Shown one piece after another: positions 1 through 64,000 of a stretch of 64,000 nt of DNA. The notes under the pieces were generated by a model. That model was not told the origin of the DNA, searched no databases, and worked only from the letters and a program-made list of their open reading frames with translations. Each line of letters begins with the position of its first letter. The stretch's first letter is position 1. The DNA is from Aequorivita sp. CIP111184 (GTDB lineage Bacteria; Bacteroidota; Bacteroidia; Flavobacteriales; Flavobacteriaceae): contig NZ_UEFQ01000020.1 of assembly GCF_900489465.1 (NCBI RefSeq), forward strand, positions 62,001 through 126,000. The letters run 5' to 3'. A program made the position numbers and the translations under genes.

Positions 1-1
1 T

Positions 2-349
2 ACTCTCACAAAAAAAATGTCGCTCCCTTTAACGCTAAAGAATCTTGCAAAATGGAGCAAACTTTACTATCAAAATTTCGCATACGGATTGAATGGCTCC
101 CGCTTTGTAATGCTGTATCTTTTGCTTTTAATTGTAGCTTTATTTTCTGTTTTCAGAATTCCTTCTTCAGAAATAAAATTTATTTTATTGGGAAGTGCTA
201 TCACGTTATTTAATATTGGCATAATTGCAATTGGAATGCACACCATTAAACGATTTACATTTTATAACGATTGGATTTTATTTTTTATATTCTTTATTCT
301 GATAGATCTTTTGCTAAAAAAAACAAAACAATATGCAGCTAGAAGTTAG
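2..349 (+). CDS. C-terminal part of an integral membrane protein (5' end outside window)
   Basis: The frame is open from the first bases of the window, so the ATG at 17 is probably internal and this is the tail of a larger protein. It shows three strongly hydrophobic stretches (about residues 31-48, 51-72 and 85-100 counted from that ATG) and a basic end (KKTKQ). Its last 17 bases overlap the start of the glycosyltransferase gene that follows, so the two are translationally coupled. This suggests a membrane partner in glycan or lipid-linked sugar synthesis. The family cannot be named from this fragment. The function is inferred from the neighbour only. Confidence 0.55.
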   Translation, partial: TLTKKMSLPLTLKNLAKWSKLYYQNFAYGLNGSRFVMLYLLLLIVALFSVFRIPSSEIKFILLGSAITLFNIGIIAIGMHTIKRFTFYNDWILFFIFFILIDLLLKKTKQYAARS

Positions 350-1478
350 TGTAGTAATGCCATGCCTTAATGAGGCAGAAACTCTTGCAATATGCATCCG
401 AAAGGCTTTTTCTTTCTTTAAAGAGAAAGGGATTCAGGGCGAGGTAGTTATTGCAGATAACGGCAGTACAGATGGCTCACTTGAAATCGCAAATACTGAA
501 AATGCCCGTATTATAAATGTTGCAGAAAAAGGATATGGAAGCGCATTACGCGGAGGAATAGAAGCTGCAAATGGCACTTATATTATTATGGGCGATGCTG
601 ATGATAGTTACGACTTTACAAATTTAATGCCTTACATTATAAAACTTCGTGAAGGCAATGATTTGGTTATGGGAAACCGATTTAAAGGCGGCATTAAAAA
701 AGGGGCAATGCCTTTTCTGCATAAATATCTCGGCAATCCCGTACTTTCATTTATTGGCAGACTGTTCTTTAAAAGTAATATTGGAGATTTTCATTGTGGC
801 TTGCGTGGGTTTAGTAAAGAAGCCTATTATAAAATGGAACTAAAAACAACGGGAATGGAGTTTGCCAGTGAAATGATTGTAAAGGCAAGCCTTAAAAACC
901 TGAAAATCGCTGAAGTGCCCACCATACTTTCTCCAGACGGCCGTACCCGGCCACCGCATTTAAATACCTGGCGCGATGGTTGGCGGCATCTGCGTTTTTT
1001 AGTCCTTTACAGCCCAAATTGGCTTTTTTTGATCCCAGGCATGCTATTAATGTTTATTGGGCTTATTGCATCCTTAATTTTAATAAATGGCCCCCTAACT
1101 ATTGGCTCCATTAATTTTGATGTGCATACACTTTTATTTACTTCTGGAATTCTACTTATTGGGTTTCAATTCATTTTGTTTTATGGGCTAACCAAAGTTT
1201 TTACTGTTGAAAATGAATTACTCCCAAAATCGAAGAAATATGATCGTCTTTTTAAATTTATCAATTTGGAAAAAGGATTAATCACAGGATTTTTAATGGT
1301 TATTATAGGAATTATTTTAAGCGTTTTGGCCTATAATGATTGGCAGCAACTCAGTTTTGGAGATATCAATGATGCCAAAATTTTTAGAATTGTTATTCCT
1401 GCTATTACGCTAATGTTATTGGGCGTCCAGATTATACTTTTCAGTTTGTTTTTCAGTATACTAGGGCTAAAAAAATAA
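333..1478 (+). CDS. GT2 family glycosyltransferase with C-terminal membrane segments
   Basis: Predicted membrane-bound inverting glycosyltransferase of the dolichol-phosphate-mannose-synthase type, which moves a sugar from a nucleotide donor to a lipid carrier at the cytoplasmic face. The N-terminal GT-A domain (residues 1 to about 225) has the opening VSVVMPCLNEAET, the nucleotide-binding DNGSTDG (42-48) and the metal-binding GDADDSYDF (87-95). Four hydrophobic segments follow (about 230-252, 262-285, 315-338, 355-378). The length of 381 aa fits this membrane-tailed subgroup. The start ATG overlaps the upstream membrane-protein gene. A bidirectional terminator follows the stop. Family assignment is secure; the sugar and acceptor cannot be read from sequence. 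Confidence 0.88.
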   Translation: MQLEVSVVMPCLNEAETLAICIRKAFSFFKEKGIQGEVVIADNGSTDGSLEIANTENARIINVAEKGYGSALRGGIEAANGTYIIMGDADDSYDFTNLMPYIIKLREGNDLVMGNRFKGGIKKGAMPFLHKYLGNPVLSFIGRLFFKSNIGDFHCGLRGFSKEAYYKMELKTTGMEFASEMIVKASLKNLKIAEVPTILSPDGRTRPPHLNTWRDGWRHLRFLVLYSPNWLFLIPGMLLMFIGLIASLILINGPLTIGSINFDVHTLLFTSGILLIGFQFILFYGLTKVFTVENELLPKSKKYDRLFKFINLEKGLITGFLMVIIGIILSVLAYNDWQQLSFGDINDAKIFRIVIPAITLMLLGVQIILFSLFFSILGLKK

Positions 1479-1502
1479 AAAGGCACCCAAGTGGGTGCCT
1501 TT
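1477..1502. terminator. Bidirectional rho-independent terminator
   Basis: An inverted repeat (AGGCACCC, two-base loop, GGGTGCCT) is flanked by A and T runs on both sides. It lies between the convergent glycosyltransferase and typA genes and can end transcripts from both. Confidence 0.85.
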
Positions 1503-1527
1503 ACTAAAAAGTATATTTTTAAACTTA

Positions 1528-3321
1528 TTAAATTTTATTCCTTTTACGGTCTGTTTCTTTCAAATATATTTTTCGCAGTCTTAAATGGTGCGGTGTAACC
1601 TCAACATATTCATCTTTTTGAATATATTCCAAAGCTTCTTCCAAAGAAAATTTAACTGCAGGAATAATTTTTGCTTTATCATCCGCTCCAGAAGAACGTA
1701 CGTTTGACATTTTCTTGGTCTTAGTGATGTTTACAGCCATATCATCCTGACGTGTATTTTCACCAATAACCTGTCCTTCATAAATATCTTCGTTAGGATT
1801 TACAAAGAAACGTCCTCTATCTTGCAATTTATCAATAGAATACGGAATTGCAGAACCAGTTTCCATAGAAACCAAACTTCCGTTTTGTCTTTCTGGAATT
1901 CCACCTTTCATAGGTTGGTATTCAAGAAAACGGTGTGTCATAATTGCTTCACCGGCAGTTGCTGTCAACAATTGGTTACGCATACCTATAATTCCACGAG
2001 AAGGGATTAGGAATTTACATATCATTCTATCTCCTTTTCCTTCCATGCTTATCATTTCACCTTTACGAATGGTCACCATGTTAATAGCGGTTCCACTTAC
2101 ATCTTCGGGTAAATCAATAGTCATTTCCTCTACAGGCTCACATTTAACCCCATCAATTTCCTTGATAATAACTTGTGGTTGACCAATCTGCAATTCATAA
2201 CCTTCACGACGCATCGTTTCAATTAAAACAGAAAGGTGCAAAACCCCACGGCCAAAAACAATAAATTTATCAGCACTATCAGTTGGTTCCATGCGCAAAG
2301 CAAGGTTTTTCTCCAACTCCTTTTCAAGACGTTCTCTAATGTGTCTTGAAGTAACAAACTTTCCATCTTTTCCGAAGAAAGGTGAATCATTAATAGTGAA
2401 AAGCATACTCATTGTAGGCTCATCTATAGCTATAGTTTTTAAAGCTTCTGGATTTTCAACATCGGCAACAGTATCACCAATTTCAAAACCTTCCAAACCA
2501 ACTAAAGCACAAATATCTCCTGCTTTTACTTCCGTAACTTTTTTACGGCCCAAACCTTCAAAAGTATGGAGCTCCTTAATTTTAGATTTAACTATTTTTC
2601 CGTCGCGTTTAACAAGGGCAATCTGCATTCCTTCTTTTAATGTTCCTCTTTGCAAACGACCAATAGCAATACGACCTGTAAATGATGAAAAGTCTAAAGA
2701 AGTAATTAACATCTGCACTGTTCCTTCCTCGATTTTTGGTGCTGGAATGTGTTCCAAAACCATATCAAGCAACGGCTCAATGTTATCTGTTTGGTTTTTC
2801 CAATCATCGCTCATCCAGTTATGCTTTGCAGAACCATAAACTGTTGGAAAATCAAGTTGCCATTCTTCAGCACCCAATTCAAACATTAAATCAAAAACAG
2901 ATTCGTGTACCTCATCTGGAGTACAGTTCTCTTTATCTACTTTATTGATAACAACGCAAGGTTTTAAACCAAGGTCGATAGCCTTTTGTAATACAAAGCG
3001 TGTTTGTGGCATTGGCCCTTCAAAAGCATCTACCAAAAGTAAAACACCATCTGCCATATTCAATACACGTTCCACTTCACCACCAAAATCGGCGTGACCA
3101 GGAGTATCGATAATATTTATTTTAGTGTCCTTATATATTACGGAAACGTTTTTTGAGGTAATAGTAATGCCACGTTCTCGTTCCAAATCATTGTTATCCA
3201 AGATAAGATCCCCTGTATTTTCGTTTTCACGGAAAATACTACAATAGTGCATAATTTTATCAACCAGCGTGGTCTTACCGTGGTCAACGTGGGCAATAAT
3301 AGCGATGTTTTTGACTTTCAT
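1528..3321 (-). CDS. typA: Translational GTPase TypA/BipA
   Basis: Ribosome-associated GTPase of the EF-G/LepA superfamily, involved in ribosome assembly and stress or cold adaptation. It has the G1 loop AHVDHGKTTL (about residues 10-19), RERGITI (G2), DTPGHADF (G3) and NKVDKE (G4), then EF-Tu domain 2-like, EF-G III/V-like and BipA C-terminal domains. The length of 597 aa is normal. The start at 3321 is preferred over an in-frame ATG at 3351. An AGGAG Shine-Dalgarno sits about 7 bases before 3321, homologues begin near MKVKNIAIIAHVDHG, and the 3351 ATG lies inside a -7 promoter element. It stands alone, convergent with the glycosyltransferase. Confidence 0.97.
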   Translation of the reverse strand: MKVKNIAIIAHVDHGKTTLVDKIMHYCSIFRENENTGDLILDNNDLERERGITITSKNVSVIYKDTKINIIDTPGHADFGGEVERVLNMADGVLLLVDAFEGPMPQTRFVLQKAIDLGLKPCVVINKVDKENCTPDEVHESVFDLMFELGAEEWQLDFPTVYGSAKHNWMSDDWKNQTDNIEPLLDMVLEHIPAPKIEEGTVQMLITSLDFSSFTGRIAIGRLQRGTLKEGMQIALVKRDGKIVKSKIKELHTFEGLGRKKVTEVKAGDICALVGLEGFEIGDTVADVENPEALKTIAIDEPTMSMLFTINDSPFFGKDGKFVTSRHIRERLEKELEKNLALRMEPTDSADKFIVFGRGVLHLSVLIETMRREGYELQIGQPQVIIKEIDGVKCEPVEEMTIDLPEDVSGTAINMVTIRKGEMISMEGKGDRMICKFLIPSRGIIGMRNQLLTATAGEAIMTHRFLEYQPMKGGIPERQNGSLVSMETGSAIPYSIDKLQDRGRFFVNPNEDIYEGQVIGENTRQDDMAVNITKTKKMSNVRSSGADDKAKIIPAVKFSLEEALEYIQKDEYVEVTPHHLRLRKIYLKETDRKRNKI

Positions 3322-3348
3322 AAACTTGCTCCTTTTTTTAAGAGGGTG

Positions 3349-3356
3349 CAAAAGTA
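3349..3356 (-). promoter_or_regulatory. -7 promoter element of typA
   Basis: On the minus strand this reads TACTTTTG, a full match to the Bacteroidota -7 consensus TAnnTTTG, 28 bases before the chosen typA start. No clear -33 TTTG was found at the expected distance. Confidence 0.6.
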
Positions 3357-3460
3357 GTGTTTCTAAGTGGATTAGAACTAAAAGTTGGGATTTTATTTTG
3401 ATAGAAAATTATTATCCCATAAAATATAAATGAAGTATATTTATGTTAAATTTTTAAAAG

Positions 3461-4849
3461 ATGAAGAAAAAATTACTACTCACCTTATCAATCTTTTGGG
3501 CTATTTCGGGGTTTTCGCAATTTGGATCGCAACAAGTAATTTCTAATTCTACCTTGAAACCATATTTATCAATTCCTTTTGATATAGACAATGATGGGTT
3601 TATGGATGTTTTAACTGCATCTGAACAAACATATAAAATGAGTTGGTATCGAAATCTGGATGGACTCGGAAATTTCGGTCCAGAAATTATTATAAACGAA
3701 ACTGGAATTTATTATTTATCAGTTGACTTTGTGGACATAGACACTGATGGAGATATGGATATTTTATATCATAGTAACAATCCAAGTTATATTGCTTGGT
3801 TAGAAAATCTTGATGGTGAAGGAAATTTTGGACCAGAACAAATTATAAATGAACAGGATTTTATTCAAACTGTAATTACAACCGATATGGATAGGGATGG
3901 AGATCTAGATATAGTTGCAACTATAACAGATACATTCTCAGGATGGATAGTTTGGTATGAAAATGAGGACGGGCAAGGAACATTTGGAGATGAAAAAATG
4001 TTGATTCAAAACAGTAATCCTTATGCTAAATTAGCATTAGAAGATATTGACAATGACGGTTTATTGGATATTTTGGCAACAGAATATGTATATATTCAAG
4101 GTAAGATTTTTTGGTATAAAAACTTAAGCAATGAAGTCTTTGGAAATGCGCAAATTATTTATCAATTTGCTTGGGTTCAGTCTGGAGGAACAAGTATTAT
4201 TGAATTTCAATACGTTGATATTAATTCAGATGGGAAGATGGATATTGTTATGACTTCAGTGGATGACAGTTCTTTCGTAAATACCCATTGGCTTGAAAAT
4301 TTGGACAATCAAGGAAATTTTGGAGACCTTCAATTCATAATGGATACTAATGATCAATATCATTTTTATGATCTAGACAATGATAATGATAATGATATTT
4401 TGTTGTGGAGACCAAATTTGGATAGCATAATTTGGAAAGAAAACGAAAATGGCCAAGGAACATTCGGAACACCAAAAATTATTACCACTTCTGTTGATGT
4501 TCCAAGAGACGCAAAAGCTGCAGATTTTGATGGAGATGGCTGGCTGGATATTACTTCAGCATCTATTGCCGACAACAAATTAGCTTGGTACAAAAACGAC
4601 AGATTGGGTATTTCAGAAAATGAATTTGCCAACTATCTTGTTTTTCCAAACCCAACAAATGGAATTCTTCACATAGAATCAAAGCTGCCAATTGCCTCAA
4701 TTTCTGTTTTTAATATTTTGGGGCAAATCATTGAAACAAAGCAAAAAACCAACCAGATTGACCTCTCCAAGGCCGAGGCTGGTGTTTATCTTTTAAAGAT
4801 TGAAGATGTGAACGGAAATTCACAAACCCATAAAATTGTGAAAGAATAA
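3461..4849 (+). CDS. Secreted FG-GAP/VCBS repeat protein with T9SS sorting tail
   Basis: 462 aa with an N-terminal signal peptide ending near ISGFSQ. It then has about seven repeats with Asp-rich calcium-binding loops (DIDNDGFMDV, DIDTDGDMDI, DMDRDGDLDI, DIDNDGLLDI and others), each followed by a WYxNLDGxGNFG strand, as in FG-GAP beta-propellers. The last 75 residues (from about ENEFANYLVFPNPTNG to the final HKIVKE) are a type A T9SS sorting domain, so the protein should be exported across the outer membrane by type IX secretion and anchored or released. It is monocistronic, with no clear partner nearby. The fold and export route are well supported; the ligand is unknown. Confidence 0.88.
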   Translation: MKKKLLLTLSIFWAISGFSQFGSQQVISNSTLKPYLSIPFDIDNDGFMDVLTASEQTYKMSWYRNLDGLGNFGPEIIINETGIYYLSVDFVDIDTDGDMDILYHSNNPSYIAWLENLDGEGNFGPEQIINEQDFIQTVITTDMDRDGDLDIVATITDTFSGWIVWYENEDGQGTFGDEKMLIQNSNPYAKLALEDIDNDGLLDILATEYVYIQGKIFWYKNLSNEVFGNAQIIYQFAWVQSGGTSIIEFQYVDINSDGKMDIVMTSVDDSSFVNTHWLENLDNQGNFGDLQFIMDTNDQYHFYDLDNDNDNDILLWRPNLDSIIWKENENGQGTFGTPKIITTSVDVPRDAKAADFDGDGWLDITSASIADNKLAWYKNDRLGISENEFANYLVFPNPTNGILHIESKLPIASISVFNILGQIIETKQKTNQIDLSKAEAGVYLLKIEDVNGNSQTHKIVKE

Positions 4850-4880
4850 ATCTTCGTACACTTCCATTGATTTTTCAAAG

Positions 4881-4910
4881 TTGAGCGAAAGAAGCTTTTA
4901 ACTACCTTTG
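4881..4910 (+). promoter_or_regulatory. Promoter of kdsA
   Basis: A TTG at 4881-4883 and TACCTTTG at 4903-4910 are separated by 19 bases, matching the Bacteroidota -33/-7 arrangement. The predicted transcription start is about 4917, shortly before the kdsA ATG at 4931. Confidence 0.72.
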
Positions 4911-4930
4911 TATAAAAATAAGCTTATATA

Positions 4931-5749
4931 ATGCAACTGAATAAGATCCCAAATATAAAATACACAACTTCCAACAACTTTTTTCTCCTTGCTGGCCCCT
5001 GCGCCATTGAAGGCGAAGAAATGGCGATGCAGATTGCCGAAAAGATTGTAAAAATTACTGACAAGCTTGAAATTCCCTACATCTTCAAAGGAAGTTTTAA
5101 AAAAGCCAACCGAAGCCGAATAGATAGTTTTACAGGAATTGGAGATGAAAAAGCATTAAAAATATTGCGTAAAGTTTCCGAAACTTTTGGCGTTCCTACG
5201 GTTACCGATATTCACGAAATAAGCGATGCAGCAATGGCTGCAGAATATGTAGATGTTTTACAAATACCAGCATTCTTGGTTCGTCAAACTGATTTAGTAG
5301 TTGCAGCTGCTGAAACGGGAAAAGTGGTGAACCTGAAAAAAGGACAATTCATGAGTCCGGAGAGTATGAAACATGCCGTGACCAAAGTAACTGATTGCAA
5401 CAACGAGCAAGTATTAATTACGGACCGTGGAACTATGTTTGGCTACCAAGATATGATTGTGGATTTTCGTGGAATTCCTACAATGAAACAATACGCTCCT
5501 GTAGTTTTGGACGTAACCCATAGCTTACAACAACCCAACCAAAGCGCAGGCGTTACAGGCGGAAGACCCGAAATGATATCAACCATTGCCCGGGCGGGAA
5601 TTGCCACAGGGGCAGACGGAATTTTTATAGAAACCCATTTCGATCCATCAAACGCCAAAAGCGATGGTGCCAATATGTTGAATTTAAACTTGCTGGAAAA
5701 ATTGCTAACCGATCTTGTGGCTATCCGAAAAACCATTAATAAATTATAA
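4931..5749 (+). CDS. kdsA: 3-deoxy-8-phosphooctulonate (KDO-8-P) synthase
   Basis: Cytoplasmic enzyme condensing phosphoenolpyruvate with arabinose 5-phosphate to KDO-8-phosphate, the first committed step to the KDO of the lipopolysaccharide core. The 272-aa protein carries the family motifs LAGPCAIEGE near the N-terminus, KGSFKKANRSR (substrate binding), DIHE, GQFMSPESMKHA, ITDRGTMFGY, DVTHS and GGRPEM, and ends in the IETHFDPSNAKSDG region. The length is standard. It has its own promoter and ends before a strong hairpin, so it is probably monocistronic. Confidence 0.97.
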   Translation: MQLNKIPNIKYTTSNNFFLLAGPCAIEGEEMAMQIAEKIVKITDKLEIPYIFKGSFKKANRSRIDSFTGIGDEKALKILRKVSETFGVPTVTDIHEISDAAMAAEYVDVLQIPAFLVRQTDLVVAAAETGKVVNLKKGQFMSPESMKHAVTKVTDCNNEQVLITDRGTMFGYQDMIVDFRGIPTMKQYAPVVLDVTHSLQQPNQSAGVTGGRPEMISTIARAGIATGADGIFIETHFDPSNAKSDGANMLNLNLLEKLLTDLVAIRKTINKL

Positions 5750-5785
5750 AAAAGAGCCCTGCCAACATTTGTTGACAGGGCTCTT
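5747..5785. terminator. Strong hairpin after kdsA, with its U-tract on the minus strand
   Basis: The arms AGAGCCCTGcCAACA and TGTTGaCAGGGCTCT form a long stem. The A-run at 5747-5753 gives a U-tract for transcripts on the minus strand; on the plus strand the tract is weak. It may end kdsA transcripts and also any transcript coming from the small-RNA region downstream. Confidence 0.75.
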
Positions 5786-5832
5786 CGGCTAAAAACAGAA
5801 CTTTATATAATAAGAAATGTTGATTCTTAACT

Positions 5833-5901
5833 AAAAAAAGACTGCTCCTTTTTAGGGAACAGTCTTAGAATTTAACACTTATAAAACTCCCCAATTAAAT
5901 A
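5833..5901 (-). ncRNA. Putative small RNA, copy A
   Basis: A short predicted transcript on the minus strand. A TTG at 5937-5939 and GATATTTG at 5908-5915 (21-base spacer) form a promoter. The RNA would contain the word TTAATTGGGGAGTT and end in the hairpin AAGACTGTTCCC / GGAGCAGTCTT followed by a U-run (terminator at 5833-5866). A degenerate second copy with the same order of elements lies at 6001-6074. A palindrome-like GGGATTTCCCCC lies just upstream (5942-5953). No open reading frame is evident. It could instead be only a terminator relic. Confidence 0.45.
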
Positions 5902-6000
5902 AGTATTCAAATATCGGGCTAAAAACAGATACCAATCAAGAGGGATTTCCCCCAATTTTCAACAGGGTTTTTCCTGTTCCGAATATTTTGGATATGTATT

Positions 6001-6074
6001 AAAAAAAGAAAAAGTTGCTTCTTTTAAGAAACAACTTTTAACCTCATGTCTAAATTAACTCCCCAATTAATTTG
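6001..6074 (-). ncRNA. Putative small RNA, copy B
   Basis: Second unit of a tandem pair on the minus strand. It has the shared upstream word CCTCTTGA (TTG at 6109-6111), a 20-base spacer to a weak -7 element (CACCTTTA, 6081-6088), the shared body word AATTAATTGGGGAGTT, and a terminator hairpin with a long U-tract (6001-6039). GGGGTAAATCCCC lies upstream at about 6134-6149. Copies A and B are about 170 bases apart and differ in the terminator stem sequence while keeping its shape, which argues for conserved structure. Confidence 0.42.
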
Positions 6075-6218
6075 ATACTGTAAAGGTGCGAAGAAGACTA
6101 ACATCAGTCAAGAGGAAAAAGCCTGAATTTCATGGGGGATTTACCCCTTTTTTAATATAAGATATTTCCTACATAATACTATTTTAAAAAATAAGGTCTA
6201 AAATATTTAGGATTTTAA

Positions 6219-6250
6219 TTTGGCTAATAAATATTTTTACATTTACTTTG
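6219..6250 (+). promoter_or_regulatory. Promoter of the regulator-creD group
   Basis: TTTG at 6219-6222 and TTACTTTG at 6243-6250 are separated by 20 bases. Only the second base of the -7 element departs from TAnnTTTG. The -7 element is also the left arm of the operator palindrome, so bound regulator would cover it. Confidence 0.6.
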
Positions 6251-6261
6251 TTTTTCAAAGT
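6245..6261. promoter_or_regulatory. Operator palindrome ACTTTG-N5-CAAAGT, site 1
   Basis: A perfect inverted repeat of six bases with a five-base spacer, followed by another ACTTT, just before the ATG at 6270. The same half-sites, spacing and trailing ACTTT recur at 7204-7225 before creD. The winged-helix regulator encoded between the two sites is the natural candidate ligand. Confidence 0.6.
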
Positions 6262-6269
6262 ACTTTATT

Positions 6270-6878
6270 ATGAGCGAAAAGGATTATTTGAAAGACATCA
6301 GCGAGATCAAAAACTTAATGAACCGCTCTTCCCGTTTTATCTCACTCAGCGGACTTTCGGGAATTTTCGCGGGAATGTATGCCATTATTGGGGCGTTAAT
6401 TGCATATTTATATCTATTCCCAGCAGCTGGTGAATTTCTTACTATTCATAGCTGGAACTTTAAACTGCTGCTTGCGCTATTAGCTTCTGTTGCTTTACTC
6501 AGTATTATTACAGCCTATCTATTGACAACCCAAAGAGCAAAAAGAAACAACGAAAAAATTTGGGATACCACTACCCGCCGTTTATTAATAAACTTTTTAG
6601 TACCGCTCGTTACTGGTGGAATTTATATAATCATAAAACTGAACAGCCAACATTATGGGCTTAGCGCATCTTTAATGCTTATTTTTTATGGACTGGCACT
6701 CATAAATGCCTCAAAATACACCATTGGCAATGTAAAATATTTGGGCTATGCCGAAATTAGTATTGGATTAATTTGTGCAGCTCTGCCCGGTTACGGCCTC
6801 TGGTTTTGGCTCTTGGGGTTTGGCCTTTTCCACATTATCTACGGAAGTATTATGTACTTAAAAGAGGAAAAAAATTAA
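6270..6878 (+). CDS. Membrane protein of unknown function, partner of the winged-helix regulator
   Basis: 202 aa with a short basic and acidic N-terminus (MSEKDYLKDISEIKNLMNRSS) and six hydrophobic segments, typical of a small polytopic inner-membrane protein. It is followed after two bases by a winged-helix regulator starting at GTG 6881, then by creD. This three-gene arrangement suggests a membrane-sensing or envelope-stress module in which this protein may modulate the regulator, but that role is inference. The predicted mRNA leader is only about 13 bases, because the promoter and operator lie directly before the ATG. Confidence 0.7.
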   Translation: MSEKDYLKDISEIKNLMNRSSRFISLSGLSGIFAGMYAIIGALIAYLYLFPAAGEFLTIHSWNFKLLLALLASVALLSIITAYLLTTQRAKRNNEKIWDTTTRRLLINFLVPLVTGGIYIIIKLNSQHYGLSASLMLIFYGLALINASKYTIGNVKYLGYAEISIGLICAALPGYGLWFWLLGFGLFHIIYGSIMYLKEEKN

Positions 6879-6880
6879 GC

Positions 6881-7180
6881 GTGGGAATTATAGACAACAT
6901 AAATAAACTTTTTGATCATCGCATTCGTCTGGGAATTATGAGCATTCTTGTGGTGAATGAGAATGCCGATTTTAATCGTCTTAAAGAGCTACTTGAAGTT
7001 ACCGATGGTAATCTTGCCAGCCACATTAAAGCTTTGGAACAGGCCGAATATATTTTAGTGGAGAAAAGTTTCGTAGGTCGAAAACCAAACACCAATTACA
7101 CTGCCACAAAACTTGGTAAAGCCGAATTCAAAAAACATATAGAAGCACTCGAAAAATTGATTCAAAAACCTAGAAAGTAA
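6881..7180 (+). CDS. Winged-helix transcriptional regulator
   Basis: 99-aa DNA-binding protein related to the short winged-helix/MarR-like family. The core is HRIRLGIMSILVVNE, then a helix-turn-helix (FNRLKELLEVTDGNLASHIKAL) and a beta-wing (FVGRKPNTNYTATKLGK). The GTG at 6881 is chosen as start: it follows the upstream stop codon by two bases, has AGAGGAAA about 13 bases before it, and gives the family-like start xGIIDNINKLFDH. An upstream extension would overlap the membrane gene heavily. It probably binds the two ACTTTG-N5-CAAAGT palindromes that flank its own gene group, giving autoregulation and control of creD. Confidence 0.85.
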   Translation: MGIIDNINKLFDHRIRLGIMSILVVNENADFNRLKELLEVTDGNLASHIKALEQAEYILVEKSFVGRKPNTNYTATKLGKAEFKKHIEALEKLIQKPRK

Positions 7181-7203
7181 GAAGTATATTTTTTTATTAA
7201 TTC

Positions 7204-7220
7204 ACTTTGAAATACAAAGT
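7204..7220. promoter_or_regulatory. Operator palindrome ACTTTG-N5-CAAAGT, site 2
   Basis: Identical half-sites and five-base spacer to the palindrome at 6245-6261, again followed by ACTTT, located 37 bases before the creD ATG. A TTG inside it (7207) opens the creD frame but cannot be the start if this is an operator. Confidence 0.6.
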
Positions 7221-7257
7221 ACTTTACATTCAACTATTCACATTTAAAACAAAAATT

Positions 7258-8604
7258 ATGGAACAAACAAAAGGTAAATTTAGCAATTGGATGCGGAACT
7301 CCATCACCGCAAGAATGCTAGTAGTCGGGTTTTTATTATTGATATTATTGATCCCGTTGGAGTTTGTAAAATCCCTTATCAACGAAAGAGCATACAGGCA
7401 AGAGGAAGTGGTCCGAGAAATAAACGAAAAGTGGGGAAACGAGGTGCTACTCTCCGGACCTATTTTGAAAATTCCATATAAAGTTATTTCCGAAGAAATA
7501 ATTTTTAACGAGAAAACCGATTCCTATTACACAAAAACAAAGGAAACTGTGGAGAATGCATATTTCTTTCCAGATAAATTAAATATTACCTCTCAAGTTG
7601 ACACAAAACCGTTAAACCGAAGCATCTACGAATCGGTTGTTTATTCCGCTGCCATCGACATTAAGGGAAGTTTTCCAAAAATTGATTTTATGAATACCGA
7701 TATTCCCGAGGAAAATATACTTTGGGAAAAAGCGACGATTCTTTTAAAAACATCAAATTTAAAGGGAATAAAGACTACTCCTATCGTGAACTTAGCTTCG
7801 GAAGCTCTATCTATGACACCCCAGTATTCCAAGGAATATCTGAATACTATCCAAAGCAATTACATTACAAATGCAAAAGAAATTTTTACGGAGTCACTTC
7901 CCTTTTCATTCAATCTAAAAATAAACGGTAGTGAAAGCCTGAAGTTTTTACCCATAGGAAAAGAAACCGATGCCACGATGAAATCAAACTGGCACTCCCC
8001 TAGTTTTGATGGTAACTTTTTACCTGAAGACACCAACAAAGAAATCAGTAAAGATGGTTTCACAGCCACTTGGCGTATTCTTCAAATAAACCGGCAGTTT
8101 GAGCAATCATTTTTTGGACATCTTCCAGACCTTTCCGCATCTGCATTTGGAACCAAACTTATTATTCCCGTGGACGAATACCAAAAGAGCGAACGCACCG
8201 CCAAATATGGTTTTATGGTTATTGGACTAACGCTGCTGGTATTTTTGCTGATTCAATTGGTGAGCAAAATCTACATACATCCGTTTCAATATGTAATGAT
8301 TGGGCTGGCATTAGTAATGTTTTACACTTTGCTTATCTCTATTTCCGAACACAGTAATTTTTTAAAGGCCTATGCCATTGCTGCCTTTTCGGTACTTGCG
8401 CTAATAACGGTTTATTCGCGGGCAATTCTGAAAGGGTTTAAGTACCCTTTGCTTATCTGCGGTTCGTTGGCTTCGCTGTATGGTTTCATCTATGTAATAA
8501 TTCAGTTGGAAAACTATGCGCTATTGGTGGGCAGTATCGGACTTTTCTTAATTCTGGCAATCATAATGTTTGCGTCAAGAAGAATTGATTGGAAAAATGA
8601 ATAA
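7258..8604 (+). CDS. creD: CreD-family inner membrane protein
   Basis: 448-aa homologue of CreD/Cet, an inner-membrane protein induced by envelope stress in other bacteria; its molecular activity is unknown. One membrane segment lies near residues 20-40 (MLVVGFLLLILLIPLEFV), then a large periplasmic domain (about 45-320) containing the family motif INERxxRQEEVxREINEKWG, then five or six hydrophobic segments to the end. The ATG at 7258 is chosen over upstream TTG codons that fall inside the operator. It follows the winged-helix regulator and is probably controlled by it. Confidence 0.9.
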   Translation: MEQTKGKFSNWMRNSITARMLVVGFLLLILLIPLEFVKSLINERAYRQEEVVREINEKWGNEVLLSGPILKIPYKVISEEIIFNEKTDSYYTKTKETVENAYFFPDKLNITSQVDTKPLNRSIYESVVYSAAIDIKGSFPKIDFMNTDIPEENILWEKATILLKTSNLKGIKTTPIVNLASEALSMTPQYSKEYLNTIQSNYITNAKEIFTESLPFSFNLKINGSESLKFLPIGKETDATMKSNWHSPSFDGNFLPEDTNKEISKDGFTATWRILQINRQFEQSFFGHLPDLSASAFGTKLIIPVDEYQKSERTAKYGFMVIGLTLLVFLLIQLVSKIYIHPFQYVMIGLALVMFYTLLISISEHSNFLKAYAIAAFSVLALITVYSRAILKGFKYPLLICGSLASLYGFIYVIIQLENYALLVGSIGLFLILAIIMFASRRIDWKNE

Positions 8605-8655
8605 ATTATTTTCCTATTGGGCGCAGTTAGAAAAATATGGCTACTAAGCAAAATT

Positions 8656-8671
8656 TCTCGACTGCGCTCGA
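8656..8671. repeat. REP-like dispersed element TCTCGACTGCGCTCGA (copy 1)
   Basis: A 16-base word identical to 47207-47222, in the intergenic space between creD and the DUF2809 gene. Related GC-rich words occur at 34274-34303, 41641-41690 and 54786-54816. It lies outside coding sequence. Confidence 0.5.
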
Positions 8672-8706
8672 AAGGACATTCAAATATTTCAAATGAATCT
8701 AAAAAA

Positions 8707-9054
8707 ATGAAGAACTATTTAATTTTATTTATAATACTCCTTCTGCTAGAATTAGCAATTGCTTATTTCCAATTCAATTCTTTCATAAGAGGATTTCTGG
8801 GCGATGTGCTTGTAATACTGCTACTCTATTCTTTTCTAAAAATCTTTATAAAAAACAACGTTCTTAAAACTGCTGTTTCGGTTTTGGCTTTTGCCTATTT
8901 TGTGGAACTGCTGCAATTATTTAAACTTGTTGAAAAACTCAATATACAGTCAGAAATACTATTAATCATTTTTGGTTCGGTCTTCGACTTTTGGGACTTG
9001 CTTGCATATTTCCTCGGCTTTTTACTTATTCTACTAATCGAAAAATTCTCATGA
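8707..9054 (+). CDS. DUF2809 family membrane protein
   Basis: 115 aa with four hydrophobic segments and the family signatures RGFLGDVLVILLLYSF, FAYFVELLQLF and FDFWDLLAYFLGF. The molecular function of the family is unknown. An earlier in-frame start at 8617 would translate the REP-like repeat, so the ATG at 8707 (MKNYLILF) is chosen. It is followed four bases later by the DUF1361 gene, suggesting co-transcription of two small membrane proteins. Confidence 0.85.
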   Translation: MKNYLILFIILLLLELAIAYFQFNSFIRGFLGDVLVILLLYSFLKIFIKNNVLKTAVSVLAFAYFVELLQLFKLVEKLNIQSEILLIIFGSVFDFWDLLAYFLGFLLILLIEKFS

Positions 9055-9057
9055 AAA

Positions 9058-9726
9058 ATGAAAACCTTAAAAACATTTCTCTTTAATCGTTTCCATATAC
9101 TGTTTCCTCTTTTTTCGCTAACAGTTTTAAGCATTTTATTGCTTTCTGTTCGCTTAAAAGTCACACATTCATTTTTCTATCTTTTCTTGGTGTGGAATTT
9201 ATTCTTGGCGATGATTCCTTTTTTCATTTCAACTTATATGAAAACCATCAAAAAAAAAAATAAACCTAAACTATATTTTTTATTGCTCATTTGGCTACTG
9301 TTTCTTCCCAACGCGCCCTATTTATTGACAGATTTTATCCACCTGCGCTTGAGCCCAATTGAATGAATTGGGTTTGACGGTTTAATGATTGCCGCTTTTG
9401 CCACTACAGGAATAACATTTTATGTATTGTCAATTAAGGAAATAAAAACAGTGCTTTTTCAAAATTTCAACGAAAAAATGGTTTCAAAGTTTATCGCAAT
9501 CCTTCCTTTTTTAGTAAGTTTTGGGATGTATCTTGGGCGTATTTTACGTTGGAATTCGTGGGATATTCTTCATAAACCTTTCAGTCTTTTTACCGATGTT
9601 TTCGTAATAATTACAAATCCAATTGAAAATATTGAAGCGTGGGCATTTACAATTCTTTTCGGTCTGTTTTTAAGATTGGTGTATTGGGTTTTTGAAAAAT
9701 ATTTTTCATACTACATACAAGCTTGA
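9058..9726 (+). pseudogene. DUF1361 membrane protein interrupted by one in-frame TGA
   Basis: Reading 9058-9726 in a single frame gives a 222-codon polytopic membrane protein of DUF1361 type. The core is WLLFLPNAPYLLTDFIHLRL followed downstream by FDGLMIAAFATTG, with a total of six to seven hydrophobic segments. The frame is broken only by TGA at 9364-9366 (codon 103). The family usually has an aromatic or Trp residue close to this point, so TGG to TGA is the simplest explanation. No frameshift is needed: the frame is the same on both sides. Without readthrough the product would be a 102-residue fragment. It could be a recent nonsense mutation or a sequencing error. Confidence 0.75.
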
Positions 9727-9784
9727 TCATTTTTTAATTCCAATATTTATTCTATTTTGCGCCATAAAATTTCGACATATCTGT

Positions 9785-11758
9785 ATGTTTCTTAAAAGAT
9801 ATTTATTCCTATTACTATTTTCAAGTTTCTATTTATCATATTGCCAATCGGGATATATTCACGAGTTTGGCAAGCCTAGCAAGCAGGAAATGGAACTTAA
9901 ATATTATGAAGCCGAACCGGAAGCTGCCGGGGTGATTTTATATGAATCCGGTAATTATTATGCTGTTTCCATAGTCAAAAAAACCGCTTTTAGATTGGTG
10001 ATGGAAGTACATCGAAAAATAAAAGTGTTAGATATCACAAGATTTGGCAACTCCACGATAGAAATTCCATATTATGTAGGTAACGGATTCTATGAAGAGG
10101 AAATATTGAACTATAAAGCCATAACCCACAATGGAATTTTACAGGATGCCGTAAAGGATGATTCGTTCTATGTAATTGAAAAATCTGGCGGGAGAAAAGC
10201 TTTAAAATTTACATTCCCAAACGTACAGAACGGAAGCATATTAGAATATAAATATACATTAGTCACCCCCTATTTTTTTAATATGGATGGCTGGGAATTT
10301 CAGCACGATTATCCTACCATTTATAGCTTCTTTCAAACTGTATTGCCAGTAAATATAAAATACAGTCGGGTTCTTTATGGACCAAAAAAATTGGACAACC
10401 ACAGCAACTACATTAAAAAAAATGACTTCCTGATACCTTCCAACAATGGCCGCCGTGATTCAGAAGTAAATATTTATGTAATGAAAGATATTCCTTCTTT
10501 TGAAGAAGAAAAATTTATGTTGTCGAGAAAAAATTATATTAGCCGAATTGCTTATGAACCCTTATCATATAAACCTTTTCATGGGGAAGAAAAAGTTTAT
10601 ACCCGTTCTTGGAAAGATGTAGACCATCAATTTGAGAGTCGTAGCGATTTTGGGGATCAACTAAATAAAAATAATTATTTCAGAAGAAAATTGCCGAATG
10701 CCATTCTTAAAATTAACGATGATACGGAACGTGCAAAAGCGGTATATGGCTTCATTCAAAACAACTATACTTGGAATGGATGGTATTTCAATTATGGCAA
10801 TGATATTAAAGATTCATTTCAAGAAAAATTAGGAAGTGTATCAGACATTAACCTTTCGCTCGTAAATGCACTTGAGGCGGCTAACCTACACGCGAAATCG
10901 GTTATCCTTTCCACCCGAAATAATGGACTGCCCACAGAACTCTATCCCGTGCTCTCCAATTTTAATTATGTTTTGACGGTAGTAATGATAAACAATGAAA
11001 GGATATTGTTGGACGCTACAGATAAACAAGCCCCTTTTGGAGTCATTCCCTTTCGAGCTTTAAACGTACAAGGCCGCGTTATGGATTTCAAAAATGGAAG
11101 CTACTGGATGCCCATTGAGCCTTTTAAACAAAACATCCATTATGCAAATGCGCAAATAACTGCAGCTGAAAATGGCAGTTTTTCCGGAAAAGTGAATCAG
11201 GCAAGTTATGGTTATATAGGTCTTGAAAAAAGAAATACCATTGCAGATGAGAATCTGGAAGAATACATAAAGACCGAAGAAAAGGATAAAGCAGGTATAG
11301 AGATTGAAGCTTATCAAGTAGAAGACATTGAAGATATAGAAAAACCCCTAAAAGAAAATTATAACATTTCCATAGAGCCCGAAATAGTGGGTGATAAAGT
11401 AATTCTGCATCCTTTTTTCAACAAAACATACCTCAACGAAAATCCTTTTAAAATGGAGGAACGTACCTACCCGATGGATTTTGGCTTTCCTTTTACAAAC
11501 ACCTATCTAGTTTCCATAGATTTAGGCGATGTTTATGAAGTTGAACAACTACCCAAAAGCAGGGTCATAAAACTTCAAGGAGAAGATGGAGAATGTTCAG
11601 TAACCTATGTTTTAGATGGTGGCAAAATAAATATTCGCTTTAATATGAAACTTGCCACATACCGTTTCCCTCCCGATGCATATCAATCAATAAAAGAATT
11701 TTTCGGCACTATGATAACTATGCTAAAAGAAGAATCCATTATTTTAAAAAAAATATAA
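9785..11758 (+). CDS. DUF3857 / transglutaminase-like secreted protein, paralogue 1
   Basis: 657 aa with signal peptide (MFLKRYLFLLLFSSFYLSYCQ), an N-terminal DUF3857 beta-domain (about residues 60-225), a transglutaminase-like core (about 285-420) and a C-terminal DUF3858-like part. The ATG at 9785 is chosen because it gives a proper signal peptide; an earlier ATG at 9692 overlaps the DUF1361 gene. The usual catalytic Cys and His positions read GSVSDINL and FNYVL, while the Asp of LLDATDK is kept, so protease or transglutaminase activity is unlikely. One base separates its stop from a close paralogue. Confidence 0.85.
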   Translation: MFLKRYLFLLLFSSFYLSYCQSGYIHEFGKPSKQEMELKYYEAEPEAAGVILYESGNYYAVSIVKKTAFRLVMEVHRKIKVLDITRFGNSTIEIPYYVGNGFYEEEILNYKAITHNGILQDAVKDDSFYVIEKSGGRKALKFTFPNVQNGSILEYKYTLVTPYFFNMDGWEFQHDYPTIYSFFQTVLPVNIKYSRVLYGPKKLDNHSNYIKKNDFLIPSNNGRRDSEVNIYVMKDIPSFEEEKFMLSRKNYISRIAYEPLSYKPFHGEEKVYTRSWKDVDHQFESRSDFGDQLNKNNYFRRKLPNAILKINDDTERAKAVYGFIQNNYTWNGWYFNYGNDIKDSFQEKLGSVSDINLSLVNALEAANLHAKSVILSTRNNGLPTELYPVLSNFNYVLTVVMINNERILLDATDKQAPFGVIPFRALNVQGRVMDFKNGSYWMPIEPFKQNIHYANAQITAAENGSFSGKVNQASYGYIGLEKRNTIADENLEEYIKTEEKDKAGIEIEAYQVEDIEDIEKPLKENYNISIEPEIVGDKVILHPFFNKTYLNENPFKMEERTYPMDFGFPFTNTYLVSIDLGDVYEVEQLPKSRVIKLQGEDGECSVTYVLDGGKINIRFNMKLATYRFPPDAYQSIKEFFGTMITMLKEESIILKKI

Positions 11759-11759
11759 T

Positions 11760-13727
11760 ATGTTTTTAAAAACCTTACTTTTTACTAGTTGTTTCTTTTT
11801 AGTATGGCTTTGTTCCTCACAAACACAGTCTGTGCATACCTTTGGGGAACCAATTGGTGAAGAATTTGCCATGACCAGCTATTCCTTAGATCAGGACGCA
11901 GCTGGAGTGGTGCTTTACGAAAGAGGAAATTATACCGTAGACGCCGCCGATGGCTACATAAGGCTTATAAAAGAAGTACACCGAAAAATTAAGGTATTCG
12001 ATGCAAAAAACTTTGATTATTCTACCGTGGAAATACCCTATTACCGCGAAAACAATGTTCGGGAAAATATAAAAGACCTTAAAGCTGTTACCCACAACGG
12101 CAAATCGAAAGTTTATGTGAGCAGTAACGCAATCTTTGATACTGACGAAAGCCAGCACTGGTCCCTTAAAAAATTTACTTTTGCCAATGTTCAGGATGGC
12201 AGTATTCTAGAATATTCCTATAGAGTAGAAACCCCTTACTTTTTCAACTTTGGCGGCTGGGCATTTATGAATAACCTACCAACTATTTATTCAGAGCTTC
12301 ACACAGAGATTCCTGGAAACTATACTTTTAACAGAACTCTTTACGGTGATAGAAAACTTGATGTGAACCACGCCGAAATAAAAATAGATTGTTTCCACCT
12401 CCCTGGCTTTAAGGTTCCTGGCGACTGCGAATCGGCGACCTATGTAATGAAAGGAATTCCTGCTTTTAAGGAAGAGCAATATATGCTTTCTAAGGATAAT
12501 TATATGCCCGCATTAAAGTTTGAGCTTCAGGATATAGTTCACTTAGATGAAAGCAAATCTGCCTTTTCGAAATCTTGGGACGATGTGGATCACGAGTTTA
12601 GGTATGATAAAGATTTGGGACGTCAATTAAAATATACCAATTTCTTTAAAGATCAACTGCCCGCCTCTATATTCGCTATATCTGATGAACTGGAACGCGC
12701 AAAGGCAGTTTACTATTTTATTCAGGATAAAATGTCTTGGAATAACGAAACACGAATTCTGGATGACATTCGTGTAAAAGAAGCTTTTGAAAAGAATGTT
12801 GGCAATAGTTCAGAAATCAATTTAGGACTTATTAACGCCTTGGAAGCAGCTGGTCTGAATGCAAAAATAATGCTCCTAGCAACCCGGGATAGAGCAATAC
12901 CTACCAAACAATACCCAGTTCTAACAGATTTTAACTACGCCATTGTACATCTAGACATCAACAACACAAAGTATTTACTGGATGCAACGGACAAATACAC
13001 TCCGTTTGGAGTACTTCCCTACCGTGATCTTAATGTGGAAGGCCGTGTTTTGGATTTCAAAAAAGGAAGTTATTGGGCGCCTATTGATCCTTATGCCAAA
13101 AATATGCACTATGTAAATATGCAACTTTCAACAGATGATGCCGGCAAGTTTTCAGGAAAGGTAAGTGAAGTTTCCACAGGTTACATTGCTGCTGAAAAAC
13201 GAAAAGAATACAATGAATACAGTAAAGAGGAAATCATTAAAAGAAAACAAAGCAAAAACGAAAGTTTGAATATCACAAATCTTGAAATTCAAAATGAAAA
13301 GGATCTAGAGCAGCCCTATAAGGAAAGCTATGATATTTCATTGTTTGAACAGCCCGTTGGCGATAAACTATTTGTATTTCCGTTTTTGATGCAGACTTAT
13401 TTTTCTGAAAATCCTTTCAAAAAAGAAAACCGTCAATACCCTATAGAGTTTGGGTTTCCCGTTACAAATAATTATTTAATTTCCATTGACGTTACAGACC
13501 AATACGAAATTGTACAAACGCCTACCAACCGTCTTTTGAAATTACCCAATAACGATGGCGAAATGTCTGTTGTTTACAATCAAACAGCAAATAAGGTTAA
13601 TATTAGATTAAGTGTTAAGTTGGACAATTATACTTTTTCTGCAGAAGCTTATAAAACGCTCCGTGAATTTTTTACAGAGCTTATAAAAATACAATCGGAA
13701 GAACCTATTCAGCTAAAGAAGATATAA
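11760..13727 (+). CDS. DUF3857 / transglutaminase-like secreted protein, paralogue 2
   Basis: 655 aa, colinear with the preceding gene along its whole length (shared VHRKIKV, FxNVQDGSILEY, YxLSxxNY, ERAKAVY, LLDATDK, GSYWxPI, FGFPxTN). The two therefore arose by tandem duplication and have since diverged strongly. It has signal peptide MFLKTLLFTSCFFLVWLCSSQ, then DUF3857, a transglutaminase-like core and a C-terminal beta-domain. As in paralogue 1, the catalytic Cys position is Ser (GNSSEINL) and the His position is Tyr (FNYAIV), suggesting a non-enzymatic fold. Its ATG lies one base after the upstream stop, so it is translationally linked. Confidence 0.87.
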   Translation: MFLKTLLFTSCFFLVWLCSSQTQSVHTFGEPIGEEFAMTSYSLDQDAAGVVLYERGNYTVDAADGYIRLIKEVHRKIKVFDAKNFDYSTVEIPYYRENNVRENIKDLKAVTHNGKSKVYVSSNAIFDTDESQHWSLKKFTFANVQDGSILEYSYRVETPYFFNFGGWAFMNNLPTIYSELHTEIPGNYTFNRTLYGDRKLDVNHAEIKIDCFHLPGFKVPGDCESATYVMKGIPAFKEEQYMLSKDNYMPALKFELQDIVHLDESKSAFSKSWDDVDHEFRYDKDLGRQLKYTNFFKDQLPASIFAISDELERAKAVYYFIQDKMSWNNETRILDDIRVKEAFEKNVGNSSEINLGLINALEAAGLNAKIMLLATRDRAIPTKQYPVLTDFNYAIVHLDINNTKYLLDATDKYTPFGVLPYRDLNVEGRVLDFKKGSYWAPIDPYAKNMHYVNMQLSTDDAGKFSGKVSEVSTGYIAAEKRKEYNEYSKEEIIKRKQSKNESLNITNLEIQNEKDLEQPYKESYDISLFEQPVGDKLFVFPFLMQTYFSENPFKKENRQYPIEFGFPVTNNYLISIDVTDQYEIVQTPTNRLLKLPNNDGEMSVVYNQTANKVNIRLSVKLDNYTFSAEAYKTLREFFTELIKIQSEEPIQLKKI

Positions 13728-13738
13728 AGTAATAGCTG

Positions 13739-14551
13739 TTAGGTGTCCCTATTCTTTTCCTGAATTCTACGTATGACCGCTGTAGCGGTTTTTCTTGAAA
13801 CAAAACGAGGCAATTTAGACAAGAACTTGTTGAAGTTTCCGGGAATAGCCACAACTTTTCCTTTATTCATGGCTTCATAGCCATATTCAGCAACTTCCTT
13901 CGGGCAGGCAACATTGAATTTTATTTTATTCTCTGAATTTTTGCTCCCATTGGAAACCACCTTCTGAAAACAGGTTTTGGTCTGCCCTGGACACAGCGCC
14001 GTAACAGTAACCCCTGTGCCTTTCAGTTCATTAGCAATGGCTTCAGAAAAGGAAAGGATATAAGCTTTGGAAGCATAATATAATGACATTAATGGACCAG
14101 GCTGAAAAGCTGCAAGAGAAGACATATTCATTATCTTTCCACTACCGCGCTCCACCATTCCCTTTAAAACTAGTTTGGTTAAATGGGTAGTTGTAACCAC
14201 ATGCAGATTTAGCATTTCCGCATCACGTTCCCAGTCAGTATCGTTAAAATTTCCGAAAATTCCGAAACCGGCATTATTTATAAGAACATCAATTTGCCTA
14301 TTTTCTATAACCTTAAAAATTTCTCCAGCAACATTGCAGGTACTAAGGTCTTTAATTATTAATTGAATTTTTGGGGAGTAAAGAGCATTAATTTCCCGTT
14401 TCGCTGTTTCTAGTTTTTCGGCATCAACATCCACCAAAATAAGGTCATAATCATCTTTGGCCAATAATAAGGCCAACTCAAATCCCAGCCCTGAAGCGGC
14501 TCCAGTTACTAAAGCGGTTTTTGTGGGGTGCTCATTAGGTTTTAATTGCAT
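13739..14551 (-). CDS. Short-chain dehydrogenase/reductase (SDR)
   Basis: 270-aa classical SDR using NAD(P). It has TGAASGLG (cofactor-binding glycine loop) near the N-terminus, the DVDA acidic stretch after beta-2, NNAGFG, the catalytic Ser in MSSLAAF, and YYASK (catalytic Tyr and Lys). The C-terminal region (KVVAIPGNFNKFLSKLPRF) resembles the SDR group often annotated as DltE-like or general reductases. The ATG at 14551 is used rather than a TTG four codons upstream. It lies 24 bases after the AlaDH-like gene on the same strand, so they probably form an operon. The substrate is unknown. Confidence 0.88.
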   Translation of the reverse strand: MQLKPNEHPTKTALVTGAASGLGFELALLLAKDDYDLILVDVDAEKLETAKREINALYSPKIQLIIKDLSTCNVAGEIFKVIENRQIDVLINNAGFGIFGNFNDTDWERDAEMLNLHVVTTTHLTKLVLKGMVERGSGKIMNMSSLAAFQPGPLMSLYYASKAYILSFSEAIANELKGTGVTVTALCPGQTKTCFQKVVSNGSKNSENKIKFNVACPKEVAEYGYEAMNKGKVVAIPGNFNKFLSKLPRFVSRKTATAVIRRIQEKNRDT

Positions 14552-14575
14552 GATTGTTAACAAAAAGTTAATTTG

Positions 14576-15790
14576 TTAATCGGCAATTTCAACATAATCC
14601 TGTAGATATGCAAATCTGGGAGTCAATTTCCCCTCTTTTGTCGTGATTTGGGCACGATGCAGTATTCCATCATTGTCGTTATTAAAAAAAGCGGGGATTA
14701 CATTTTCCAAAAACATATCTCCAAAACCCTCGCTGGCATCTTTAGGAAGTTCGCAGGGCAAATTATCTACCGCCATTACAGCTATTGCTCCAGCAGCACC
14801 AAATGCAGTTTCACTTTCATTTATTGGATCGTAACCATAAAAAGGATCAGCAATAGTAGAAGCGCGAAGTGTGCAAGCCACCGGTCCATCAACATCGCAA
14901 GAAATATCAGCTACTAAATTTATTTTAAAGACAGGACTTTTGGCATCGTCCCTTGTAAAAAGATATGGTGCACCGTTTCCGAAGAAATGACCGGTAATGA
15001 ACATATCGCTTACCTTTGCATATTTCATAAAATCACTATCGTATTCGGATGGGTCGTTGTAGAATTCTTGTTTTTCAAATTCACCGCCATCTTTGCGTTT
15101 ATTATATTCCGAAACATCTATTAAACAATAAACTGGCTCGTTAAAATTTTTTGAAAGATAGTCTGCATCGGTTACTTCGCGTATTTTTAAGTGATCTAGA
15201 ATTTCCTTCGCTCCTCTTGTAACCTTGCCCGTTCCGGAAAGGATAATTTTTATATTTGGAATTCTTATTTTATCTAATTCAGTTTTCACGGCCTCCAAAT
15301 CGGGAAGGGTTTCAACTTTTGGAAGTGCAAACAATTTATCGCGTAAGCCTAATCCTCTAAAGCCATTGTAAGCTCCCACTAGACCTGCGTAATACCCAAA
15401 ACCAATCAATCTTTGCTTGTCTGCATTCACGATGGTTTCGTGATCAAACATTTCAATGCTTTTATTTAGCATTGCTTTTAGCAGTTTGCGGTTATATGGC
15501 TGTTTTTTAATGGTATGGCTAAAATAAAAATACTTTTTGTTTGGAATTAAAGCTTCTACCGGAACTTCCTTTACACCCAGCATTACGTCTGCTTCAGAAA
15601 CATTATCCACTACTTCAAAACCTGCATCAGCATAAGCCTCATCAGAAAAAATGCGGATATCTGAAGATTCTACGATTATCCGTGCATCGGGAAATTTTTT
15701 TATGACTTCTTGACACTTTTCCGGCGAAAAAACCACGCGACGATCGGGCGGGTTTTTGCGTTCTTTGATGATGGCAAAGGTTATAGGCAT
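14576..15790 (-). CDS. AlaDH/PNT-type NAD(P)-dependent dehydrogenase (saccharopine/lysine-dehydrogenase-like)
   Basis: 404 aa with the alanine-dehydrogenase/pyridine-nucleotide-transhydrogenase N-terminal fold (FAIIKERKNPPDRRVVFSP, with the basic substrate-binding residues) followed by a Rossmann domain (IKIILSGTGKVTRGAKEIL, a variant glycine loop). The C-terminal part carries CDVDGPVACTLRAST and ends YLQDYVE, as in fungal-type saccharopine dehydrogenases (Lys1-like). The start ATG at 15790 gives the family N-terminus MPITFAIIKERKNP; 17 residues upstream are not conserved-looking. Amino-acid dehydrogenase activity is likely; the exact substrate is uncertain. It leads an operon with the SDR gene. 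Confidence 0.78.
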   Translation of the reverse strand: MPITFAIIKERKNPPDRRVVFSPEKCQEVIKKFPDARIIVESSDIRIFSDEAYADAGFEVVDNVSEADVMLGVKEVPVEALIPNKKYFYFSHTIKKQPYNRKLLKAMLNKSIEMFDHETIVNADKQRLIGFGYYAGLVGAYNGFRGLGLRDKLFALPKVETLPDLEAVKTELDKIRIPNIKIILSGTGKVTRGAKEILDHLKIREVTDADYLSKNFNEPVYCLIDVSEYNKRKDGGEFEKQEFYNDPSEYDSDFMKYAKVSDMFITGHFFGNGAPYLFTRDDAKSPVFKINLVADISCDVDGPVACTLRASTIADPFYGYDPINESETAFGAAGAIAVMAVDNLPCELPKDASEGFGDMFLENVIPAFFNNDNDGILHRAQITTKEGKLTPRFAYLQDYVEIAD

Positions 15791-15842
15791 TTGGTATATT
15801 TTTTGAGTAATTATTAGAGTGGCAAAGATAGGGTTTTTCATG

Positions 15843-15850
15843 TATCTTTG
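15843..15850 (+). promoter_or_regulatory. -7 element TATCTTTG before a structured RNA and tmRNA
   Basis: A full match to TAnnTTTG on the plus strand. The predicted start of transcription is about 15857, exactly where the structured RNA begins. A second TAnnTTTG on the opposite strand (15823-15830) faces the dehydrogenase operon, so this is a divergent promoter pair. No clear -33 TTTG was seen for either. Confidence 0.55.
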
Positions 15851-15856
15851 CGGCCC

Positions 15857-15942
15857 GCGTTAGGGATCGAAGCGGCATCCTTTTTATTTTTTATAAAAAG
15901 ATATAGCTGAAAGCCCGCCCCGCCCTTTTGGCGGGGGAACGC
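15857..15942 (+). ncRNA. Putative structured RNA directly upstream of tmRNA
   Basis: The ends pair as GCGTT (15857-15861) with AACGC (15938-15942). Inside are a hairpin CTTTTTA/TAAAAAG (15880-15886 with 15894-15900) and a GC stem CCCCGCC/GGCGGGG (15918-15924 with 15930-15936). Unpaired words GGGATCGAAGCGGCAT and GATATAGCTGAAAGCCC lie between them. A -7 promoter element ends seven bases before it. A further hairpin with T-run (15994-16016) separates it from tmRNA. I do not recognise it as a named RNA family with certainty. Confidence 0.5.
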
Positions 15943-15993
15943 TCAGAAAAAGATCTTTGAAAACATTCTCATGATTGGAACATTTTTCATGAG

Positions 15994-16016
15994 ATCCCTG
16001 CCTTCGCAGGGATTTT
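15994..16016 (+). terminator. Hairpin with T-run before tmRNA
   Basis: ATCCCTGC, four-base loop, GCAGGGAT, then TTT, ending at the first base of tmRNA. Just before it CTCATGA and TCATGAG can also pair. It may terminate the upstream structured RNA or mark a processing point of a joint precursor. Confidence 0.5.
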
Positions 16017-16412
16017 GGGGCCGACTGGTTTTGACAGCGGGTCTAATTGTATTGTAAGCATGTCGAGCGCTGGGATATAGCTCGTTAATATCATATTTCA
16101 CACTTTTTAAACGGCGAGAATAACTACGCCCTAGCTGCATAATCCGAATTACAGTAGGATGTGCCTCGGCCCACAAGGTGGGCAAGCAGGAAGTCACTCA
16201 ACGGCCTTGGTTTGCGGCGGTTGATATAGTGGCTTCGTAAAAGTAAACCTAGCAAGATTAGGGCTTTGATGCTCTTGTGAAGCTCAAGTGAAGATAAGGA
16301 GTGCGTTGGTAGTTTTCGACCGGCAATCTCACGAAAATCTAAATGAAAACTAAGCATGTAGAAGGCAGTATAATTGCTTGTTTGGACGAGGGTTCGAATC
16401 CCTCCGGCTCCA
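16017..16412 (+). ncRNA. ssrA: Transfer-messenger RNA (tmRNA)
   Basis: Rescues ribosomes stalled on broken mRNAs and tags the product for degradation, together with SmpB. The 5' end GGGGCCGA and 3' end CGGCTCC-A pair as a seven-base tRNA-like acceptor stem. TGGTTTTGACAG follows the 5' end, and the T-arm GGTTCGAATCC is present near the 3' end. The tag frame is GGC GAG AAT AAC TAC GCC CTA GCT GCA TAA (16113-16142), giving Gly-Glu-Asn-Asn-Tyr-Ala-Leu-Ala-Ala after the charged alanine, a typical Bacteroidota tag. CCA beyond the discriminator A is not fully encoded. The mid-part is expected to hold the pseudoknots. Confidence 0.97.
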
Positions 16413-16438
16413 CTTTTCGACTACCAAGTCAACAAAAA

Positions 16439-16471
16439 GAACCCTGTAATCTTATGATTTACAGGGTTTTT
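16439..16471 (+). terminator. Terminator of tmRNA
   Basis: AACCCTGTAA and TTTACAGGGTT form a stem followed by TTTTT, 27 bases after the tmRNA 3' end. Confidence 0.8.
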
Positions 16472-16597
16472 CATTTTTTACAGTTTCATTAAATGGCAAA
16501 TAATAGCATATAAAAAGTGACCTATTCAGCATGTAATTTATTCTAAAAACGCGCTCCGAATTCGCTTTCCTTAATTTTTCTGCAAAGCTGAATAAAT

Positions 16598-17047
16598 CTA
16601 CTTGTTAGATTCAGCATTTTCTCTAGCCCACTGCTGGTATTTTTCAAATTGAGACTCATCCAAAATGTCTTTTAGAATCTTATCCTGAGTTTCGGTACGC
16701 TCAAAACTGTTCATACTTTTATTTGGATTGGCTTTTTTCCAAGTATCAGTTGTGCTTTTCCATCCCCTATCAAAACGGCTAATTTGATCGTCACTCATGT
16801 TCAAGTAGGAATACATTTGTTCCATTGCAGCTTTATTCTCCACATCTGTACTGGTGGTAATTGTTGCGGCGGTTCTATTTTCGGTTTTAGGCCTACTGCC
16901 ACTTACGGAATTTCCACTGGAGATTACTTCTGTATTTGCCCTGCCTCTATTGGTTGCCTGGTTTTCGGCGGTGCTGTTCTTCGTTGTACCACAAGCGGTT
17001 AGAAGGGCAAGTAATCCAACGGACAAAAATGTTCTTAGCTTTTTCAT
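16598..17047 (-). CDS. Small lipoprotein of unknown function
   Basis: 149 aa. The signal peptide MKKLRTFLSVGLLALLTACG has a clear lipobox (LTAC), so the mature protein is a lipid-anchored periplasmic or outer-membrane protein. A Ser/Thr/Asn-rich low-complexity linker follows (about residues 20-65). A C-terminal helical region (about 70-149, MEQMYSYLNMSDDQISRFDRGW and ILDESQFEKYQQWARENA) resembles helical repeats in small Bacteroidota periplasmic proteins. The ATG at 17047 is chosen because earlier in-frame starts would put 40 residues before the signal peptide. It has no evident operon partner. Confidence 0.75.
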   Translation of the reverse strand: MKKLRTFLSVGLLALLTACGTTKNSTAENQATNRGRANTEVISSGNSVSGSRPKTENRTAATITTSTDVENKAAMEQMYSYLNMSDDQISRFDRGWKSTTDTWKKANPNKSMNSFERTETQDKILKDILDESQFEKYQQWARENAESNK

Positions 17048-17242
17048 AGTTTTCTTTTTTTTGTTGTTACCTACTAATTTACAAATGCGAGCGCTTTCCA
17101 AAAGGGACTTTAAGAAAAGATTGTAATTTATTTGAAATTGACTTATAGAGCGATTACGCATACTCATTACTAACTCTTCACTTACTTATTATTTAAAAAT
17201 CTACTATATTTATGAATATTTAATTTTAAATCATCTTTTAAT

Positions 17243-18817
17243 ATGAAAAAGAAATTACTCCTCATTACCTCATTTTTTTCAATGGGATTGTGCTTTGCCC
17301 AAACTTACGGCACCTATGAAACTGATGTAAATGGTAAAATTTTTTATCAGAGTCCCACCCCCGTTCTATTTGTTCCACAAGAAAATAATAGTGGCCCCAC
17401 AGAGCTGTCCTTGGACTGGAGCAATCCAGATTATGACGTTTCGAACAACCCCTCAAAGGATTCTTGGGACTCCCGCTTAGCTGTTGGAAATACAGGTACC
17501 GTTTATGTTGTTTATAGCGATAACTATTCTAATGGATTGCAAAAAATTATGTTCAGAAAAAAAGTGGTAGGCCAAGGTTGGTCTACTCCTCTTTTTGTGG
17601 ACAAAGGCGGCGAGATTGGCGGAAAAAACAATCATTATGGCGCCATTACAAGCTCTCCCAATGGTGACCTACACGTTATCTACAACGTTTGGGCCAATGA
17701 AAATGTGCGTAACTATATTGGTTATTCCTATTACAATGCCGCTACCAGTATCTGGAGCGATGGCCTAAAAATATCTGATCTTGGCGGTACTGTAAACCAC
17801 AACAACAGCCACCACGATTTGTACAGCACCGATAATAACCTCCCAGTCGTAGTTTGGGGGTATGATTTCCGGGAAAATCAAATAAATGAAGAAATCTATA
17901 TGAAGTATTTTGACGGTAACGATTGGTCCAGCGATATTGCTGTTTCTGATGTTACCGATAATCTGGATGCCGGCTTCCCATATATTAAAAGTATTGGTGG
18001 CAACAAGGCAATGCTTGTTTATGCTGAAGGTAATTTCGGCAGTATGGAACTGAAATATAAAATTTATGATGAAGCCACCCACAATATCAGTGAGGCAAAG
18101 ATCATTGCTACTGAGAATATTTTTAGCAACAATTATGTGTTGGCTACTTCAGGTACTGGCGACATCATGGTTTTAACTATCCACAAGGCAACAGGCCCAA
18201 ACCGCGATATACTCAATATATATGATTACGATAGTGCTGCCGATTCTTTTAACCTTTCTTCCAACGTATATGAAGTTGCTGCAAATGCAGGTGGTTTGTT
18301 AAAAAGAATAGATATGGACTGTAATGCCGAAGGAGACTGCGCCATAATTTACACAGATTTTCTGGCAGAGACCAATTCCTTTTTAGAATACAACCCAACA
18401 ACAGGTTTTGGCAGCCCGCTAATAATAAATGAAGAAAGCCCTGGGCTTGACGCACCAAATGCGAGATTTGACCCACAGGGAAATTTGCATGTAGTGTGGA
18501 GTGATTTCCGGTTTAATGACGGCCAAGGTTTTGACGAAAGAGAAGTAATTTATGAAAAAGGAGTAAATACAAATCTTGGTACAGATGCCCTCTCCTTCAC
18601 AACTATTTCAGTATTTCCAAATCCTACCAAAGGCAACTTTACAATCAAGACAAATGAGACTTTCATTTTAGAAATCTTTGACGTTTTGGGCAAAAAGCTA
18701 GACACACAAAATATTACAGGTACCACCCAGATAATCAATAATTTAGCAACTGGAACCTATTTTCTGCGGTTCATAAATGAACAAGCCACACAGGTAAAAA
18801 AATTATTGGTGGAATAA
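17243..18817 (+). CDS. Secreted beta-propeller-like protein with T9SS sorting tail
   Basis: 524 aa with signal peptide MKKKLLLITSFFSMGLCFAQ. The long central region has repeating GxTGTVYVVYSDN / PNGDLHVIYNVW / QGNLHVVWSDFR units, as in sialidase- or BNR-like propellers. It ends in a T9SS type A sorting domain from about residue 450 (ISVFPNPTKGNFTI to QVKKLLVE). It should be exported across the outer membrane by type IX secretion. The catalytic Asp-box residues of sialidases are not convincingly present, so an enzyme name is not given. It is monocistronic with a terminator after it. Confidence 0.82.
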   Translation: MKKKLLLITSFFSMGLCFAQTYGTYETDVNGKIFYQSPTPVLFVPQENNSGPTELSLDWSNPDYDVSNNPSKDSWDSRLAVGNTGTVYVVYSDNYSNGLQKIMFRKKVVGQGWSTPLFVDKGGEIGGKNNHYGAITSSPNGDLHVIYNVWANENVRNYIGYSYYNAATSIWSDGLKISDLGGTVNHNNSHHDLYSTDNNLPVVVWGYDFRENQINEEIYMKYFDGNDWSSDIAVSDVTDNLDAGFPYIKSIGGNKAMLVYAEGNFGSMELKYKIYDEATHNISEAKIIATENIFSNNYVLATSGTGDIMVLTIHKATGPNRDILNIYDYDSAADSFNLSSNVYEVAANAGGLLKRIDMDCNAEGDCAIIYTDFLAETNSFLEYNPTTGFGSPLIINEESPGLDAPNARFDPQGNLHVVWSDFRFNDGQGFDEREVIYEKGVNTNLGTDALSFTTISVFPNPTKGNFTIKTNETFILEIFDVLGKKLDTQNITGTTQIINNLATGTYFLRFINEQATQVKKLLVE

Positions 18818-18837
18818 AAACTGAAATGTTTGCTATA

Positions 18838-18866
18838 AAAAAGACCGTCCTAAAAGACGGTCTTTT
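18838..18866 (+). terminator. Terminator after the T9SS propeller protein
   Basis: AAAAGACCGTC, six-base loop, GACGGTCTTTTA; a stem with A- and T-runs, 21 bases after the stop. Confidence 0.85.
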
Positions 18867-18946
18867 ATTACTGAAAATAAAATATATTATATACAAATAG
18901 AGTAAAGAAGCAGTACTTTTCTTGTTTTAAGAATTAGAGTACAATA

Positions 18947-18985
18947 CAAAAAGCCCGTAGCCTCACATCTACGAGCTTTTTATTT
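18947..18985 (-). terminator. Terminator of the 756-aa protein gene
   Basis: On the minus strand AAAAGCTCGTAG and CTACGGGCTTTTT form a stem with one mismatch followed by a U-run, 18 bases beyond the stop of the 19003 gene. Confidence 0.8.
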
Positions 18986-19002
18986 ACAAGAACCTAAAGA
19001 TT

Positions 19003-21273
19003 TTAGGGTTCAAGTGCAAATGCTATGGTCCTGCCGTAATCTTTTGCAATTCTCGTCTGACCATCGGTGGCGGTGGTTATAATATGCAATGTTTCTGCGA
19101 ATGCACCTTTTCCAGTTCCATCTGCATAACACTCACCTAGTAATTCTTCAGGATCAAAACTCCTACTGTATATACCGGTGCTTGTGTTTAAGTTATAACC
19201 AGAGGCGCTATCTATAACCATTCCTTTTGCGCCTGCAATGCCCACTGTTCCACAACTTCCTTTTACTACACCAAAACTGAACTCAGCAAAGTTGGTGGGA
19301 TGTTTCGCCATAAAGGATAGCTCAAGTCTTGCCTCTTCCCCATCTGATTTATATTTCACAAAACCACAACAGTTGGGAGATGCAGCTACTCCATCTACGT
19401 TTACAGTGTAGATGTTTCCTTCACACATGCTATTGTCTATACGCATAATCATATTGAAAGCATCGGCTGTATCATCTGTTGGGTTTTCCAAAAATTTATT
19501 GGGTGCGTTTTCGCTAAAATTCGCATCGTCATGTTTTAAGGTTTTAAAACTATTTTTTGGAAGATTGTGCAACAAATTTCCTGCTTGGTCAAAAAGTTCC
19601 AACTTTAGTTGATACAAACCATCGCCCTTAAGCCCGGTGGAATCAAAATGTAGGGTATTCATATTATAGGTTTCCTCTACCCAATGTGGATCTGAAGATT
19701 CGGGTTTATTGAACGGTTCCATTTCTGGCTGTTCTGGCGGAATAATATATAAGTTCTCATTTGCAAGACCTTCACCCGAAATCGGACCTAGTTTTACACT
19801 ATCAGTGCCAAGCTGATAATCGCCGTATAAATCTGTGAAAATATATCTATAAGATTTCCTTACTTGGTCCCCAACAGGTTTTAAGGGCTCATATGCACTT
19901 TCAGGAGTTAAATCTGTAAGTGATATTTTCCGATAGCTCCAGCGGTAATAATACATATTTGCATTAGGCAGATCAGTACCAAAGCCCATTCTAAGGCTTG
20001 GACTTCCGCCAAACGGTCTTTTATAATCATCTGTTGTGGTACTTAAAAAACTGTCATTATTCGCCCAAGCATCCGTTAGTCCAATGCGATCAAATGCTTC
20101 AGTTTGATTTATAGGCGGTAAAAATTGGTGGGATTGCTGTATGTGTGAAACAGTGGTGTGACCTACAGAATTTATAAACACAATATTTCCCGCTGAATGA
20201 CAATCACAACAGCAATTACCTGGAACCATAGGATGCGTTATATGAATATTAATATCAGTACCGCAACTGTAGTTCCAATGAGTGTTGCAAGGAATGGGTG
20301 GTCTGTAAACTGTTATCCATTCGCCATTGATGAAATATTCTACCCAAATATAAATATCAGGCTTATCGCCAAAACAATTGTAATAAATGGTCTTTTCAAA
20401 CCTGCCGCTGGCATTGGTATCTACCACTGCCAATTCATTACAACGGTAAAAATAAGGCCACCACCAAGGCCAAAAACAGAACCAAGGATGTAACAAGGTA
20501 TAATTTTTAGCCAAAGTTTCCCGTATCATATTTAGGTTACCAGAAGCAAGTTGTTGCTTTATTTCAGGGTTTAATTCGGGTAATTTAGAAATAGTTTCCT
20601 TACGGATCTCCGCTATGGATTGTGTTTTAAAGATATTATCTTGATTTTGCAAATCCAATGAAAACCGTTCAACACGCTGAAAAGGTCCCAGATCTGGAAT
20701 GGGTATTGGATATTTAAAGACTGGTTTTAATATTGCATCGGGTATTTTTGCAATTATATAATCTGGTATTTTGTTGATCCAATATAAAATAGGGTCTATT
20801 TCACAAATATGAACGCGCGCCTTGCAAACAGCGCGATCTTGCCAACTGTTCCCTGAGCGAAACCATTTTGAAATCTTACCCCCAACCCTACATTTACACC
20901 TTATCCAAAAGCGCGATAATACTTCAGGAATTGGCAGTATGTTTAGGCCATTGTTTGCGTCTATATTTATCATTGGCTCATAGGCCATATAACTTTGCAA
21001 TTCCTTGATGCTGCTTATACGGGTAATATTTTTATTGGAAGCGGGAGCAATAAACAACCTCAACTGCTCAGGATTTATTTTCAATTTCCGGGTTTGCTGA
21101 GGTAATTTCTCTAAATTAAATTCCAGAATATTGTCTTTCACATATTGCCACTGCAGCAATGTACCCCTGCAATGAAAAAGAAAACCAATAAGTGGAAAAT
21201 CTCTTTCTGGGGGTTGTTCAAAATCCACTCGGATTTTGAAGTTTCTGTTCGGGTAGTCAGGATTTTTTGCCAT
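19003..21273 (-). CDS. Large Trp/Cys-rich protein of unknown function, no signal peptide
   Basis: 756 aa. The N-terminus is hydrophilic, without a signal peptide or T9SS tail, unlike the other large proteins in the window. Residues of about 1-230 form an alpha/beta part with RSGNSWQDRAVCKARVH and a run of proline-rich strands. A striking aromatic patch (HPWFCFWPWWWPYFYRC) leads into a transthyretin/beta-sandwich-like stretch (ELAVVDTNASGRFEKTIYY...PDIYIWVEYFI). A Cys cluster (GNCCCDCHSAG) follows. The C-terminal half contains further beta-rich domains. I do not recognise the family. It lies downstream of the AraC-type regulator on the same strand, about 330 bases away. A metal-binding or disulfide-rich role is only a guess. 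Confidence 0.75.
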   Translation of the reverse strand: MAKNPDYPNRNFKIRVDFEQPPERDFPLIGFLFHCRGTLLQWQYVKDNILEFNLEKLPQQTRKLKINPEQLRLFIAPASNKNITRISSIKELQSYMAYEPMINIDANNGLNILPIPEVLSRFWIRCKCRVGGKISKWFRSGNSWQDRAVCKARVHICEIDPILYWINKIPDYIIAKIPDAILKPVFKYPIPIPDLGPFQRVERFSLDLQNQDNIFKTQSIAEIRKETISKLPELNPEIKQQLASGNLNMIRETLAKNYTLLHPWFCFWPWWWPYFYRCNELAVVDTNASGRFEKTIYYNCFGDKPDIYIWVEYFINGEWITVYRPPIPCNTHWNYSCGTDINIHITHPMVPGNCCCDCHSAGNIVFINSVGHTTVSHIQQSHQFLPPINQTEAFDRIGLTDAWANNDSFLSTTTDDYKRPFGGSPSLRMGFGTDLPNANMYYYRWSYRKISLTDLTPESAYEPLKPVGDQVRKSYRYIFTDLYGDYQLGTDSVKLGPISGEGLANENLYIIPPEQPEMEPFNKPESSDPHWVEETYNMNTLHFDSTGLKGDGLYQLKLELFDQAGNLLHNLPKNSFKTLKHDDANFSENAPNKFLENPTDDTADAFNMIMRIDNSMCEGNIYTVNVDGVAASPNCCGFVKYKSDGEEARLELSFMAKHPTNFAEFSFGVVKGSCGTVGIAGAKGMVIDSASGYNLNTSTGIYSRSFDPEELLGECYADGTGKGAFAETLHIITTATDGQTRIAKDYGRTIAFALEP

Positions 21274-21601
21274 AATTACATAATTATAGGTTAGCGCCTA
21301 CTCTGTTTCAATTTGGATTTTGGGCATACTCCACTAATTAATATTGCTTATTGACGGTTATCAACAAATCATTCTTTAAATGGGAAGTTCTTTTTGTATA
21401 TACTCACTTGTGCAAGCCAAATGGTTCTGTTAGAGGAGAGAAAACCTTTGCTTTTAAACACCTTAAAATGAAGCTATTAAATTAATAATCAATCTTCAGT
21501 TGTAATAGTACAAAAGCGACAGCTTATTTTAATAAAAGAAAGGAAGCTAAATATTTTACAGGCTTATTATAAAGTGTTTTTTAGCTGATGGCTACCTATA
21601 G
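21274..21601. other. Intergenic region with no supported gene
   Basis: 328 AT-rich bases between the AraC-type regulator and the 756-aa protein gene. No open frame, clear hairpin terminator or TAnnTTTG element near the downstream ATG was found. Confidence 0.5.
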
Positions 21602-22447
21602 CTATATCCTCCTTTTTACATTTTCAATACGAAGTGCAGCCTGTAAACTATTTTCAAATAGATGGGTGGGACTATTGCCAGCAAATTTTTTAAAATCCTT
21701 TATCATATGCATTTGGTCATAGTAGTCACAATCCAGCGCGATGCTAGTCCAGCATTTTTCAGGATTCATTAATTTTATTTCTATGGCGCGATTGAATCGT
21801 AACAAGCGGCAAAATGTTTTAGGGGAAGTTCCTACCTGTTTCGTAAATTTTCGTTCAAAATTGCGCAGACTCATTTTGGCCATTGCTGCATATTGTTCTA
21901 TAGGTACTGAGCAATTGGACCGCAATATGGCATTGGAAATTAAGTCCACTCCCTTTTTATTAGCATTTGCTTTTTTTTGGGTTACATACTTCTTTAAGAA
22001 CTCATCCGTAAGCGCTGCCATTTTAAAAATGTTTTGTGTTTGTTGCAGTTGCTCGCAATGCATGGAAATCTCTTTACCAAAAACGGTTTGTGCATCCACA
22101 ATTTTATTTGTGAATTCCCTTAACGGCAAATTTAAAAGGGTATGGAATCCATTAGGGGTAAACTGTATTCTAAAAATGGAGTATTCGCCTTTAAACTTCC
22201 AACTCCAGCTAAACCGGGTAAAGAGTCCTTTTAGCAAAGCTCGTTTTGATTCATTCTCGATGGAATCATTGCTGCTAATTGGCAAATCTCTTGGAAGTTG
22301 GTCTAGAAAAAACAGCAGACACATTTCGGGACCAGAATAACACGGCCAGCATAGCTCTTTCTGAAAGGTATTAAATTTCAAAAGGGTGTAGGTGCTCACA
22401 AAAGGCGCCAATAAAATACTGGGCGGTATGTTTAAGATTTTAGTCAT
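21602..22447 (-). CDS. AraC-family transcriptional regulator
   Basis: 281 aa. The N-terminal region (about 1-150) is a divergent effector-binding or dimerisation domain resembling the DUF6597/AraC N-terminal type (FVSTYTLLKF, FRIQFTPNGFHTLLNLP). The C-terminal AraC DNA-binding domain (about 185-270) has two helix-turn-helix units: MAKMSLRNFERKFTKQVGTSPK and the second IALDCDYYDQMHMIKDFKKFAGNSPTH, where the usual GF.D.SHF core is altered but recognisable. It stands alone on the minus strand. A possible target is the 756-aa protein gene downstream; this rests on position only. Confidence 0.88.
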   Translation of the reverse strand: MTKILNIPPSILLAPFVSTYTLLKFNTFQKELCWPCYSGPEMCLLFFLDQLPRDLPISSNDSIENESKRALLKGLFTRFSWSWKFKGEYSIFRIQFTPNGFHTLLNLPLREFTNKIVDAQTVFGKEISMHCEQLQQTQNIFKMAALTDEFLKKYVTQKKANANKKGVDLISNAILRSNCSVPIEQYAAMAKMSLRNFERKFTKQVGTSPKTFCRLLRFNRAIEIKLMNPEKCWTSIALDCDYYDQMHMIKDFKKFAGNSPTHLFENSLQAALRIENVKRRI

Positions 22448-22609
22448 TTTTAAGGAAACGTCAAATAAAAACTGATTTCAGAGGAGTACTTCTTTAGGTT
22501 AGAAAGAATGACAAATGGCACCCTGCGGTGTCGTCTTCGGTGGGTTCCATGGAAAATTCAATGTTTTTTGGGGCATTGGCGCCTCGTTTAAAAAGCTCAG
22601 CGTCAATTT

Positions 22610-22855
22610 TTAAGGATCAAAGCGGACGGGGTTATCCTCCTTAAATTTAAAATGCCTCACTTGGGCAATGGTTTCTAACTTTTGGGGAGTTACGGCAGAA
22701 ACTTTTCCCGAATTCACAATTGAAATACGTGTAACACGGGTTTTAAGAACAGATTTAGTCGTGTTCTTTGCGGCTATTTTTTTAGTAGTAGCCATTTTTG
22801 TCAAGGGTGTCTTTCTTAATGGAGCCTCTGATTTTAGGATTTTTTTTGCAGTCAT
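22610..22855 (-). CDS. Small Lys-rich basic protein, possibly frameshifted
   Basis: 81 aa, very basic in its first half (AKKILKSEAPLRKTPLTKMATTKKIAAKN in style of histone-like tails, positions 3-31), then VNSGKVSAVTPQKLETIAQ and FKEDNPVRFDP. Immediately after its stop, another frame (22494-22613) reads as convincing protein (KIDAELFKRGANAPKNIEFS, then MEPTEDD) for 38 codons to its own stop. A one-base error or mutation in the A5 run at the junction could have split one protein of about 120 aa. No family is recognised. It may be a DNA-binding accessory protein, but nothing proves that. Confidence 0.5.
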   Translation of the reverse strand: MTAKKILKSEAPLRKTPLTKMATTKKIAAKNTTKSVLKTRVTRISIVNSGKVSAVTPQKLETIAQVRHFKFKEDNPVRFDP

Positions 22856-23085
22856 CTTACTAAAATTTTGAAGTTGAACAATCAGTAAAACAATTGGGAA
22901 GTTAGTTGCCGAATAAAAAGCAAACTGCTTAAGAAGAGGAGAGTTTCAGCTCGCTACCACAATTGGAAACAAACTTATGTAAATGTAGTAAATAATTGAA
23001 TACCAGATACTTTTGGTTGTTATTTTTTATTCAATAGTAGTTTAGATACACAATGATCCCCACACATAAACCTCAAAATCTGGCT

Positions 23086-25200
23086 TTAACTAAAATCAAA
23101 TCCAAAGTCCAAATCAATTTTATTAGCTTTTTTTGCATCCTGTGATTTTGAAAAACTGCCCTGCGGACGCTCCTGTATTACCAAACTTTCTGGTAGACCT
23201 TCCAAAAAATAGGCGCTATTTATTTCCTCATTTTGTGTAGGCGTAACAGCATTACTGTGATGGGCATTGAGAGAATCTGTAGTTCTAGTAATTATAAGTT
23301 CGTTCTTTGCCCGAGTAAGAGCGACATAGAGAACACGTCTTTCTTCCTCAATTTCTTCTGTGCTTCCCAAACTGTAGGATGATGGATAGGTTTTTGGAGA
23401 TACATTGAGCACAAAACAAACATCAGCCTCCAGACCCTTGGCAGAATGGACAGTGGAGATAATTACGTGATCCTTATTTTCGGTAGTTTTAATTTTACTC
23501 CCCTCCAATACAGGAGTGCCACCTAAACCGGTGGAGTTATCTAAAATTCCTTCCGTTATAAATTCCCCCAAACTTGAATAGTGTTCTGCCAATATTTCTA
23601 AGACGGGAAAGTCTCCTTTCCTTTTTTCTTGCCAGTCTTTTGCATATTTCAAAGCCAGATCAAGTTCCATTTCCTTAAACAAGCTGGATACTGCAAGTTT
23701 TACGTTATTCTTGTTTGCGTTCACCGCATTGTAATAGGCTTTTATTTTTCCCCCTTCCGGTCCAGGTATAATGCCGCTAAGTGCTTCACCAGTAATTTTG
23801 CTGGTATCAAGTTTTAGTATTTCCCGTAAATAACTACTCGCTCTTACTTCCCCGATACCATGAATAAAAGTGAGGTATCGCATCCAAGCAATCTGATCTA
23901 AAGGATTATTTATTACGCGTAAAATTGCAAGTACATCCTTTATATGGGCGGCTTCCAAAAATTTACGTCCGCCGTAAGTTTCATAAGGAATTTTCTTTTG
24001 AAGAAATACAGCTTGTAAAGGTTTGGTGTAATACTGCGAACGGCTCAATATTAAAAAATCTGAAAATGTCTTTCCTCCTTCACGAAAGTCCTTCAATATT
24101 TTTTCAGCTATATAATTGGCTTCCTCAAACTGATTGGCAACATTGAGTATCACAGGCGTTTTACCCGGACCTCTATGCGCCGTGAGCTTTTTATTATAGC
24201 CAATTGGCGACTTTTGGAGAAGCCAGTTTGAAATATCCAGTATCTTTTGCGTTGAGCGGTAGTTTTTATCCAATTTCTTCACTTCGGAATCTGAAACACG
24301 TTCTGTAAAAGAGTGTACGTTCTGGAAATCTGCCCCTCGGAAGGAATAAATAGATTGTGCGTCATCGCCCACGCAAAAAAGCTTACAGATTTTTTCAAAT
24401 GGCGCAAGCAAATACCATTGCAACGGATTTGTGTCCTGCATTTCATCCACCAAAATATAATCATAAGCTTTGGAAAGTATATTTCTCGCCTCTTCATCCT
24501 TATGTAACCTATTTCCAACTACCAGCAACAGATCGTCATAATCTAGATATTTTTGTTGCATTTTAAGAGTCTGATATTCCTTAATCAAAAGTTCGAGCAC
24601 TGGGCGCAACTCTTCTATCTCTTCATTGGTTTCAGAATCATCCTTCCCCTTGTGTAATTGAATACGAATGGTTTCGGTAAGATTAATTCTCGTGTTTCTA
24701 GCGAAAGAAAACAAATCTAATATTTGTTGAGGTTTAATACGAATTTTTCCATAGCCCGTTTTTTCATTACCACAAGCCATCTTCATCAAGCTGAGTTGGT
24801 CATCTGAATCGATCACCGTGTAATTGGCAGCTCCGAACAAATTTGGGAAACTAGTGATAAGTTGGTTGCACCAACTGTGAAAAGTGGATCCACTTAGAGC
24901 CTGTGCATCCCGGCCCGGAATTCCAGCCTTTACCCGCTCCACAATTTCGCTGGCAGCGCGTTTGGTAAAGGTTAGAATCTGTATTTTTTCGGCAGCAGTT
25001 CCATTTTCAATCAAATGGGCTGCTCTGCCAACTATAGTCTTTGTTTTTCCCGTCCCCGCTCCTGCCAATAACAGTAAATGTTTTCCATTAAAAGTTATGG
25101 CTTCTTTTTGTTCTTTATTATATAATTCCAATGCAGTATTTTTTTGCTTTAAAGATAAAGTATATATCCCATACTTGGAAATATTCCATAATTTTGTCAT
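23086..25200 (-). CDS. UvrD/PcrA-type superfamily 1 DNA helicase
   Basis: 704-aa ATP-dependent 3'-5' helicase. It has the Q-motif region ELYNKEQKEAI, Walker A LLAGAGTGKTKTIV, Walker B VDEMQDTNPLQ (DEMQD, a common variant of DEXQD), motif III GDDAQSIYSFRGAD, motif IV KLDKNYRST, motif V VHSAKGLEADVCFV and motif VI VALTRAKNELII. The ATG at 25200 is chosen; an earlier in-frame ATG overlaps the divergent gene. It is shorter than UvrD, mostly in the C-terminal tail. It is divergent from an exonuclease-like/GIY-YIG gene with only 19 bases between the start codons, which suggests shared control and a joint role in DNA repair. Confidence 0.92.
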   Translation of the reverse strand: MTKLWNISKYGIYTLSLKQKNTALELYNKEQKEAITFNGKHLLLLAGAGTGKTKTIVGRAAHLIENGTAAEKIQILTFTKRAASEIVERVKAGIPGRDAQALSGSTFHSWCNQLITSFPNLFGAANYTVIDSDDQLSLMKMACGNEKTGYGKIRIKPQQILDLFSFARNTRINLTETIRIQLHKGKDDSETNEEIEELRPVLELLIKEYQTLKMQQKYLDYDDLLLVVGNRLHKDEEARNILSKAYDYILVDEMQDTNPLQWYLLAPFEKICKLFCVGDDAQSIYSFRGADFQNVHSFTERVSDSEVKKLDKNYRSTQKILDISNWLLQKSPIGYNKKLTAHRGPGKTPVILNVANQFEEANYIAEKILKDFREGGKTFSDFLILSRSQYYTKPLQAVFLQKKIPYETYGGRKFLEAAHIKDVLAILRVINNPLDQIAWMRYLTFIHGIGEVRASSYLREILKLDTSKITGEALSGIIPGPEGGKIKAYYNAVNANKNNVKLAVSSLFKEMELDLALKYAKDWQEKRKGDFPVLEILAEHYSSLGEFITEGILDNSTGLGGTPVLEGSKIKTTENKDHVIISTVHSAKGLEADVCFVLNVSPKTYPSSYSLGSTEEIEEERRVLYVALTRAKNELIITRTTDSLNAHHSNAVTPTQNEEINSAYFLEGLPESLVIQERPQGSFSKSQDAKKANKIDLDFGFDFS

Positions 25201-25219
25201 TTTTCCAATCTGAAATTTT

Positions 25220-26560
25220 ATGAAATTCTCTTTTATTTCCGTCACAGCCTCTAGCAACAATCTTGCCACAGCAAGAATTATAAATTTGGCAGTACGTACT
25301 AGCGAAGACGAGCAATGTATAGCAGAATTTGAAAGTTATATAAAACCTCAGCCCAGATTGTCAATGACTGAAAGAACTTCTTTAACAATAGACTATTCCA
25401 GAATAAAAACGGCACCCCCTTTTTGTGATATCGCTTTAGAAATTATTGCTTTGGTGGAGAACGGTCAAACAGTTTTTATGGATAGATTCTCGGAACGTCT
25501 TTTTATTAAATCTTTTAAGCAAATTGGGTATTCTCCTGGAAGGGCCACATATATCCTTCAACAACTATTTAAGAATATTACGGGAACAAAAACATTTACT
25601 ATAGCCGTTGCCCTTCAATCCCTAGGTTTAAAATATTTTGCCAATACACCTTTAGAACATTCTAAGGCTATGGAAAAAATATTTTTCGCCCTCATTGAAA
25701 TTTCTTCTGGAACAAGTAATGGTTCTGATTTACTAAAAGAAAAACCCAATTTGGATACTGTGGATTTTAGTCACCTTCCAAAAACTCCGGGAGTATATTT
25801 TTTTCGCAATAAGGAAGGGGAAGTTATTTATGTGGGGAAAGCGATAAATATCCTCAAAAGGGTTCGGAGCCATTTTACCGCCTCTAATCTTTTTGAAAGA
25901 GAATTATGCGCCCAAACTGCTTTTCTTGATTTTGAGGAAACAGGCAGTGAAACCCTTGCCCTTCTGCTGGAATCTCATTATATCACTACTTTAAAACCTA
26001 TTTGCAATACCAATCAAAAAGAACTTATTGACCCCTATGTCATCAGATCTAAGACAGATGGAAGAGGGATATTACGCCTACAATTAATCCAAAAGTCTTA
26101 TGCAGATAGTGAAAATGAATTCTACTACAACCGCGATTCGGTTTTACTAAAAATGAAGCAAGTTCAACAAAAGTTCAATTTATGCAGACGCTTCACAGGC
26201 ATCGAAAGAACGGCAGCTAAATGTAGCGACCCCGTTTTTTGTAAGGGAATTTGCCAAGGGCTCGAAGATAAAAGCATTTACAATGAAAGAGTGGCTGCAG
26301 CACTGAAATTTATTTTTGATGAAAGGCCCAGCTATATTATTAAATTAGGAGGCCGACATATATTTGAATCGGCTGTTGTATTAGTTAAAAACGGAATTTA
26401 TCAGGGTTTTGGCTTTATTGAAAACGATGCGAATATTAATTCCTTTCGTGATATTGAAGGTTACATAAAAAGATATTCCCACAATTATTTTACTTCAAGA
26501 ATTATTGATCAATTTCATAGGAGCAATAAAAAACAAGAAGGGACTATTCTTAAATACTAA
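25220..26560 (+). CDS. Degenerate exonuclease domain fused to a GIY-YIG (UvrC/Cho-like) nuclease
   Basis: 446 aa. Residues 1 to about 165 align in length and order with the DnaQ-type 3'-5' exonuclease found in the Bacteroidota exonuclease-GIY-YIG fusions. However, the first catalytic motif (usually DIETTG) is SVTASS here and the other acidic residues are not evident. Residues 185-275 form an intact GIY-YIG domain: TPGVYFF, VIYVGKA, KRVRSHF and the catalytic Glu of LALLLESHYI. A C-terminal part with CRRF and KCSDPVFCKGICQG matches the Cho/UvrC-homologue Cys region. It probably makes an incision in nucleotide excision repair. It is divergent from a UvrD-type helicase. Confidence 0.85.
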   Translation: MKFSFISVTASSNNLATARIINLAVRTSEDEQCIAEFESYIKPQPRLSMTERTSLTIDYSRIKTAPPFCDIALEIIALVENGQTVFMDRFSERLFIKSFKQIGYSPGRATYILQQLFKNITGTKTFTIAVALQSLGLKYFANTPLEHSKAMEKIFFALIEISSGTSNGSDLLKEKPNLDTVDFSHLPKTPGVYFFRNKEGEVIYVGKAINILKRVRSHFTASNLFERELCAQTAFLDFEETGSETLALLLESHYITTLKPICNTNQKELIDPYVIRSKTDGRGILRLQLIQKSYADSENEFYYNRDSVLLKMKQVQQKFNLCRRFTGIERTAAKCSDPVFCKGICQGLEDKSIYNERVAAALKFIFDERPSYIIKLGGRHIFESAVVLVKNGIYQGFGFIENDANINSFRDIEGYIKRYSHNYFTSRIIDQFHRSNKKQEGTILKY

Positions 26561-26758
26561 ATAAAACTGTATTCTGAACTTTGCATAATTTCTTTCTTTT
26601 TCATATAAAATGTAACCCAAGCTTTCATCTGCTACTGTCTATACTTAATCTATATGTAGTTCTTGATAATATCAAAAATTAAACGTCTATTTGGAAAACA
26701 ATAATCCCCAATAGCGGGACACAGATAATCCACTAATAACTATTAATTTATATCCCTA

Positions 26759-26787
26759 TGCCCTCCATCTTGGAGGGCATTCTTTTG
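26759..26787 (+). terminator. Hairpin with T-rich tail before the TPR regulator
   Basis: ATGCCCTCCA, three-base loop, TGGAGGGCAT, then TTCTTTT. It lies about 200 bases after the GIY-YIG gene and before the promoter of the next gene. Confidence 0.7.
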
Positions 26788-26851
26788 AGCTGATGACTGC
26801 AGAAAGCAAAAAAACAAAACTTTTCCTTTTATTAATTCTTTCATTTTTTTA

Positions 26852-26859
26852 TAAATTTG
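26852..26859 (+). promoter_or_regulatory. -7 promoter element of the TPR regulator gene
   Basis: TAAATTTG matches TAnnTTTG; the predicted start of transcription (about 26866) lies before ATG 26875 but after a TTG at 26857, which rules out that TTG as start codon. Confidence 0.55.
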
Positions 26860-26874
26860 GACATCAATAAAAGT

Positions 26875-28716
26875 ATGAAGCATTTTTACGTAGCCATTCT
26901 CTTTTTCGTCTTCCCCATTTCCTTGCTTTCACAAACCAAAGAAGTAGAAAAGCTTAACTCCCAAATAAAAAATACGGTATTTAAAAAGCCCGATTCCGCT
27001 AAGGTCTATCTCTTGCGATTGTTGGGAAAATCTTCTGATCTCCACGATACCGTGGTAGCCAAAACCTACAGTAATCTAGGAATTACCTACACCCAATTGG
27101 GAATCTTGGATTCTTCGGAATATTATTTTAATAAGGGAATTGAAATAGCACAGGGCCAAGCCTTAATTACCGCAAGACTGTATTCAAACTTATCAGTTAC
27201 ACTGCGAACTGCTTCCCGCTATTCCGAATCTTTGGAAGCTTTAAAAAAATCCTTAGCGCTATACAGAAAGGCAAAATTCATAGATGGGGAGGCAATTGTA
27301 TATGGAGAAATGGCGTCTAATTATAATTATATGCTACAGCCCGAAAAGGCAATAATTTATTTAAAAAAAGCTATTGCCATTTTCAATAAAACCGGTAACG
27401 ACAGAGAGGTTTATATCATAAAACAAAAATTGGGGAATTTTTATTTCAATAATGGGAACTACGTTTTCGCCAAGGATATTTTTGAAGAGCTGCTTCCTAT
27501 TTTTGCTAAGGAAAAAGGGCTCAATTATTATTATACACTTATGAATTATGGCCAGTGCCTGATGGCATTGGAAGAATATTCAAGCGCAGAAAAGGCATTG
27601 TTGGAAACGGAGGCTGGCTTAAGAAGATTAGAAAACCTGGAGCATAGGTTGCTCACCACTAGTTTATTGGGAAAACTATATGGTATCACCAATAGATCAA
27701 AAGAAGCTATCAGTAATTTAAAAGAAGCCTATGAAGGGCTTTATGAAATTAATTCGCCGCGTTTTACGGAAGTAGCCGCTGAATACTTAAAGGTTTTAAA
27801 CAAAGTGCAAGATTATAAAACTGCGCTTATTGTTATTAATAGTGTAAAGCCAGTACTCAACACACGGTTGAAAATGAACGCGGACAATGAGATTCTCTTA
27901 TTACAAAATGCAATTATTACCTATAATGCAAAAAAGTTATTTGAGGAATCGGTGCCCATGTATGAACGGGTAGATTTTTTAAAAGATTCCTTAAATAATG
28001 CAAACAATGTTCTTAAGATAAATGAATTGCAGGAGGAGTACCAAAATAAGCTCCAACGCGAAAAAAATATTTCACTTTCAAAGAATAATGCACTATTGGT
28101 TGAGAATAACACAAAACAGCAAAACATCATCTTTTTAACGCTATTCACCCTTGCCTTGGTTTCTGCTATTCCATTTATAATATACTATACCAATAAAAAT
28201 AAAATAGCGATTCAAAAGACTGCAGTAGAAAACTTGGAAAAGTCGCATATCGCCCTCCAAGAGAAACAGGAATTAGAACATGAATTGTTTGAGGAGCGCG
28301 AAAAAACATTGGCAGATAAGGAACGTGAACTTATAGCGATATCTTTGGAGATGGCCGATTTACAAAATCAGGTTACTGAATTATTAGATAACAGACAGAA
28401 CAAAGAAGCTTCAAACGAAATTGCCTCCCAAATTACCAACATCTTCAATCAAAAGAATTATTGGAAACACTTTAAAACCAAGTTTGTGGAGGTACATCCC
28501 GAGTTTGGGCAGAATCTTATACAGATGTTTCCGATGCTTTCAGACAACGATATTGCATTTTGTTCCCTCTTAAAACTTCAACTTACCAACAAGGAAATTG
28601 CCTCCCTCATGGGAATTAGCCACCAAAGTGTAATTTCAAAAAAATATAGAATTAAAAGGAAAATGGCACTTCAGGATGACGATGTTTCGTTTGAAAATTT
28701 AATTCGTGATCTATAA
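26875..28716 (+). CDS. TPR-containing membrane regulator with C-terminal LuxR-like HTH
   Basis: 613 aa: signal peptide or anchor (MKHFYVAILFFVFPISLLSQ), about seven tetratricopeptide repeats (residues 45-350), one membrane segment (about 417-438, IIFLTLFTLALVSAIPFIIYY), a long coiled coil (445-515) and a C-terminal helix-turn-helix (about 555-600, LSDNDIAFCSLLKLQLTNKE then IASLMGISHQSVISKKYRIK). This one-component architecture is common in Flavobacteriaceae. Periplasmic TPRs sense a partner, and the cytoplasmic HTH, related to LuxR/sigma-4 type helices, binds DNA. The start follows the -7 promoter element. The giant adhesin gene lies 470 bases downstream and may be a target, but only position suggests it. 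Confidence 0.85.
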   Translation: MKHFYVAILFFVFPISLLSQTKEVEKLNSQIKNTVFKKPDSAKVYLLRLLGKSSDLHDTVVAKTYSNLGITYTQLGILDSSEYYFNKGIEIAQGQALITARLYSNLSVTLRTASRYSESLEALKKSLALYRKAKFIDGEAIVYGEMASNYNYMLQPEKAIIYLKKAIAIFNKTGNDREVYIIKQKLGNFYFNNGNYVFAKDIFEELLPIFAKEKGLNYYYTLMNYGQCLMALEEYSSAEKALLETEAGLRRLENLEHRLLTTSLLGKLYGITNRSKEAISNLKEAYEGLYEINSPRFTEVAAEYLKVLNKVQDYKTALIVINSVKPVLNTRLKMNADNEILLLQNAIITYNAKKLFEESVPMYERVDFLKDSLNNANNVLKINELQEEYQNKLQREKNISLSKNNALLVENNTKQQNIIFLTLFTLALVSAIPFIIYYTNKNKIAIQKTAVENLEKSHIALQEKQELEHELFEEREKTLADKERELIAISLEMADLQNQVTELLDNRQNKEASNEIASQITNIFNQKNYWKHFKTKFVEVHPEFGQNLIQMFPMLSDNDIAFCSLLKLQLTNKEIASLMGISHQSVISKKYRIKRKMALQDDDVSFENLIRDL

Positions 28717-29187
28717 AACATTCAATTAAAGAATGACAATTTAAATTTTATCCCGCATTTTCTGTCTTTCGCCCGATTGTACCATCTTCAGTTTTAAATG
28801 GGCACCTATAATTTCTAAAATATAGTGCAATAGACACATTAAATTCCCAAATAATTGATTTATAGTTTCTTAAAGTCAATCCTTCCATTTAAGATTTCTA
28901 TAGTTTTTAAAACTATCTATATTTTATCTATATGATTTGTTTTTATTTCTCCCAAAATCATCATTTATTTGCCCAGCAATGTTAAAAAATTTAACTTTTA
29001 GATTTACCCAAATCTTTTAAAACCTATTTATGCTAAGATGTCTTTTTTTCTTATCTGACGTTTCAATTCTTTTACAATTTTGCGCTACAGGCGTTCCTAC
29101 CTCCACAATTTATTTTGGATTTCCCTTCATTGGGGAAAAAGCTTCTTAACAATTTCTTCAATATAAAATCAAATTAATATTCTACTT
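28717..29187. other. Long leader region before the giant adhesin gene
   Basis: 471 AT-rich bases (about 28% GC by eye). No open frame and no clean terminator or TAnnTTTG near the ATG was found. The length leaves room for regulatory sites of the adhesin gene. Confidence 0.45.
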
Positions 29188-32100
29188 ATGAATCGAAAAA
29201 ATTACTCAAAATTTTTAACAACCAATTTTATCCATTTATTTCATCTTAGGAAATTCATGCTCCTAATAATGGTCTTCTTAACCACTTTGTTTGAGGTTAA
29301 TGCCCAATCCCCTGACTGCTTTATAAATTTAGGGTTAAATTCTTGGAGTGTTGAAGGTGATCCTACAAATGGAAATTGGGTACCTGCCCCAGATGGGAGC
29401 AGCGTGCTTCAAACAGTAAATAGTAATCCGTCCTTTTATGTGAGTAACGCTGATTATTTCAACACCACCATTCAAGGTGAGTTTAGAGTAGAAACTACCA
29501 GTGATGATGACTTTATCGGTTTTGTGATTGGCTACCAATCTCCGAACACTACTACACCCAACGATGAATACAATTTCATTCTTTTTGATTGGAAACAGGC
29601 AGCTCAGTCTGCTGGAAGTTGTACTGCACCCGCTGCCATACGCCTCTCACGGATTCAGGGTACTTCTACAGATTTCATCTCTACATTTTGGTGCCAAAAC
29701 AGTGCAATCAATGAAGTGCTTGGAACCAATTCAAGCTTGGGGGGATGGGCAGACAATACCCTCTATACCTTTCAAGTGCAATATGGCGCCAGCAATATTA
29801 GTGTATGGATAAATGGCACTCTAATTTTTGATGTAGACGGCACCTATACTACGGGTCGTTTTGGTTTTTATAATTTTTCCCAAGAAGCGGTACGCTACCA
29901 GAATTTTTCGCTTCCTTTTTCTACGGTTATCAATAAAACCGATGTTAGTTGTTTAGGAGCAAGTGATGGAACGGCTACTGCCGTTGCCTCCGATTTTGCA
30001 ACACCTCCCTACGATTACTTATGGGATACAGGCGCAACTACGGAAACTATAGTTGGATTAGCTCCCGGCACCTATTCGGTAACTGTTACCTCCCAAGAAG
30101 GTTGTACCACTACAGAATCGGTAAACATTATAACTACCCCAGATACCGAAGATCCAAGTGTGTCCGTTAACTCACCATTTTCTGTTACTTTGGATGCAAC
30201 TGGGAATGCTTCAATTTCAGTTTCTGACATTGAAGTTAGCAGTAGCGATAACTGCGGAATAGCTTCTAAAACCCTGAGCAAAACAAGTTTTGATTGCTCC
30301 AATACGGGCACTAATAATATTAACTATACTGTTACAGATAATAGTGGAAATAGTACAGTAATACCGGTAACGGTTACTGTAACAGATAATATTAACCCAG
30401 TTGCACAAGCCCAGGACCTAATACTTCAATTAACCGATCCCACTGGACTTACAATTACTCCAGCTATGGTTGACAATGGCAGTACAGACAACTGTACTTT
30501 TACACTATCATTGAGTAAAACCACTTTTGATTGTAGCGATATTGGTACGCAGACTGTAACCTTAACAGCAACTGATGCCAGCGGAAATGTGAATACAACA
30601 AACGCAGATATTACGATTACCGCACCAGAACCCTTTGTGGTTACCTCAGCGGGAGCAACTCAAATGGGTGATATTAGCACCTTTACTACGGTTGATCCCA
30701 CCATCGCAATTACTTATAATGGAAATGCAGACGGAGCCTTGGTTTCCATCTCCAATAATTTCTATTCAGGAGATGAATTGGCCCTGGATCCAGGATACAC
30801 CATTCCGGGAGGAGTAAGCGTTAATTATAACAGTTCTACGGGAGTTTTTACCATAATAGGAACCTTAACTGATACTGATTTGGAAACCTTATTCCAAAAT
30901 ATTCAGTTCCGTACAACAAGCGGTAACACCTCTGAACGTACTATTGAATTTATTATAGGAGGCAGCGTGTCTAACCCTGATAACAACCACTATTACGAAT
31001 ATGTAAACCAAAGTCTTTCTTGGGTGCAGGCAAAAGCTGCCGCAGCTACAAGAACCCTTTATGGTCTTCAAGGATATTTGGCCACTTCTACCTCTGCTGA
31101 AGAAAACAACTTTATAAAAACAAAGTTAACAGATGACGGTTGGCTTGGTGGCTCTGATGAGTTCAGCCAAATAAATCAAGCAGTGGGAAGCCCACTTTAT
31201 GCAAACCAAGCAGCAGCAGAAAATAACTGGTATTGGATAACGGGACCTGAAGCAGGAACACAAATGTCTTTTGGAAGCAATCCATTGCCTGGCCAATACG
31301 TAAATTGGAATCCTAGCGAACCAAATAATTCAGGAGGTACCGAAGATTATATGCAAATATATTTTGCCAATGATGGCCGTTGGAACGATCTAGGAACAGG
31401 CCAAAGCATGGGTTATATTGTGGAATATGGAGGTCTTGCGGGAGATCAGTCATGTTTTTCCTTTTCCAATAACAAAATAGTATTACTTAACCATGCGCCG
31501 ATAATTGATCCCATTGCAAATGTAGCGGGATGTCCCGGAAGTAGCTTTACCCAGAATGTTACAATTTCAGACGTGGAGGATGCCGTTACAGATCTTACAG
31601 TTACTGTAGCTTCTAATAATCAGACTTTGGTTCAAGACACTAATCTATCCGTTAGTTATGACGGCACCAACTTTGTTGTAACAGGTACTTCAGAGGCCGG
31701 AATACAAAGCAGTGCAGTTATCACTGTAACAGCTACTGATACAGGAGGTCTTTCCACGAATGGAAGTTTCACTTTTACTGCAGAAGATACTGAAGCACCA
31801 ATAGCTGTATGTCTTGGCTCTACTCCAATATACGTAGGCTCTTTTAGGGTTAGCGATGGCCCTTCTTGGGTTACCAATCCTCCCGTTTATAATGCCCAAG
31901 AAACCGCAGCCCTTATTTTTGGTGGAAATCCTTCAGATTATGCCGTATCTATTGATCCGAATACAACCGACCCAAACACTATTACCCATACAGCCTGGAC
32001 TGATAGTTGGGGCGATGGTTTTGCCATTAATGCTGAAGGTTATAGTTTAGATACAGGCGCACCCGGTTATAATGATCCCGGAGACTACGATACCGCAGTA

Positions 32101-34119
32101 TCTTCTTGGGTGAATGACCATGTTGATTTAACAAAAGTAAATTATGTGTGGACAGCCGCGACGCCACTAGTTGTGCAGTTAGATGGCAATGGCCAAGCCG
32201 TATTGGATGCTGCCGATGTAGACGGAGGCAGTACTGACAATTGTGGAATTGCTAGCATAACGGTAAGTCCAAATAACTTCAGCTGCGCCGATATAGGGCC
32301 AAATACCGTAACACTAACGGTAACCGATGTTAATGGCAATAGTTCTACCTGTAGCTCTACAGTAATGGTGGAAGACAATATAGCTCCAACGGCAATATGC
32401 CAGCCCATTACTGTGCAGCTTGACGCTACTGGCAACGTTTCCATAACGCCTGCTGATGTGGATGGTGGTTCATCTGATGCCTGCGGAATTGCAAGTACAA
32501 CTATTGATGTTTCATCATTCGATTGCTCTAACATAGGAACGAACAATGTGGTGCTTACAGTAACCGATAATAACGGAAACGTTTCTACTTGTACCGCAGT
32601 GGTCACGGTTGAAGATACTATCGCTCCAATTATAGCATGTCCTGCAAATATTATTGCAAATACCGATCTAGGTGAGTGCTCTTCATTTGCTTATTTTACC
32701 GAACCATTTGTTCTGGATAACTGTAGCATTGACACAGTAGTTCAAACTGCGGGACTTCCAAGCGGAAGCCAGTTCCCAGTTGGCGTGAACACGATTGAGT
32801 TCACCGCCACCGATGTAAACGGAAACGTAAGCACTTGTAGCTTTACCATTACGGTGATCGACAACGAGGCGCCTGTAGCAGTTTGCCAGAACATCACCAT
32901 TCAGTTGGATACCGCTGGTAACGCAGCTATAGTTGCAGCAGATGTGGACGGTGGCAGCACCGACCAATGTGGTGTGGCTACTATTTCAATAGATATGGAT
33001 ACGTTTGATTGTTCCAATGTTGGGGACAACAACGTAATCCTAACAGTTACCGATGTAAACGGAAATACAAGTACGTGTACCGCCATCGTAACGGTAGAAG
33101 ATGTAACCGCCCCAGTGGTAGCCTGTCAGAACCTTACCGTGGAACTTGATCCTGTAACGGGAACGGTTACCATAGCCGGAACTGATATAGACAATGGCTC
33201 TACCGATACCTGTGGCATTGCGAGCTATGATCTTGATATAGATACCTTCGATTGCTCGAACATAGGAGACAACACTGTAATACTGACCGTAACCGATGTA
33301 AACGGAAATACTGAAACTTGTACCGCCATCGTAACGGTGGAGGACAATACAAGTCCGGTACTTGTATGTCAGGACTTCACATTGGAACTTGGAGCAGATG
33401 GCACCGCCACCCTTGACCTAAGCGATGTGATAGCGAGCAACGATGATGCCTGTGGTATCTTTACAGTAGCCGTGGACATTACACAGTTCAGCTGTGCCGA
33501 TATTGGTACTCCTGTAACCGTTCAGATCTTCAGCCAAGACAACAACGGCAACCTTGCCACTTGTACTGCGGTTGTAACCGTGGTTGATAACCTTGCGCCG
33601 GTGGTTACTTGTCCAGCAGACCAAACGGTAGATCCAGGTCAGGGGAACTTGTTCTATATTGTTCCTGATTATTTCGCAACGGGAGAGGCAACGGCAGTAG
33701 ACAACTGTACCGATCCTGTTACCGTTACCACTCAGGACCCGGCCGCGGGAACGACGCTTTCCGATGGAACTTATACCATCACGCTAACCGCAACAGATGC
33801 GTATGGCAATATTGGAACCTGCGAGTTTGAGCTTGTTGTGGATAGTGTACTTGGCACGGGAGGCAACAATCAGAGCCTTGGAAGCATCGCGATGTATCCC
33901 AACCCCGCAAAAGGAAATGTAACCATCGGCAACCCACAGAGCCTAGAGCTTGAGCGTGCTGATATTTATGACCTAACGGGAAGATTGGTGCAGTCGTTCA
34001 ACTTAAAGGGAATGGCAACTGCCAAGACCTTAAACGTAGATAATCTTGCTGCCGCTACCTATGTAGTGATCATCAAAGGCAAAAACGGTCAGATAACCAA
34101 GCGCCTGTTAAAAGAATAG
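29188..34119 (+). CDS. Giant multidomain adhesin with C-type lectin, SprB and HYR-like repeats, T9SS tail
   Basis: 1643 aa. A long N-terminal leader ends near FEVNAQ (residue 40). A lectin/LamG-like domain follows (about 42-245, including FRVETTSDDDFIGFVIGYQ), then an SprB repeat (about 247-314, CLGASDGTATA, YLWDTGATTETI, LAPGTYSVTVT), several HYR/beta-sandwich units, a C-type lectin domain (about 600-750, YVNWNPSEPNNSGGTEDYMQ, GRWNDL), and a series of about 80-residue units with DNCG/DxCGIAS and TVTDVNGNxSTC (about 990-1475). A T9SS type A sorting domain closes it (about 1565-1643, MYPNPAKGNV). It is predicted to be a cell-surface adhesin, possibly for carbohydrate or surface attachment and gliding. 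The repeats after about 32.7 kb look more GC-rich than the rest. Confidence 0.88.
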   Translation: MNRKNYSKFLTTNFIHLFHLRKFMLLIMVFLTTLFEVNAQSPDCFINLGLNSWSVEGDPTNGNWVPAPDGSSVLQTVNSNPSFYVSNADYFNTTIQGEFRVETTSDDDFIGFVIGYQSPNTTTPNDEYNFILFDWKQAAQSAGSCTAPAAIRLSRIQGTSTDFISTFWCQNSAINEVLGTNSSLGGWADNTLYTFQVQYGASNISVWINGTLIFDVDGTYTTGRFGFYNFSQEAVRYQNFSLPFSTVINKTDVSCLGASDGTATAVASDFATPPYDYLWDTGATTETIVGLAPGTYSVTVTSQEGCTTTESVNIITTPDTEDPSVSVNSPFSVTLDATGNASISVSDIEVSSSDNCGIASKTLSKTSFDCSNTGTNNINYTVTDNSGNSTVIPVTVTVTDNINPVAQAQDLILQLTDPTGLTITPAMVDNGSTDNCTFTLSLSKTTFDCSDIGTQTVTLTATDASGNVNTTNADITITAPEPFVVTSAGATQMGDISTFTTVDPTIAITYNGNADGALVSISNNFYSGDELALDPGYTIPGGVSVNYNSSTGVFTIIGTLTDTDLETLFQNIQFRTTSGNTSERTIEFIIGGSVSNPDNNHYYEYVNQSLSWVQAKAAAATRTLYGLQGYLATSTSAEENNFIKTKLTDDGWLGGSDEFSQINQAVGSPLYANQAAAENNWYWITGPEAGTQMSFGSNPLPGQYVNWNPSEPNNSGGTEDYMQIYFANDGRWNDLGTGQSMGYIVEYGGLAGDQSCFSFSNNKIVLLNHAPIIDPIANVAGCPGSSFTQNVTISDVEDAVTDLTVTVASNNQTLVQDTNLSVSYDGTNFVVTGTSEAGIQSSAVITVTATDTGGLSTNGSFTFTAEDTEAPIAVCLGSTPIYVGSFRVSDGPSWVTNPPVYNAQETAALIFGGNPSDYAVSIDPNTTDPNTITHTAWTDSWGDGFAINAEGYSLDTGAPGYNDPGDYDTAVSSWVNDHVDLTKVNYVWTAATPLVVQLDGNGQAVLDAADVDGGSTDNCGIASITVSPNNFSCADIGPNTVTLTVTDVNGNSSTCSSTVMVEDNIAPTAICQPITVQLDATGNVSITPADVDGGSSDACGIASTTIDVSSFDCSNIGTNNVVLTVTDNNGNVSTCTAVVTVEDTIAPIIACPANIIANTDLGECSSFAYFTEPFVLDNCSIDTVVQTAGLPSGSQFPVGVNTIEFTATDVNGNVSTCSFTITVIDNEAPVAVCQNITIQLDTAGNAAIVAADVDGGSTDQCGVATISIDMDTFDCSNVGDNNVILTVTDVNGNTSTCTAIVTVEDVTAPVVACQNLTVELDPVTGTVTIAGTDIDNGSTDTCGIASYDLDIDTFDCSNIGDNTVILTVTDVNGNTETCTAIVTVEDNTSPVLVCQDFTLELGADGTATLDLSDVIASNDDACGIFTVAVDITQFSCADIGTPVTVQIFSQDNNGNLATCTAVVTVVDNLAPVVTCPADQTVDPGQGNLFYIVPDYFATGEATAVDNCTDPVTVTTQDPAAGTTLSDGTYTITLTATDAYGNIGTCEFELVVDSVLGTGGNNQSLGSIAMYPNPAKGNVTIGNPQSLELERADIYDLTGRLVQSFNLKGMATAKTLNVDNLAAATYVVIIKGKNGQITKRLLKE

Positions 34120-34136
34120 TTTTCTTTTAAAATTCA

Positions 34137-34172
34137 TAAAAAACCCCTTGTGCAAATTGTACAAGGGGTTTT
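34137..34172 (+). terminator. Terminator of the adhesin gene
   Basis: AAAACCCCTTGT, seven-base loop, ACAAGGGGTTTT followed by a T-rich stretch, 18 bases after the stop. Confidence 0.88.
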
Positions 34173-34273
34173 GTTTTTTTTGTAGAGGTGGAAACAATCA
34201 AACCCAGAAGAGTGTGATTTTAAAAAGACTGCGCGCACCCTGACATCTTGTTTCATAATGACATTCCAATATC

Positions 34274-34303
34274 ACCCTGAGTAGCCTGTCCTGAGCATTT
34301 CGA
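34274..34303. repeat. REP-like dispersed element, second type (copy 1)
   Basis: Starts ACCCTGAGTAGCCTGTCCTG and continues to TTCGA; a close copy is at 54786-54816. Words like this, rich in CTGAGC and TCGA, are scattered in non-coding DNA of many bacteria. Confidence 0.5.
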
Positions 34304-34420
34304 CCTTGGTTTATCCTTTGCTAAGGGTTTGCACAAAATGGTATCCAGTGACAGCATTTACCCACTTTTGACTGCTTTTCACCAAAATTGCAAGCAAGCC
34401 TATTTTTGTTTTCCAGGCGC

Positions 34421-34497
34421 TTTGTTCGAGTGTTGTTCGAATGCTGTTCGTATTTTGTTCGAATAGAGGGCCGTTTCTTCGAACAATGTTCGAACAA
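34421..34497. repeat. Phased 11-bp TTCGA repeats forming an imperfect inverted repeat
   Basis: TTCGA/T begins at 34425, 34436, 34447 and 34458 (exactly 11 bases apart), then at 34478 and 34489 (again 11 apart). The left block 34421-34441 and the reverse complement of 34478-34497 agree at about 18 of 20 positions, so the whole can fold into a hairpin. It is non-coding and lies between the adhesin terminator and the purine-rich repeat. Confidence 0.7.
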
Positions 34498-34499
34498 GT

Positions 34500-34655
34500 A
34501 TGGGAGAAGGGTCGAAGGACGAGGGACGAGGGACGAGCGACGAGGGACGAAGTACGAAGTGCGAAATGGGAAGTGGGAAGGACGAGCTTCGAGTGACGAA
34601 GTACGAAATACGAAATACGAAGTACGAGCGATAAAGTGGGAAGCGAGCGGTTTTT
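34500..34655. repeat. Purine-rich degenerate repeat (GACGA/TACGAA words)
   Basis: About 155 bases made almost only of variants of GACGAGG, TACGAAG, TGCGAAA and TGGGAAG. The units are 6-9 bases and irregular. Similar words occur at 46311-46330 and 48190-48240 and, on the other strand, at 47755-47815. Open frames across it are compositional artefacts. Confidence 0.7.
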
Positions 34656-34835
34656 TGGTGGTAGATAAGGATTTCCTTACGGTCGCTTAAATTTTTGTTT
34701 ATATTTTTGAATGGATAACTCAAGATATATTACAGCGATAAATACGCAAATCACGAACCACAAGTAAGATTGAGATAATATATTTGGGAAAGCCAAATAC
34801 CAAATAAAATTGGCGAAAATTAAATTTATTTCAGA

Positions 34836-35279
34836 ATGAAACTGCTACCAAACGAAGAGCAACTCTTAATATCAAAAAATAAGAAAATGATTTTAACCAA
34901 TCATCGAGTTCAGATGGTTGAGAGTGAATGGGGACAATCTAGTTCGATTACTATTTTTCTTGAGGATATCAGTTCAATAGAGACAAAATTCAAGAACGAT
35001 ATCTGGCTTCTAATTCTGGCGCCATTAATTATTTTAAGTGGTTTTTTCCTCGGTGATTTTTATATTGGTGAGATAGCCACTCTAGCCGGAATTACATTGG
35101 GGGTTTTATGTCTTGGAATATGGTGGGCTACTCGAAAACGTTTAATTTCTATTTCCTCAAACGGAGGTTCCCAACTTAACTTCGCTCCACGCGGCATGGA
35201 TATTGATAAAATTAATGACTTGGTTCAGGCAATTTTGATTGCAAAACAGGCAAGGGTTGATCAACTACATAAAGTTTAA
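34836..35279 (+). CDS. Small membrane protein with PH-like segments
   Basis: 147 aa. The N-terminal strands (LPNEEQLLISKNKKMILTNH then RVQMVE) resemble the start of bacterial PH-like domains that open with a promoter-proximal 'LTNHRV' motif. Two hydrophobic segments follow (about 67-84 and 88-105), then a C-terminal strand-helix part (KRLISISSNGGSQLNF...INDLVQAILIAKQ) that would complete the PH fold. No close family name can be given. It precedes the 19-residue-repeat protein by 45 bases on the same strand, so the two may be co-transcribed. Confidence 0.65.
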   Translation: MKLLPNEEQLLISKNKKMILTNHRVQMVESEWGQSSSITIFLEDISSIETKFKNDIWLLILAPLIILSGFFLGDFYIGEIATLAGITLGVLCLGIWWATRKRLISISSNGGSQLNFAPRGMDIDKINDLVQAILIAKQARVDQLHKV

Positions 35280-35324
35280 TTTAGGCCTTCTAAGAAATGG
35301 GCAACAATAAAATGATACTTTTTT

Positions 35325-35762
35325 ATGAAAGTGAAATTTTTACTACTATTCATTTTTATTCCTGCTATGCTATTAAGTCAAGAATATATACGCCAAGGGA
35401 AAGGCTGTTACAATGAGGTACTATATACCTGGGATGGAAACTATTTAAGGCAAGGGAAAGGAAGTTATAATACAGTACTTTATACGATAGATGAGGAATA
35501 CATCCGTATCGGAAAAGGAGCCTATAATACTGTTTTATATACGTGGGATGGGCATTACCTTCGGCAAGGAAAGGGTGCTTATAACACGGTTCTGCTCACT
35601 TGGGATGGAAAGTATATTCGTGAAGGAAAAGGGAAATACAATACCGTGCTTTACACTTGGGATGGCACTTACTTAAGACAAGGGAAGGGGGATTACAATA
35701 CGGTTATTTATACTATTACAGAACCAGTTCCTGTTGTTGTTTTGATGTTGTTGGGGGTTTAA
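35325..35762 (+). CDS. Secreted protein with six 19-residue YLRQGKG-YNTVLYTWDG repeats
   Basis: 145 aa with signal peptide (MKVKFLLLFIFIPAMLLSQ). Residues 21-134 are six perfect-length 19-aa repeats (DNA 35385-35726, 57-base period). The consensus is YxRxGKGxYNTVLYTWDGx, with aromatic residues at fixed positions. Residues 135-145 (VPVVVLMLLGV) are hydrophobic. The repeat suggests a solenoid or beta-strand ladder; the motif is reminiscent of short YD-type repeats but I do not recognise a named family. The function is unknown. It lies between a PH-like membrane protein and an hsdM remnant facing it. Confidence 0.72.
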   Translation: MKVKFLLLFIFIPAMLLSQEYIRQGKGCYNEVLYTWDGNYLRQGKGSYNTVLYTIDEEYIRIGKGAYNTVLYTWDGHYLRQGKGAYNTVLLTWDGKYIREGKGKYNTVLYTWDGTYLRQGKGDYNTVIYTITEPVPVVVLMLLGV

Positions 35763-35769
35763 ATAGCTG

Positions 35770-35955
35770 TCAAAATTTCATGCCCTGTGGAATTGTAATA
35801 GGCGCATACGGCTGTCCCGCCCATTTATCGCTTATATATTTTAGAATGAGCATTACCAATACATAATCTTTGTATTGGCTGGCGTCCAATCCGCCTCTTA
35901 GCTCGTAGCAACTCGCCCAAAGGGAGCTGTATAATTCTGATTTTTTTATTGCCAT
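35770..35955 (-). pseudogene. hsdM: N-terminal stub of a type I restriction-modification methyltransferase (HsdM)
   Basis: The 61 codons read MAIKKSELYSSLWASCYELR then GG-DASQYKDYVLVMLILKYISDK and YAPITIPQG, which is the conserved HsdM N-terminal domain start of type I R-M systems. A functional HsdM is about 500 aa or more. Here the frame stops directly after the IPxG segment, and no methylase catalytic motifs (NPPF/Y), hsdS or hsdR follow. This is therefore a remnant of a lost R-M locus. The stub keeps an intact start, so a short peptide could still be made. Confidence 0.8.
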
Positions 35956-36027
35956 TTATAGTTTTTGGTATGATGTAATGTATAAACAAATCGCTTGGTT
36001 TGTAGGACGATTTATGAAAGTGAAATA

Positions 36028-36055
36028 AAACCGATGGTGAAATCACCATCGGTTT
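36028..36055 (-). terminator. Terminator of the seven-gene minus-strand operon
   Basis: A perfect 12-base stem (AAACCGATGGTG / CACCATCGGTTT) with a four-base loop; on the minus strand it is followed by TTATTTC. It lies 14 bases after the last small gene. Confidence 0.85.
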
Positions 36056-36068
36056 CCTAAGAGATTAT

Positions 36069-36173
36069 TTACTCCTCTCCCTTATACTCATCGTTATTAG
36101 GGTTTAATTGATCTGAATGATTATCCAAATCATCTTGGGTAGGCTCATAACCTTCCTTAAATCCATTAGCCAT
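36069..36173 (-). CDS. 34-residue acidic peptide
   Basis: ATG at 36173 to TAA at 36069: MANGFKEGYEPTQDDLDNHS, then DQLNPNNDEYKGEE. It is short, acidic and without membrane segments. It is the last gene before the operon terminator and lies 26 bases after the DUF6804 gene, on the same strand. The even codon use and placement support a real gene. The function is unknown. Confidence 0.55.
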   Translation of the reverse strand: MANGFKEGYEPTQDDLDNHSDQLNPNNDEYKGEE

Positions 36174-36199
36174 AGCTATTTATTTTAAAATGATGCCTA

Positions 36200-36523
36200 C
36201 TATTTCCTGGAGTTCGGCTTTTCCATAGTTGTTTTTCTTTTTTGAAATATACTTATAAGTAGCCCTATTGCCACTAACACATCCACAATATTCCAAAGCT
36301 CTCTACCAAGGGCTATTTTAACGAAAGGTTGGAATAATAATGCTAGAGCAGCGTAAATAATTTTTGCTGTATTGTTGTTTTCTTGGTTGGCCTGGTAGGC
36401 TATATATCCAAAGCCTATGAATGCCAAAAAGCGTACTAGCTGGTAATAGCCATAGGGCATATTTAGGAGGCAGAGGAAAAATAAGATTGCCAAGGCAATT
36501 TTTATAAGTTTAGTTATTGTCAT
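36200..36523 (-). CDS. DUF6804-like small membrane protein
   Basis: 107 aa with four hydrophobic segments and the family-like core LLNMPYGYYQLVRFLAFIGF, ALLFQPFVKIALGRELWN, VDVLVAIGLLIS. It starts at ATG 36523, overlapping the end of the EEP nuclease gene by 14 bases, so translation is coupled. An upstream extension in the same frame would sit wholly inside the nuclease gene and is rejected. The molecular role of the family is unknown. Confidence 0.8.
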   Translation of the reverse strand: MTITKLIKIALAILFFLCLLNMPYGYYQLVRFLAFIGFGYIAYQANQENNNTAKIIYAALALLFQPFVKIALGRELWNIVDVLVAIGLLISIFQKRKTTMEKPNSRK

Positions 36524-37466
36524 ATTCTTCAAATTTAAATTCCATAAAAACAGGCAAGTGATCGGAAAGCGCACGCGCCCACTCAAGTTCATGACAAGAG
36601 TCCACAATATCAACACTGCCCGATTGGAGAAGCTTAATGCTTGATGTAAAATATATATTGTCAATAGCGTGGTTTAAATATTCGCCATTTTTGCATTTCA
36701 TTTTTAAAGTAGTTGGGGTATTTTGAAGGGCGCTTTTAAAACCCTTATTATAAAAAGGCTTCCACACTTTATGATTTTCATCTAAGTTGAAATCGCCAGC
36801 AATTATAATTCGACTTGATTTTAATCGAGTCGGGTAATCTAGAAAATCAATAATTTCTTCTTCCGGTCTATCATTGTACTTTCGAGAATGGAAGTTAATC
36901 ACATAAAAAGGTTCTGATTGCCCTTCAATTTTAAAAGCAGCAATATAGGGTTCACGGTTGCATATATCTTCCAATTCTTTATCTAAATAGGCTCGATGGA
37001 TCAAACTCACCTTCGATGTTTTCCATAAAAAAGCATAGCGCTCACTTATATAAACTGAAGGACTCCTAGTAGGGTCGCTAATGCGGTAATCCCATTTAGA
37101 GCCCATACGGTTTAGTTCATCAGCAATTTTAGCTACAGCTTGGGCTCCTGCTGGATCTTTGGCTACTACTTCTTGTATTGCTACTATATCAAAATTTCTA
37201 AGGATGTTCGCAATCTCTTTTAGCTCCTCTGGGTTTTTTGTTCTTCCTAGATCCCGGATGTTCCAGGAGGCGAGGGTAGTGTTTTTATAGGTAAGAGGTT
37301 TTGTGTTGTTGAATGCAACGTTCTGTGATATTTGATTTATCGCAGATGTTTGTTCTGAATAACCTTTATCTGTCTTTGAATTACACGAAATAAAAACAAA
37401 AATTAAGAGCAGTGTGTGAAACACTGCTCTTGTGATTTTTGAAACGTCTTTTAACTTTTTTGTCAT
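36510..37466 (-). CDS. Endonuclease/exonuclease/phosphatase (EEP) family lipoprotein
   Basis: 318 aa. The N-terminal signal ends in a lipobox (FVFISC, Cys about residue 28), so the mature protein is a lipid-anchored exported enzyme. The EEP fold is clear from LASWNIRDLG (Asn), IVAIQEVV (catalytic Glu), YVINFHSRKY, IIAGDFNLDENH (Asp/Asn) and ALSDHLPVFMEF (the SDH motif). The family includes DNase I-like nucleases and phosphodiesterases. It lies 19 bases after the vWA lipoprotein gene and overlaps the DUF6804 gene. An exported DNase or phosphodiesterase linked to a vWA lipoprotein suggests an envelope function. The substrate is not known. Confidence 0.87.
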   Translation of the reverse strand: MTKKLKDVSKITRAVFHTLLLIFVFISCNSKTDKGYSEQTSAINQISQNVAFNNTKPLTYKNTTLASWNIRDLGRTKNPEELKEIANILRNFDIVAIQEVVAKDPAGAQAVAKIADELNRMGSKWDYRISDPTRSPSVYISERYAFLWKTSKVSLIHRAYLDKELEDICNREPYIAAFKIEGQSEPFYVINFHSRKYNDRPEEEIIDFLDYPTRLKSSRIIIAGDFNLDENHKVWKPFYNKGFKSALQNTPTTLKMKCKNGEYLNHAIDNIYFTSSIKLLQSGSVDIVDSCHELEWARALSDHLPVFMEFKFEEYDNN

Positions 37467-37485
37467 TAGTGTGAAAACAATAAAA

Positions 37486-38394
37486 TTATTTTAAAATGAA
37501 CTCTTTTATAATTTTATCCATATTTGATGGCAAACCGGCAGTTTTAATATCATACCGTCCCACTTTCATAGAATCAAACCAGTCACTCCAATATTTTCTG
37601 ATTACTTCTTCTTCATAAGGGTTTTTGGGGTCGGGGTTAATGCCGAGAACAAGTACTTCTAGGTTTTCAAGTCCAGTTGTAGCAGGAATAAAACCATATT
37701 CTTTTTCGTCTATTCTACTTTCCCAATCTTTGTCAGTCAATCTATAGCCTCTTATATCCTGAGGTGTTAAGTAAGAAGTTAAGTTTCCTTCCTTCATTTT
37801 AGTGTCTTTATGAAAGATGTAGCCGTCTGTTAAAATGACTAAAATATTTCTATAATTCTCTTCAATGCAAAAATCCTTCACTTTTGTTTTGAAAAACTTC
37901 CATGTATCCGAACCTACATACTTATCATCCTTAATAGCAAGATTATAAATTTCTAATGGTTTTGTAGCATAGGTGTTTTTTATTTTATCTAATAGTTCTA
38001 ATGAAGCATTATCACGTGTTATGGAATATCGAAGATCGTTAGAAATAGAATTAATGTTTTGATTTTGGGGTTCAGGATCAAAAAACACTTGCATCTTGTC
38101 ATTCATCTGCCGTACTTTTTTAGTCCTTAAATGTGTATCAAATGCCTCAGAAACAGATTTTATGTATGCAACATCCCTCAAATAATATTGCATTGATTCA
38201 TTTGGATATTTTTTAGGATCTATTCTGTCTGACAAATCTAAAAGGAAACTAATATTTAAATTATTACTGTCTTCAGGCTTGGTAACCAAGTCCATCACTT
38301 CTACTTCTTTTTGATCTTCTTTTTTTTCATCTGCACAAGACAGCAATACGACCATTGTTAAAAAGCTTAAAATAATAGTATATGTGTTTTTCAT
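37486..38394 (-). CDS. vWA-like lipoprotein
   Basis: 302 aa. The signal peptide has a lipobox (VVLLSC, Cys about 20) and an acidic linker follows. The core looks like a von Willebrand factor A domain: ISFLLDLSDRI (MIDAS DxSxx, with R instead of the second Ser), then ILVILTDGYIF (the TDG loop) and LEVLVLGINP. Such domains bind a divalent ion and protein ligands. It follows the coiled-coil membrane protein gene by four bases and precedes the EEP lipoprotein by 19, so all three are co-transcribed. It is perhaps a ligand-binding subunit of an envelope complex; this is inference. Confidence 0.75.
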   Translation of the reverse strand: MKNTYTIILSFLTMVVLLSCADEKKEDQKEVEVMDLVTKPEDSNNLNISFLLDLSDRIDPKKYPNESMQYYLRDVAYIKSVSEAFDTHLRTKKVRQMNDKMQVFFDPEPQNQNINSISNDLRYSITRDNASLELLDKIKNTYATKPLEIYNLAIKDDKYVGSDTWKFFKTKVKDFCIEENYRNILVILTDGYIFHKDTKMKEGNLTSYLTPQDIRGYRLTDKDWESRIDEKEYGFIPATTGLENLEVLVLGINPDPKNPYEEEVIRKYWSDWFDSMKVGRYDIKTAGLPSNMDKIIKEFILK

Positions 38395-38398
38395 TGTT

Positions 38399-39661
38399 TT
38401 AATTTTTTTCGAATATTATATTTTGAAAATCTATATTATTCAGATTTAAAACTTCAAGATGTGTTTTTGCTACTTCCTCACATTTAACATGCAAATCATC
38501 TAATTGTTTAATAGGAAATTTAAGTTCGGAATTAATAGCTTGATACCAACCTTCCACATATTGATAGTGATAATGAAGGTATTCTTTTACTGGAAAAATA
38601 AAGCCATCGATTTTAGATTGAAGTTCTGAAATAACGCCGTTAATCTGTGAAATATCTTTTTTGATTTCCTCAATTTGCGTTGTCAATTCGTTCTTTTTAT
38701 TCTCTATGTTTTTAATTTCTTCACGTTGACCTCTGATAAAGGCTTTTATTTTATCAACATTTTCATGCTCCTTCATTACAAAATCAAAGACTAAACCCCA
38801 TATAACATAGACAATAAATCCCGCAAATATTATCCCCCAGAAATTAACGCTCTGTACTGCATCTGTGGGTGTGAATTTTTCTCCAAGTACGGCATCAAAC
38901 AAGAAAATTTTCTTTTCAATAAGATAGGCGAGAATTAGGTCAAATGTGAAGGTCAAAATAAATAAGAAAGTAAGCTTCACAAAAGCACGCCATCCTTTTG
39001 ATTTTTGAAACATGTGAACCAAATACCCAAGGCCCATAAAAACAAAGGGGATAGTCCCCACAAAAACTGCTTCTAGCCAACCATCTTCTATGGCCTTACC
39101 AAGTGCATTGGAGTCAAAAATGGCAGCAGTTAAACTTCCTGTTTCAAAATCTTTGAAAAAACCTGAATAGGAAGCAGATATATAGAACACAAAAAGATAA
39201 ATTGTTATGGGTAGCAAAAGAAAAAGTCCAATATAAAATTGTGCCTTAGGGCGTTTATCGGAATCAATACCATATTTATCCGGATGTTGTTTCACGTCTA
39301 CAATTTCAAATTTATGTTTATCAAGATCCTTATCTAAATTATCCTTTGAATCTTCATATATTGAAAGTGCTGTTTCCCTCTTTTTAAGTTCCGTTCTCTG
39401 TTTTTCTTGAGCTTCAATATAAGGTTGTTTTAATAGTCGTTGTTCATTCAGTTGTTTTCTACACAACTCTTCAAAACTGCTAAAAAGATTATGCAGGGCT
39501 ACTCTAAAGGTCGTTGGGTTCCCACTAGCTTTGGCAGACGCTCCATAGCCGTTCTGATAATATGTAATTCTAACCTGTTCCCGAGCTTCTTGAGTTTCAT
39601 CTTCGATTGGTTTCGTCGCTACTTTAGTTTTGAGCTTGAATAAATTATTAATTGCAGCCAT
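38399..39661 (-). CDS. Coiled-coil membrane protein of the TerB-vWA operon
   Basis: 420 aa. An N-terminal cytoplasmic helical part (about 60-140, EELCRKQLNEQRLLKQPYIE, then EKQRTELKKRE) precedes about five hydrophobic segments (140-300: FYIGLFLLLPITIYLFVFYI, VFVGTIPFVFMGLGYLV, LTFLFILTFTFDLILAYLI, FWGIIFAGFIVYVIWGLVFDFV). A C-terminal coiled coil follows (about 305-385, KNIENKKNELTTQIEEIKKD). It resembles membrane scaffold proteins but no family is recognised. Two bases separate it from the TerB-like gene upstream and four from the vWA gene downstream. Confidence 0.75.
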   Translation of the reverse strand: MAAINNLFKLKTKVATKPIEDETQEAREQVRITYYQNGYGASAKASGNPTTFRVALHNLFSSFEELCRKQLNEQRLLKQPYIEAQEKQRTELKKRETALSIYEDSKDNLDKDLDKHKFEIVDVKQHPDKYGIDSDKRPKAQFYIGLFLLLPITIYLFVFYISASYSGFFKDFETGSLTAAIFDSNALGKAIEDGWLEAVFVGTIPFVFMGLGYLVHMFQKSKGWRAFVKLTFLFILTFTFDLILAYLIEKKIFLFDAVLGEKFTPTDAVQSVNFWGIIFAGFIVYVIWGLVFDFVMKEHENVDKIKAFIRGQREEIKNIENKKNELTTQIEEIKKDISQINGVISELQSKIDGFIFPVKEYLHYHYQYVEGWYQAINSELKFPIKQLDDLHVKCEEVAKTHLEVLNLNNIDFQNIIFEKN

Positions 39662-39663
39662 AA

Positions 39664-40056
39664 TTATGAATTTATATTTTTAATAATTTCTTCTTTGGGT
39701 AATTCCTTCTTAGCACTGTCTAATAAATAATCTGCCAACTCAGTGATGTTCTCTTCTAAAAACTCAAATTTTCTGCAATATTTTTTCAAGGTTATATATT
39801 CATCTTCAGTTATTTTTTTATCAGCCCAAATCATAACTGCTAGGTCATATAAATATTCAACCCTTTTTTCCAGAGAATCAGGAATTGAGGAATCATGTGA
39901 AGGGTTTAATAAAATATCATTCAATTGCTCTTTAGAAAGGCCGCGTTCTTCAGCAAACCTATAGAGCATTTGCATTTCTAAAACATCAAAATTATCATCA
40001 GAAAAAGCAATTTGATATAAGCGTAGAAAATGACTTTTTAATTCGATTGTTATCAT
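39664..40056 (-). CDS. TerB-like domain protein
   Basis: 130 aa, all-helical. The arrangement LRLYQIAFSDDNFDVLEMQML...RFAEERGLSKEQL and, in the second half, LYDLAVMIWADKKITEDEYI...LKKYCRKF shows the two related helical halves with acidic residues (D after A/S, E in the next helix) of the TerB/tellurite-resistance-B fold. TerB-like proteins often sit in gene groups with vWA and membrane proteins and are thought to bind metal ions or link complexes to the membrane. The stop is two bases before the coiled-coil gene. The assignment is based on pattern only. Confidence 0.65.
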   Translation of the reverse strand: MITIELKSHFLRLYQIAFSDDNFDVLEMQMLYRFAEERGLSKEQLNDILLNPSHDSSIPDSLEKRVEYLYDLAVMIWADKKITEDEYITLKKYCRKFEFLEENITELADYLLDSAKKELPKEEIIKNINS

Positions 40057-40145
40057 ATTAATTTAGATTGGTTAGTTTTAATTTAAAATAATAGTTGCCT
40101 TTAAGGCAGTGCCATAGGGGCATGCTAAAGTTTGTTTACAAAGGC

Positions 40146-40376
40146 TTAAAGCTTATTCCAAGAATGATAAGTAGCCTGCGGGCACCCAGAAGTTGAAGGT
40201 GTTGATTTAGTTTGCACTACCGTTCCACACTTTTTACAACTGTAATTTGTATCTCCAACATCGCCTAATTTTGTCCAACTGTGATATGTTTTTACAGAGC
40301 ATCCCGAAGTGCTAGGAGTTGAATCTTTTTTAATTGCAATTGCACAATTTTTACACTGAAACCATTTTAGAGCCAT
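40146..40376 (-). CDS. Tandem zinc-ribbon-like small protein
   Basis: 76 aa made of two near-identical halves, each with CxxC, STPSTSGC, then YHSW: FQCKNC...STPSTSGCSVKTYHSWTK and YSCKKCGTVV...STPSTSGCPQATYHSWNK. Each half provides three Cys and one His, enough for one zinc or iron site. It begins the minus-strand operon, 90 bases before the TerB-like gene. Upstream are a -7 element (40432-40439) and a perfect palindrome (40460-40477). No named family is recognised. Confidence 0.7.
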   Translation of the reverse strand: MALKWFQCKNCAIAIKKDSTPSTSGCSVKTYHSWTKLGDVGDTNYSCKKCGTVVQTKSTPSTSGCPQATYHSWNKL

Positions 40377-40431
40377 ATAGATAATATTATATAATTGCCT
40401 ACTCTTTTGGTTTTCGGCTTCCCCAACAAAA

Positions 40432-40439
40432 CAAATCTA
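40432..40439 (-). promoter_or_regulatory. -7 promoter element of the TerB-vWA operon
   Basis: Minus strand reads TAGATTTG, a full match to TAnnTTTG; predicted start of transcription about 40425. The place of the -33 element is taken by the palindrome, 20 bases upstream. Confidence 0.65.
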
Positions 40440-40459
40440 AAATATCCTGTAATATGTAT

Positions 40460-40477
40460 TTTACGGAAAACCGTAAA
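40460..40477. promoter_or_regulatory. Perfect palindrome TTTACGG-N4-CCGTAAA at the -33 position
   Basis: An 18-base exact inverted repeat, 20 bases upstream of the -7 element of the operon. It is a likely binding site of a dimeric regulator, perhaps of LuxR/NarL type. CCCGTAAA half-sites also appear at about 40597 and 40828 in the same intergenic region. Confidence 0.6.
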
Positions 40478-40966
40478 GCACCAAACTTTCCCTAAAACGG
40501 AATCATCCACCCCAATAGATAAGCGTAGTATTAAAATTGAAATCGAAAAATAAATTGACACGAAAAAGAAATAGAAGTTTTGGACTAGGCTGATCCCGTA
40601 AAGTTATTTTGAGTTGATTGTATTTCTCTTTATGAATAAGGTTATCAAAATTCTAACTGTAAGACTCACATCAATAATATTCAAAAGGTCCTGCTTGGAG
40701 CATTTTAAAAAGGGTTTAAAAAGCAAGTCAAGGGCGGCGTCAATGATTGTATTAAATACTACTTAAACGAATTCGTGAAGTTCCGTTTACTCTTAAAATA
40801 ATTTATTTTGGGTGTTAATGAGGTTTCCCGTAAAATAGGTAGGTTTTGGCTTTTTATATTTGGCGGTATAACATTTTTTGAATTAATCTAAGTGGAGACC
40901 AGTAACCACAAAAACGGGGCGGTACTGAAAAGCCTTATGAGTAAGAAAAAACTAAATTAAACAAAT
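40478..40966. other. Intergenic region between divergent genes
   Basis: Nearly 490 bases between the operon promoter and the TM2 gene. Beyond CCCGTAAA words (about 40597 and 40828) and AT-rich stretches, no supported gene was found. Confidence 0.45.
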
Positions 40967-41335
40967 ATGAAATCTACGACTACAGCTTATTTATTATGGT
41001 TCTTTTTGGGAATCCTAGGCGCCCACAAGTTTTATCTTGGCAAGACTGGAATGGGGATACTCTATCTTTTCACTTTCGGTATTTTTGGAATAGGCTGGCT
41101 TATTGATCTATTTACCCTTGGCAGCCAAGTTAACACCTATAATGCGCTATTTGGAAAACAATTTGGAAATTCAAATAATACCAATACTAATAATATCGTT
41201 GTCAATGTGCCAGGACATAGTGCTACTAACCCACCTAGTATTTTAGAACAACTTCAAAGACTTCATGAATTAAAAGAAAAAGGAATCCTTACTGATGATG
41301 AATATTTGTCTCAAAAAACGAAGGTCTTAAGTTAA
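40967..41335 (+). CDS. TM2 domain protein with C-terminal SHOCT motif
   Basis: 122 aa. Residues 5-60 form a TM2 domain: [20 protein letters not shown] then [20 protein letters not shown], a pair of membrane helices with a conserved loop. An Asn-rich linker follows (about 68-88). The end (about 90-122, [20 protein letters not shown] then [10 protein letters not shown]) is a SHOCT-type helical hairpin. The role of such proteins is not settled. The neighbours are the divergent TerB-vWA operon and a membrane EEP protein. Confidence 0.85.
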
Positions 41336-41467
41336 ATAAATATGCCTATTTCACTAGGACTGAATTTATATCCCTAGCGAAGCGCTCTTGTTTTTTTATA
41401 TGTTCAAAACGACAGAAAATCCACTAAAGATTTTTAATATATTTCGATTTGGAGATTAGATCGATAC

Positions 41468-41523
41468 CCCCCAATTAATTGAAAACCCTATTCTTAGGAG
41501 ATAGATTATTGGGGGTTTTTTTT
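41468..41523 (+). terminator. Terminator-like hairpin after the TM2 gene
   Basis: CCCCCAAT and ATTGGGGG pair across a 32-base loop that can itself partly fold, and eight T follow at 41516-41523. Confidence 0.7.
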
Positions 41524-41640
41524 GAGTCAATTAAAAATAATAATTGGAAGGGTGAAAACCAAATATAACAAAACCCTAAAACACTGCACTATTTAAAATG
41601 GTTTTCTCGATAAAAGGAGTGACGAGCGACGATCATGAGG

Positions 41641-41690
41641 TCTCGACCTTTCGACTCTGCTCGAGACAGGCCCGCGCTCGACCTGACATT
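41641..41690. repeat. REP-like dispersed element (copy with CGCGCTCGACCTGACATT)
   Basis: Contains TCTCGACC, TTCGACTCTGCTCGAGACAGG and GCGCTCGACCTGACATT. The last 17-base word is repeated exactly at 47215-47231. It lies in non-coding DNA. Confidence 0.55.
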
Positions 41691-41948
41691 CGAACGAAGA
41701 AGTATAAGGGTTAAACAAGTGTCGCGCTATCAGGGATTCTAAGAGATTGAAATCTTACGCTATGCTTTTCAGGGCTCGATTTGAGTCAGTTTGTATTAAA
41801 ATTTATATTTTTAGCTACTCGATATAATTGGAGTATATAATCCTGAATATCACATTTCCACGGTTCGGGGCAGGTTGACCAGTCCAAGGCAATGATTGCA
41901 TACCATACACTAACTAATGAATTTAATCTACTTACTTAATTTCAGCGA
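41691..41948. other. Intergenic region upstream of the membrane EEP gene
   Basis: No open frame supported. The space from 41336 holds the terminator and the REP-like element; the rest is unassigned. Confidence 0.45.
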
Positions 41949-42944
41949 ATGAAAAAACTGCGAAAGATTTTATATTGGCTGTTGTATTTAATTGCAGTGC
42001 TACTAGCTGCAGCCACCATACTTTCAATATTCAGAAATTCTGAAATTCGCTATCTGAAGATGCTGGACTTTCCGCGCATTCAGCTATTTGTATTTTCATT
42101 TATTAGCCTTCTAGTTTTAGTACTAATAACAAAAAAATGGCAATGGTATACTTATTTGGTAAGCTTTGCTCTTCTGTGTGGCTTGGCAATAAATGGAGCT
42201 TTCATAATCAATTATACTACTTTAGTTCCTGTAGAAGTACCAACTGCAACAGATTTAAAAGCTGCTGATGTTCAATTCAGTCTTTTAGTGAGCAATGTGA
42301 AAATGTCTAATAAAAATGCTCAACCCTTAATCGATTTGATTGCGGAAAAAAAGCCGGATTTGGTGCTTGCAATGGAAGTTAACGAATGGTGGGATGAAGA
42401 ACTGAGTGTTATAAATAAAGAATATCCCTATTCCCAACACACTATTAATGAGGTTACCTATGGTATGGTTCTGTATAGTAAATTGCCCTTAAATAACGTG
42501 GAAGTTGCTTATTTAAATAATAAAAATGTGCCTTCTTTTGAATGTGTTGTAACACTCAGCAATGGGAAGGATATCAATTTCCATTGCATGCATCCTGTTC
42601 CTCCAACCCACTTTGAGGATTTACCGGATAACAAAGGCCAAAAAGAAACAGCCCTTCAAAAATTGGGGAAAATAGTGAACGATAGTAAGATTCCTTCCGT
42701 TGTGGCTGGAGATTTAAATGATGTGGTATGGTCTTATGTAAATGATTTGACGAATACACAAAATATACTTTACGATTTGAGAGTGGGTAGAGGTTTTTAT
42801 AATACCTACAATGCAGAAAACCTTTTAATGAAATGGCCTTTGGACCACGTTTTTGTAACCAAGGAATTCAGATTGAAAAAATTGGAACGTTTACCAAAAA
42901 TAGGTTCCGACCATTATCCTATATATGTTGAATTGGTATTGTAA
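41949..42944 (+). CDS. Membrane-anchored EEP family protein
   Basis: 331 aa: three hydrophobic N-terminal segments (about 8-27, 45-62, 68-88) followed by an exported EEP domain (about 105-331). Motifs are LLVSNVKMSN (Asn), LVLAMEVNEWW (catalytic Glu), FHCMHPVPP, VVAGDLNDVVW (Asp/Asn) and GSDHYPIYVEL (SDH). The usual start of the fold 'xSxNV' is present. Related proteins are often annotated as endonuclease/exonuclease/phosphatase family. It is monocistronic. It lies on the opposite strand from, and 5.5 kb from, the EEP lipoprotein of the TerB operon. Confidence 0.87.
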   Translation: MKKLRKILYWLLYLIAVLLAAATILSIFRNSEIRYLKMLDFPRIQLFVFSFISLLVLVLITKKWQWYTYLVSFALLCGLAINGAFIINYTTLVPVEVPTATDLKAADVQFSLLVSNVKMSNKNAQPLIDLIAEKKPDLVLAMEVNEWWDEELSVINKEYPYSQHTINEVTYGMVLYSKLPLNNVEVAYLNNKNVPSFECVVTLSNGKDINFHCMHPVPPTHFEDLPDNKGQKETALQKLGKIVNDSKIPSVVAGDLNDVVWSYVNDLTNTQNILYDLRVGRGFYNTYNAENLLMKWPLDHVFVTKEFRLKKLERLPKIGSDHYPIYVELVL

Positions 42945-43200
42945 GCTAGAAAAATAAAAAAATCACACTACATGATGACGGTTATAATTGTAATTATAGT
43001 TTCTGGAGCAAATCCTAAAAAACCATCCAATTATAATTATTTACTTAATAAAACGAAGTGACAAACTTGAATTGATGGATTAGTAGTTAGTGAAAGCATA
43101 CTTGAATATTTTTATCCCTCAATTTATAAAAGACAATCTACCCACAGTACTTTAAAAACTAGTCCTTTGAATTAATGCTAAACTCAGTCATTAATTATTA

Positions 43201-43208
43201 TATATTTG
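43201..43208 (+). promoter_or_regulatory. -7 promoter element of the 1005-aa T9SS protein gene
   Basis: TATATTTG matches TAnnTTTG, 17 bases before the chosen ATG at 43226, and argues against the in-frame ATG at 43175. Confidence 0.5.
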
Positions 43209-43225
43209 CCGCAAGTTTCAAAATC

Positions 43226-46200
43226 ATGAAGAAAAATCTTACTTTTTTATTATTGATCTATGCAGTTATGTGTGGAAGTGCAACTCAGGGGCAACAATTG
43301 CTCGAAACCCATAAAATAGTTGCCAATACCAGAGGCGAAAGTGATTTTTTTGGCTCTAGAGTTATATTAAAAAACAATACAATGTTCGTAGGAGCCTTTA
43401 AGGAAGACCACGATGCTAATGAGCAGAGCTATAAATGGAATGCGGGTAGCGCCTATATTTTTGGATTTAACGGTACTGAATGGACACAGAGACAAAAATT
43501 GGTAGCCAGTGATAGATTTGATTTGGCCGAATTCGGAAGGGAACTTGAGCTAGATGCCAATACCCTTATGGTAAGTGCCCCAAGATCTAATAATGGTTCC
43601 ATTTATGAAACGGGTTCTGTATATATGTTCAATAAAACAACTGCAGGAAATTGGATCCAATCCCAAAAAATCACAGCTCCCTTGCAAACGGCTAATGCGC
43701 ATTTTGGTGAAAAGATTGCCTTAAAAGGAAATGTTTTTGCTGCAGCTTCAAGCCTTAAAAACGTCAATGTTTATAGCTTAGACGTTCCTAGCAATCAATG
43801 GCTCTTCCAGCAGGAACTAACCACTTCTGATGGGGGCACACGCTCTTCCTCCATTGATACTGATGGTAATATAATTGTTCTTGGTAATTACATTTTTAAT
43901 GAAGGAAATGTTCCAAATTCCGGAGCGGTATATCTGTATAAAAAAGATGCTTCCAATAATTGGACTGAATTCCAAAAAATTGTAGCTCCCACTCCCATCG
44001 AAGATGACAATTTTGGCAGAAACGTCTATATCTATGACGATTTCCTTTTTATAACTGCATTAGATGCAGATAAGGTGTATGTATATAAATATAATACTGC
44101 CACCGCCCTATATGAAGCAACCCAAACATTAGTTGGTGCTCTTTTCTTTGGAACCTCCATGCAGGCGGAAAATAATATGCTGGCTATCGGATCCTATGGG
44201 GCTAATGCAATTATAGGGGGACAAAGCATAGGCCAAGCAGGTGCTATTTATGTATATGAACTCGATTCCAATATGGAATGGCAGTTACTGCAGAAACTCA
44301 ATCATCACGATCCCCATGCTTACGATGCGCTCGGGGTTGGGCTTAGCCTTAGCAACCAAAGAATAGTTGCCGGGGCTTATTATCAGGATACCGATAGCAA
44401 TGACAACAACCCTATAGATAAAGCAGGTGCTACCTATATGTTCCAACTGCAGGCACCAAATCCTGTTATAGCCTATCCCCCTGAAAACCTCAACCTTTGC
44501 GATACCAACGCTCCATTCAATGGAACGGAGGAATTTGACCTTACGCTAAATAATCCCTACATTATAGATAACCAAACCGATGTTTTGGTGTCCTATTATC
44601 AAAGCCAGGTTGATGCAGAAAATGCCACCAACGCTATTGGCAACCCTCAGTCTTATATCAATACTTCAAACCCACAACAAATTTATGGCCGATTGGAAAG
44701 CACGGTAAATGGAAGCTTTGCCATTACTAATTTCAGTATTTCAGTAAATGGGACCGTAACAATACCTACTAACTTGCAACCAATCGTCAACTGCCATACG
44801 GACGGAGGCACCGTCTTTAATCTTACCTTAAGAGCTGGCGATATTTACGGATCCCAGCCCCCATCAGATTATTCCTTGAACTATTTTGAGGCCTTGGCAG
44901 ATGCACAAAGTAATAATTCGCCAATTGCCGATCCCTCCCTCTACGTTATTATGGGAAGTAATCAAACTATTTATGTACGCCTACAAAACAATGCATCGGG
45001 ATGCTTCAGTACAGGTTCGTTTGAATTGGAAGCCCTTCCATTACCAGATTATACCGCTTCCATAAACGATTTTGAGATATGTGAAATATATTTTGATGGT
45101 ATTGCCACCTTTGACCTGACTAATAAAATTCCAGAAATCCTCAACGGACAGGATCCTATACTATATGAGGTAAGTTTCTATGAAACAGCCGCAGATGCCG
45201 AAATGAAAACGAATGAAATAATCCTACCCAACAATTATCAAAATACTTTAAACCCACAAACAATTTACACCGGTATCGAGAACATCCAAACAGGTTGCTA
45301 CGCAGGGGGAATACAGTCCTTCAATCTGTTAGTACAGGGCGTTGAACTGGCTCAGCAGCCCAATAACATTTATTTAAACGAAGGTGATGGCGATGGAATA
45401 GCAATCTTTGATCTTACAGTGAATGAATCTATGATGCTCGGTGCCCAAAACCCATCGAATTTTTCCATTTCGTATTTTGAAAATTTGATTAATGCTACCG
45501 AAAATATGAATGCGATAAGTACTCCCACTGCTTATACAAATCTATCCAACCCACAGGCCATCTTTATAAGAATAGAAAATCTATCAACTAGCTGTTTTAC
45601 ACTAGCCGATTTTGAAATTGAAACTGATGAAACGGGAATTCCGTTAGACAGTGATAATGATGGCATACCCGATGTGGATGAGGATGTAAACGGAAACGGC
45701 AATCTAGAAGATGATGATACCGATGGGGATGGAATACCTAACTACCTTGATGACGATGATGATGGCGATACCGTGCCAACTGCCATTGAGATAGAAGGAA
45801 TTGGTGCAGGGATAATTGCTATAGATACGGATGGGGACAGTATACAGAATTATTTGGATAATGACGACGATGGTGATGGAGTGCTCACAAAAAACGAGGA
45901 TTACAATAATAACGGCACCCCATTGGATGACGATATTAATACCAATAATATCCCCGACTTTCTGGATCCCGAAATCGCTCTTGGTAAAGAAAATTTTAAC
46001 AAAGCTGCAATAACTATTTATCCTAATCCAGTAACGGAGGTGGTTAAGATAAAATCCAAAGCCTTTTATACAACCATTTCCTTAAGCCTTTATTCGCTGG
46101 AAGGAAAACTGATGATTCTCAAGAACCTACAGCCAAAAAATAATCTTATTGAATTGAGCATGGCAGCAATTCCAAAGGGGATTTATCTTTTGATTATTAC

Positions 46201-46243
46201 TACAGAAGAAGGAATCCTTACCCAAAAATTGATTAAGGAATAA
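43226..46243 (+). CDS. Large secreted FG-GAP propeller protein with thrombospondin-3-like region and T9SS tail
   Basis: 1005 aa. Signal peptide [17 protein letters not shown] ends near ATQGQ. A seven-bladed FG-GAP-like propeller covers about residues 25-415 (repeated [49 protein letters not shown]). Four similar units of about 85 residues follow (about 420-790, each with FDLT, SYYxSxxDAE, NPQxIYxRLEN). Next is a calcium-binding thrombospondin type 3-like stretch (about 805-900, [30 protein letters not shown]) and a T9SS type A sorting domain (about 925-1005, [17 protein letters not shown]). It is probably a surface protein exported by type IX secretion. The start is set by the -7 element. Confidence 0.87.
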
Positions 46244-46428
46244 GAACTAGATTGGAAGTACCAAGCGGGTTGTACAAATTTCAAAAGAATAAGTACAACG
46301 GGGAAATTATATGAGACGAAGGACGAATTAACGGGCTTTAAATGAGGTTTATGATAAACTTCCCCTAAAAAAACGTCGATCGTAACATGAAGCTCTTTTC
46401 ACCAGTTTTTTAAAGAGTCCATTATCAC

Positions 46429-46436
46429 TACTTTTG
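46429..46436 (+). promoter_or_regulatory. -7 promoter element of the DUF1826-like gene
   Basis: TACTTTTG matches TAnnTTTG. The predicted start is about 46443, so ATG 46464 is preferred as start codon over TTG 46434 and the very close ATG 46449. Confidence 0.5.
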
Positions 46437-46463
46437 ATAAACTATTGTATGTTTATTAATGCT

Positions 46464-47165
46464 ATGAAAGACGTATCCCATACCAAGAATCAAATTCAAA
46501 GTGTCACAAATTTTCAAGACCTCGTGGCTACCCCTTTTCAAGGAGCCGTAAATGCGCTATGTTGGAACCGTAAATTGGAAGGTGATTTCTCTGAAATTGC
46601 TAACAAGGTAGATTGCACAGAAACTATGGCGACTGTTAGTAGAGAGGAACTGCTCGAACTTCAATTGAGTGAGCAAGGACAACTTGCTCGAGAAATACTT
46701 TTAAACGATTTGAAACTATTGGAAGGCTACGGCGCAGCTCCCATTTTAAATGTAATACAGCATTATGAACGCGATGAGGACTTTCCCTGGTTTCCCACGG
46801 ATGTTTATTCCTTTCATGTAGATCGGTCTCCCGTACCAACCGACACCTTTTTATGCACCTATTATGGGGCGGCAAGTGACATTATTCCAAATGAACAAGC
46901 CATCCAAAAAATCCGTGTTCCCGAAATACGGGCAGAGCTCAAAAAATTATATCAAGGAGATGAAGGCGCAGGCTTTGAAGATTTTTTAAGGGAATACTTC
47001 TTTGATCTACACTATAAAGAAAATCCAAATGCACAACCCATTAATCTAGGGGTTTGCAACTTATGGCGGTTGGCGGTTGATCATCCTAAAAGCAAAGTGC
47101 TCCCCTGCATACACCGCGCCCCAATGGAAAATGCCGGAGAACGGCGTTTGCTGTTGATTTGTTGA
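46464..47165 (+). CDS. DUF1826-like protein with an HxD...H metal-binding pattern
   Basis: 233 aa, soluble, no signal peptide. The middle and end read FPTDVYSFHVDRSPVPTDT (His118 and Asp120), CTYYGAASDIIPNEQA, NLGVCNLWRL and CIHRAPMENAGERRLLLIC (His217, then Arg). The order HxD, then a distal His followed by Arg on a strand, with xRRLLLI at the end, is what a 2-oxoglutarate/Fe(II) dioxygenase double-stranded beta-helix shows. DUF1826 proteins have this shape. This is a pattern-based proposal, not a demonstrated activity. It has its own promoter and no operon partners. Confidence 0.6.
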   Translation: MKDVSHTKNQIQSVTNFQDLVATPFQGAVNALCWNRKLEGDFSEIANKVDCTETMATVSREELLELQLSEQGQLAREILLNDLKLLEGYGAAPILNVIQHYERDEDFPWFPTDVYSFHVDRSPVPTDTFLCTYYGAASDIIPNEQAIQKIRVPEIRAELKKLYQGDEGAGFEDFLREYFFDLHYKENPNAQPINLGVCNLWRLAVDHPKSKVLPCIHRAPMENAGERRLLLIC

Positions 47166-47478
47166 TTTATCTTGTTTGCTTTAATAAAGAGCGACGAGCT
47201 TGGAGGTCTCGACTGCGCTCGACCTGACATTTGAGAGTAAAACAAAGACGATTTCCCTATCCCGTCTAAATTCTCAATACTCAATACTAACTTCTCAATA
47301 CTAAATACTAAATACTAACTTCCCAATTATAACCTTTCCTTAACTGCCCGAACAAAAAAAGAACTATTACTTTACAAGTATAAAACGTAGCACCAATTGA
47401 AACACCGAAAATGGAAGTAAAACACAAACTTGCCAGATTGAGGTGGTATTTCAAAACAACTTTTTAAAATATGTAATT
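47166..47478. other. Intergenic region with dispersed repeat words
   Basis: Contains the REP-like word at 47207-47231 and a run of CTCAATACTAA/CTAAATACTAA units at about 47273-47322, related in style to the other degenerate word repeats. No gene is supported before the small gene at 47479. Confidence 0.5.
47207..47231. repeat. REP-like dispersed element (copy 2)
   Basis: TCTCGACTGCGCTCGA is identical to 8656-8671, and GCGCTCGACCTGACATT is identical to 41674-41690, so this copy joins both halves of the family. Confidence 0.6.
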
Positions 47479-47607
47479 ATGGAAAATAAAGAAGATTCAA
47501 ATCGGCCAGAACAAAGTCCGATTGACCCAAAGAAAAACAATGCCAATCAGGAAAAAGAATATAGAAAAGATAAAAGGGATGGAAAAATAGATGATTCTGA
47601 GGAATAA
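47479..47607 (+). CDS. 42-residue highly charged small protein
   Basis: ATG at 47479 to TAA at 47605-47607. The sequence starts MENKEDSNRPEQSPIDPKKN and ends KRDGKIDDSEE. It is rich in Lys, Glu, Asp and Asn and probably disordered, without membrane segments. The start has AT-rich upstream bases as usual for this group. Its charge pattern and length resemble the 34-aa peptide at 36069. Support is the intact frame, sensible codon use and a clear charge pattern. The function is unknown. Confidence 0.5.
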   Translation: MENKEDSNRPEQSPIDPKKNNANQEKEYRKDKRDGKIDDSEE

Positions 47608-47836
47608 ATTCCACCCGAGAGCGCCTACGGTTGTTGATTTGCTAGATTAGATTATTGGATAGTTGGATTGTTTTCCTAAATGAAATATTTAGAAACTAGA
47701 TACTAGCAAAAAGTTCCCGCCCACATTAATAACTTAAAATTCAAATTTACTTCCTCGTTCCGACTTCCAACTTCCTTCGTTGTTCGTTGCTCTTCACTCA
47801 TAATTCGTCATTCCTGCACTCAATAAATAGAATAAA
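47608..47836. other. Intergenic region with pyrimidine-rich word repeat
   Basis: About 47755-47815 consists of words such as CTTCC, GTTCGTTGCTCTTC and TCGTCATTCC, the complementary form of the purine-rich GACGA words at 34500-34655. No gene supported. Confidence 0.5.
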
Positions 47837-47865
47837 AAAAGGCCAGTGTTAACCACCAGCCTTTT
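47837..47865 (-). terminator. Terminator of the histone-H1-like gene
   Basis: On the minus strand AAAAGGCTGGTG and CACTGGCCTTTT form a stem followed by a T-run, about 50 bases after the stop of the 47913 gene. Confidence 0.75.
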
Positions 47866-47912
47866 AAATAGTAATATAGCATCAGCATTGATTTGCTGAT
47901 AATGTACTGCTA

Positions 47913-48089
47913 CTATTTTTTTGATTCTTCGATAGAAACTTTTCTAAATTGTTTCAATAATTTTTCTAATTCAAGCGTAGATTTTCTCGCTCTTGCCCCT
48001 GCAGCTTTAACTCCTTTTTCTGTAAGCGAATTAGCCTCTGTTGTAAAGGTTTCAAATTCCGCGTTGATTTTCTCGATTAAGTCTTTCAT
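47913..48089 (-). CDS. Histone H1-like protein (Hc1 family)
   Basis: 58 aa: MKDLIEKINAEFETFTTEAN, then SLTEKGVKAAGARARKSTLE and LEKLLKQFRKVSIEESKK. This is the short, Lys- and Ala-rich coiled helix of the Hc1 family (PF07432-type) that is widespread in Bacteroidota and thought to bind DNA or act as a nucleoid-associated protein. It has its own terminator. The charge pattern and the KAAGxRARKSxxELxKLxKxFRK core support the call. Confidence 0.85.
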   Translation of the reverse strand: MKDLIEKINAEFETFTTEANSLTEKGVKAAGARARKSTLELEKLLKQFRKVSIEESKK

Positions 48090-48421
48090 AGTATGATTTT
48101 TAAAATTAAAGCACGAAAATACAGTTTGACTTGGATAACTAAAAGAATATTAACCAAAATTCTTTCTAAATAGTCGTAAGTTGCAAATAAAGAGGAGGTA
48201 AGAGCGACGAATTATGAGGTGCGAAATACGAAGTATCAGCGACAAACTAAAATTCCTACTTCCTACTCCCAACTCTCCAACACTCGTCTTCCAAAGCGCT
48301 TTACAGCTGTGACCCGACTTTAAAATGCCTTTTTTATTTCACCTTTAGGATATGTACAAAGTTGGAAAAAGGCAGAGGCTTGACACTTTTAAGTGTGTTT
48401 GAGCAATAGCTCGCAACACCT
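48090..48421. other. Intergenic region with purine-rich repeat words
   Basis: 48190-48240 contains GACGAATTATGAGGTGCGA and ACGAAGTATCAGCGAC words like those at 34500-34655. ACACTTTTAAGTGT at about 48388 is a short palindrome. No gene supported. Confidence 0.5.
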
Positions 48422-48913
48422 TTAATCGTCATCATCGTCAGTATTGGAATCTAGTTGAATTAAATTATTGCCATCGCTTCTAATTTCAGTATGAACAATT
48501 TCACCCCCACTTGTACCCACAAATTTGGACATAACAATACTGCTTATGGACAGAAGGAGTACTACGATAAAGCCATATTTTGCAAAAGCGTATTTTTTAT
48601 AGTGTATAAGAAAGGTGACTAGTGAAAGCCCCCCCAAAATCAACATCATCGTATAAAAAATCTCTGCTTGTTCTTCGTGTGCATGGATAAGGGTTTCACT
48701 TACTCCCGGTAGCTTCTCTACGATTTCCTCTGCTCCTTCCCCTGTAAAAAAAGCAGCAATAGCCGCTAGACTACTAAAAATGAAAATACCCAGTGCCATT
48801 GTCTTTACTTGGGGGCTTTTTGTGAAATAACCTGTGAGTAAGACAAAAAACCCAATCAATACTCCCACAATGGGAAGATGTGTTACTACTAAATGAAGAT
48901 GTGCATCGTTCAT
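48422..48913 (-). CDS. Four-helix membrane protein related to DUF2231, regulated by the TTAAG box
   Basis: 163 aa. HLHLVVTHLPIVGVLIG at the start carries the two His residues typical of DUF2231-like/haem-binding membrane proteins. Four hydrophobic segments follow (about 8-28, 37-58, 85-105, 115-135) and an acidic Asp-rich tail (DSNTDDDDD). It is a distant relative of the 155-aa protein at 49921, which keeps a similar HxH...HFPIALILVG start. It has its own promoter (TACTTTTG at 48964-48971) with a TTAAG-N6-TTAAG box 32 bases upstream. It is possibly a quinone- or haem-associated redox membrane protein; this is inference. Confidence 0.75.
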   Translation of the reverse strand: MNDAHLHLVVTHLPIVGVLIGFFVLLTGYFTKSPQVKTMALGIFIFSSLAAIAAFFTGEGAEEIVEKLPGVSETLIHAHEEQAEIFYTMMLILGGLSLVTFLIHYKKYAFAKYGFIVVLLLSISSIVMSKFVGTSGGEIVHTEIRSDGNNLIQLDSNTDDDDD

Positions 48914-48963
48914 GATTTTTATATTTAGATTATTAAATTTTGTACCTGTATTTTATAATACCT

Positions 48964-48971
48964 CAAAAGTA
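48964..48971 (-). promoter_or_regulatory. -7 element of the 163-aa membrane protein gene
   Basis: Minus strand TACTTTTG, a match to TAnnTTTG. The TTAAG box ends 32 bases upstream. Confidence 0.65.
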
Positions 48972-49003
48972 TATGGCCTATCTAAGAGCCTTCTAAACGG
49001 TTT

Positions 49004-49019
49004 CTTAAAATTGGCTTAA
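49004..49019 (-). promoter_or_regulatory. Response-regulator box 1 (TTAAG-N6-TTAAG)
   Basis: Plus-strand CTTAAAATTGGCTTAA. On the minus strand TTAAG half-sites recur with an 11-base period (TTAAGCCAATTTTAAG), as OmpR-family regulators bind. One of four sites, all at the same distance from a -7 element. Confidence 0.7.
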
Positions 49020-49051
49020 GAATAGTATTTTGGAAAATCTACAAATAATAA

Positions 49052-49075
49052 AAGCCCCAAACATCGTCTGGGGCC
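49052..49075 (-). terminator. Terminator of the rubrerythrin gene
   Basis: GCCCCA, nine-base loop, TGGGGC, and on the minus strand TTTTATTATT follows, about 40 bases after the rubrerythrin stop. Confidence 0.75.
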
Positions 49076-49115
49076 CTTACCAACCAATCAACACTATAAA
49101 AAACCAAATTTTAAA

Positions 49116-49820
49116 TTATAGTGAATCTATTTTTATAAATAATTTGGAATCCGTCATTGATATTTCACATCTTGCTGGAGCCGTTGTTGCGTATGTGTTT
49201 CCACAAGTAGGGCATAGATAATAAAGCGAAGGCAATGATTTTACATTTCCATCTTCCAAAGCTTTTAAGGCATTTATATAGAAATCTCTGTGTTTTTGTT
49301 CCACTTTATAGGCATAAGTTAAACTTATTTGAGCCATATAATTTCCAGCAGCATGGGCATCTTTTATAAAATTAGGATACATGGTATTAAACTCATAGCT
49401 CTCGCCTTCGATGGCATTTTCTAAGTTTTCTTTGGTTGAATTAACAGTGAATTCTGGTTTAACGTCTGGGATTTTTTCACCCATTCTATCTAACACAACC
49501 TTATGATTATTGGCGTGTATCAATTCTGCTTCAGATGCCGCTTTAAAAAGCATCGCAATTTCAGGATAGCCTTCTTCCACTGCTTTTTTACTAAACGCGG
49601 CATACTTAGCATGTGCGGTAGTTTCACCCTTAAACGCATCTTTCATATTCTGAATAGTTGCTTTTTGAGGGTCTTTATTTTCCGTTGTATCGCCCATAAC
49701 CTCTTGCCCTATTTCTTCAGATGATTTCACTTCAATTTTGTCAACATTGTCTTTACAAGATTGAAAAAGCATACTTGAGAATACCATTCCAAGTACTAAT
49801 ACTACTACTGATTTTTTCAT
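49116..49820 (-). CDS. Exported rubrerythrin-like lipoprotein
   Basis: 234 aa. The signal peptide has a lipobox (MLFQSC, Cys about 22), then an acidic linker and a rubrerythrin/ferritin-like four-helix domain (about 55-190). Expected di-iron ligands are visible: FKGETTAHAKYAAFS (Glu), EAELIHANNH (Glu/His), AIEGESYEFNTMYPNF (Glu), KVEQKHRDFY (Glu/His). The C-terminal rubredoxin-like knuckle has CPTCG, then ARCEIS, where the last Cys is Ser. This would be an oxygen- or peroxide-detoxifying, di-iron protein outside the cytoplasm. Its promoter carries a TTAAG box. Confidence 0.85.
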   Translation of the reverse strand: MKKSVVVLVLGMVFSSMLFQSCKDNVDKIEVKSSEEIGQEVMGDTTENKDPQKATIQNMKDAFKGETTAHAKYAAFSKKAVEEGYPEIAMLFKAASEAELIHANNHKVVLDRMGEKIPDVKPEFTVNSTKENLENAIEGESYEFNTMYPNFIKDAHAAGNYMAQISLTYAYKVEQKHRDFYINALKALEDGNVKSLPSLYYLCPTCGNTYATTAPARCEISMTDSKLFIKIDSL

Positions 49821-49853
49821 TTTATTTATTTTTAAATTATATTAATTATTGAG

Positions 49854-49861
49854 TAAATGTA
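49854..49861 (-). promoter_or_regulatory. -7 element of the rubrerythrin gene
   Basis: Minus strand TACATTTA, seven of eight positions of TAnnTTTG; the TTAAG-like box ends 33 bases upstream. Confidence 0.45.
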
Positions 49862-49894
49862 TCACCACATAGCTGTGGGTTTTCTTTAGTATTT

Positions 49895-49910
49895 CTTAAG
49901 AATTGATTAA
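49895..49910 (-). promoter_or_regulatory. Response-regulator box 2 (degenerate)
   Basis: Plus-strand CTTAAGAATTGATTAA; the same 16-base frame as the other boxes with one half-site changed (TTAAT instead of TTAAG), in front of the rubrerythrin gene. Confidence 0.6.
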
Positions 49911-49920
49911 AAAATTTATG

Positions 49921-50388
49921 TTATTCGGTGGTTTGATCTCCAAAATCTGGCAGTGTCAATTCAATACCTGCTCCATGTTGGAATACCAATTGCCCGCCTA
50001 AATAACCTGTTCTGGCAACCGAACCTACTAAAGCAGCAAATAGAAAAATGCCAACCCATTTTGTCCAGATGCTTTCATATTTGAAGTAGTATATTGCCAC
50101 ACGAAATAATGCGGTAATGATAGCAAGCCATAGTGTTATGACAGCAGCTTCTTCGTGAAGTTCCATGGGTTCTTGTAATATGCCGTCTGTCATCCCACTT
50201 CCTGCATAACTTCCGCTAATGTAAGCTACTATAGCACCTACAGCACCTAGAAGTAAGAGATAAAATGCAGCATTCTTGAAAAATGGCTTTTTACTGATTA
50301 GTGCTATTATTTCTGAAAGAAAACCAACTAAGATTAAGGCTATCGGAAAGTGGATAACCATTGCGTGAATGTGGGGTGCTGTTAACAT
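49921..50388 (-). CDS. DUF2231-type membrane protein
   Basis: 155 aa with four hydrophobic segments (about 12-32, 40-62, 82-103, 112-132). HIHAMVIHFPIALILVGFL at the start and the histidine of LHEEAAVITLW match the DUF2231 pattern of His-bearing membrane helices (some relatives bind haem). It is probably a redox-related membrane subunit. A perfect TAnnTTTG promoter (50414-50421) and a TTAAG box (50454-50469) lie upstream. The box overlaps the stop codon of the histidine kinase gene, so this gene has its own control. Confidence 0.8.
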   Translation of the reverse strand: MLTAPHIHAMVIHFPIALILVGFLSEIIALISKKPFFKNAAFYLLLLGAVGAIVAYISGSYAGSGMTDGILQEPMELHEEAAVITLWLAIITALFRVAIYYFKYESIWTKWVGIFLFAALVGSVARTGYLGGQLVFQHGAGIELTLPDFGDQTTE

Positions 50389-50413
50389 TTTTATGTGTTT
50401 TTTAATTACATAT

Positions 50414-50421
50414 CAAATGTA
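50414..50421 (-). promoter_or_regulatory. -7 element of the DUF2231 gene
   Basis: Minus strand TACATTTG, a full match to TAnnTTTG; the TTAAG box ends 32 bases upstream and no TTTG stands at -33. Confidence 0.65.
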
Positions 50422-50453
50422 GCAGCGCAAACTAAGGCTGGGCTAAAGGAATT

Positions 50454-50469
50454 CTTAAGATCTGCTTAA
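50454..50469 (-). promoter_or_regulatory. Response-regulator box 3 (TTAAG-N6-TTAAG)
   Basis: Plus-strand CTTAAGATCTGCTTAA, overlapping the stop codon of the histidine kinase gene at 50466 and 32 bases before the -7 element of the DUF2231 gene. Confidence 0.7.
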
Positions 50470-51839
50470 AATTTAATGGTGAAGGTGGTTCCCGAACCAA
50501 ATTCACTTGTTACGTGAATTTCGGCATTTATAGCATCGGCAGCCTTTTTGGCTATGGAAAGACCCAAACCGTTTCCTGAAATGCTTTTATGATTTAGGGC
50601 ATCCGACCTGAAAAAGTGGTTAAACAAGTTGTTCAAATCCTCTTTTTTGATGCCTATTCCTTCATCTTGGATCTTGCAAACAATTTTAGAATTGGCTTCA
50701 GTAATGGTAATGTGTACCGTTTTATGCTCCTCGGAATATTTTATGGCATTACCAATAATATTGTCTAAAATCAAGTTGGAATAATACTTCGGCACAACAT
50801 TTACTAGTGCAGCACCTTTGTGAAAATCTAATACAAGTTTTTTTTCTGATATACTTTTTTTACGCCTTGAAAGAATTTCGTCTATTACAGTGGGTAAAGG
50901 AACTAGGGATTGGTCTATTGTTTTAGAATTGGTATCTAACCTTGCTAGCAGTAAAAGTTGCTCCAAAGTGCCAGTTATTCGGTCTATTTCCGTAAGACTG
51001 AATTTAATTTTCTCCTCATATTCCGCCCGCTCCCTTGGTTTTCGAATCAATACCTCAAGCGTACCTTTTAAGGTCGATAAAGGGGTGCGCAGTTCATGGG
51101 AAGCGTCTGAAGTAAATTGCTGTTCGCGTTCAATGGCGCTTTCAATACGCTGTAATAATTGGTTGATACTCGATGATAATTCATAGAGTTCGTCTTTGTT
51201 TTGTGGTAAAACCACTCTTTCATTAAAATTATTTTTTGTAATCCGCTTTGTGGTTTCGGTTATAACTTTTACTGGAATGATGCCGCGTCCCGCCAAGTAT
51301 CTTGAGATGAAATACAATCCCACTAATAGAAACAGATAAGAAATAAACAAAACATTGCGTAGGTTGAGTAATACCATCTTAGATGATTCTAATGACATTG
51401 CAGCGAGTATAAAGCCTTTAATTTTGCCATTTTGCTCGATAGGCACTTGAACTTGTCTGATAGCTTTACCGTTGAGTTTTTCGTTAAAATGGCCACCGAA
51501 GTTTTGTTGTGGATTAAAGGTGAGGACATCATTTTTAAGGTTAGGCGATTTGTCTATAAATTTGCCATTCTTATCGAGTATTTGAATAAAGACAGGGTTT
51601 ACTTGAACTTCCCGATGCTCCCTTTGTTCCCATCCCTTTTTATTTTTTATTTTTATGCTATCTCCTAAGATTTTAATTTCTCCGGTGTGCTTCTCAGCTT
51701 CAAAAGATAGGTCGCTATCCAGATTTTGAAAAACTGTTCCCTGCACTACAAAATAAACAGCTGTAAAAGCCACGGCCATAATCATGGCAGTGGCTATCAT
51801 ATAATGTAATGCAATTCTATTTTGAAAACTTAAGTTCAT
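50466..51839 (-). CDS. HAMP-domain sensor histidine kinase
   Basis: 457 aa: membrane segment (about 13-35), a periplasmic sensor region (about 35-145), a second segment (about 160-180), HAMP (about 180-235), H-box SDASHELRTPLSTLKG (His about 249), then the ATPase domain with N-box NIIGNAIKYSE, G1 DEGIGIKKED and G2 GNGLGLSIAK. It overlaps the response-regulator gene by four bases (ATGA type), so the two are made together. The architecture is that of metal- or envelope-stress kinases such as CusS. The signal is not known. Confidence 0.94.
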   Translation of the reverse strand: MNLSFQNRIALHYMIATAMIMAVAFTAVYFVVQGTVFQNLDSDLSFEAEKHTGEIKILGDSIKIKNKKGWEQREHREVQVNPVFIQILDKNGKFIDKSPNLKNDVLTFNPQQNFGGHFNEKLNGKAIRQVQVPIEQNGKIKGFILAAMSLESSKMVLLNLRNVLFISYLFLLVGLYFISRYLAGRGIIPVKVITETTKRITKNNFNERVVLPQNKDELYELSSSINQLLQRIESAIEREQQFTSDASHELRTPLSTLKGTLEVLIRKPRERAEYEEKIKFSLTEIDRITGTLEQLLLLARLDTNSKTIDQSLVPLPTVIDEILSRRKKSISEKKLVLDFHKGAALVNVVPKYYSNLILDNIIGNAIKYSEEHKTVHITITEANSKIVCKIQDEGIGIKKEDLNNLFNHFFRSDALNHKSISGNGLGLSIAKKAADAINAEIHVTSEFGSGTTFTIKF

Positions 51840-52504
51840 ATTTCTTTTGCTACATAGCCAATTCCACGCACGGTTTGAATATAATTTTCATCTTCTCCGA
51901 GTTTTAATTTTTTGCGAAGGGCATTAATATATACGTCAATAACCCCTGTGTTGTATTCAAAGTGAATATCCCAAACACTCTCAATGATACGGGATCGTCG
52001 GCATACTATACCTTTGTTGCGCATCAGGTATTCCAGAAGCGCAAATTCTTTTTGGGTCAGACTGATTACTTCCTCAGCCTTAAGCACTTGATGTGTTGCT
52101 GTATTCAGGGTTATATTTCCAAGTTTAAAAATGGAATGTTCCCCAGATTTAGGGCGCAGTTGCACTTTAATTCGTTCTAAAAGCTCTTCAAAATGAAATG
52201 GTTTCTTTATATAATCGTTAGCACCGGTTTGGAGTCCGAAGATGGTTTCATCAAGGGTGTCTTTTGCAGTTAAAAAAATGACAGGGGTATCTTTAAATTC
52301 CTTTCGGAATTGCCTACAAATTTCGATTCCGCTCATTCCTGGCAACATCCAATCCAGCAGCAACAAATCATACTCCCCAGAAAGCGCCAAATGAAGGCCT
52401 TTCTTCCCTTCCTCGGCAATATCCACCGCATATGACTCCTCCTCTAACCCCTGTTTGAGGAAATTATATATACCGGGTTCATCTTCTACAATTAAAATTC
52501 TCAT
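51836..52504 (-). CDS. OmpR-family response regulator
   Basis: 222 aa. The receiver domain has EDE near the start, the phosphorylated Asp in DLLLLDWMLPG, the Thr of FLTAKD and the Lys of YIKKPF. The DNA-binding winged helix (about 125-222) has ISLTQKEFALLEYLMRNKG, RSRIIESVWD and VDVYINALRKKL. It is probably CusR-like. Its own promoter and three further promoters in the cluster carry the same TTAAG-N6-TTAAG box, as expected for its binding site. The stop overlaps the kinase gene. Confidence 0.94.
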   Translation of the reverse strand: MRILIVEDEPGIYNFLKQGLEEESYAVDIAEEGKKGLHLALSGEYDLLLLDWMLPGMSGIEICRQFRKEFKDTPVIFLTAKDTLDETIFGLQTGANDYIKKPFHFEELLERIKVQLRPKSGEHSIFKLGNITLNTATHQVLKAEEVISLTQKEFALLEYLMRNKGIVCRRSRIIESVWDIHFEYNTGVIDVYINALRKKLKLGEDENYIQTVRGIGYVAKEI

Positions 52505-52508
52505 GCTG

Positions 52509-52516
52509 CAAAAGTT
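52509..52516 (-). promoter_or_regulatory. -7 element of the response-regulator gene
   Basis: Minus strand AACTTTTG, seven of eight positions of TAnnTTTG, very close to the ATG. The TTAAG box ends exactly 32 bases upstream. Confidence 0.5.
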
Positions 52517-52548
52517 ACAATTTTTAATTAAGTTAAGATTTGGTTTTT

Positions 52549-52564
52549 CTTAAGATTGGCTTAA
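52549..52564 (-). promoter_or_regulatory. Response-regulator box 4 (TTAAG-N6-TTAAG)
   Basis: Plus-strand CTTAAGATTGGCTTAA, in front of the response-regulator gene itself, implying autoregulation. Confidence 0.7.
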
Positions 52565-52597
52565 AATTCATCAAATAAGGTAAGGCTGTATTATTGG

Positions 52598-52756
52598 TTA
52601 TAATAATACATTGAATATAAATCCTGAAATGATGATCGCGAGAGTAACAATGCCAAAAAAGATGGCCATTAACTTTAAGGACATTACTTTTTTAAGCAAG
52701 GTAGCCTCGGGAATGGATAAGCCTTTCCAGTTTTCTTGATCGATACTGTATTTCAT
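52598..52756 (-). CDS. 52-residue single-pass membrane protein
   Basis: ATG at 52756 to stop at 52598: MKYSIDQENWKGLSIPEATL, then LKKVMSLKLMAIFFGIVTLA and IIISGFIFNVLL. It has a short soluble N-terminus and one hydrophobic helix (about 28-50). It lies immediately upstream of the two-component genes, before their promoter box. The family is not recognised; the intact frame and the composition support a real gene. Confidence 0.55.
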   Translation of the reverse strand: MKYSIDQENWKGLSIPEATLLKKVMSLKLMAIFFGIVTLAIIISGFIFNVLL

Positions 52757-52971
52757 TTTTGGCGTTATTATTTTCTCCTTTTAAGAACAGTACTTTTTAG
52801 TTCTTTAAGAGACTAATTTTCTTTTCTTTATCGGGACTCCCGTTCTTTTAATTTCCGTTTTTAGATCTACTTACTAATCTTAAGAGTATTCCTTTTTCAT
52901 TTGTAAGCTTCCCATAAAACACATTGCAGAACTGATAAATATTTATACTTTTAAAGAAAATCAGACTGTTT

Positions 52972-54669
52972 ATGAATACTATTGAAATATATCGCCGCGT
53001 GGCCCAAGCCATAGCAGAGCAGGATTTTGATATTTTAGATCAACTAAAACCTATCAAACCCACATATTTTAACTGGGTTACTGATATTTTTGAGCCACTT
53101 AACGTACAGCAACATCCCAATGATCTGGCCTTGATATGGAAATATAATGACCAACAGCAAACCTATACTTTTGCAGAAATCGCTGCACGAAGTAATCAGT
53201 TTTTAAATTTTATTCGGAGACATGACGTGCAACATGGAGATAATATATTTATCCAATTGCCATTGGTCCCTCCCAATTGGTATAGCTATTTAGCTTGTAT
53301 AAAAGGAGGAATGATAATCATTCCTGCTGCCACCAGTTTGGATGTGCGCGATTTGGAATTCCGATTCCAATCTGTATTTCCCCAAGTGGCTTTAGCCGAT
53401 CAAGCCAATGCTGAAAAAATAGATACGGCTGAAAAAGCGACAGGCAAAAAGATAAAAGTTAAGATTATTACCGAAGGTACTCGCGAAGGTTGGGAGCCTA
53501 TAGATAACATTCTTTCTGAATCCACTGAGGCGGAGGGTGCTAAAACCCAAAGCGATGATGATCTGTTCTATTTTTTCACTTCTGGTACTACGGGCATGCC
53601 TAAAATAGTAGTACATACCCACTATGGTTATCCAATGGGACATCTTACCACCACCACATGGGTAGGTATGAAACGAGGAGATTTGCACTACAATATTTCA
53701 CAACCTGGATGGGCGAAGTTTTCATGGAGTAGCTTTTTTGCCCCATGGAATGTAGGTGCTACTATACTGGGTTATCACATAGACCGGTTTGATCCGAAAG
53801 AACAATTACAAACATTACAAGATCTAAAAGTTAATACCTTTTGTTCGCCACCCACATCGCTTAGAATGTTAATTCAGGAAGATTTGAGTGCTTATACATT
53901 TTCGCTTAGGGAATGTGTGGCTGCTGGCGAACCTCTTAATCCTGAAATTATAGAGGTTTGGAAAAAAGGCACAGGGGTGCTTATCAGGGATGGTTATGGA
54001 CAGACGGAGGCTACGGCTTTGGTGGTCAACTTACCCAATAGCAATGTTAAATTTGGATCTATGGGTAAGCCTACTTTTCTTTATGATATTGTAATAGCCG
54101 ATGACCATGGCCAGCAATTAGAAAACCTAGAGGAAGGAAATATTTGCCTGACCCACAATAAAGAAAATGTAAATGGGCTGTTTAAAACCTATTTGAATGA
54201 TACGGGCAGACATCAGTTGGTTTTTAAACACGGCCTCTATTATACGGGAGACAAAGCGTATAAAGATGAAGAAGGTTATTTATGGTTTGTGGGCAGAGAT
54301 GATGATGTTATTAAAGCTTCCGATTTTCGGATTGGCCCTTTTGAAGTGGAGAGCGTACTCTTAGAGCACCCAAAAGTATTGGAGGCAGCGGTAATCGCCA
54401 GCCCCCACGCCTTGCGCAGCAATGCAGTTAAAGCCTTTATAATCTTGGCTCCTGAAGTTAAACTTACGGCTGAAGTAGCACAAGAGCTGTTTGATTTTTG
54501 CGAGAATCAACTGGCGCGCTACAAAATTCCAAGAATTATTGAATTTACCCACGAATTGCCCAAAACGATTTCTGGGAAAATTAGAAGAATCGAACTCCGT
54601 GCCGAAGAAGCCGTTAGCAAACAGAAAAAGGAAAAACGTCCTAATGAGTTTTATCACGATAAGTATTAA
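52972..54669 (+). CDS. AMP-binding acyl-CoA synthetase (medium-chain, ACSM/acetyl-CoA-synthetase-like)
   Basis: 565-aa adenylate-forming enzyme activating a carboxylic acid with ATP to an acyl-AMP and then to acyl-CoA. It has the A3 P-loop FTSGTTGMPKIV, A5 DGYGQTEATAL, A7 YYTGDKAYKDEEGY, A8 GRDDDVIKASDFRIGPFEVE, and the catalytic Lys of A10 LPKTISGKIRR. The sequence resembles medium-chain/butyrate-type ligases more than acetate enzymes. It lies alone on the plus strand between the two-component cluster and the copper island. The acid substrate cannot be read. Confidence 0.9.
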   Translation: MNTIEIYRRVAQAIAEQDFDILDQLKPIKPTYFNWVTDIFEPLNVQQHPNDLALIWKYNDQQQTYTFAEIAARSNQFLNFIRRHDVQHGDNIFIQLPLVPPNWYSYLACIKGGMIIIPAATSLDVRDLEFRFQSVFPQVALADQANAEKIDTAEKATGKKIKVKIITEGTREGWEPIDNILSESTEAEGAKTQSDDDLFYFFTSGTTGMPKIVVHTHYGYPMGHLTTTTWVGMKRGDLHYNISQPGWAKFSWSSFFAPWNVGATILGYHIDRFDPKEQLQTLQDLKVNTFCSPPTSLRMLIQEDLSAYTFSLRECVAAGEPLNPEIIEVWKKGTGVLIRDGYGQTEATALVVNLPNSNVKFGSMGKPTFLYDIVIADDHGQQLENLEEGNICLTHNKENVNGLFKTYLNDTGRHQLVFKHGLYYTGDKAYKDEEGYLWFVGRDDDVIKASDFRIGPFEVESVLLEHPKVLEAAVIASPHALRSNAVKAFIILAPEVKLTAEVAQELFDFCENQLARYKIPRIIEFTHELPKTISGKIRRIELRAEEAVSKQKKEKRPNEFYHDKY

Positions 54670-54785
54670 TTTTTTTTTGGCGTTGGTAAGTAGTTTGGGG
54701 AAGATAATTGTATTAAATTAATCTCAAAAAGAGTGAATTCAAAGTGCGACAGCAATTTCAAATTCGCCTGTGCTGAGCTAAGTTT

Positions 54786-54816
54786 ACCCTGAGCAGCTTG
54801 TCCTGAGCGGAGTCGA
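54786..54816. repeat. REP-like dispersed element, second type (copy 2)
   Basis: Begins ACCCTGAGCAGCTTGTCCTG and continues GAGCGGAGTCGA; a close relative of 34274-34303, in the gap between convergent genes. Confidence 0.5.
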
Positions 54817-54845
54817 AGGATATCGAGGCCCCCGTCATCAAAAGA

Positions 54846-56624
54846 TTAGTCTATTTCCTCGGTAACACTTCCGCAGTCCAACATTTCCGCTCCAAAATAT
54901 GGATTGCGGATTTCCTTATCCTTACTCAACCAATACGCACCCACATTGTTGTTTGCCATGGGGCAAAATTCCACATAGACTTTTTGATTGATACCAAAAG
55001 TTTTTACGGCATTTATTAAATGAGCTGATAGATGCACAAAGTATTCCCTTTGTTTTTTAATGTCTGATGTTTTGGATATTGAAGTAGCTGCTTCTTTTAG
55101 TTCTTTATCCAATTGCATCCAATGGTTATGGACATTTTGATCTTTCAATAGCTTCATATCAACCTCTGAAATCCTTTTAAGCAAATTGTTTGCGCCTTCC
55201 TTGGCAGATTCAGCATTGTCTTTTATCAAGGCATCTTCCAAGATGATGTAAGCGCCAAAAATACCTTTGAGCTGTGTTTGGAATTTTGCAGCGGTTTCCA
55301 ATCTTTGGTTATGCGCAATGTGGTCTGACGTTTCTATCTTGGTTGTATTTCCCATACCTACATGTCCTTCATGGCCGGTCGTTGTTTTGCCTCCTTCGGT
55401 ATTCATCATGCTTTTTTTACCTTGTAACTGGGCAGCGGCATCAACCGTAAAGGTGCCATTGGTTACCACTTCTTCTCCATTTCTTAGTCCATCAACAATG
55501 TTATAAACATCGCCATTTTTAGTGCCCAAGGTTACTTTACGCATTTCAAAAACAGGCTCGTTGGGATTTGTTTTTACATACACCAAGGACCTGCTTCCTG
55601 TCCATAAAACCGCAGTGGCGGGAACGGTTATCTTTGCTTGGGCTGCATTGCCTTTGGACATCTGTACTTTTGCGGTAACGAACATTCCCGGTTTCAATAT
55701 ATCTTCTTTATTGTTCAAGGTTGTCCTCACTGAAACGGTTCTGGATTTGGTATTCAAGACTGGGTCTATAAAAGATACCGTCGCTTCAAATTCTTTGTTG
55801 GGATAGGCATTGGTGGTAACTGTTATTTTTTGGCCTTCCTTTAGCTGTGAAATTTGATTTTCATAAGCGTCAAACATTGCCCATACGGTACTCAGATTGC
55901 TCACTTTTACAATGGGTTGTCCTTGTTTAACATAATCGCCTTCCTCTGCCATTTTTTGGGAAACCGTACCTGAAACCGTTGCGTAAATGGGGAAATTCTC
56001 ACGTACTTTTCCCGATGTCTCTATTTGATTGATTTGACTTTCTGATAGTTTCCAAAGTTTTAACTTGTTGCGAACAGCATTATAAAGAGCGGGTTGCGAA
56101 GCTTTCATAGAAGTTGCGGTTATAAGTTCTTGTTGTGCAGCAACAAGGTTGGGGGCATAAATAGTGGCTAATAATTGCCCTTTTCGGACTTCTTCGCCCG
56201 TAAAATTGACGTTCAGTTTTTCAATACGGCCTTCAAAATAACTTGCCTGAACGGCGTTGGCTTCTTCATTGGCCATTATCTTTCCAGAAAGTAACATTGT
56301 GTTTTCATCCGTTCCCGACGCATTTCCCACAATAGTAGTTTGGATGTTTGCCAATGCCATGGCGTTTTCTGTCATTTTAATCTCGTTCACTGCAAGGCCA
56401 TCCGCACCTGATTCCGCAGGAATTAAATCCATCCCACAAATGGGACAATCGCCTGGTTCGGGTTGCATAATTTGTGGGTGCATAGAGCAGGTCCACATTT
56501 GGGTCTTGGCTTCAGCTTTTTCTGTTTTGTTGCTGTCTGAACTTTCTGAAGAAGTCCCAAAAAAGACATAGCCCATGACTAATCCTACGGCTAAAATTGC
56601 GATATAAATGATGTATTTTTTCAT
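54846..56624 (-). CDS. CusB-like RND adaptor with N-terminal metal-binding and C-terminal DUF3347 domains
   Basis: 592-aa periplasmic membrane-fusion protein of heavy-metal efflux pumps. The N-terminal anchor (about 3-22) is followed by a heavy-metal-binding domain (about 43-70: MWTCSMHPQIM...GDCPICGMDL). A CusB/HlyD core follows (about 100-400; lipoyl and hairpin parts with KLNVNFTGEEVRKGQLLATI and VQQGQPI-like segments). A C-terminal DUF3347 domain closes it (about 430-592, FCPMANNNVGAYWLS, NPYFGAEMLDCG). No CusA-type pump or outer-membrane channel lies in this window next to it, so the pump must be elsewhere or lost. Confidence 0.9.
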   Translation of the reverse strand: MKKYIIYIAILAVGLVMGYVFFGTSSESSDSNKTEKAEAKTQMWTCSMHPQIMQPEPGDCPICGMDLIPAESGADGLAVNEIKMTENAMALANIQTTIVGNASGTDENTMLLSGKIMANEEANAVQASYFEGRIEKLNVNFTGEEVRKGQLLATIYAPNLVAAQQELITATSMKASQPALYNAVRNKLKLWKLSESQINQIETSGKVRENFPIYATVSGTVSQKMAEEGDYVKQGQPIVKVSNLSTVWAMFDAYENQISQLKEGQKITVTTNAYPNKEFEATVSFIDPVLNTKSRTVSVRTTLNNKEDILKPGMFVTAKVQMSKGNAAQAKITVPATAVLWTGSRSLVYVKTNPNEPVFEMRKVTLGTKNGDVYNIVDGLRNGEEVVTNGTFTVDAAAQLQGKKSMMNTEGGKTTTGHEGHVGMGNTTKIETSDHIAHNQRLETAAKFQTQLKGIFGAYIILEDALIKDNAESAKEGANNLLKRISEVDMKLLKDQNVHNHWMQLDKELKEAATSISKTSDIKKQREYFVHLSAHLINAVKTFGINQKVYVEFCPMANNNVGAYWLSKDKEIRNPYFGAEMLDCGSVTEEID

Positions 56625-56728
56625 CTGTATAAAATATTTGTTTTTTAAAGGAAGACGTAATGACCTGTTATACTCCTTCGGTTGATTTACCCTTAGTTAA
56701 TGGGCATTCCATAATTATATTCTTAAAT

Positions 56729-57520
56729 TTATTTTCCCAATTTCAAAATATTAATAGCTCCTTTTGTTACTATTATAAACACGATCGCTCCAACAATTAG
56801 ATCAGGAATTCTAGAATTTGTCCATAGTACCAAAAACCCTGCGATGATTACTCCAAAATTTATTATTATATCATTGGATGTAAAAATCATACTAGCTTGC
56901 ATATGTGCTTCATTGCTTTTGGATTTTTGCAATAAATAAAGACAGGCTGCATTTGCCAACAATGCTAGTATTGATACGATTATCATTGTTAAAAAATCTG
57001 GCGTTTCCGTTTTTGAAAAAAAACGCCTTACTATTTCCATAAATCCAATAATGGCTAATAAAATTTGGAAGCCTCCAGCCATGGTAGCGATATTCTTTTT
57101 TCGGGACAATGAACCGCCTACTGCAATCAGGCTCAAACCATATACAAATGAATCTGCAAGCATATCAAGACTGTCTGCCACCAAACCCATTGATTTTGAA
57201 AGCCATCCAGTTGTTATTTCAATTATAAAAAAGAGGAAATTGATAGCCAATACGGCCCAAAGCAATTTGCGTTGATTTGAAGGTTCATCAAAAATCACCT
57301 CATCAGTAGTAATTGTTGTTATCAATTGCTCATTAAATTTTAAATCGCGTATAGCACCCTCTATTTTCTGAAGATTCCCATTGTGATAGACCACTAATGT
57401 CCTATTGGTAATATCAAAATCCAGTTGTTTTATTTGATGAAACCTTTCCAACTTCATCCGAATAATTGATTCTTCAGAAGGGCAATCCATCTTTTGTATT
57501 TTGAAAATTGATTTGTCCAT
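56729..57520 (-). CDS. Cation diffusion facilitator (CDF) with N-terminal HMA-like domain
   Basis: 263 aa. Residues 1-70 form an HMA-like ferredoxin-fold domain (IFKIQKMDCPSEESIIRMKL, with CPSEE instead of CxxC). Six membrane segments follow. ADSLDMLADSF in TM2 carries the ion-site Asp residues, and TM5 has SNDIIINFG where HxxxD would be typical. The cytoplasmic C-terminal domain of classical CDFs is missing. It is probably a zinc/cobalt-type exporter, part of the metal island. The DUF305 gene lies 12 bases upstream on the same strand. Confidence 0.83.
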   Translation of the reverse strand: MDKSIFKIQKMDCPSEESIIRMKLERFHQIKQLDFDITNRTLVVYHNGNLQKIEGAIRDLKFNEQLITTITTDEVIFDEPSNQRKLLWAVLAINFLFFIIEITTGWLSKSMGLVADSLDMLADSFVYGLSLIAVGGSLSRKKNIATMAGGFQILLAIIGFMEIVRRFFSKTETPDFLTMIIVSILALLANAACLYLLQKSKSNEAHMQASMIFTSNDIIINFGVIIAGFLVLWTNSRIPDLIVGAIVFIIVTKGAINILKLGK

Positions 57521-57532
57521 TACCCACTAATT

Positions 57533-58015
57533 TTAGTTTTCTGCTTCCAGACGCTTGATGTATTGTTTCATTTCGGCTATTTCCTTTTCTTGTGCCTTAA
57601 TGATACCATCAGCCAATTTACGCACTTCTGGGTCTTTGAGGTCTGCCCTTTTGCTCGTTAAAATTGCGATGGAGTGATGGGGAATCATTGCTTTCATCCA
57701 GAGTATATCGCCAACAATAGGGCTTTGTGCTCTTACCAAGCCAAGTGCACTAACAAACAAAATCAAGCTTCCCAATAAAATGGCGATATTCTTTTTCTTG
57801 TTTTGGTACATTTTGCGCATAAAGAACCACATTATTACTGCCATAGCTGCTATGCCCAAACAACTCATATAGAATCTGGTTACACTGAAATAAACGTGGT
57901 CTAACGCATAAGTGTTAAGATACATCGTGATATACATTGCTACAAATGAGGCAGTGAGCATCAATATAAACTTTGTGTAATTGCCTTTGCTGTTGTGTTG
58001 GTTTGAATTCTCCAT
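57533..58015 (-). CDS. DUF305 membrane protein
   Basis: 160 aa: three hydrophobic segments in the first 100 residues, then the DUF305 core WMKAMIPHHSIAILTSKRA (the MIPHHS motif) and KLADGIIKAQEKEIAEMKQY. Such proteins are common in copper and heavy-metal clusters, where the His residues may bind metal; the function is otherwise unknown. It lies between the deleted copA gene and the CDF transporter, 12 bases from the latter. Confidence 0.87.
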   Translation of the reverse strand: MENSNQHNSKGNYTKFILMLTASFVAMYITMYLNTYALDHVYFSVTRFYMSCLGIAAMAVIMWFFMRKMYQNKKKNIAILLGSLILFVSALGLVRAQSPIVGDILWMKAMIPHHSIAILTSKRADLKDPEVRKLADGIIKAQEKEIAEMKQYIKRLEAEN

Positions 58016-58033
58016 GGTTTTAATATTTAGTGT

Positions 58034-58416
58034 TTATAGTTGGATTTTTTTTAATCGTAATGAATTCAGAATTACAGATACTGAACTGAAACTCATAGCC
58101 AAGGCTGCTATCATTGGCGATAATAGGTACTGGTGCCGTTGGTTTGTTGACTTTCCTTTTTCGCTTTTTTCTCAGCTTGGTGCTTATGTTCCGCTCCAGG
58201 ATCAGCCGGAAGTGTAATAGAATAGCTCCCTCCATCGTCTTTCAATGCTTTTTGAAAAGCTTCCAAAGGGATATGCTCTTCCATTTCTATAACCGCTTCT
58301 GCCTTTTCTAGATCTACAGATGCCTTTGTAACTCCATTGACTTCACTTAAGGTTTTCTCAACGTGGCTGCGGCAACCATTGCAGGTCATTCCGTGAATGT
58401 GATAGGTGTGTTTCAT
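58034..58416 (-). pseudogene. copA: copA P-type copper ATPase with the middle deleted; HMA domain remains
   Basis: The 58416 start gives a 101-residue HMA protein (GMTCNGC at 9-15, then a Lys/Glu-rich linker to TNGTSTYYRQ) ending at TGA 58111. In another frame, directly behind it, the 3' end reads LLSPMIAALAMSFSSVSVIL, then NSLRLKKIQL and stop at 58034. That is the usual last membrane helix and tail of Bacteroidota copper P1B-type ATPases. The normal middle (CPMHC metal site, CPC helix, phosphorylation and ATP domains; about 650 residues) is missing. The junction lies at about 58121-58130, near the word CTATTATCGCC, which could pair with a similar word in an intact gene. The short HMA product may still act as a metallochaperone. 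Confidence 0.8.
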
Positions 58417-58430
58417 TTTATCTTAATTTT

Positions 58431-59786
58431 TTACATTTTCGTCATTTCATCTTCACTCATTTCTATTCCCATATTCATGTTTCCGTCCTTATCTGTATGT
58501 GATTTCATAAATAGAAATTGAGACAAAAAAATGAGAGCAATCCCTATTGCTGCGACAATAAGCACAAAGGGGTCGGTCAAAAATTTTAAAAAGATAAATG
58601 CTGCCAAAACAACAATATCCATTAGCAAGGCAATTATGGGAATTACTGGATTGAATTTTACTTTCTTTTTAAGGTGTTTAAATAGTCCCCAATGAATGGC
58701 AATATCCATTATCAAGTAGAAAATTGCTCCAATGGAAGCTATTCGAGTTAAGTCGAACAAAATAGTTAACAGTATTGCTAATGAAACGGTAAGAATCAAG
58801 GAAGGATTTTTAAGTTTCTTGATTCTATTCAAATTAGGAACTTGTTTCATACTACTTAACATTCCTAACATTCTTGAAGCAGAATACACGCTGGCAATTA
58901 CACCGGAAACAGTTGCAACAATGGCAAGTAAAATTGTTAAAGTAGAACCCCATTCGCCAAATAGGGGTTTTGCGGCTGCGGCCAAAGCATAATCTTTTGC
59001 CACTATAATTTCTTCAACACTCAATCCGCCAGCAACCGATAATGCCAAGGTAACATAGATGATTGTACAAACGACAATTGAAATAATTATGGAACGCCCT
59101 ACATTTTTATGAGGATTTTTTATATCGCCTCCTTGATTTGTGATTGTTGTAAATCCTTTATAAGCAAGAATCGATAAGGCTAATGCAGCAACAAATCCAA
59201 AACCTTCAGGTAGGGATTGGCTATTTGCAGGACTATAATTACCTGTAATAGTAGGTAAACCAGAAATAACCAATCCCGAAATGGCCAATACCACAATACC
59301 AACTACTTTTATAATTGCAGTAATGGTGGCGGTACGTTCAATAATTTTATTGCCAGAAATATTGACAATATATGCAATAGCAATAAGGATTACTCCCAAC
59401 ACAGATGCGTACCCGGCATACTCCTGCGGAAACAGCCGTAAAGCATACGCCCCAAAAGTTCCTGCCACTAAACTTTCGGCAACAACCATAGACACGTACA
59501 TTAACAAGGAAAATGAACCTGCAAGTGTACCTGGCGAATAGGCCTTTGTTAAAAATTTTACAACCCCACCAGAAGATGGATAAGCATTGGAAAATTTTAC
59601 ATACGAATAAGAACTAAATCCTACCACTACAGCTCCTACTATAAAAACAACAGGAAATAAATCGCCAACCAATTCGGCTATCTGCCCCATTAACACAAAA
59701 ATACCTGCACCTATCATCACGCCTGTTCCTAATGATACAGAGCCTAATAATGACAATTTTTGGGTGTTTATTTTTAAGGGGTTCAT
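58431..59786 (-). CDS. APC-family amino acid permease
   Basis: 451 aa with 12 hydrophobic segments and the family consensus SLGTGVMIGAGIFVLMGQIA in helix 1 (unwound GxG region), YSYVKFSNAYPSSGGVVKFL in helix 3 and LALSILAYKGFTTITNQGGD in helix 6. The C-terminal end is cytoplasmic and Met-rich (MNMGIEMSEDEM). The order fits the cationic amino-acid/YfnA-like group. It lies inside the metal island on the same strand, 12 bases after the 97-residue gene. The transported substrate is not known; a link to metal resistance is only positional. Confidence 0.88.
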   Translation of the reverse strand: MNPLKINTQKLSLLGSVSLGTGVMIGAGIFVLMGQIAELVGDLFPVVFIVGAVVVGFSSYSYVKFSNAYPSSGGVVKFLTKAYSPGTLAGSFSLLMYVSMVVAESLVAGTFGAYALRLFPQEYAGYASVLGVILIAIAYIVNISGNKIIERTATITAIIKVVGIVVLAISGLVISGLPTITGNYSPANSQSLPEGFGFVAALALSILAYKGFTTITNQGGDIKNPHKNVGRSIIISIVVCTIIYVTLALSVAGGLSVEEIIVAKDYALAAAAKPLFGEWGSTLTILLAIVATVSGVIASVYSASRMLGMLSSMKQVPNLNRIKKLKNPSLILTVSLAILLTILFDLTRIASIGAIFYLIMDIAIHWGLFKHLKKKVKFNPVIPIIALLMDIVVLAAFIFLKFLTDPFVLIVAAIGIALIFLSQFLFMKSHTDKDGNMNMGIEMSEDEMTKM

Positions 59787-59797
59787 TTGGCAACTAT

Positions 59798-60091
59798 TTA
59801 TCTTAATTTTTTTCGCATTGCATCAGAAATATTTTCGGCGTAAACTCCGTATGCATCCACCAATAATCCTTTAATTCCGTTTTTGGATGAAATGGCATAC
59901 AGCACACTATTGTCGTCTGTACTGCTCATTCCTTCAAAACGATGCATCTCATCCACATCAAAATCTTCTGGGTGTAATTTCAACTTTAATGCATTGCATT
60001 CAATATGTCCCGAACATAAATTAAAATCATAGGTGTATCCGTTTGCTTGTAAATCTTTCATTGCTTCTGAAAGGGTATCATAACTTTTCAT
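59798..60091 (-). CDS. Conserved 97-residue protein (PRPP-synthetase-annotated family)
   Basis: 97 aa: YDTLSEAMKDLQANGYTYDFN, LHPEDFDVDEMHRFEGMSS and DNSVLYAISSKNGIKGLLVD. This small soluble family is common in Bacteroidota and is often labelled phosphoribosylpyrophosphate synthetase by annotation transfer, though it lacks the enzyme's motifs. The function is unknown. It stands 11 bases before the permease gene in the same operon direction. Confidence 0.78.
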   Translation of the reverse strand: MKSYDTLSEAMKDLQANGYTYDFNLCSGHIECNALKLKLHPEDFDVDEMHRFEGMSSTDDNSVLYAISSKNGIKGLLVDAYGVYAENISDAMRKKLR

Positions 60092-60227
60092 CTGTTGTTC
60101 TTTTATATATTGTTCAAAATAAAATCAACCATTTCCGAAGGCGGCAAAACGGGTACGTGGATTACCGGAAACGGTAAGGATACATTCACATTGGCAATAA
60201 GCGTCCCTAAATTCCTACTGGTTTATA

Positions 60228-60299
60228 CTATTTTTCTTTTCTAAAATACCAAAGTGCCAATAGGACAATTAGAAATGGAATAATCCATAAATACATCAT
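60228..60299 (-). CDS. 23-residue membrane peptide
   Basis: MMYLWIIPFLIVLLALWYFR then KEK: one hydrophobic helix with a basic end, ATG-ATG start at 60299. Short single-helix proteins of this kind are frequent next to metal-resistance lipoproteins in Bacteroidota. Support is the clean helix and its position directly after the Met-rich lipoprotein gene. Confidence 0.5.
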   Translation of the reverse strand: MMYLWIIPFLIVLLALWYFRKEK

Positions 60300-60314
60300 A
60301 ATTTCTTGATTTTA

Positions 60315-60764
60315 TTACTCAAGGTTATTGCTGTGATTGTCTGCCATACCGCCCATATTCATACCTTTATCGCTCATCATCTTCATACCGGATTTCATAC
60401 AATCTTCGCTCATCATCCCTTCATTATGCATCATTTGCATCATTTGATTCATCATTTTTCCATCTTTCATCATTGATTGCATCATATTCATTGACGTTAC
60501 ACTGTCATTCATCATATTCATACCTTCGCCCTTCATCATCATATTCATCATTTTGTGATTTCCCTGCATCATTTGCATTGCTTGATTATTGCCTTGCATA
60601 TTCTCCATAAATTCATTCATAAAATTGGGATTATTTGCAATTGTTTGCATAATCTCATTTCTTGTTTCTGTATTTTCAAGCATTGCCTGAACATCTGGTT
60701 CTTGCTTACAACTATTTAATGTCATTAAGCCTACTACTGATAAAATCATTACTAATGTTCTCAT
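60315..60764 (-). CDS. Met-rich lipoprotein, probably copper-binding
   Basis: 149 aa. The signal peptide has a lipobox (MTLNSC). The mature part contains about 39 Met in all 149 residues (26%) in MM and MxM groups (MQMMQGN, NMMMKGE, MNQMMQMMH), the composition of periplasmic copper- or silver-binding proteins such as CusF/PcoE-like Met-rich chelators. It shares its signal peptide (MRTLVxxLxVxGLxTLxxCKQ) and 5' region with the 69-residue lipoprotein at 60878, as a duplicated cassette. It belongs to the copper island. Confidence 0.82.
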   Translation of the reverse strand: MRTLVMILSVVGLMTLNSCKQEPDVQAMLENTETRNEIMQTIANNPNFMNEFMENMQGNNQAMQMMQGNHKMMNMMMKGEGMNMMNDSVTSMNMMQSMMKDGKMMNQMMQMMHNEGMMSEDCMKSGMKMMSDKGMNMGGMADNHSNNLE

Positions 60765-60900
60765 AATATTTAATTTTTAGATTACTATTTATTTATTCTG
60801 TTTTCGTTGACGTGATTATGTTTATTATTGAATTTTCTTCCACAGTATCAGAAGTGTTATTTGCAGAATGGAATATATTATTGGTTTCCTTTTCTTTTTG
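60765..60900 (-). repeat. Duplicated cassette (copy 1) of lipoprotein 5' region and HMA tail
   Basis: This stretch repeats 61088-61230 in order: leader before a MRTLV lipoprotein (TTAATTTTTAGATTACTATT, TTTTCGTTGACGTGAT), then the tail coding for ...ETxNIFHSAxxTS... The copy here is no longer an HMA gene end but keeps recognisable translation (KEKETNNIFHSANNTSD). Confidence 0.7.
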
Positions 60901-61087
60901 TGAAATTGAAAAATAACACTATCAATACTATTACAATTAGGAGTATGAAAAACCACCAGCCCACATGCATTCCCCAGTAATGGTAACCTCCATTATGGTT
61001 CATCATTGTGTTTCCATCTGTATCTTGTTTACAGCATGTTAATGTAAAAAGACCAATTACCGTTAAAAGTGTTACTAATGTTCTCAT
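60878..61087 (-). CDS. Small lipoprotein with membrane helix
   Basis: 69 aa: a signal peptide with lipobox (LFTLTC), a short His- and Trp-containing stretch (MNHNGGYHYWGMHVGWWF) and one hydrophobic helix (about 45-62, FILLIVIVLIVLFF), ending FTKRKGNQ. Its 5' part matches the Met-rich lipoprotein gene. The end of its reading frame runs into a duplicated piece of the HMA gene tail. It is probably part of the copper island; its function is unknown. Confidence 0.65.
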   Translation of the reverse strand: MRTLVTLLTVIGLFTLTCCKQDTDGNTMMNHNGGYHYWGMHVGWWFFILLIVIVLIVLFFNFTKRKGNQ

Positions 61088-61230
61088 AATATTTAATTTT
61101 TAGATTACTATTTATTCTGTTTTCGTTGACGTGATCATGTTTATTGTTGGATTTTTGATTTTTCTTCAATTTTATGCGAAGTGCTGTATGCAGAATGGAA
61201 TATGTTTTTGGTTTCCTTTTCCGAAAGAAG
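61088..61230 (-). repeat. Duplicated cassette (copy 2), parent
   Basis: The leader of the 69-residue lipoprotein gene plus the last codons of the HMA gene (EKETKNIFHSAYSTS). It is colinear with 60765-60900 with scattered differences. Confidence 0.7.
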
Positions 61231-61416
61231 ATACTTTTCAGGAAGAACATTTTGAAGGGTTTGGGCAGAGATATGGCCGCTCATTGTAACTTCGGCCCCT
61301 CCTTTTTCAACATTTGCGACCACCTTAGTTACATTATCTAACTGACCCAAATATTTTTCTACAGATGCTTTACAGCCTCCGCAGGTCATTCCGTGTATTT
61401 TATATGTGTGTTTCAT
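61141..61416 (-). CDS. HMA-domain copper metallochaperone-like protein
   Basis: 91 aa. The ferredoxin-like HMA domain (residues 1-66) has GMTCGGCKASVE at 9-20, the CxxC copper-binding motif. A hydrophilic tail follows (LSEKETKNIFHSAYSTSHKI). It resembles CopZ-type chaperones and the first HMA domain of copper ATPases. It overlaps the stop of the haem-binding gene by one base (TAATG), so the two are coupled. It is part of the copper island. Confidence 0.88.
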   Translation of the reverse strand: MKHTYKIHGMTCGGCKASVEKYLGQLDNVTKVVANVEKGGAEVTMSGHISAQTLQNVLPEKYLLSEKETKNIFHSAYSTSHKIEEKSKIQQ

Positions 61417-61871
61417 TATTCGTGATTTTTCTTTAAAATCCTTAAATACGCTACAAGAGTTTGTCTTTCATCTTTTGAAATCTCAGCATCCCTATGCATT
61501 AAAACATACGAATAGAGAGGCATTTCTTCGTCTTCAATTTGATGGATCATCGCGTTGAGCTTGCTATTTTTTCTTCTCTCGGAATACGTATCCCATTCGT
61601 TGAAATTCAATTCGTCCTTTCCTTCTTTTATATGATGCTCCAAAAACCAAGCTATCGGTTGCATCTTATTGTACCAAGGATAGTCCGTATTGTTGCTGTG
61701 GCAATCATAGCAGGATTCTTGCAATATAGTATTAACGTTCTTTGATGGATTGTTGACCACCAAAAAATCGGTTTTTGGCACTATATTACTTTGGTTACGC
61801 CTTGTGGGCACAAACTGCATGCCCACAAACGCAATCAATAAAATAATCAATATGATTCTTAGAATCTTCAT
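61416..61871 (-). CDS. Haem-binding domain protein (cytochrome c-like, CxxCH)
   Basis: 151 aa with an N-terminal membrane anchor (about 3-20, ILRIILIILLIAFVGMQF) and the covalent haem motif CYDCH (about 54-58), then SNNTDYPWYNKMQPIAWFLE, HIKEGKDELNFNEW and the distal LYSYVLMHRDA region. This matches the haem-binding domain family (PF14376-like) found in Bacteroidota electron transfer or stress clusters. It probably lies in the periplasm with its haem. It is coupled to the HMA gene behind it. Confidence 0.86.
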   Translation of the reverse strand: MKILRIILIILLIAFVGMQFVPTRRNQSNIVPKTDFLVVNNPSKNVNTILQESCYDCHSNNTDYPWYNKMQPIAWFLEHHIKEGKDELNFNEWDTYSERRKNSKLNAMIHQIEDEEMPLYSYVLMHRDAEISKDERQTLVAYLRILKKNHE

Positions 61872-61942
61872 AATAAGATTGATTTAATGCATCAAATGGT
61901 TCAACATCCCAAAATCAGCCTAAAGCATACAGCTTACAGCCC

Positions 61943-62632
61943 TTAATTTATTTCTTTCTCCACTTTTCCGCAATTCAGCATTTTGCTACCATAATATGGA
62001 TTCTTTATGTCCTTGCTCCTACTTAACCACGCACTGCCACCATCGTACATTGGGCAAAATTGTTGGTATAAAGTAGTTTCCGTGCCGGTAATGGCAACCA
62101 TATCGGTTATATCCTTGCTCAATATTTTGAAATGTTCACGTTGGTGGTCCATTTCACTTTTGCCAATATGTTCTGCATGCTCCATTGCGTCTTCAATAAT
62201 ATCTTTCAGTTCCTTTTGCTGTTCAGCAGAGTAACTGCTTACATTAAAACCCTTCAATGTGCTTTCAAGTTTCTTTCCAGCCTTTGCAGCATCCTCTTTA
62301 TTGGTTGCCACCAAAGCATCTTTCAGTGCCATATAATCTGCCACCACTTGTTTTGCATCGGAATTCTGCATTTTGGAATCCATTACAGTATTGGACCTAT
62401 CCGTATTGTTGTGGTCCATCATTGAAGTATCGTGATTCATTATTGAATCATTTTCATCCATCATTGAATTTTCGTGATTCATCATAGAATCATCATGATT
62501 ACCTTCTTCTGGCATTTCAGAATGCATTCCATCGTCGTGCAAATCTTCCTTTTTGGTGTCTCTACATGACATTGTTGTTAGGCTTACGAAAGCCATTGCC
62601 ACAATTGCTGTTGCTACTTTTAAATTCTTCAT
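61943..62632 (-). CDS. DUF3347 lipoprotein with His/Met-rich linker
   Basis: 229 aa. A signal peptide with lipobox (TTMSC, Cys about 23) is followed by a His-, Met- and Asp-rich linker (about 30-90: [18 protein letters not shown] and similar words), likely to bind copper. A DUF3347 domain covers about 95-229 ([56 protein letters not shown]). The same domain ends the CusB-like adaptor in this island. It is probably a periplasmic copper-sequestering protein. It lies directly after the multicopper oxidase gene. Confidence 0.86.
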
Positions 62633-62665
62633 TTTGTTTTACATTTAAATTAATATTATTATTTA

Positions 62666-64000
62666 TTAAAATCTCACTGAAAGTCCACCACCCGCTCCAA
62701 AACGGTTGTCGTAGCTCGCCATCAATGAAAAGTTTCGTGATAAAAAATATTTTACTCCTGCCTTCCAAGTAACTTCGTTTGTGAAATTATCTCCAAAAGA
62801 AAGGTCATCAACCCAACCGAAATTAGCTTGGTATTCATACATTCCAAAAATGGCTGTTCTTGGAAAAATCAGTATTTCACGACTTAAACTTATTTGAGGT
62901 CGCAACTTACTATCGATTCGCACATCGAGATTGAACAAATAAGGTGTTAAGAATCGTATACCCGCAATTGCCGTGGTGGAAATCTCATCTAAACTATCTT
63001 CCATCTCATTTTCAATGTTCACACCACCAAAAACCCGTAAATAATCGTGCAGATAACGTTCATAGGTTACTTCAGCTTCTAGATTTTGGTTCCAACCATA
63101 TTCTGCCATCACATTAAATTGATTTCGAATATTTGAAGAAACAAAATTAAACCCTGTCATATTTGATGCGGCATCAACAGTTGCCCATGTATAATATTGG
63201 TCAGCTTCGTTAATTAAGTTCTTTACCGGATATTTTGCCATCCGTGGGTCGCGAGGTGTATCATAACTTACAATTCTTGCCATACCACTCATCATATGGT
63301 ACAGGATGTGGCAATGAAAAAACCAATCGCCATATTCATCGCCATTGTTACCGCTGAATTCAATAGTAACTTGTTGCATTGGTGGTACATTAACCGTATG
63401 CTTTAAGGGCGAATACTCGCCATTTTCATTAATGACTCTAAAAAAGTGACCGTGCAAATGCATTGGGTGGTGCATCATCGTCAAATTATTGAAGGTCATT
63501 CTGGTAACTTCGCCGCTTTTAATTTTTATGTTATCTGCTTCGCTTAACGGAACTCCATTCATACTCCAGATGTAGCGTTGCATATTTCCTGTAAGATTCA
63601 GTAATATTTCCTTGACTGGAAGTTTCTTATCATACGTTGTTTTTTCGGGCGATTTCAGATAATCGTAATTGTATTCAGAAAACATATTCATCCCATCCAT
63701 AGCTGCAGTTGAATCCTTTATCATTTCCATATTGGAATGGTCCATTTTTGAGTGGTCCATTTTTTCATTCATCACAGAATCTTTTGGGATTTTCATTTTA
63801 TCATTCATCTTCATTTTAGAATCGTCCATTTTCATTTTGTCCATATGCATTCCATATTCTTTCTTCATTTCAAAACGCTCATCTTTGTTTGGTTGAAATT
63901 TTAACGCGTGTGCACCCATTTTCATATCCATTTTTGCCATTCGCTGCATCATCTTGATTTTATCGGGTTTGGCTATAACTTGCGCAGGAAGTATTTCGCC
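62666..64000 (-). CDS. Multicopper oxidase (CopA-like) fused to a CopB-like barrel, 5' part outside the window
   Basis: The frame is open to the window edge, so the N-terminal cupredoxin domains are missing. What is seen: a Met/Lys/Asp-rich segment (about 1-75 of the visible part), then the last cupredoxin domain with HHPMHLHGHFF and the copper-cluster motif HCHILYHMMSGM (His-Cys-His, axial Met). A C-terminal 200-residue beta-barrel-like domain follows (from about YTWATVDAASNM to the final GGLSVRF) as in CopB. This is a copper oxidase, probably oxidising Cu(I) in the periplasm, linked to an outer-membrane part. It starts the operon of the DUF3347 lipoprotein. Confidence 0.9.
   Translation of the reverse strand, partial: GEILPAQVIAKPDKIKMMQRMAKMDMKMGAHALKFQPNKDERFEMKKEYGMHMDKMKMDDSKMKMNDKMKIPKDSVMNEKMDHSKMDHSNMEMIKDSTAAMDGMNMFSEYNYDYLKSPEKTTYDKKLPVKEILLNLTGNMQRYIWSMNGVPLSEADNIKIKSGEVTRMTFNNLTMMHHPMHLHGHFFRVINENGEYSPLKHTVNVPPMQQVTIEFSGNNGDEYGDWFFHCHILYHMMSGMARIVSYDTPRDPRMAKYPVKNLINEADQYYTWATVDAASNMTGFNFVSSNIRNQFNVMAEYGWNQNLEAEVTYERYLHDYLRVFGGVNIENEMEDSLDEISTTAIAGIRFLTPYLFNLDVRIDSKLRPQISLSREILIFPRTAIFGMYEYQANFGWVDDLSFGDNFTNEVTWKAGVKYFLSRNFSLMASYDNRFGAGGGLSVRF

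Follow-up and report, generated by a model that had tools for sequence, protein, structure and literature searches.

The window analysed here (a 64-kb stretch of the Aequorivita sp. CIP111184 genome) carries on its minus strand genes for an OmpR-type response regulator (RR), a sensor histidine kinase (HK), a DUF2231 membrane protein, a rubrerythrin-family protein and a 163-aa membrane protein, together with four operator sites (Table 1). The RR matches PF00072 (106.4 bits) and PF00486 (90.0 bits), both over cut-off, and so belongs to the OmpR/PhoB type. The rubrerythrin has a hydrophobic N-terminus with a conserved Cys22, which by eye looks lipoprotein-like in the alignment. The 163-aa protein likewise belongs to the DUF2231 family (29.7 bits, Pfam cut-off 26.4). 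The predicted DUF2231 fold is a four-helix bundle (pLDDT 86), and a Foldseek search with this model gave no match at E <= 0.001. CcmF, CcmC and cytochrome b561 were among its top rows, but designed bundles score equally high, and for that reason we claim no function for DUF2231. The literature searched contained nothing tying DUF2231 to copper.

Table 1. Genes and regulatory features of the proposed regulon (window coordinates)
Feature	Position	Strand	Basis or remark
OmpR-type RR, 222 aa (putative box owner)	51836..52504	-	Pfam Response_reg and Trans_reg_C
Sensor HK, 457 aa	50466..51839	-	Profile matches and kinase alignment
RR promoter, half-sites 1 and 2	52549..52564	-	Window sites; conserved in relatives
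RR promoter, half-sites 3 and 4 (weaker)	52538-52542 (CAAAT); 52527-52531 (TTAAT)		
RR promoter, -7 element TAACTTTTG	52509..52517	-	TTTG-N4-ATG pattern and published spacing rule
DUF2231 promoter, half-sites 1 and 2	50454..50469	-	Overlaps HK stop codon
DUF2231 promoter, half-sites 3 and 4	50443-50447; 50432-50436		
DUF2231 promoter, -7 element TACATTTG	50414..50421	-	
DUF2231 membrane protein, 155 aa	49921..50388	-	Pfam; conserved H6, H8, H13, H78, H138
Rubrerythrin promoter, half-sites 1 and 2	49895..49910	-	Most divergent site, TTAATCAATTCTTAAG
Rubrerythrin promoter, half-sites 3 and 4 (weak: TAAAG, CACAG)			
Rubrerythrin promoter, -7 element TACATTTA	49854..49861	-	
Rubrerythrin-family protein, 234 aa	49116..49820	-	Pfam PF02915
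163-aa gene, half-sites 1 and 2	49004..49019	-	Resembles czcA operator of relatives
163-aa gene, half-sites 3 and 4	48993-48997; 48982-48986		
163-aa gene, -7 element TACTTTTG	48964..48971	-	
Approximate deletion junction	48932..48945	-	Sequence match to relatives
163-aa DUF2231 membrane protein	48422..48913	-	Pfam; homologue is a late czcA-operon gene in several relatives

Four TTAAG-N6-TTAAG sites lie on the minus strand of the window, each 31-33 nt upstream of a -7 element, and read on that strand TTAAGCCAATTTTAAG, TTAATCAATTCTTAAG (the 49895 site), TTAAGCAGATCTTAAG and TTAAGCCAATCTTAAG. The initial annotation had reported 16-base sites with a common frame, or a near variant of it, at 49004, 49895, 50454 and 52549, and all are indeed present there; three are exact copies of CTTAAnATnnGCTTAA and the one at 49895 has two mismatches. 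The spacing of 32 or 33 bases to the -7 element that it gave is correct for the 163-aa gene (32), rubrerythrin (33) and DUF2231 (32), but is 31 at the RR promoter, the -7 element of which exceeds TAnnTTTG by one base while its TTTG keeps the register of the other three promoters.

Counts of the box within the window or its own genome are little proof. With up to two mismatches there are seven matches in the window against a shuffle mean of 5.5 (31 of 100 shuffles reach seven), and CTTAAN6CTTAA with at most one mismatch gives 22 against 12.4 (2 of 100 shuffles reach 22). The gapped pattern TTAAN7TTAAGN31-33TANNTTT occurs five times in the 3.54-Mb genome, as does its reversed control (3 + 2); four of these five matches are the promoters described above, all within 3.6 kb. 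The fifth match to this whole-genome pattern lies outside the cluster, at C16:172074. The genome has 57 places within one mismatch of TTAAGNNNATNTTAAG, and among the 30 examined a -7 element stands at the right offset only at three cluster sites. Because raw counts are close to control, the case rests on clustering, the fixed offset and conservation in relatives.

Comparison of relatives shows that the full operator consists of four half-sites arranged head to tail every 11 bp (TTAAG, TTAAG, yTTAG, cTTAG) and ends 10 nt before the TAnnTTTG -7 element. Half-sites 3 and 4 played no part in selecting promoters; of 16 pump promoters, 11 have the third at offset 22 and 11 have the fourth at offset 33, against at most 2 of 16 at any of 28 other offsets. 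The paired box with an 11-base period in the earlier description is real, but is only half of the operator. Direct repeats at about one helical turn are as found for OmpR/PhoB-type regulators, and the four half-sites are putative RR-binding sites. A strict TAnnTTT[GA] lies 31-33 nt behind the exact box in 26/29 cases for CzcA, 12/15 for DUF2231 (the three misses are shifted, overlapping matches), 6/7 for rubrerythrin and 3/3 for M163, against 0/9 in five control loci without the RR and a chance rate of 0.0054. This recount omits locus L117, taken to be the same contig as L047 since the two agree in length (55814) and in their boxes; with both counted, a looser -7 rule gives 28/30, 13/16, 7/8 and 3/3, respectively. 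Boxes assigned to the RR differ, with a strict -7 element in 1/31; there TTTG is in register and TA is one base off or absent, and in the scanned loci 27 of 28 distinct boxes next to the RR are followed by TTTG-N4-ATG. By the spacing rule used for predicting starts of transcription (excerpt of PMC6847099), the RR message looks leaderless, transcription being predicted to begin on the A of its ATG (52504).

Conservation of the sites upstream of orthologues had been set beforehand as the test that could refute the proposal, and the sites proved to be conserved. Ten relatives with RR and HK, picked by their rubrerythrin protein and without use of the box, all have a box in three places (10/10 each): ahead of the RR gene, ahead of DUF2231, and in the gap from rubrerythrin to the next gene; the exact box lies directly before rubrerythrin in six. 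At the DUF2231-rubrerythrin loci of four genomes without the RR the box is absent. Outside the Flavobacteriaceae (nine RR loci of 11 genomes), seven loci have the site, six upstream and one about 2 kb downstream, and two lack it. Most other scanned loci were chosen for having the box, and related genomes are non-independent events.

The commonest box target in relatives besides the RR gene is a CzcA-type RND efflux operon. Thus, the "small self-contained regulon" with an exported rubrerythrin that was first envisaged stands as to its four promoters, but the rubrerythrin and DUF2231 genes are a part, or what is left, of something larger. The pump motif in relatives, DFGxxxDG[AS]xxxVE[FY], is close to the DFGX3DGAX3VEN of divalent pumps (excerpt of PMC3637150), but with F or Y in place of N. 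The best CzcA match in the window's own genome is 63% identical (C16:347385-351710), and its locus contains no TTAA[GT]N6TTAA[GT]; around the remaining pump matches there, coverage was by the gapped whole-genome pattern. Upstream of the junction in Table 1 the sequence matches czcA upstream regions; downstream of it, the sequence matches the region around the start of the homologous late czc-operon gene. This strongly suggests that this lineage lost the pump genes by a deletion, which brought a DUF2231 gene under the czcA promoter, and the 163-aa gene probably acquired its box in this way.

The invariant residues of the HK periplasmic domain in 21 aligned kinases include D41, E47, H51, E54, E71, E74 and H75, as well as a sole Met, M148, near the second membrane segment; there is no invariant Cys. 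E71 and E74, with E77 present in at least 90%, form an ExxE motif and may bind metal, and the signal is presumably a divalent metal. The metals sensed differ among ExxE kinases. Copper or silver as the signal, with the same operator and owner, seems unlikely to us. The best NCBIfam matches do bear such labels (cztS_silS_copS, TIGR01386, for the HK; cztR_silR_copR, TIGR01387, for the RR), copper-type genes lie next door at 54846-63952, and the sensor model (pLDDT 82) weakly resembles CusS (E 5e-3), as it does WalK and other sensors. Yet both scores are under the curated cut-offs (202.2 against 292.55 bits and 223.7 against 279.2 bits), the periplasmic invariants are Glu, Asp and His rather than Cys and (M148 apart) Met, the pump motif is near-divalent, and neither the window mismatch scan nor the gapped pattern in the whole genome placed a box at the window's copper-type genes.

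Among 397 Flavobacteriaceae genomes, 25 contain the exact core TTAAGCNAATCTTAAG (a reversed-pattern control finds 7 places in the 397), and an orthologue of the window RR is present in 22 of 395. All 22 are among the 25, leaving three box genomes without the RR; of the 48 box places, 43 are no more than 10 kb from the RR (Fisher p 3.5e-33 for co-occurrence, setting n to 395 and disregarding relatedness). The box stands before the RR's own gene, as predicted for an autoregulated activator. RR gene and operator are thus shown by genome comparison to travel together, in agreement with the initial annotation's choice of the kinase/regulator pair as natural owner: throughout the family the box goes with the RR, and the four RR-free genomes lack it at their DUF2231-rubrerythrin loci. 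One genome (G317) has a 58% RR homologue but both its box places are on other contigs, and another (that of locus L041) has a 60% homologue, yet its DUF2231-rubrerythrin locus has no box; distant homologues may therefore differ. Ownership by another OmpR-type regulator, with the neighbouring RR merely one of its targets, is very improbable: the genomes seem to hold several such regulators (many first-look candidates in each), and a box before the RR gene is also compatible with control by a different factor, but a general regulator should leave boxes in RR-free genomes, and the exact box instead tracks this RR. It is less likely still that the sites are conserved for some non-binding reason such as a recently copied mobile cassette, for, patchy as the gene set is (rubrerythrin in 2/199 genomes) and mobile-looking as some adjoining genes are by eye, half-sites and offset stay fixed while spacers and flanks diverge, boxed loci reach RR identities as low as 62%, and an identical box precedes different target genes.

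We therefore read the window as holding a pared-down version, with four promoters, of an autoregulated two-component regulon present in Flavobacteriaceae and other families of the class, to which we assign a probability of about 0.82 on the sequence comparisons. Because the same switch and the same regulator gene recur in relatives, mostly before a metal-export pump, the circuit is very likely a genuine one that responds to metal stress, with this genome retaining only part of it. In such a circuit the kinase would detect excess periplasmic divalent (or ferric) metal through its Glu/His cluster, and phosphorylated RR would bind as a pair of tandem dimers covering roughly -60 to -23, substituting for a weak -33 element and recruiting RNA polymerase. 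A leaderless RR message from its own boxed promoter would provide positive feedback, and the output (pump, VIT1-type transporter, exported rubrerythrin and DUF2231 proteins) would cut metal load and metal-linked peroxide stress. No published account of the regulon was found among the matches listed, as judged by titles and the beginnings of abstracts. It is conceivable, though doubtful, that this two-component system, without description in the literature searched, joins periplasmic divalent-metal sensing to envelope peroxide defence, with DUF2231 proteins as heme- or metal-binding inner-membrane electron carriers that feed an exported three-cysteine rubrerythrin and are made together with metal efflux against metal-driven peroxide damage.

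On that doubtful reading, a TTAAG operator of the BqsR/PmrA type would have arisen again in a non-orthologous regulator, again with an ExxE-type sensor. If the regulon is as we read it, it gives a Bacteroidota regulator-operator pair for which regulator, operator, promoter and start of transcription can all be predicted to the base, suggests an activator that sits where a TAnnTTTG promoter has its weak -33 region, and offers a testable metal/peroxide-stress setting for the uncharacterised DUF2231 family and the exported rubrerythrin. The regulon seems to have been caught while shrinking, with a deletion re-using a pump promoter.

The tandem 11-bp layout is like that of the pho box of PhoB, in which such repeats stand in for the upstream promoter element and stop some 10 bp short of the -10 element; the half-site sequence and the whole pathway differ. 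CusRS, CzcRS and CopRS provide the best-fitting subfamily models for RR and HK, with the sub-cut-off scores given above, and govern an RND heavy-metal pump, as relatives of the window system are predicted to do. Their operators are palindromic, whereas those here are direct repeats, with rubrerythrin and DUF2231 genes among the targets. The targets of PmrAB (BasRS) of enterobacteria are lipid A genes. Excerpts of the reports on that system describe head-to-tail CTTAAG-N5-xTTAAT half-sites (PMC3973317) and an ExxE iron-sensing kinase (PMC12666569, PMC4074579), and both features are alike here. The window RR, however, scores 163.6 bits against the PmrA NCBIfam model (cut-off 330), and the proposed PmrA specificity residues, H193 and H195 in an excerpt, align by eye with Y/F and N in DVYINALRKK of its recognition helix.

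The closest parallel is BqsRS (CarRS) of Pseudomonas aeruginosa. In excerpts, its activator box is TTAAG(N)6TTAAG with a critical spacer length, one of its promoters has four pentamers, the final one overlapping the -35 element (PMC4682146), and its kinase senses Fe2+ with a periplasmic ExxE motif (PMC12666569). That box is the same as the window's, and the four-pentamer promoter and ExxE kinase are both paralleled here; the target genes, the Bacteroidota -7 element and the leaderless-looking RR message differ. The regulators are not close: the CarR DNA-binding domain (9yfa) scores 35.5 bits against the window RR, far under CovR (67), PcoR (56.7), PhoP and others, and the CarR receiver (8gc6), at 81.9 bits, is also low in the list, a ranking that does not place the RR as a CarR orthologue. 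The operator is thus of a kind already known from BqsR, here predicted to serve an RR that is not closely related to it.

The initial annotation had proposed a four-promoter regulon owned by the adjacent kinase/regulator pair, and its four sites are all present as described (table below). Read in the sense of their minus-strand genes they are TTAAG-N6-TTAAG, except that one starts with TTAAT, and the distance to the Bacteroidota -7 element (TAnnTTTG) is 31 to 33 nt, where the initial annotation gave 32 or 33. Counts in the window and in its own genome are similar to control counts; the notable result of a whole-genome pattern search for the box plus a -7 element is that four of its five places are these promoters. 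On comparative evidence a conserved TTAAG-box regulon is real: the initial proposal holds, and the regulon is larger than was first described.

Positions of the features discussed, in the window or in fetched loci (L-numbers) of other genomes
Sequence	Position	Feature
Window	49004	Box ahead of 163-aa protein gene
Window	49895	Box ahead of rubrerythrin gene
Window	50454	Box ahead of DUF2231 gene
Window	52549	Box ahead of response regulator gene
Window	~48932	Switch of similarity at the 163-aa gene
Window	49116-49820	Rubrerythrin
Window	54846-63952	Copper-type genes: CusB-like with HMBD + DUF3347, CDF, DUF305/CopM-like, HMA-like, DUF3347, oxidase-like ORF
L033	2446	Second box-like site
L036	4750	Second box-like site
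L104	5590	Second box-like site
L034	8891-13225	CzcA-type pump fusion
L039	5469-8711	DUF2231-rubrerythrin without regulator, and neighbors
L110	9250-11476	Kinase gene in two pieces

A search with rubrerythrin, not the box, as query found 39 loci, of which the 18 strongest (L031-L048, 63-97% identity) were analyzed. Ten of these (L031-L036, L038, L043, L044, and L047) carry the OmpR-type response regulator (RR), its sensor histidine kinase (HK), DUF2231 and rubrerythrin together. In all ten the box is conserved ahead of RR, ahead of DUF2231 and in the gap between rubrerythrin and the next gene; it precedes rubrerythrin itself in six (exceptions L033, L034, L038, and L044). Five more loci (L039-L042 and L048) have DUF2231 and rubrerythrin with neither RR nor HK, and no TTAA[GT]N6TTAA[GT] site, in the fetched stretch. 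An RR homolog is absent at E <= 1e-60 from the whole genomes of L039, L040, L042, and L048, and the L041 genome has one, with 60% identity, away from that locus. The other three (L037, L045, and L046) end at a contig edge and are uninformative on the box. By eye, the L039 genes adjoin peroxiredoxin-, OsmC-, and BON-like stress genes.

The link between box and RR extends across the Flavobacteriaceae. The core TTAAGCNAATCTTAAG occurs at 48 places in 25 of 397 genomes (7 places for the reversed-pattern control, counted from the same table), and an RR ortholog (E <= 1e-80) in 22 of 395, the two samples differing by two genomes. All 22 RR genomes are among the 25 with the box (G193, G199, and G286 have the box only), and RR lies <10 kb from 43 of the 48 box places; in G317 the box places are remote from its 58% RR homolog. 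Among 295 Bacteroidia genomes RR was found at E <= 1e-75 in 16, 11 of them outside the family. In nine fetched outside-family loci (L165-L173), a TTAA[GT]N6TTAA[GT] site precedes the start of RR by <=90 nt in six; in L169 the sole site lies downstream, ~2 kb from the RR start and at the expected end of the kinase gene, and none was found in the fetched RR loci of L167 and L173. Regulon loci in L036, L104, and L121 adjoin genes that by eye resemble mobile-element parts, and RR is missing from both of the other genomes sampled in this genus, which makes horizontal spread or repeated loss likely. In L110 transposase-like ORFs adjoin the split kinase gene (by eye), while RR and a boxed pump gene are kept.

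Alignment of 47 distinct promoters on the box gives information peaks at 0-4, 11-15, 22-26, and 33-37, followed by the -7 element at 48-55; selection used the first two half-sites and the -7 element, and the last two half-sites played no part in it. In pump promoters (one per locus from 17 given loci, none from L119, so n = 16), offset 22 holds a half-site-like match in 11 promoters and offset 33 likewise in 11; none of 28 other offsets has more than 2. A strict TAnnTTT[GA] is present at 31-33 nt past the box in 26/29 cases for the RND efflux permease CzcA, 12/15 for DUF2231, 6/7 for rubrerythrin, and 3/3 for the 163-aa protein (chance rate 0.0054; L117, a second copy of L047, left out), and behind none of nine boxes in five control loci without RR. 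The figures are 6/21 for other ORFs and 1/31 with no ORF, many of these being the same palindromic box read backwards, and 1/31 for RR, whose -7 element has TTTG in register with TA shifted or missing. If the -7 element spans -12 to -5, as reported for Flavobacterium johnsoniae (PMC6847099, excerpt), the half-sites begin near -60, -49, -38, and -27, which makes the third overlap the -33 region. Such a layout is consistent with an activator standing in for a weak -33 element; RR probably binds the box and activates. The second box-like sites in L104, L036, and L033 lie 180 to 510 bp upstream of RR's own box; by eye they have a correctly spaced TTTG, and no ORF of their own was found in the RR direction.

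RR-adjacent boxes are followed by TTTG-N4-ATG in 27 of 28 distinct cases (L120 has TTTA-N4-ATG), a count that leaves out three boxes whose assigned start is 160-224 nt away. By the -7 spacing rule the RR message would start at its ATG, and we predict that it is leaderless; in F. psychrophilum 5.5% of mapped messages are reported to be so (PMC9723704, excerpt).

Another gene with the box ahead of it in relatives encodes a CzcA-type RND permease that carries a fused outer-membrane efflux domain (L034: TIGR00914, 1143 bits; PF00873 and PF02321). The fusion is a single chain of ~1440 aa in L034, the one locus domain-scanned, and its relatives. Behind the boxed pump gene comes an adaptor gene; in several loci there are then genes for a VIT1-type transporter, for a homolog of the 163-aa window protein, and for an HD protein. 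A post-kinase box in L105 precedes thioredoxin-like and ApbE genes (a similar pair by eye in L120), and in L036 a DUF302 gene lies 244 nt after a box. The region upstream of the 163-aa gene, box and -7 element included, matches that of czcA in L034 (74% over 156 columns) and L038 (69% over 209), and similarity then switches to the region where the homologous late gene of the operon begins (81-84% in L118, L104, L038, and L033; 74% in L034). A promoter graft from the czcA operon is strongly suggested by these alignments; most simply, the pump genes would have been deleted, leaving their promoter ahead of the 163-aa gene. L031 and L032 have the same arrangement as the window. The copper-type genes adjoining the regulon have no box in window or whole-genome pattern searches. 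DUF2231 and rubrerythrin presumably have a role in the regulon. In each of 20 aligned rubrerythrin sequences (two records twice), the rubredoxin-like C-terminal part retains just three Cys, two in CPxCG and a later one (RCE), against four in a usual rubredoxin site.

Across an alignment of 21 kinases, D41, E47, H51, E54, E71, E74, and H75 are invariant and E69, E72, and E77 nearly so (the window's own kinase has G69 and Q72). In the periplasmic part and next to it, Met is invariant at M148 alone, near the second membrane segment, and Cys at no position. In ColS, ExxE motifs are reported to detect Fe3+ and Zn (PMC4074579, excerpt), and in BqsS Fe2+, with the second Glu alone essential there (PMC12666569, excerpt). 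The regulon pumps' DFGxxxDG[AS]xxxVE[FY], which 26 pump ORFs carry (24 distinct records; only matching ORFs tallied), is close to the DFGX3DGAX3VEN given for divalent pumps (PMC3637150, excerpt). Together these favor, with moderate confidence, a divalent or ferric metal over copper as the kinase signal.

No description of this regulon was found in the literature searched. Comparison between genomes shows the linkage of RR and box, the operator anatomy, and the target genes. Pseudomonas aeruginosa BqsR has a published box and four-pentamer promoter, with one pentamer over an upstream promoter element (PMC4682146, excerpt), both shared with the window's regulon, and a similar direct repeat serves PmrA (PMC3973317, excerpt). 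RR of the window does not closely resemble either protein and is not assigned here to either family; the system would nonetheless work in the way BqsR and PmrA do.
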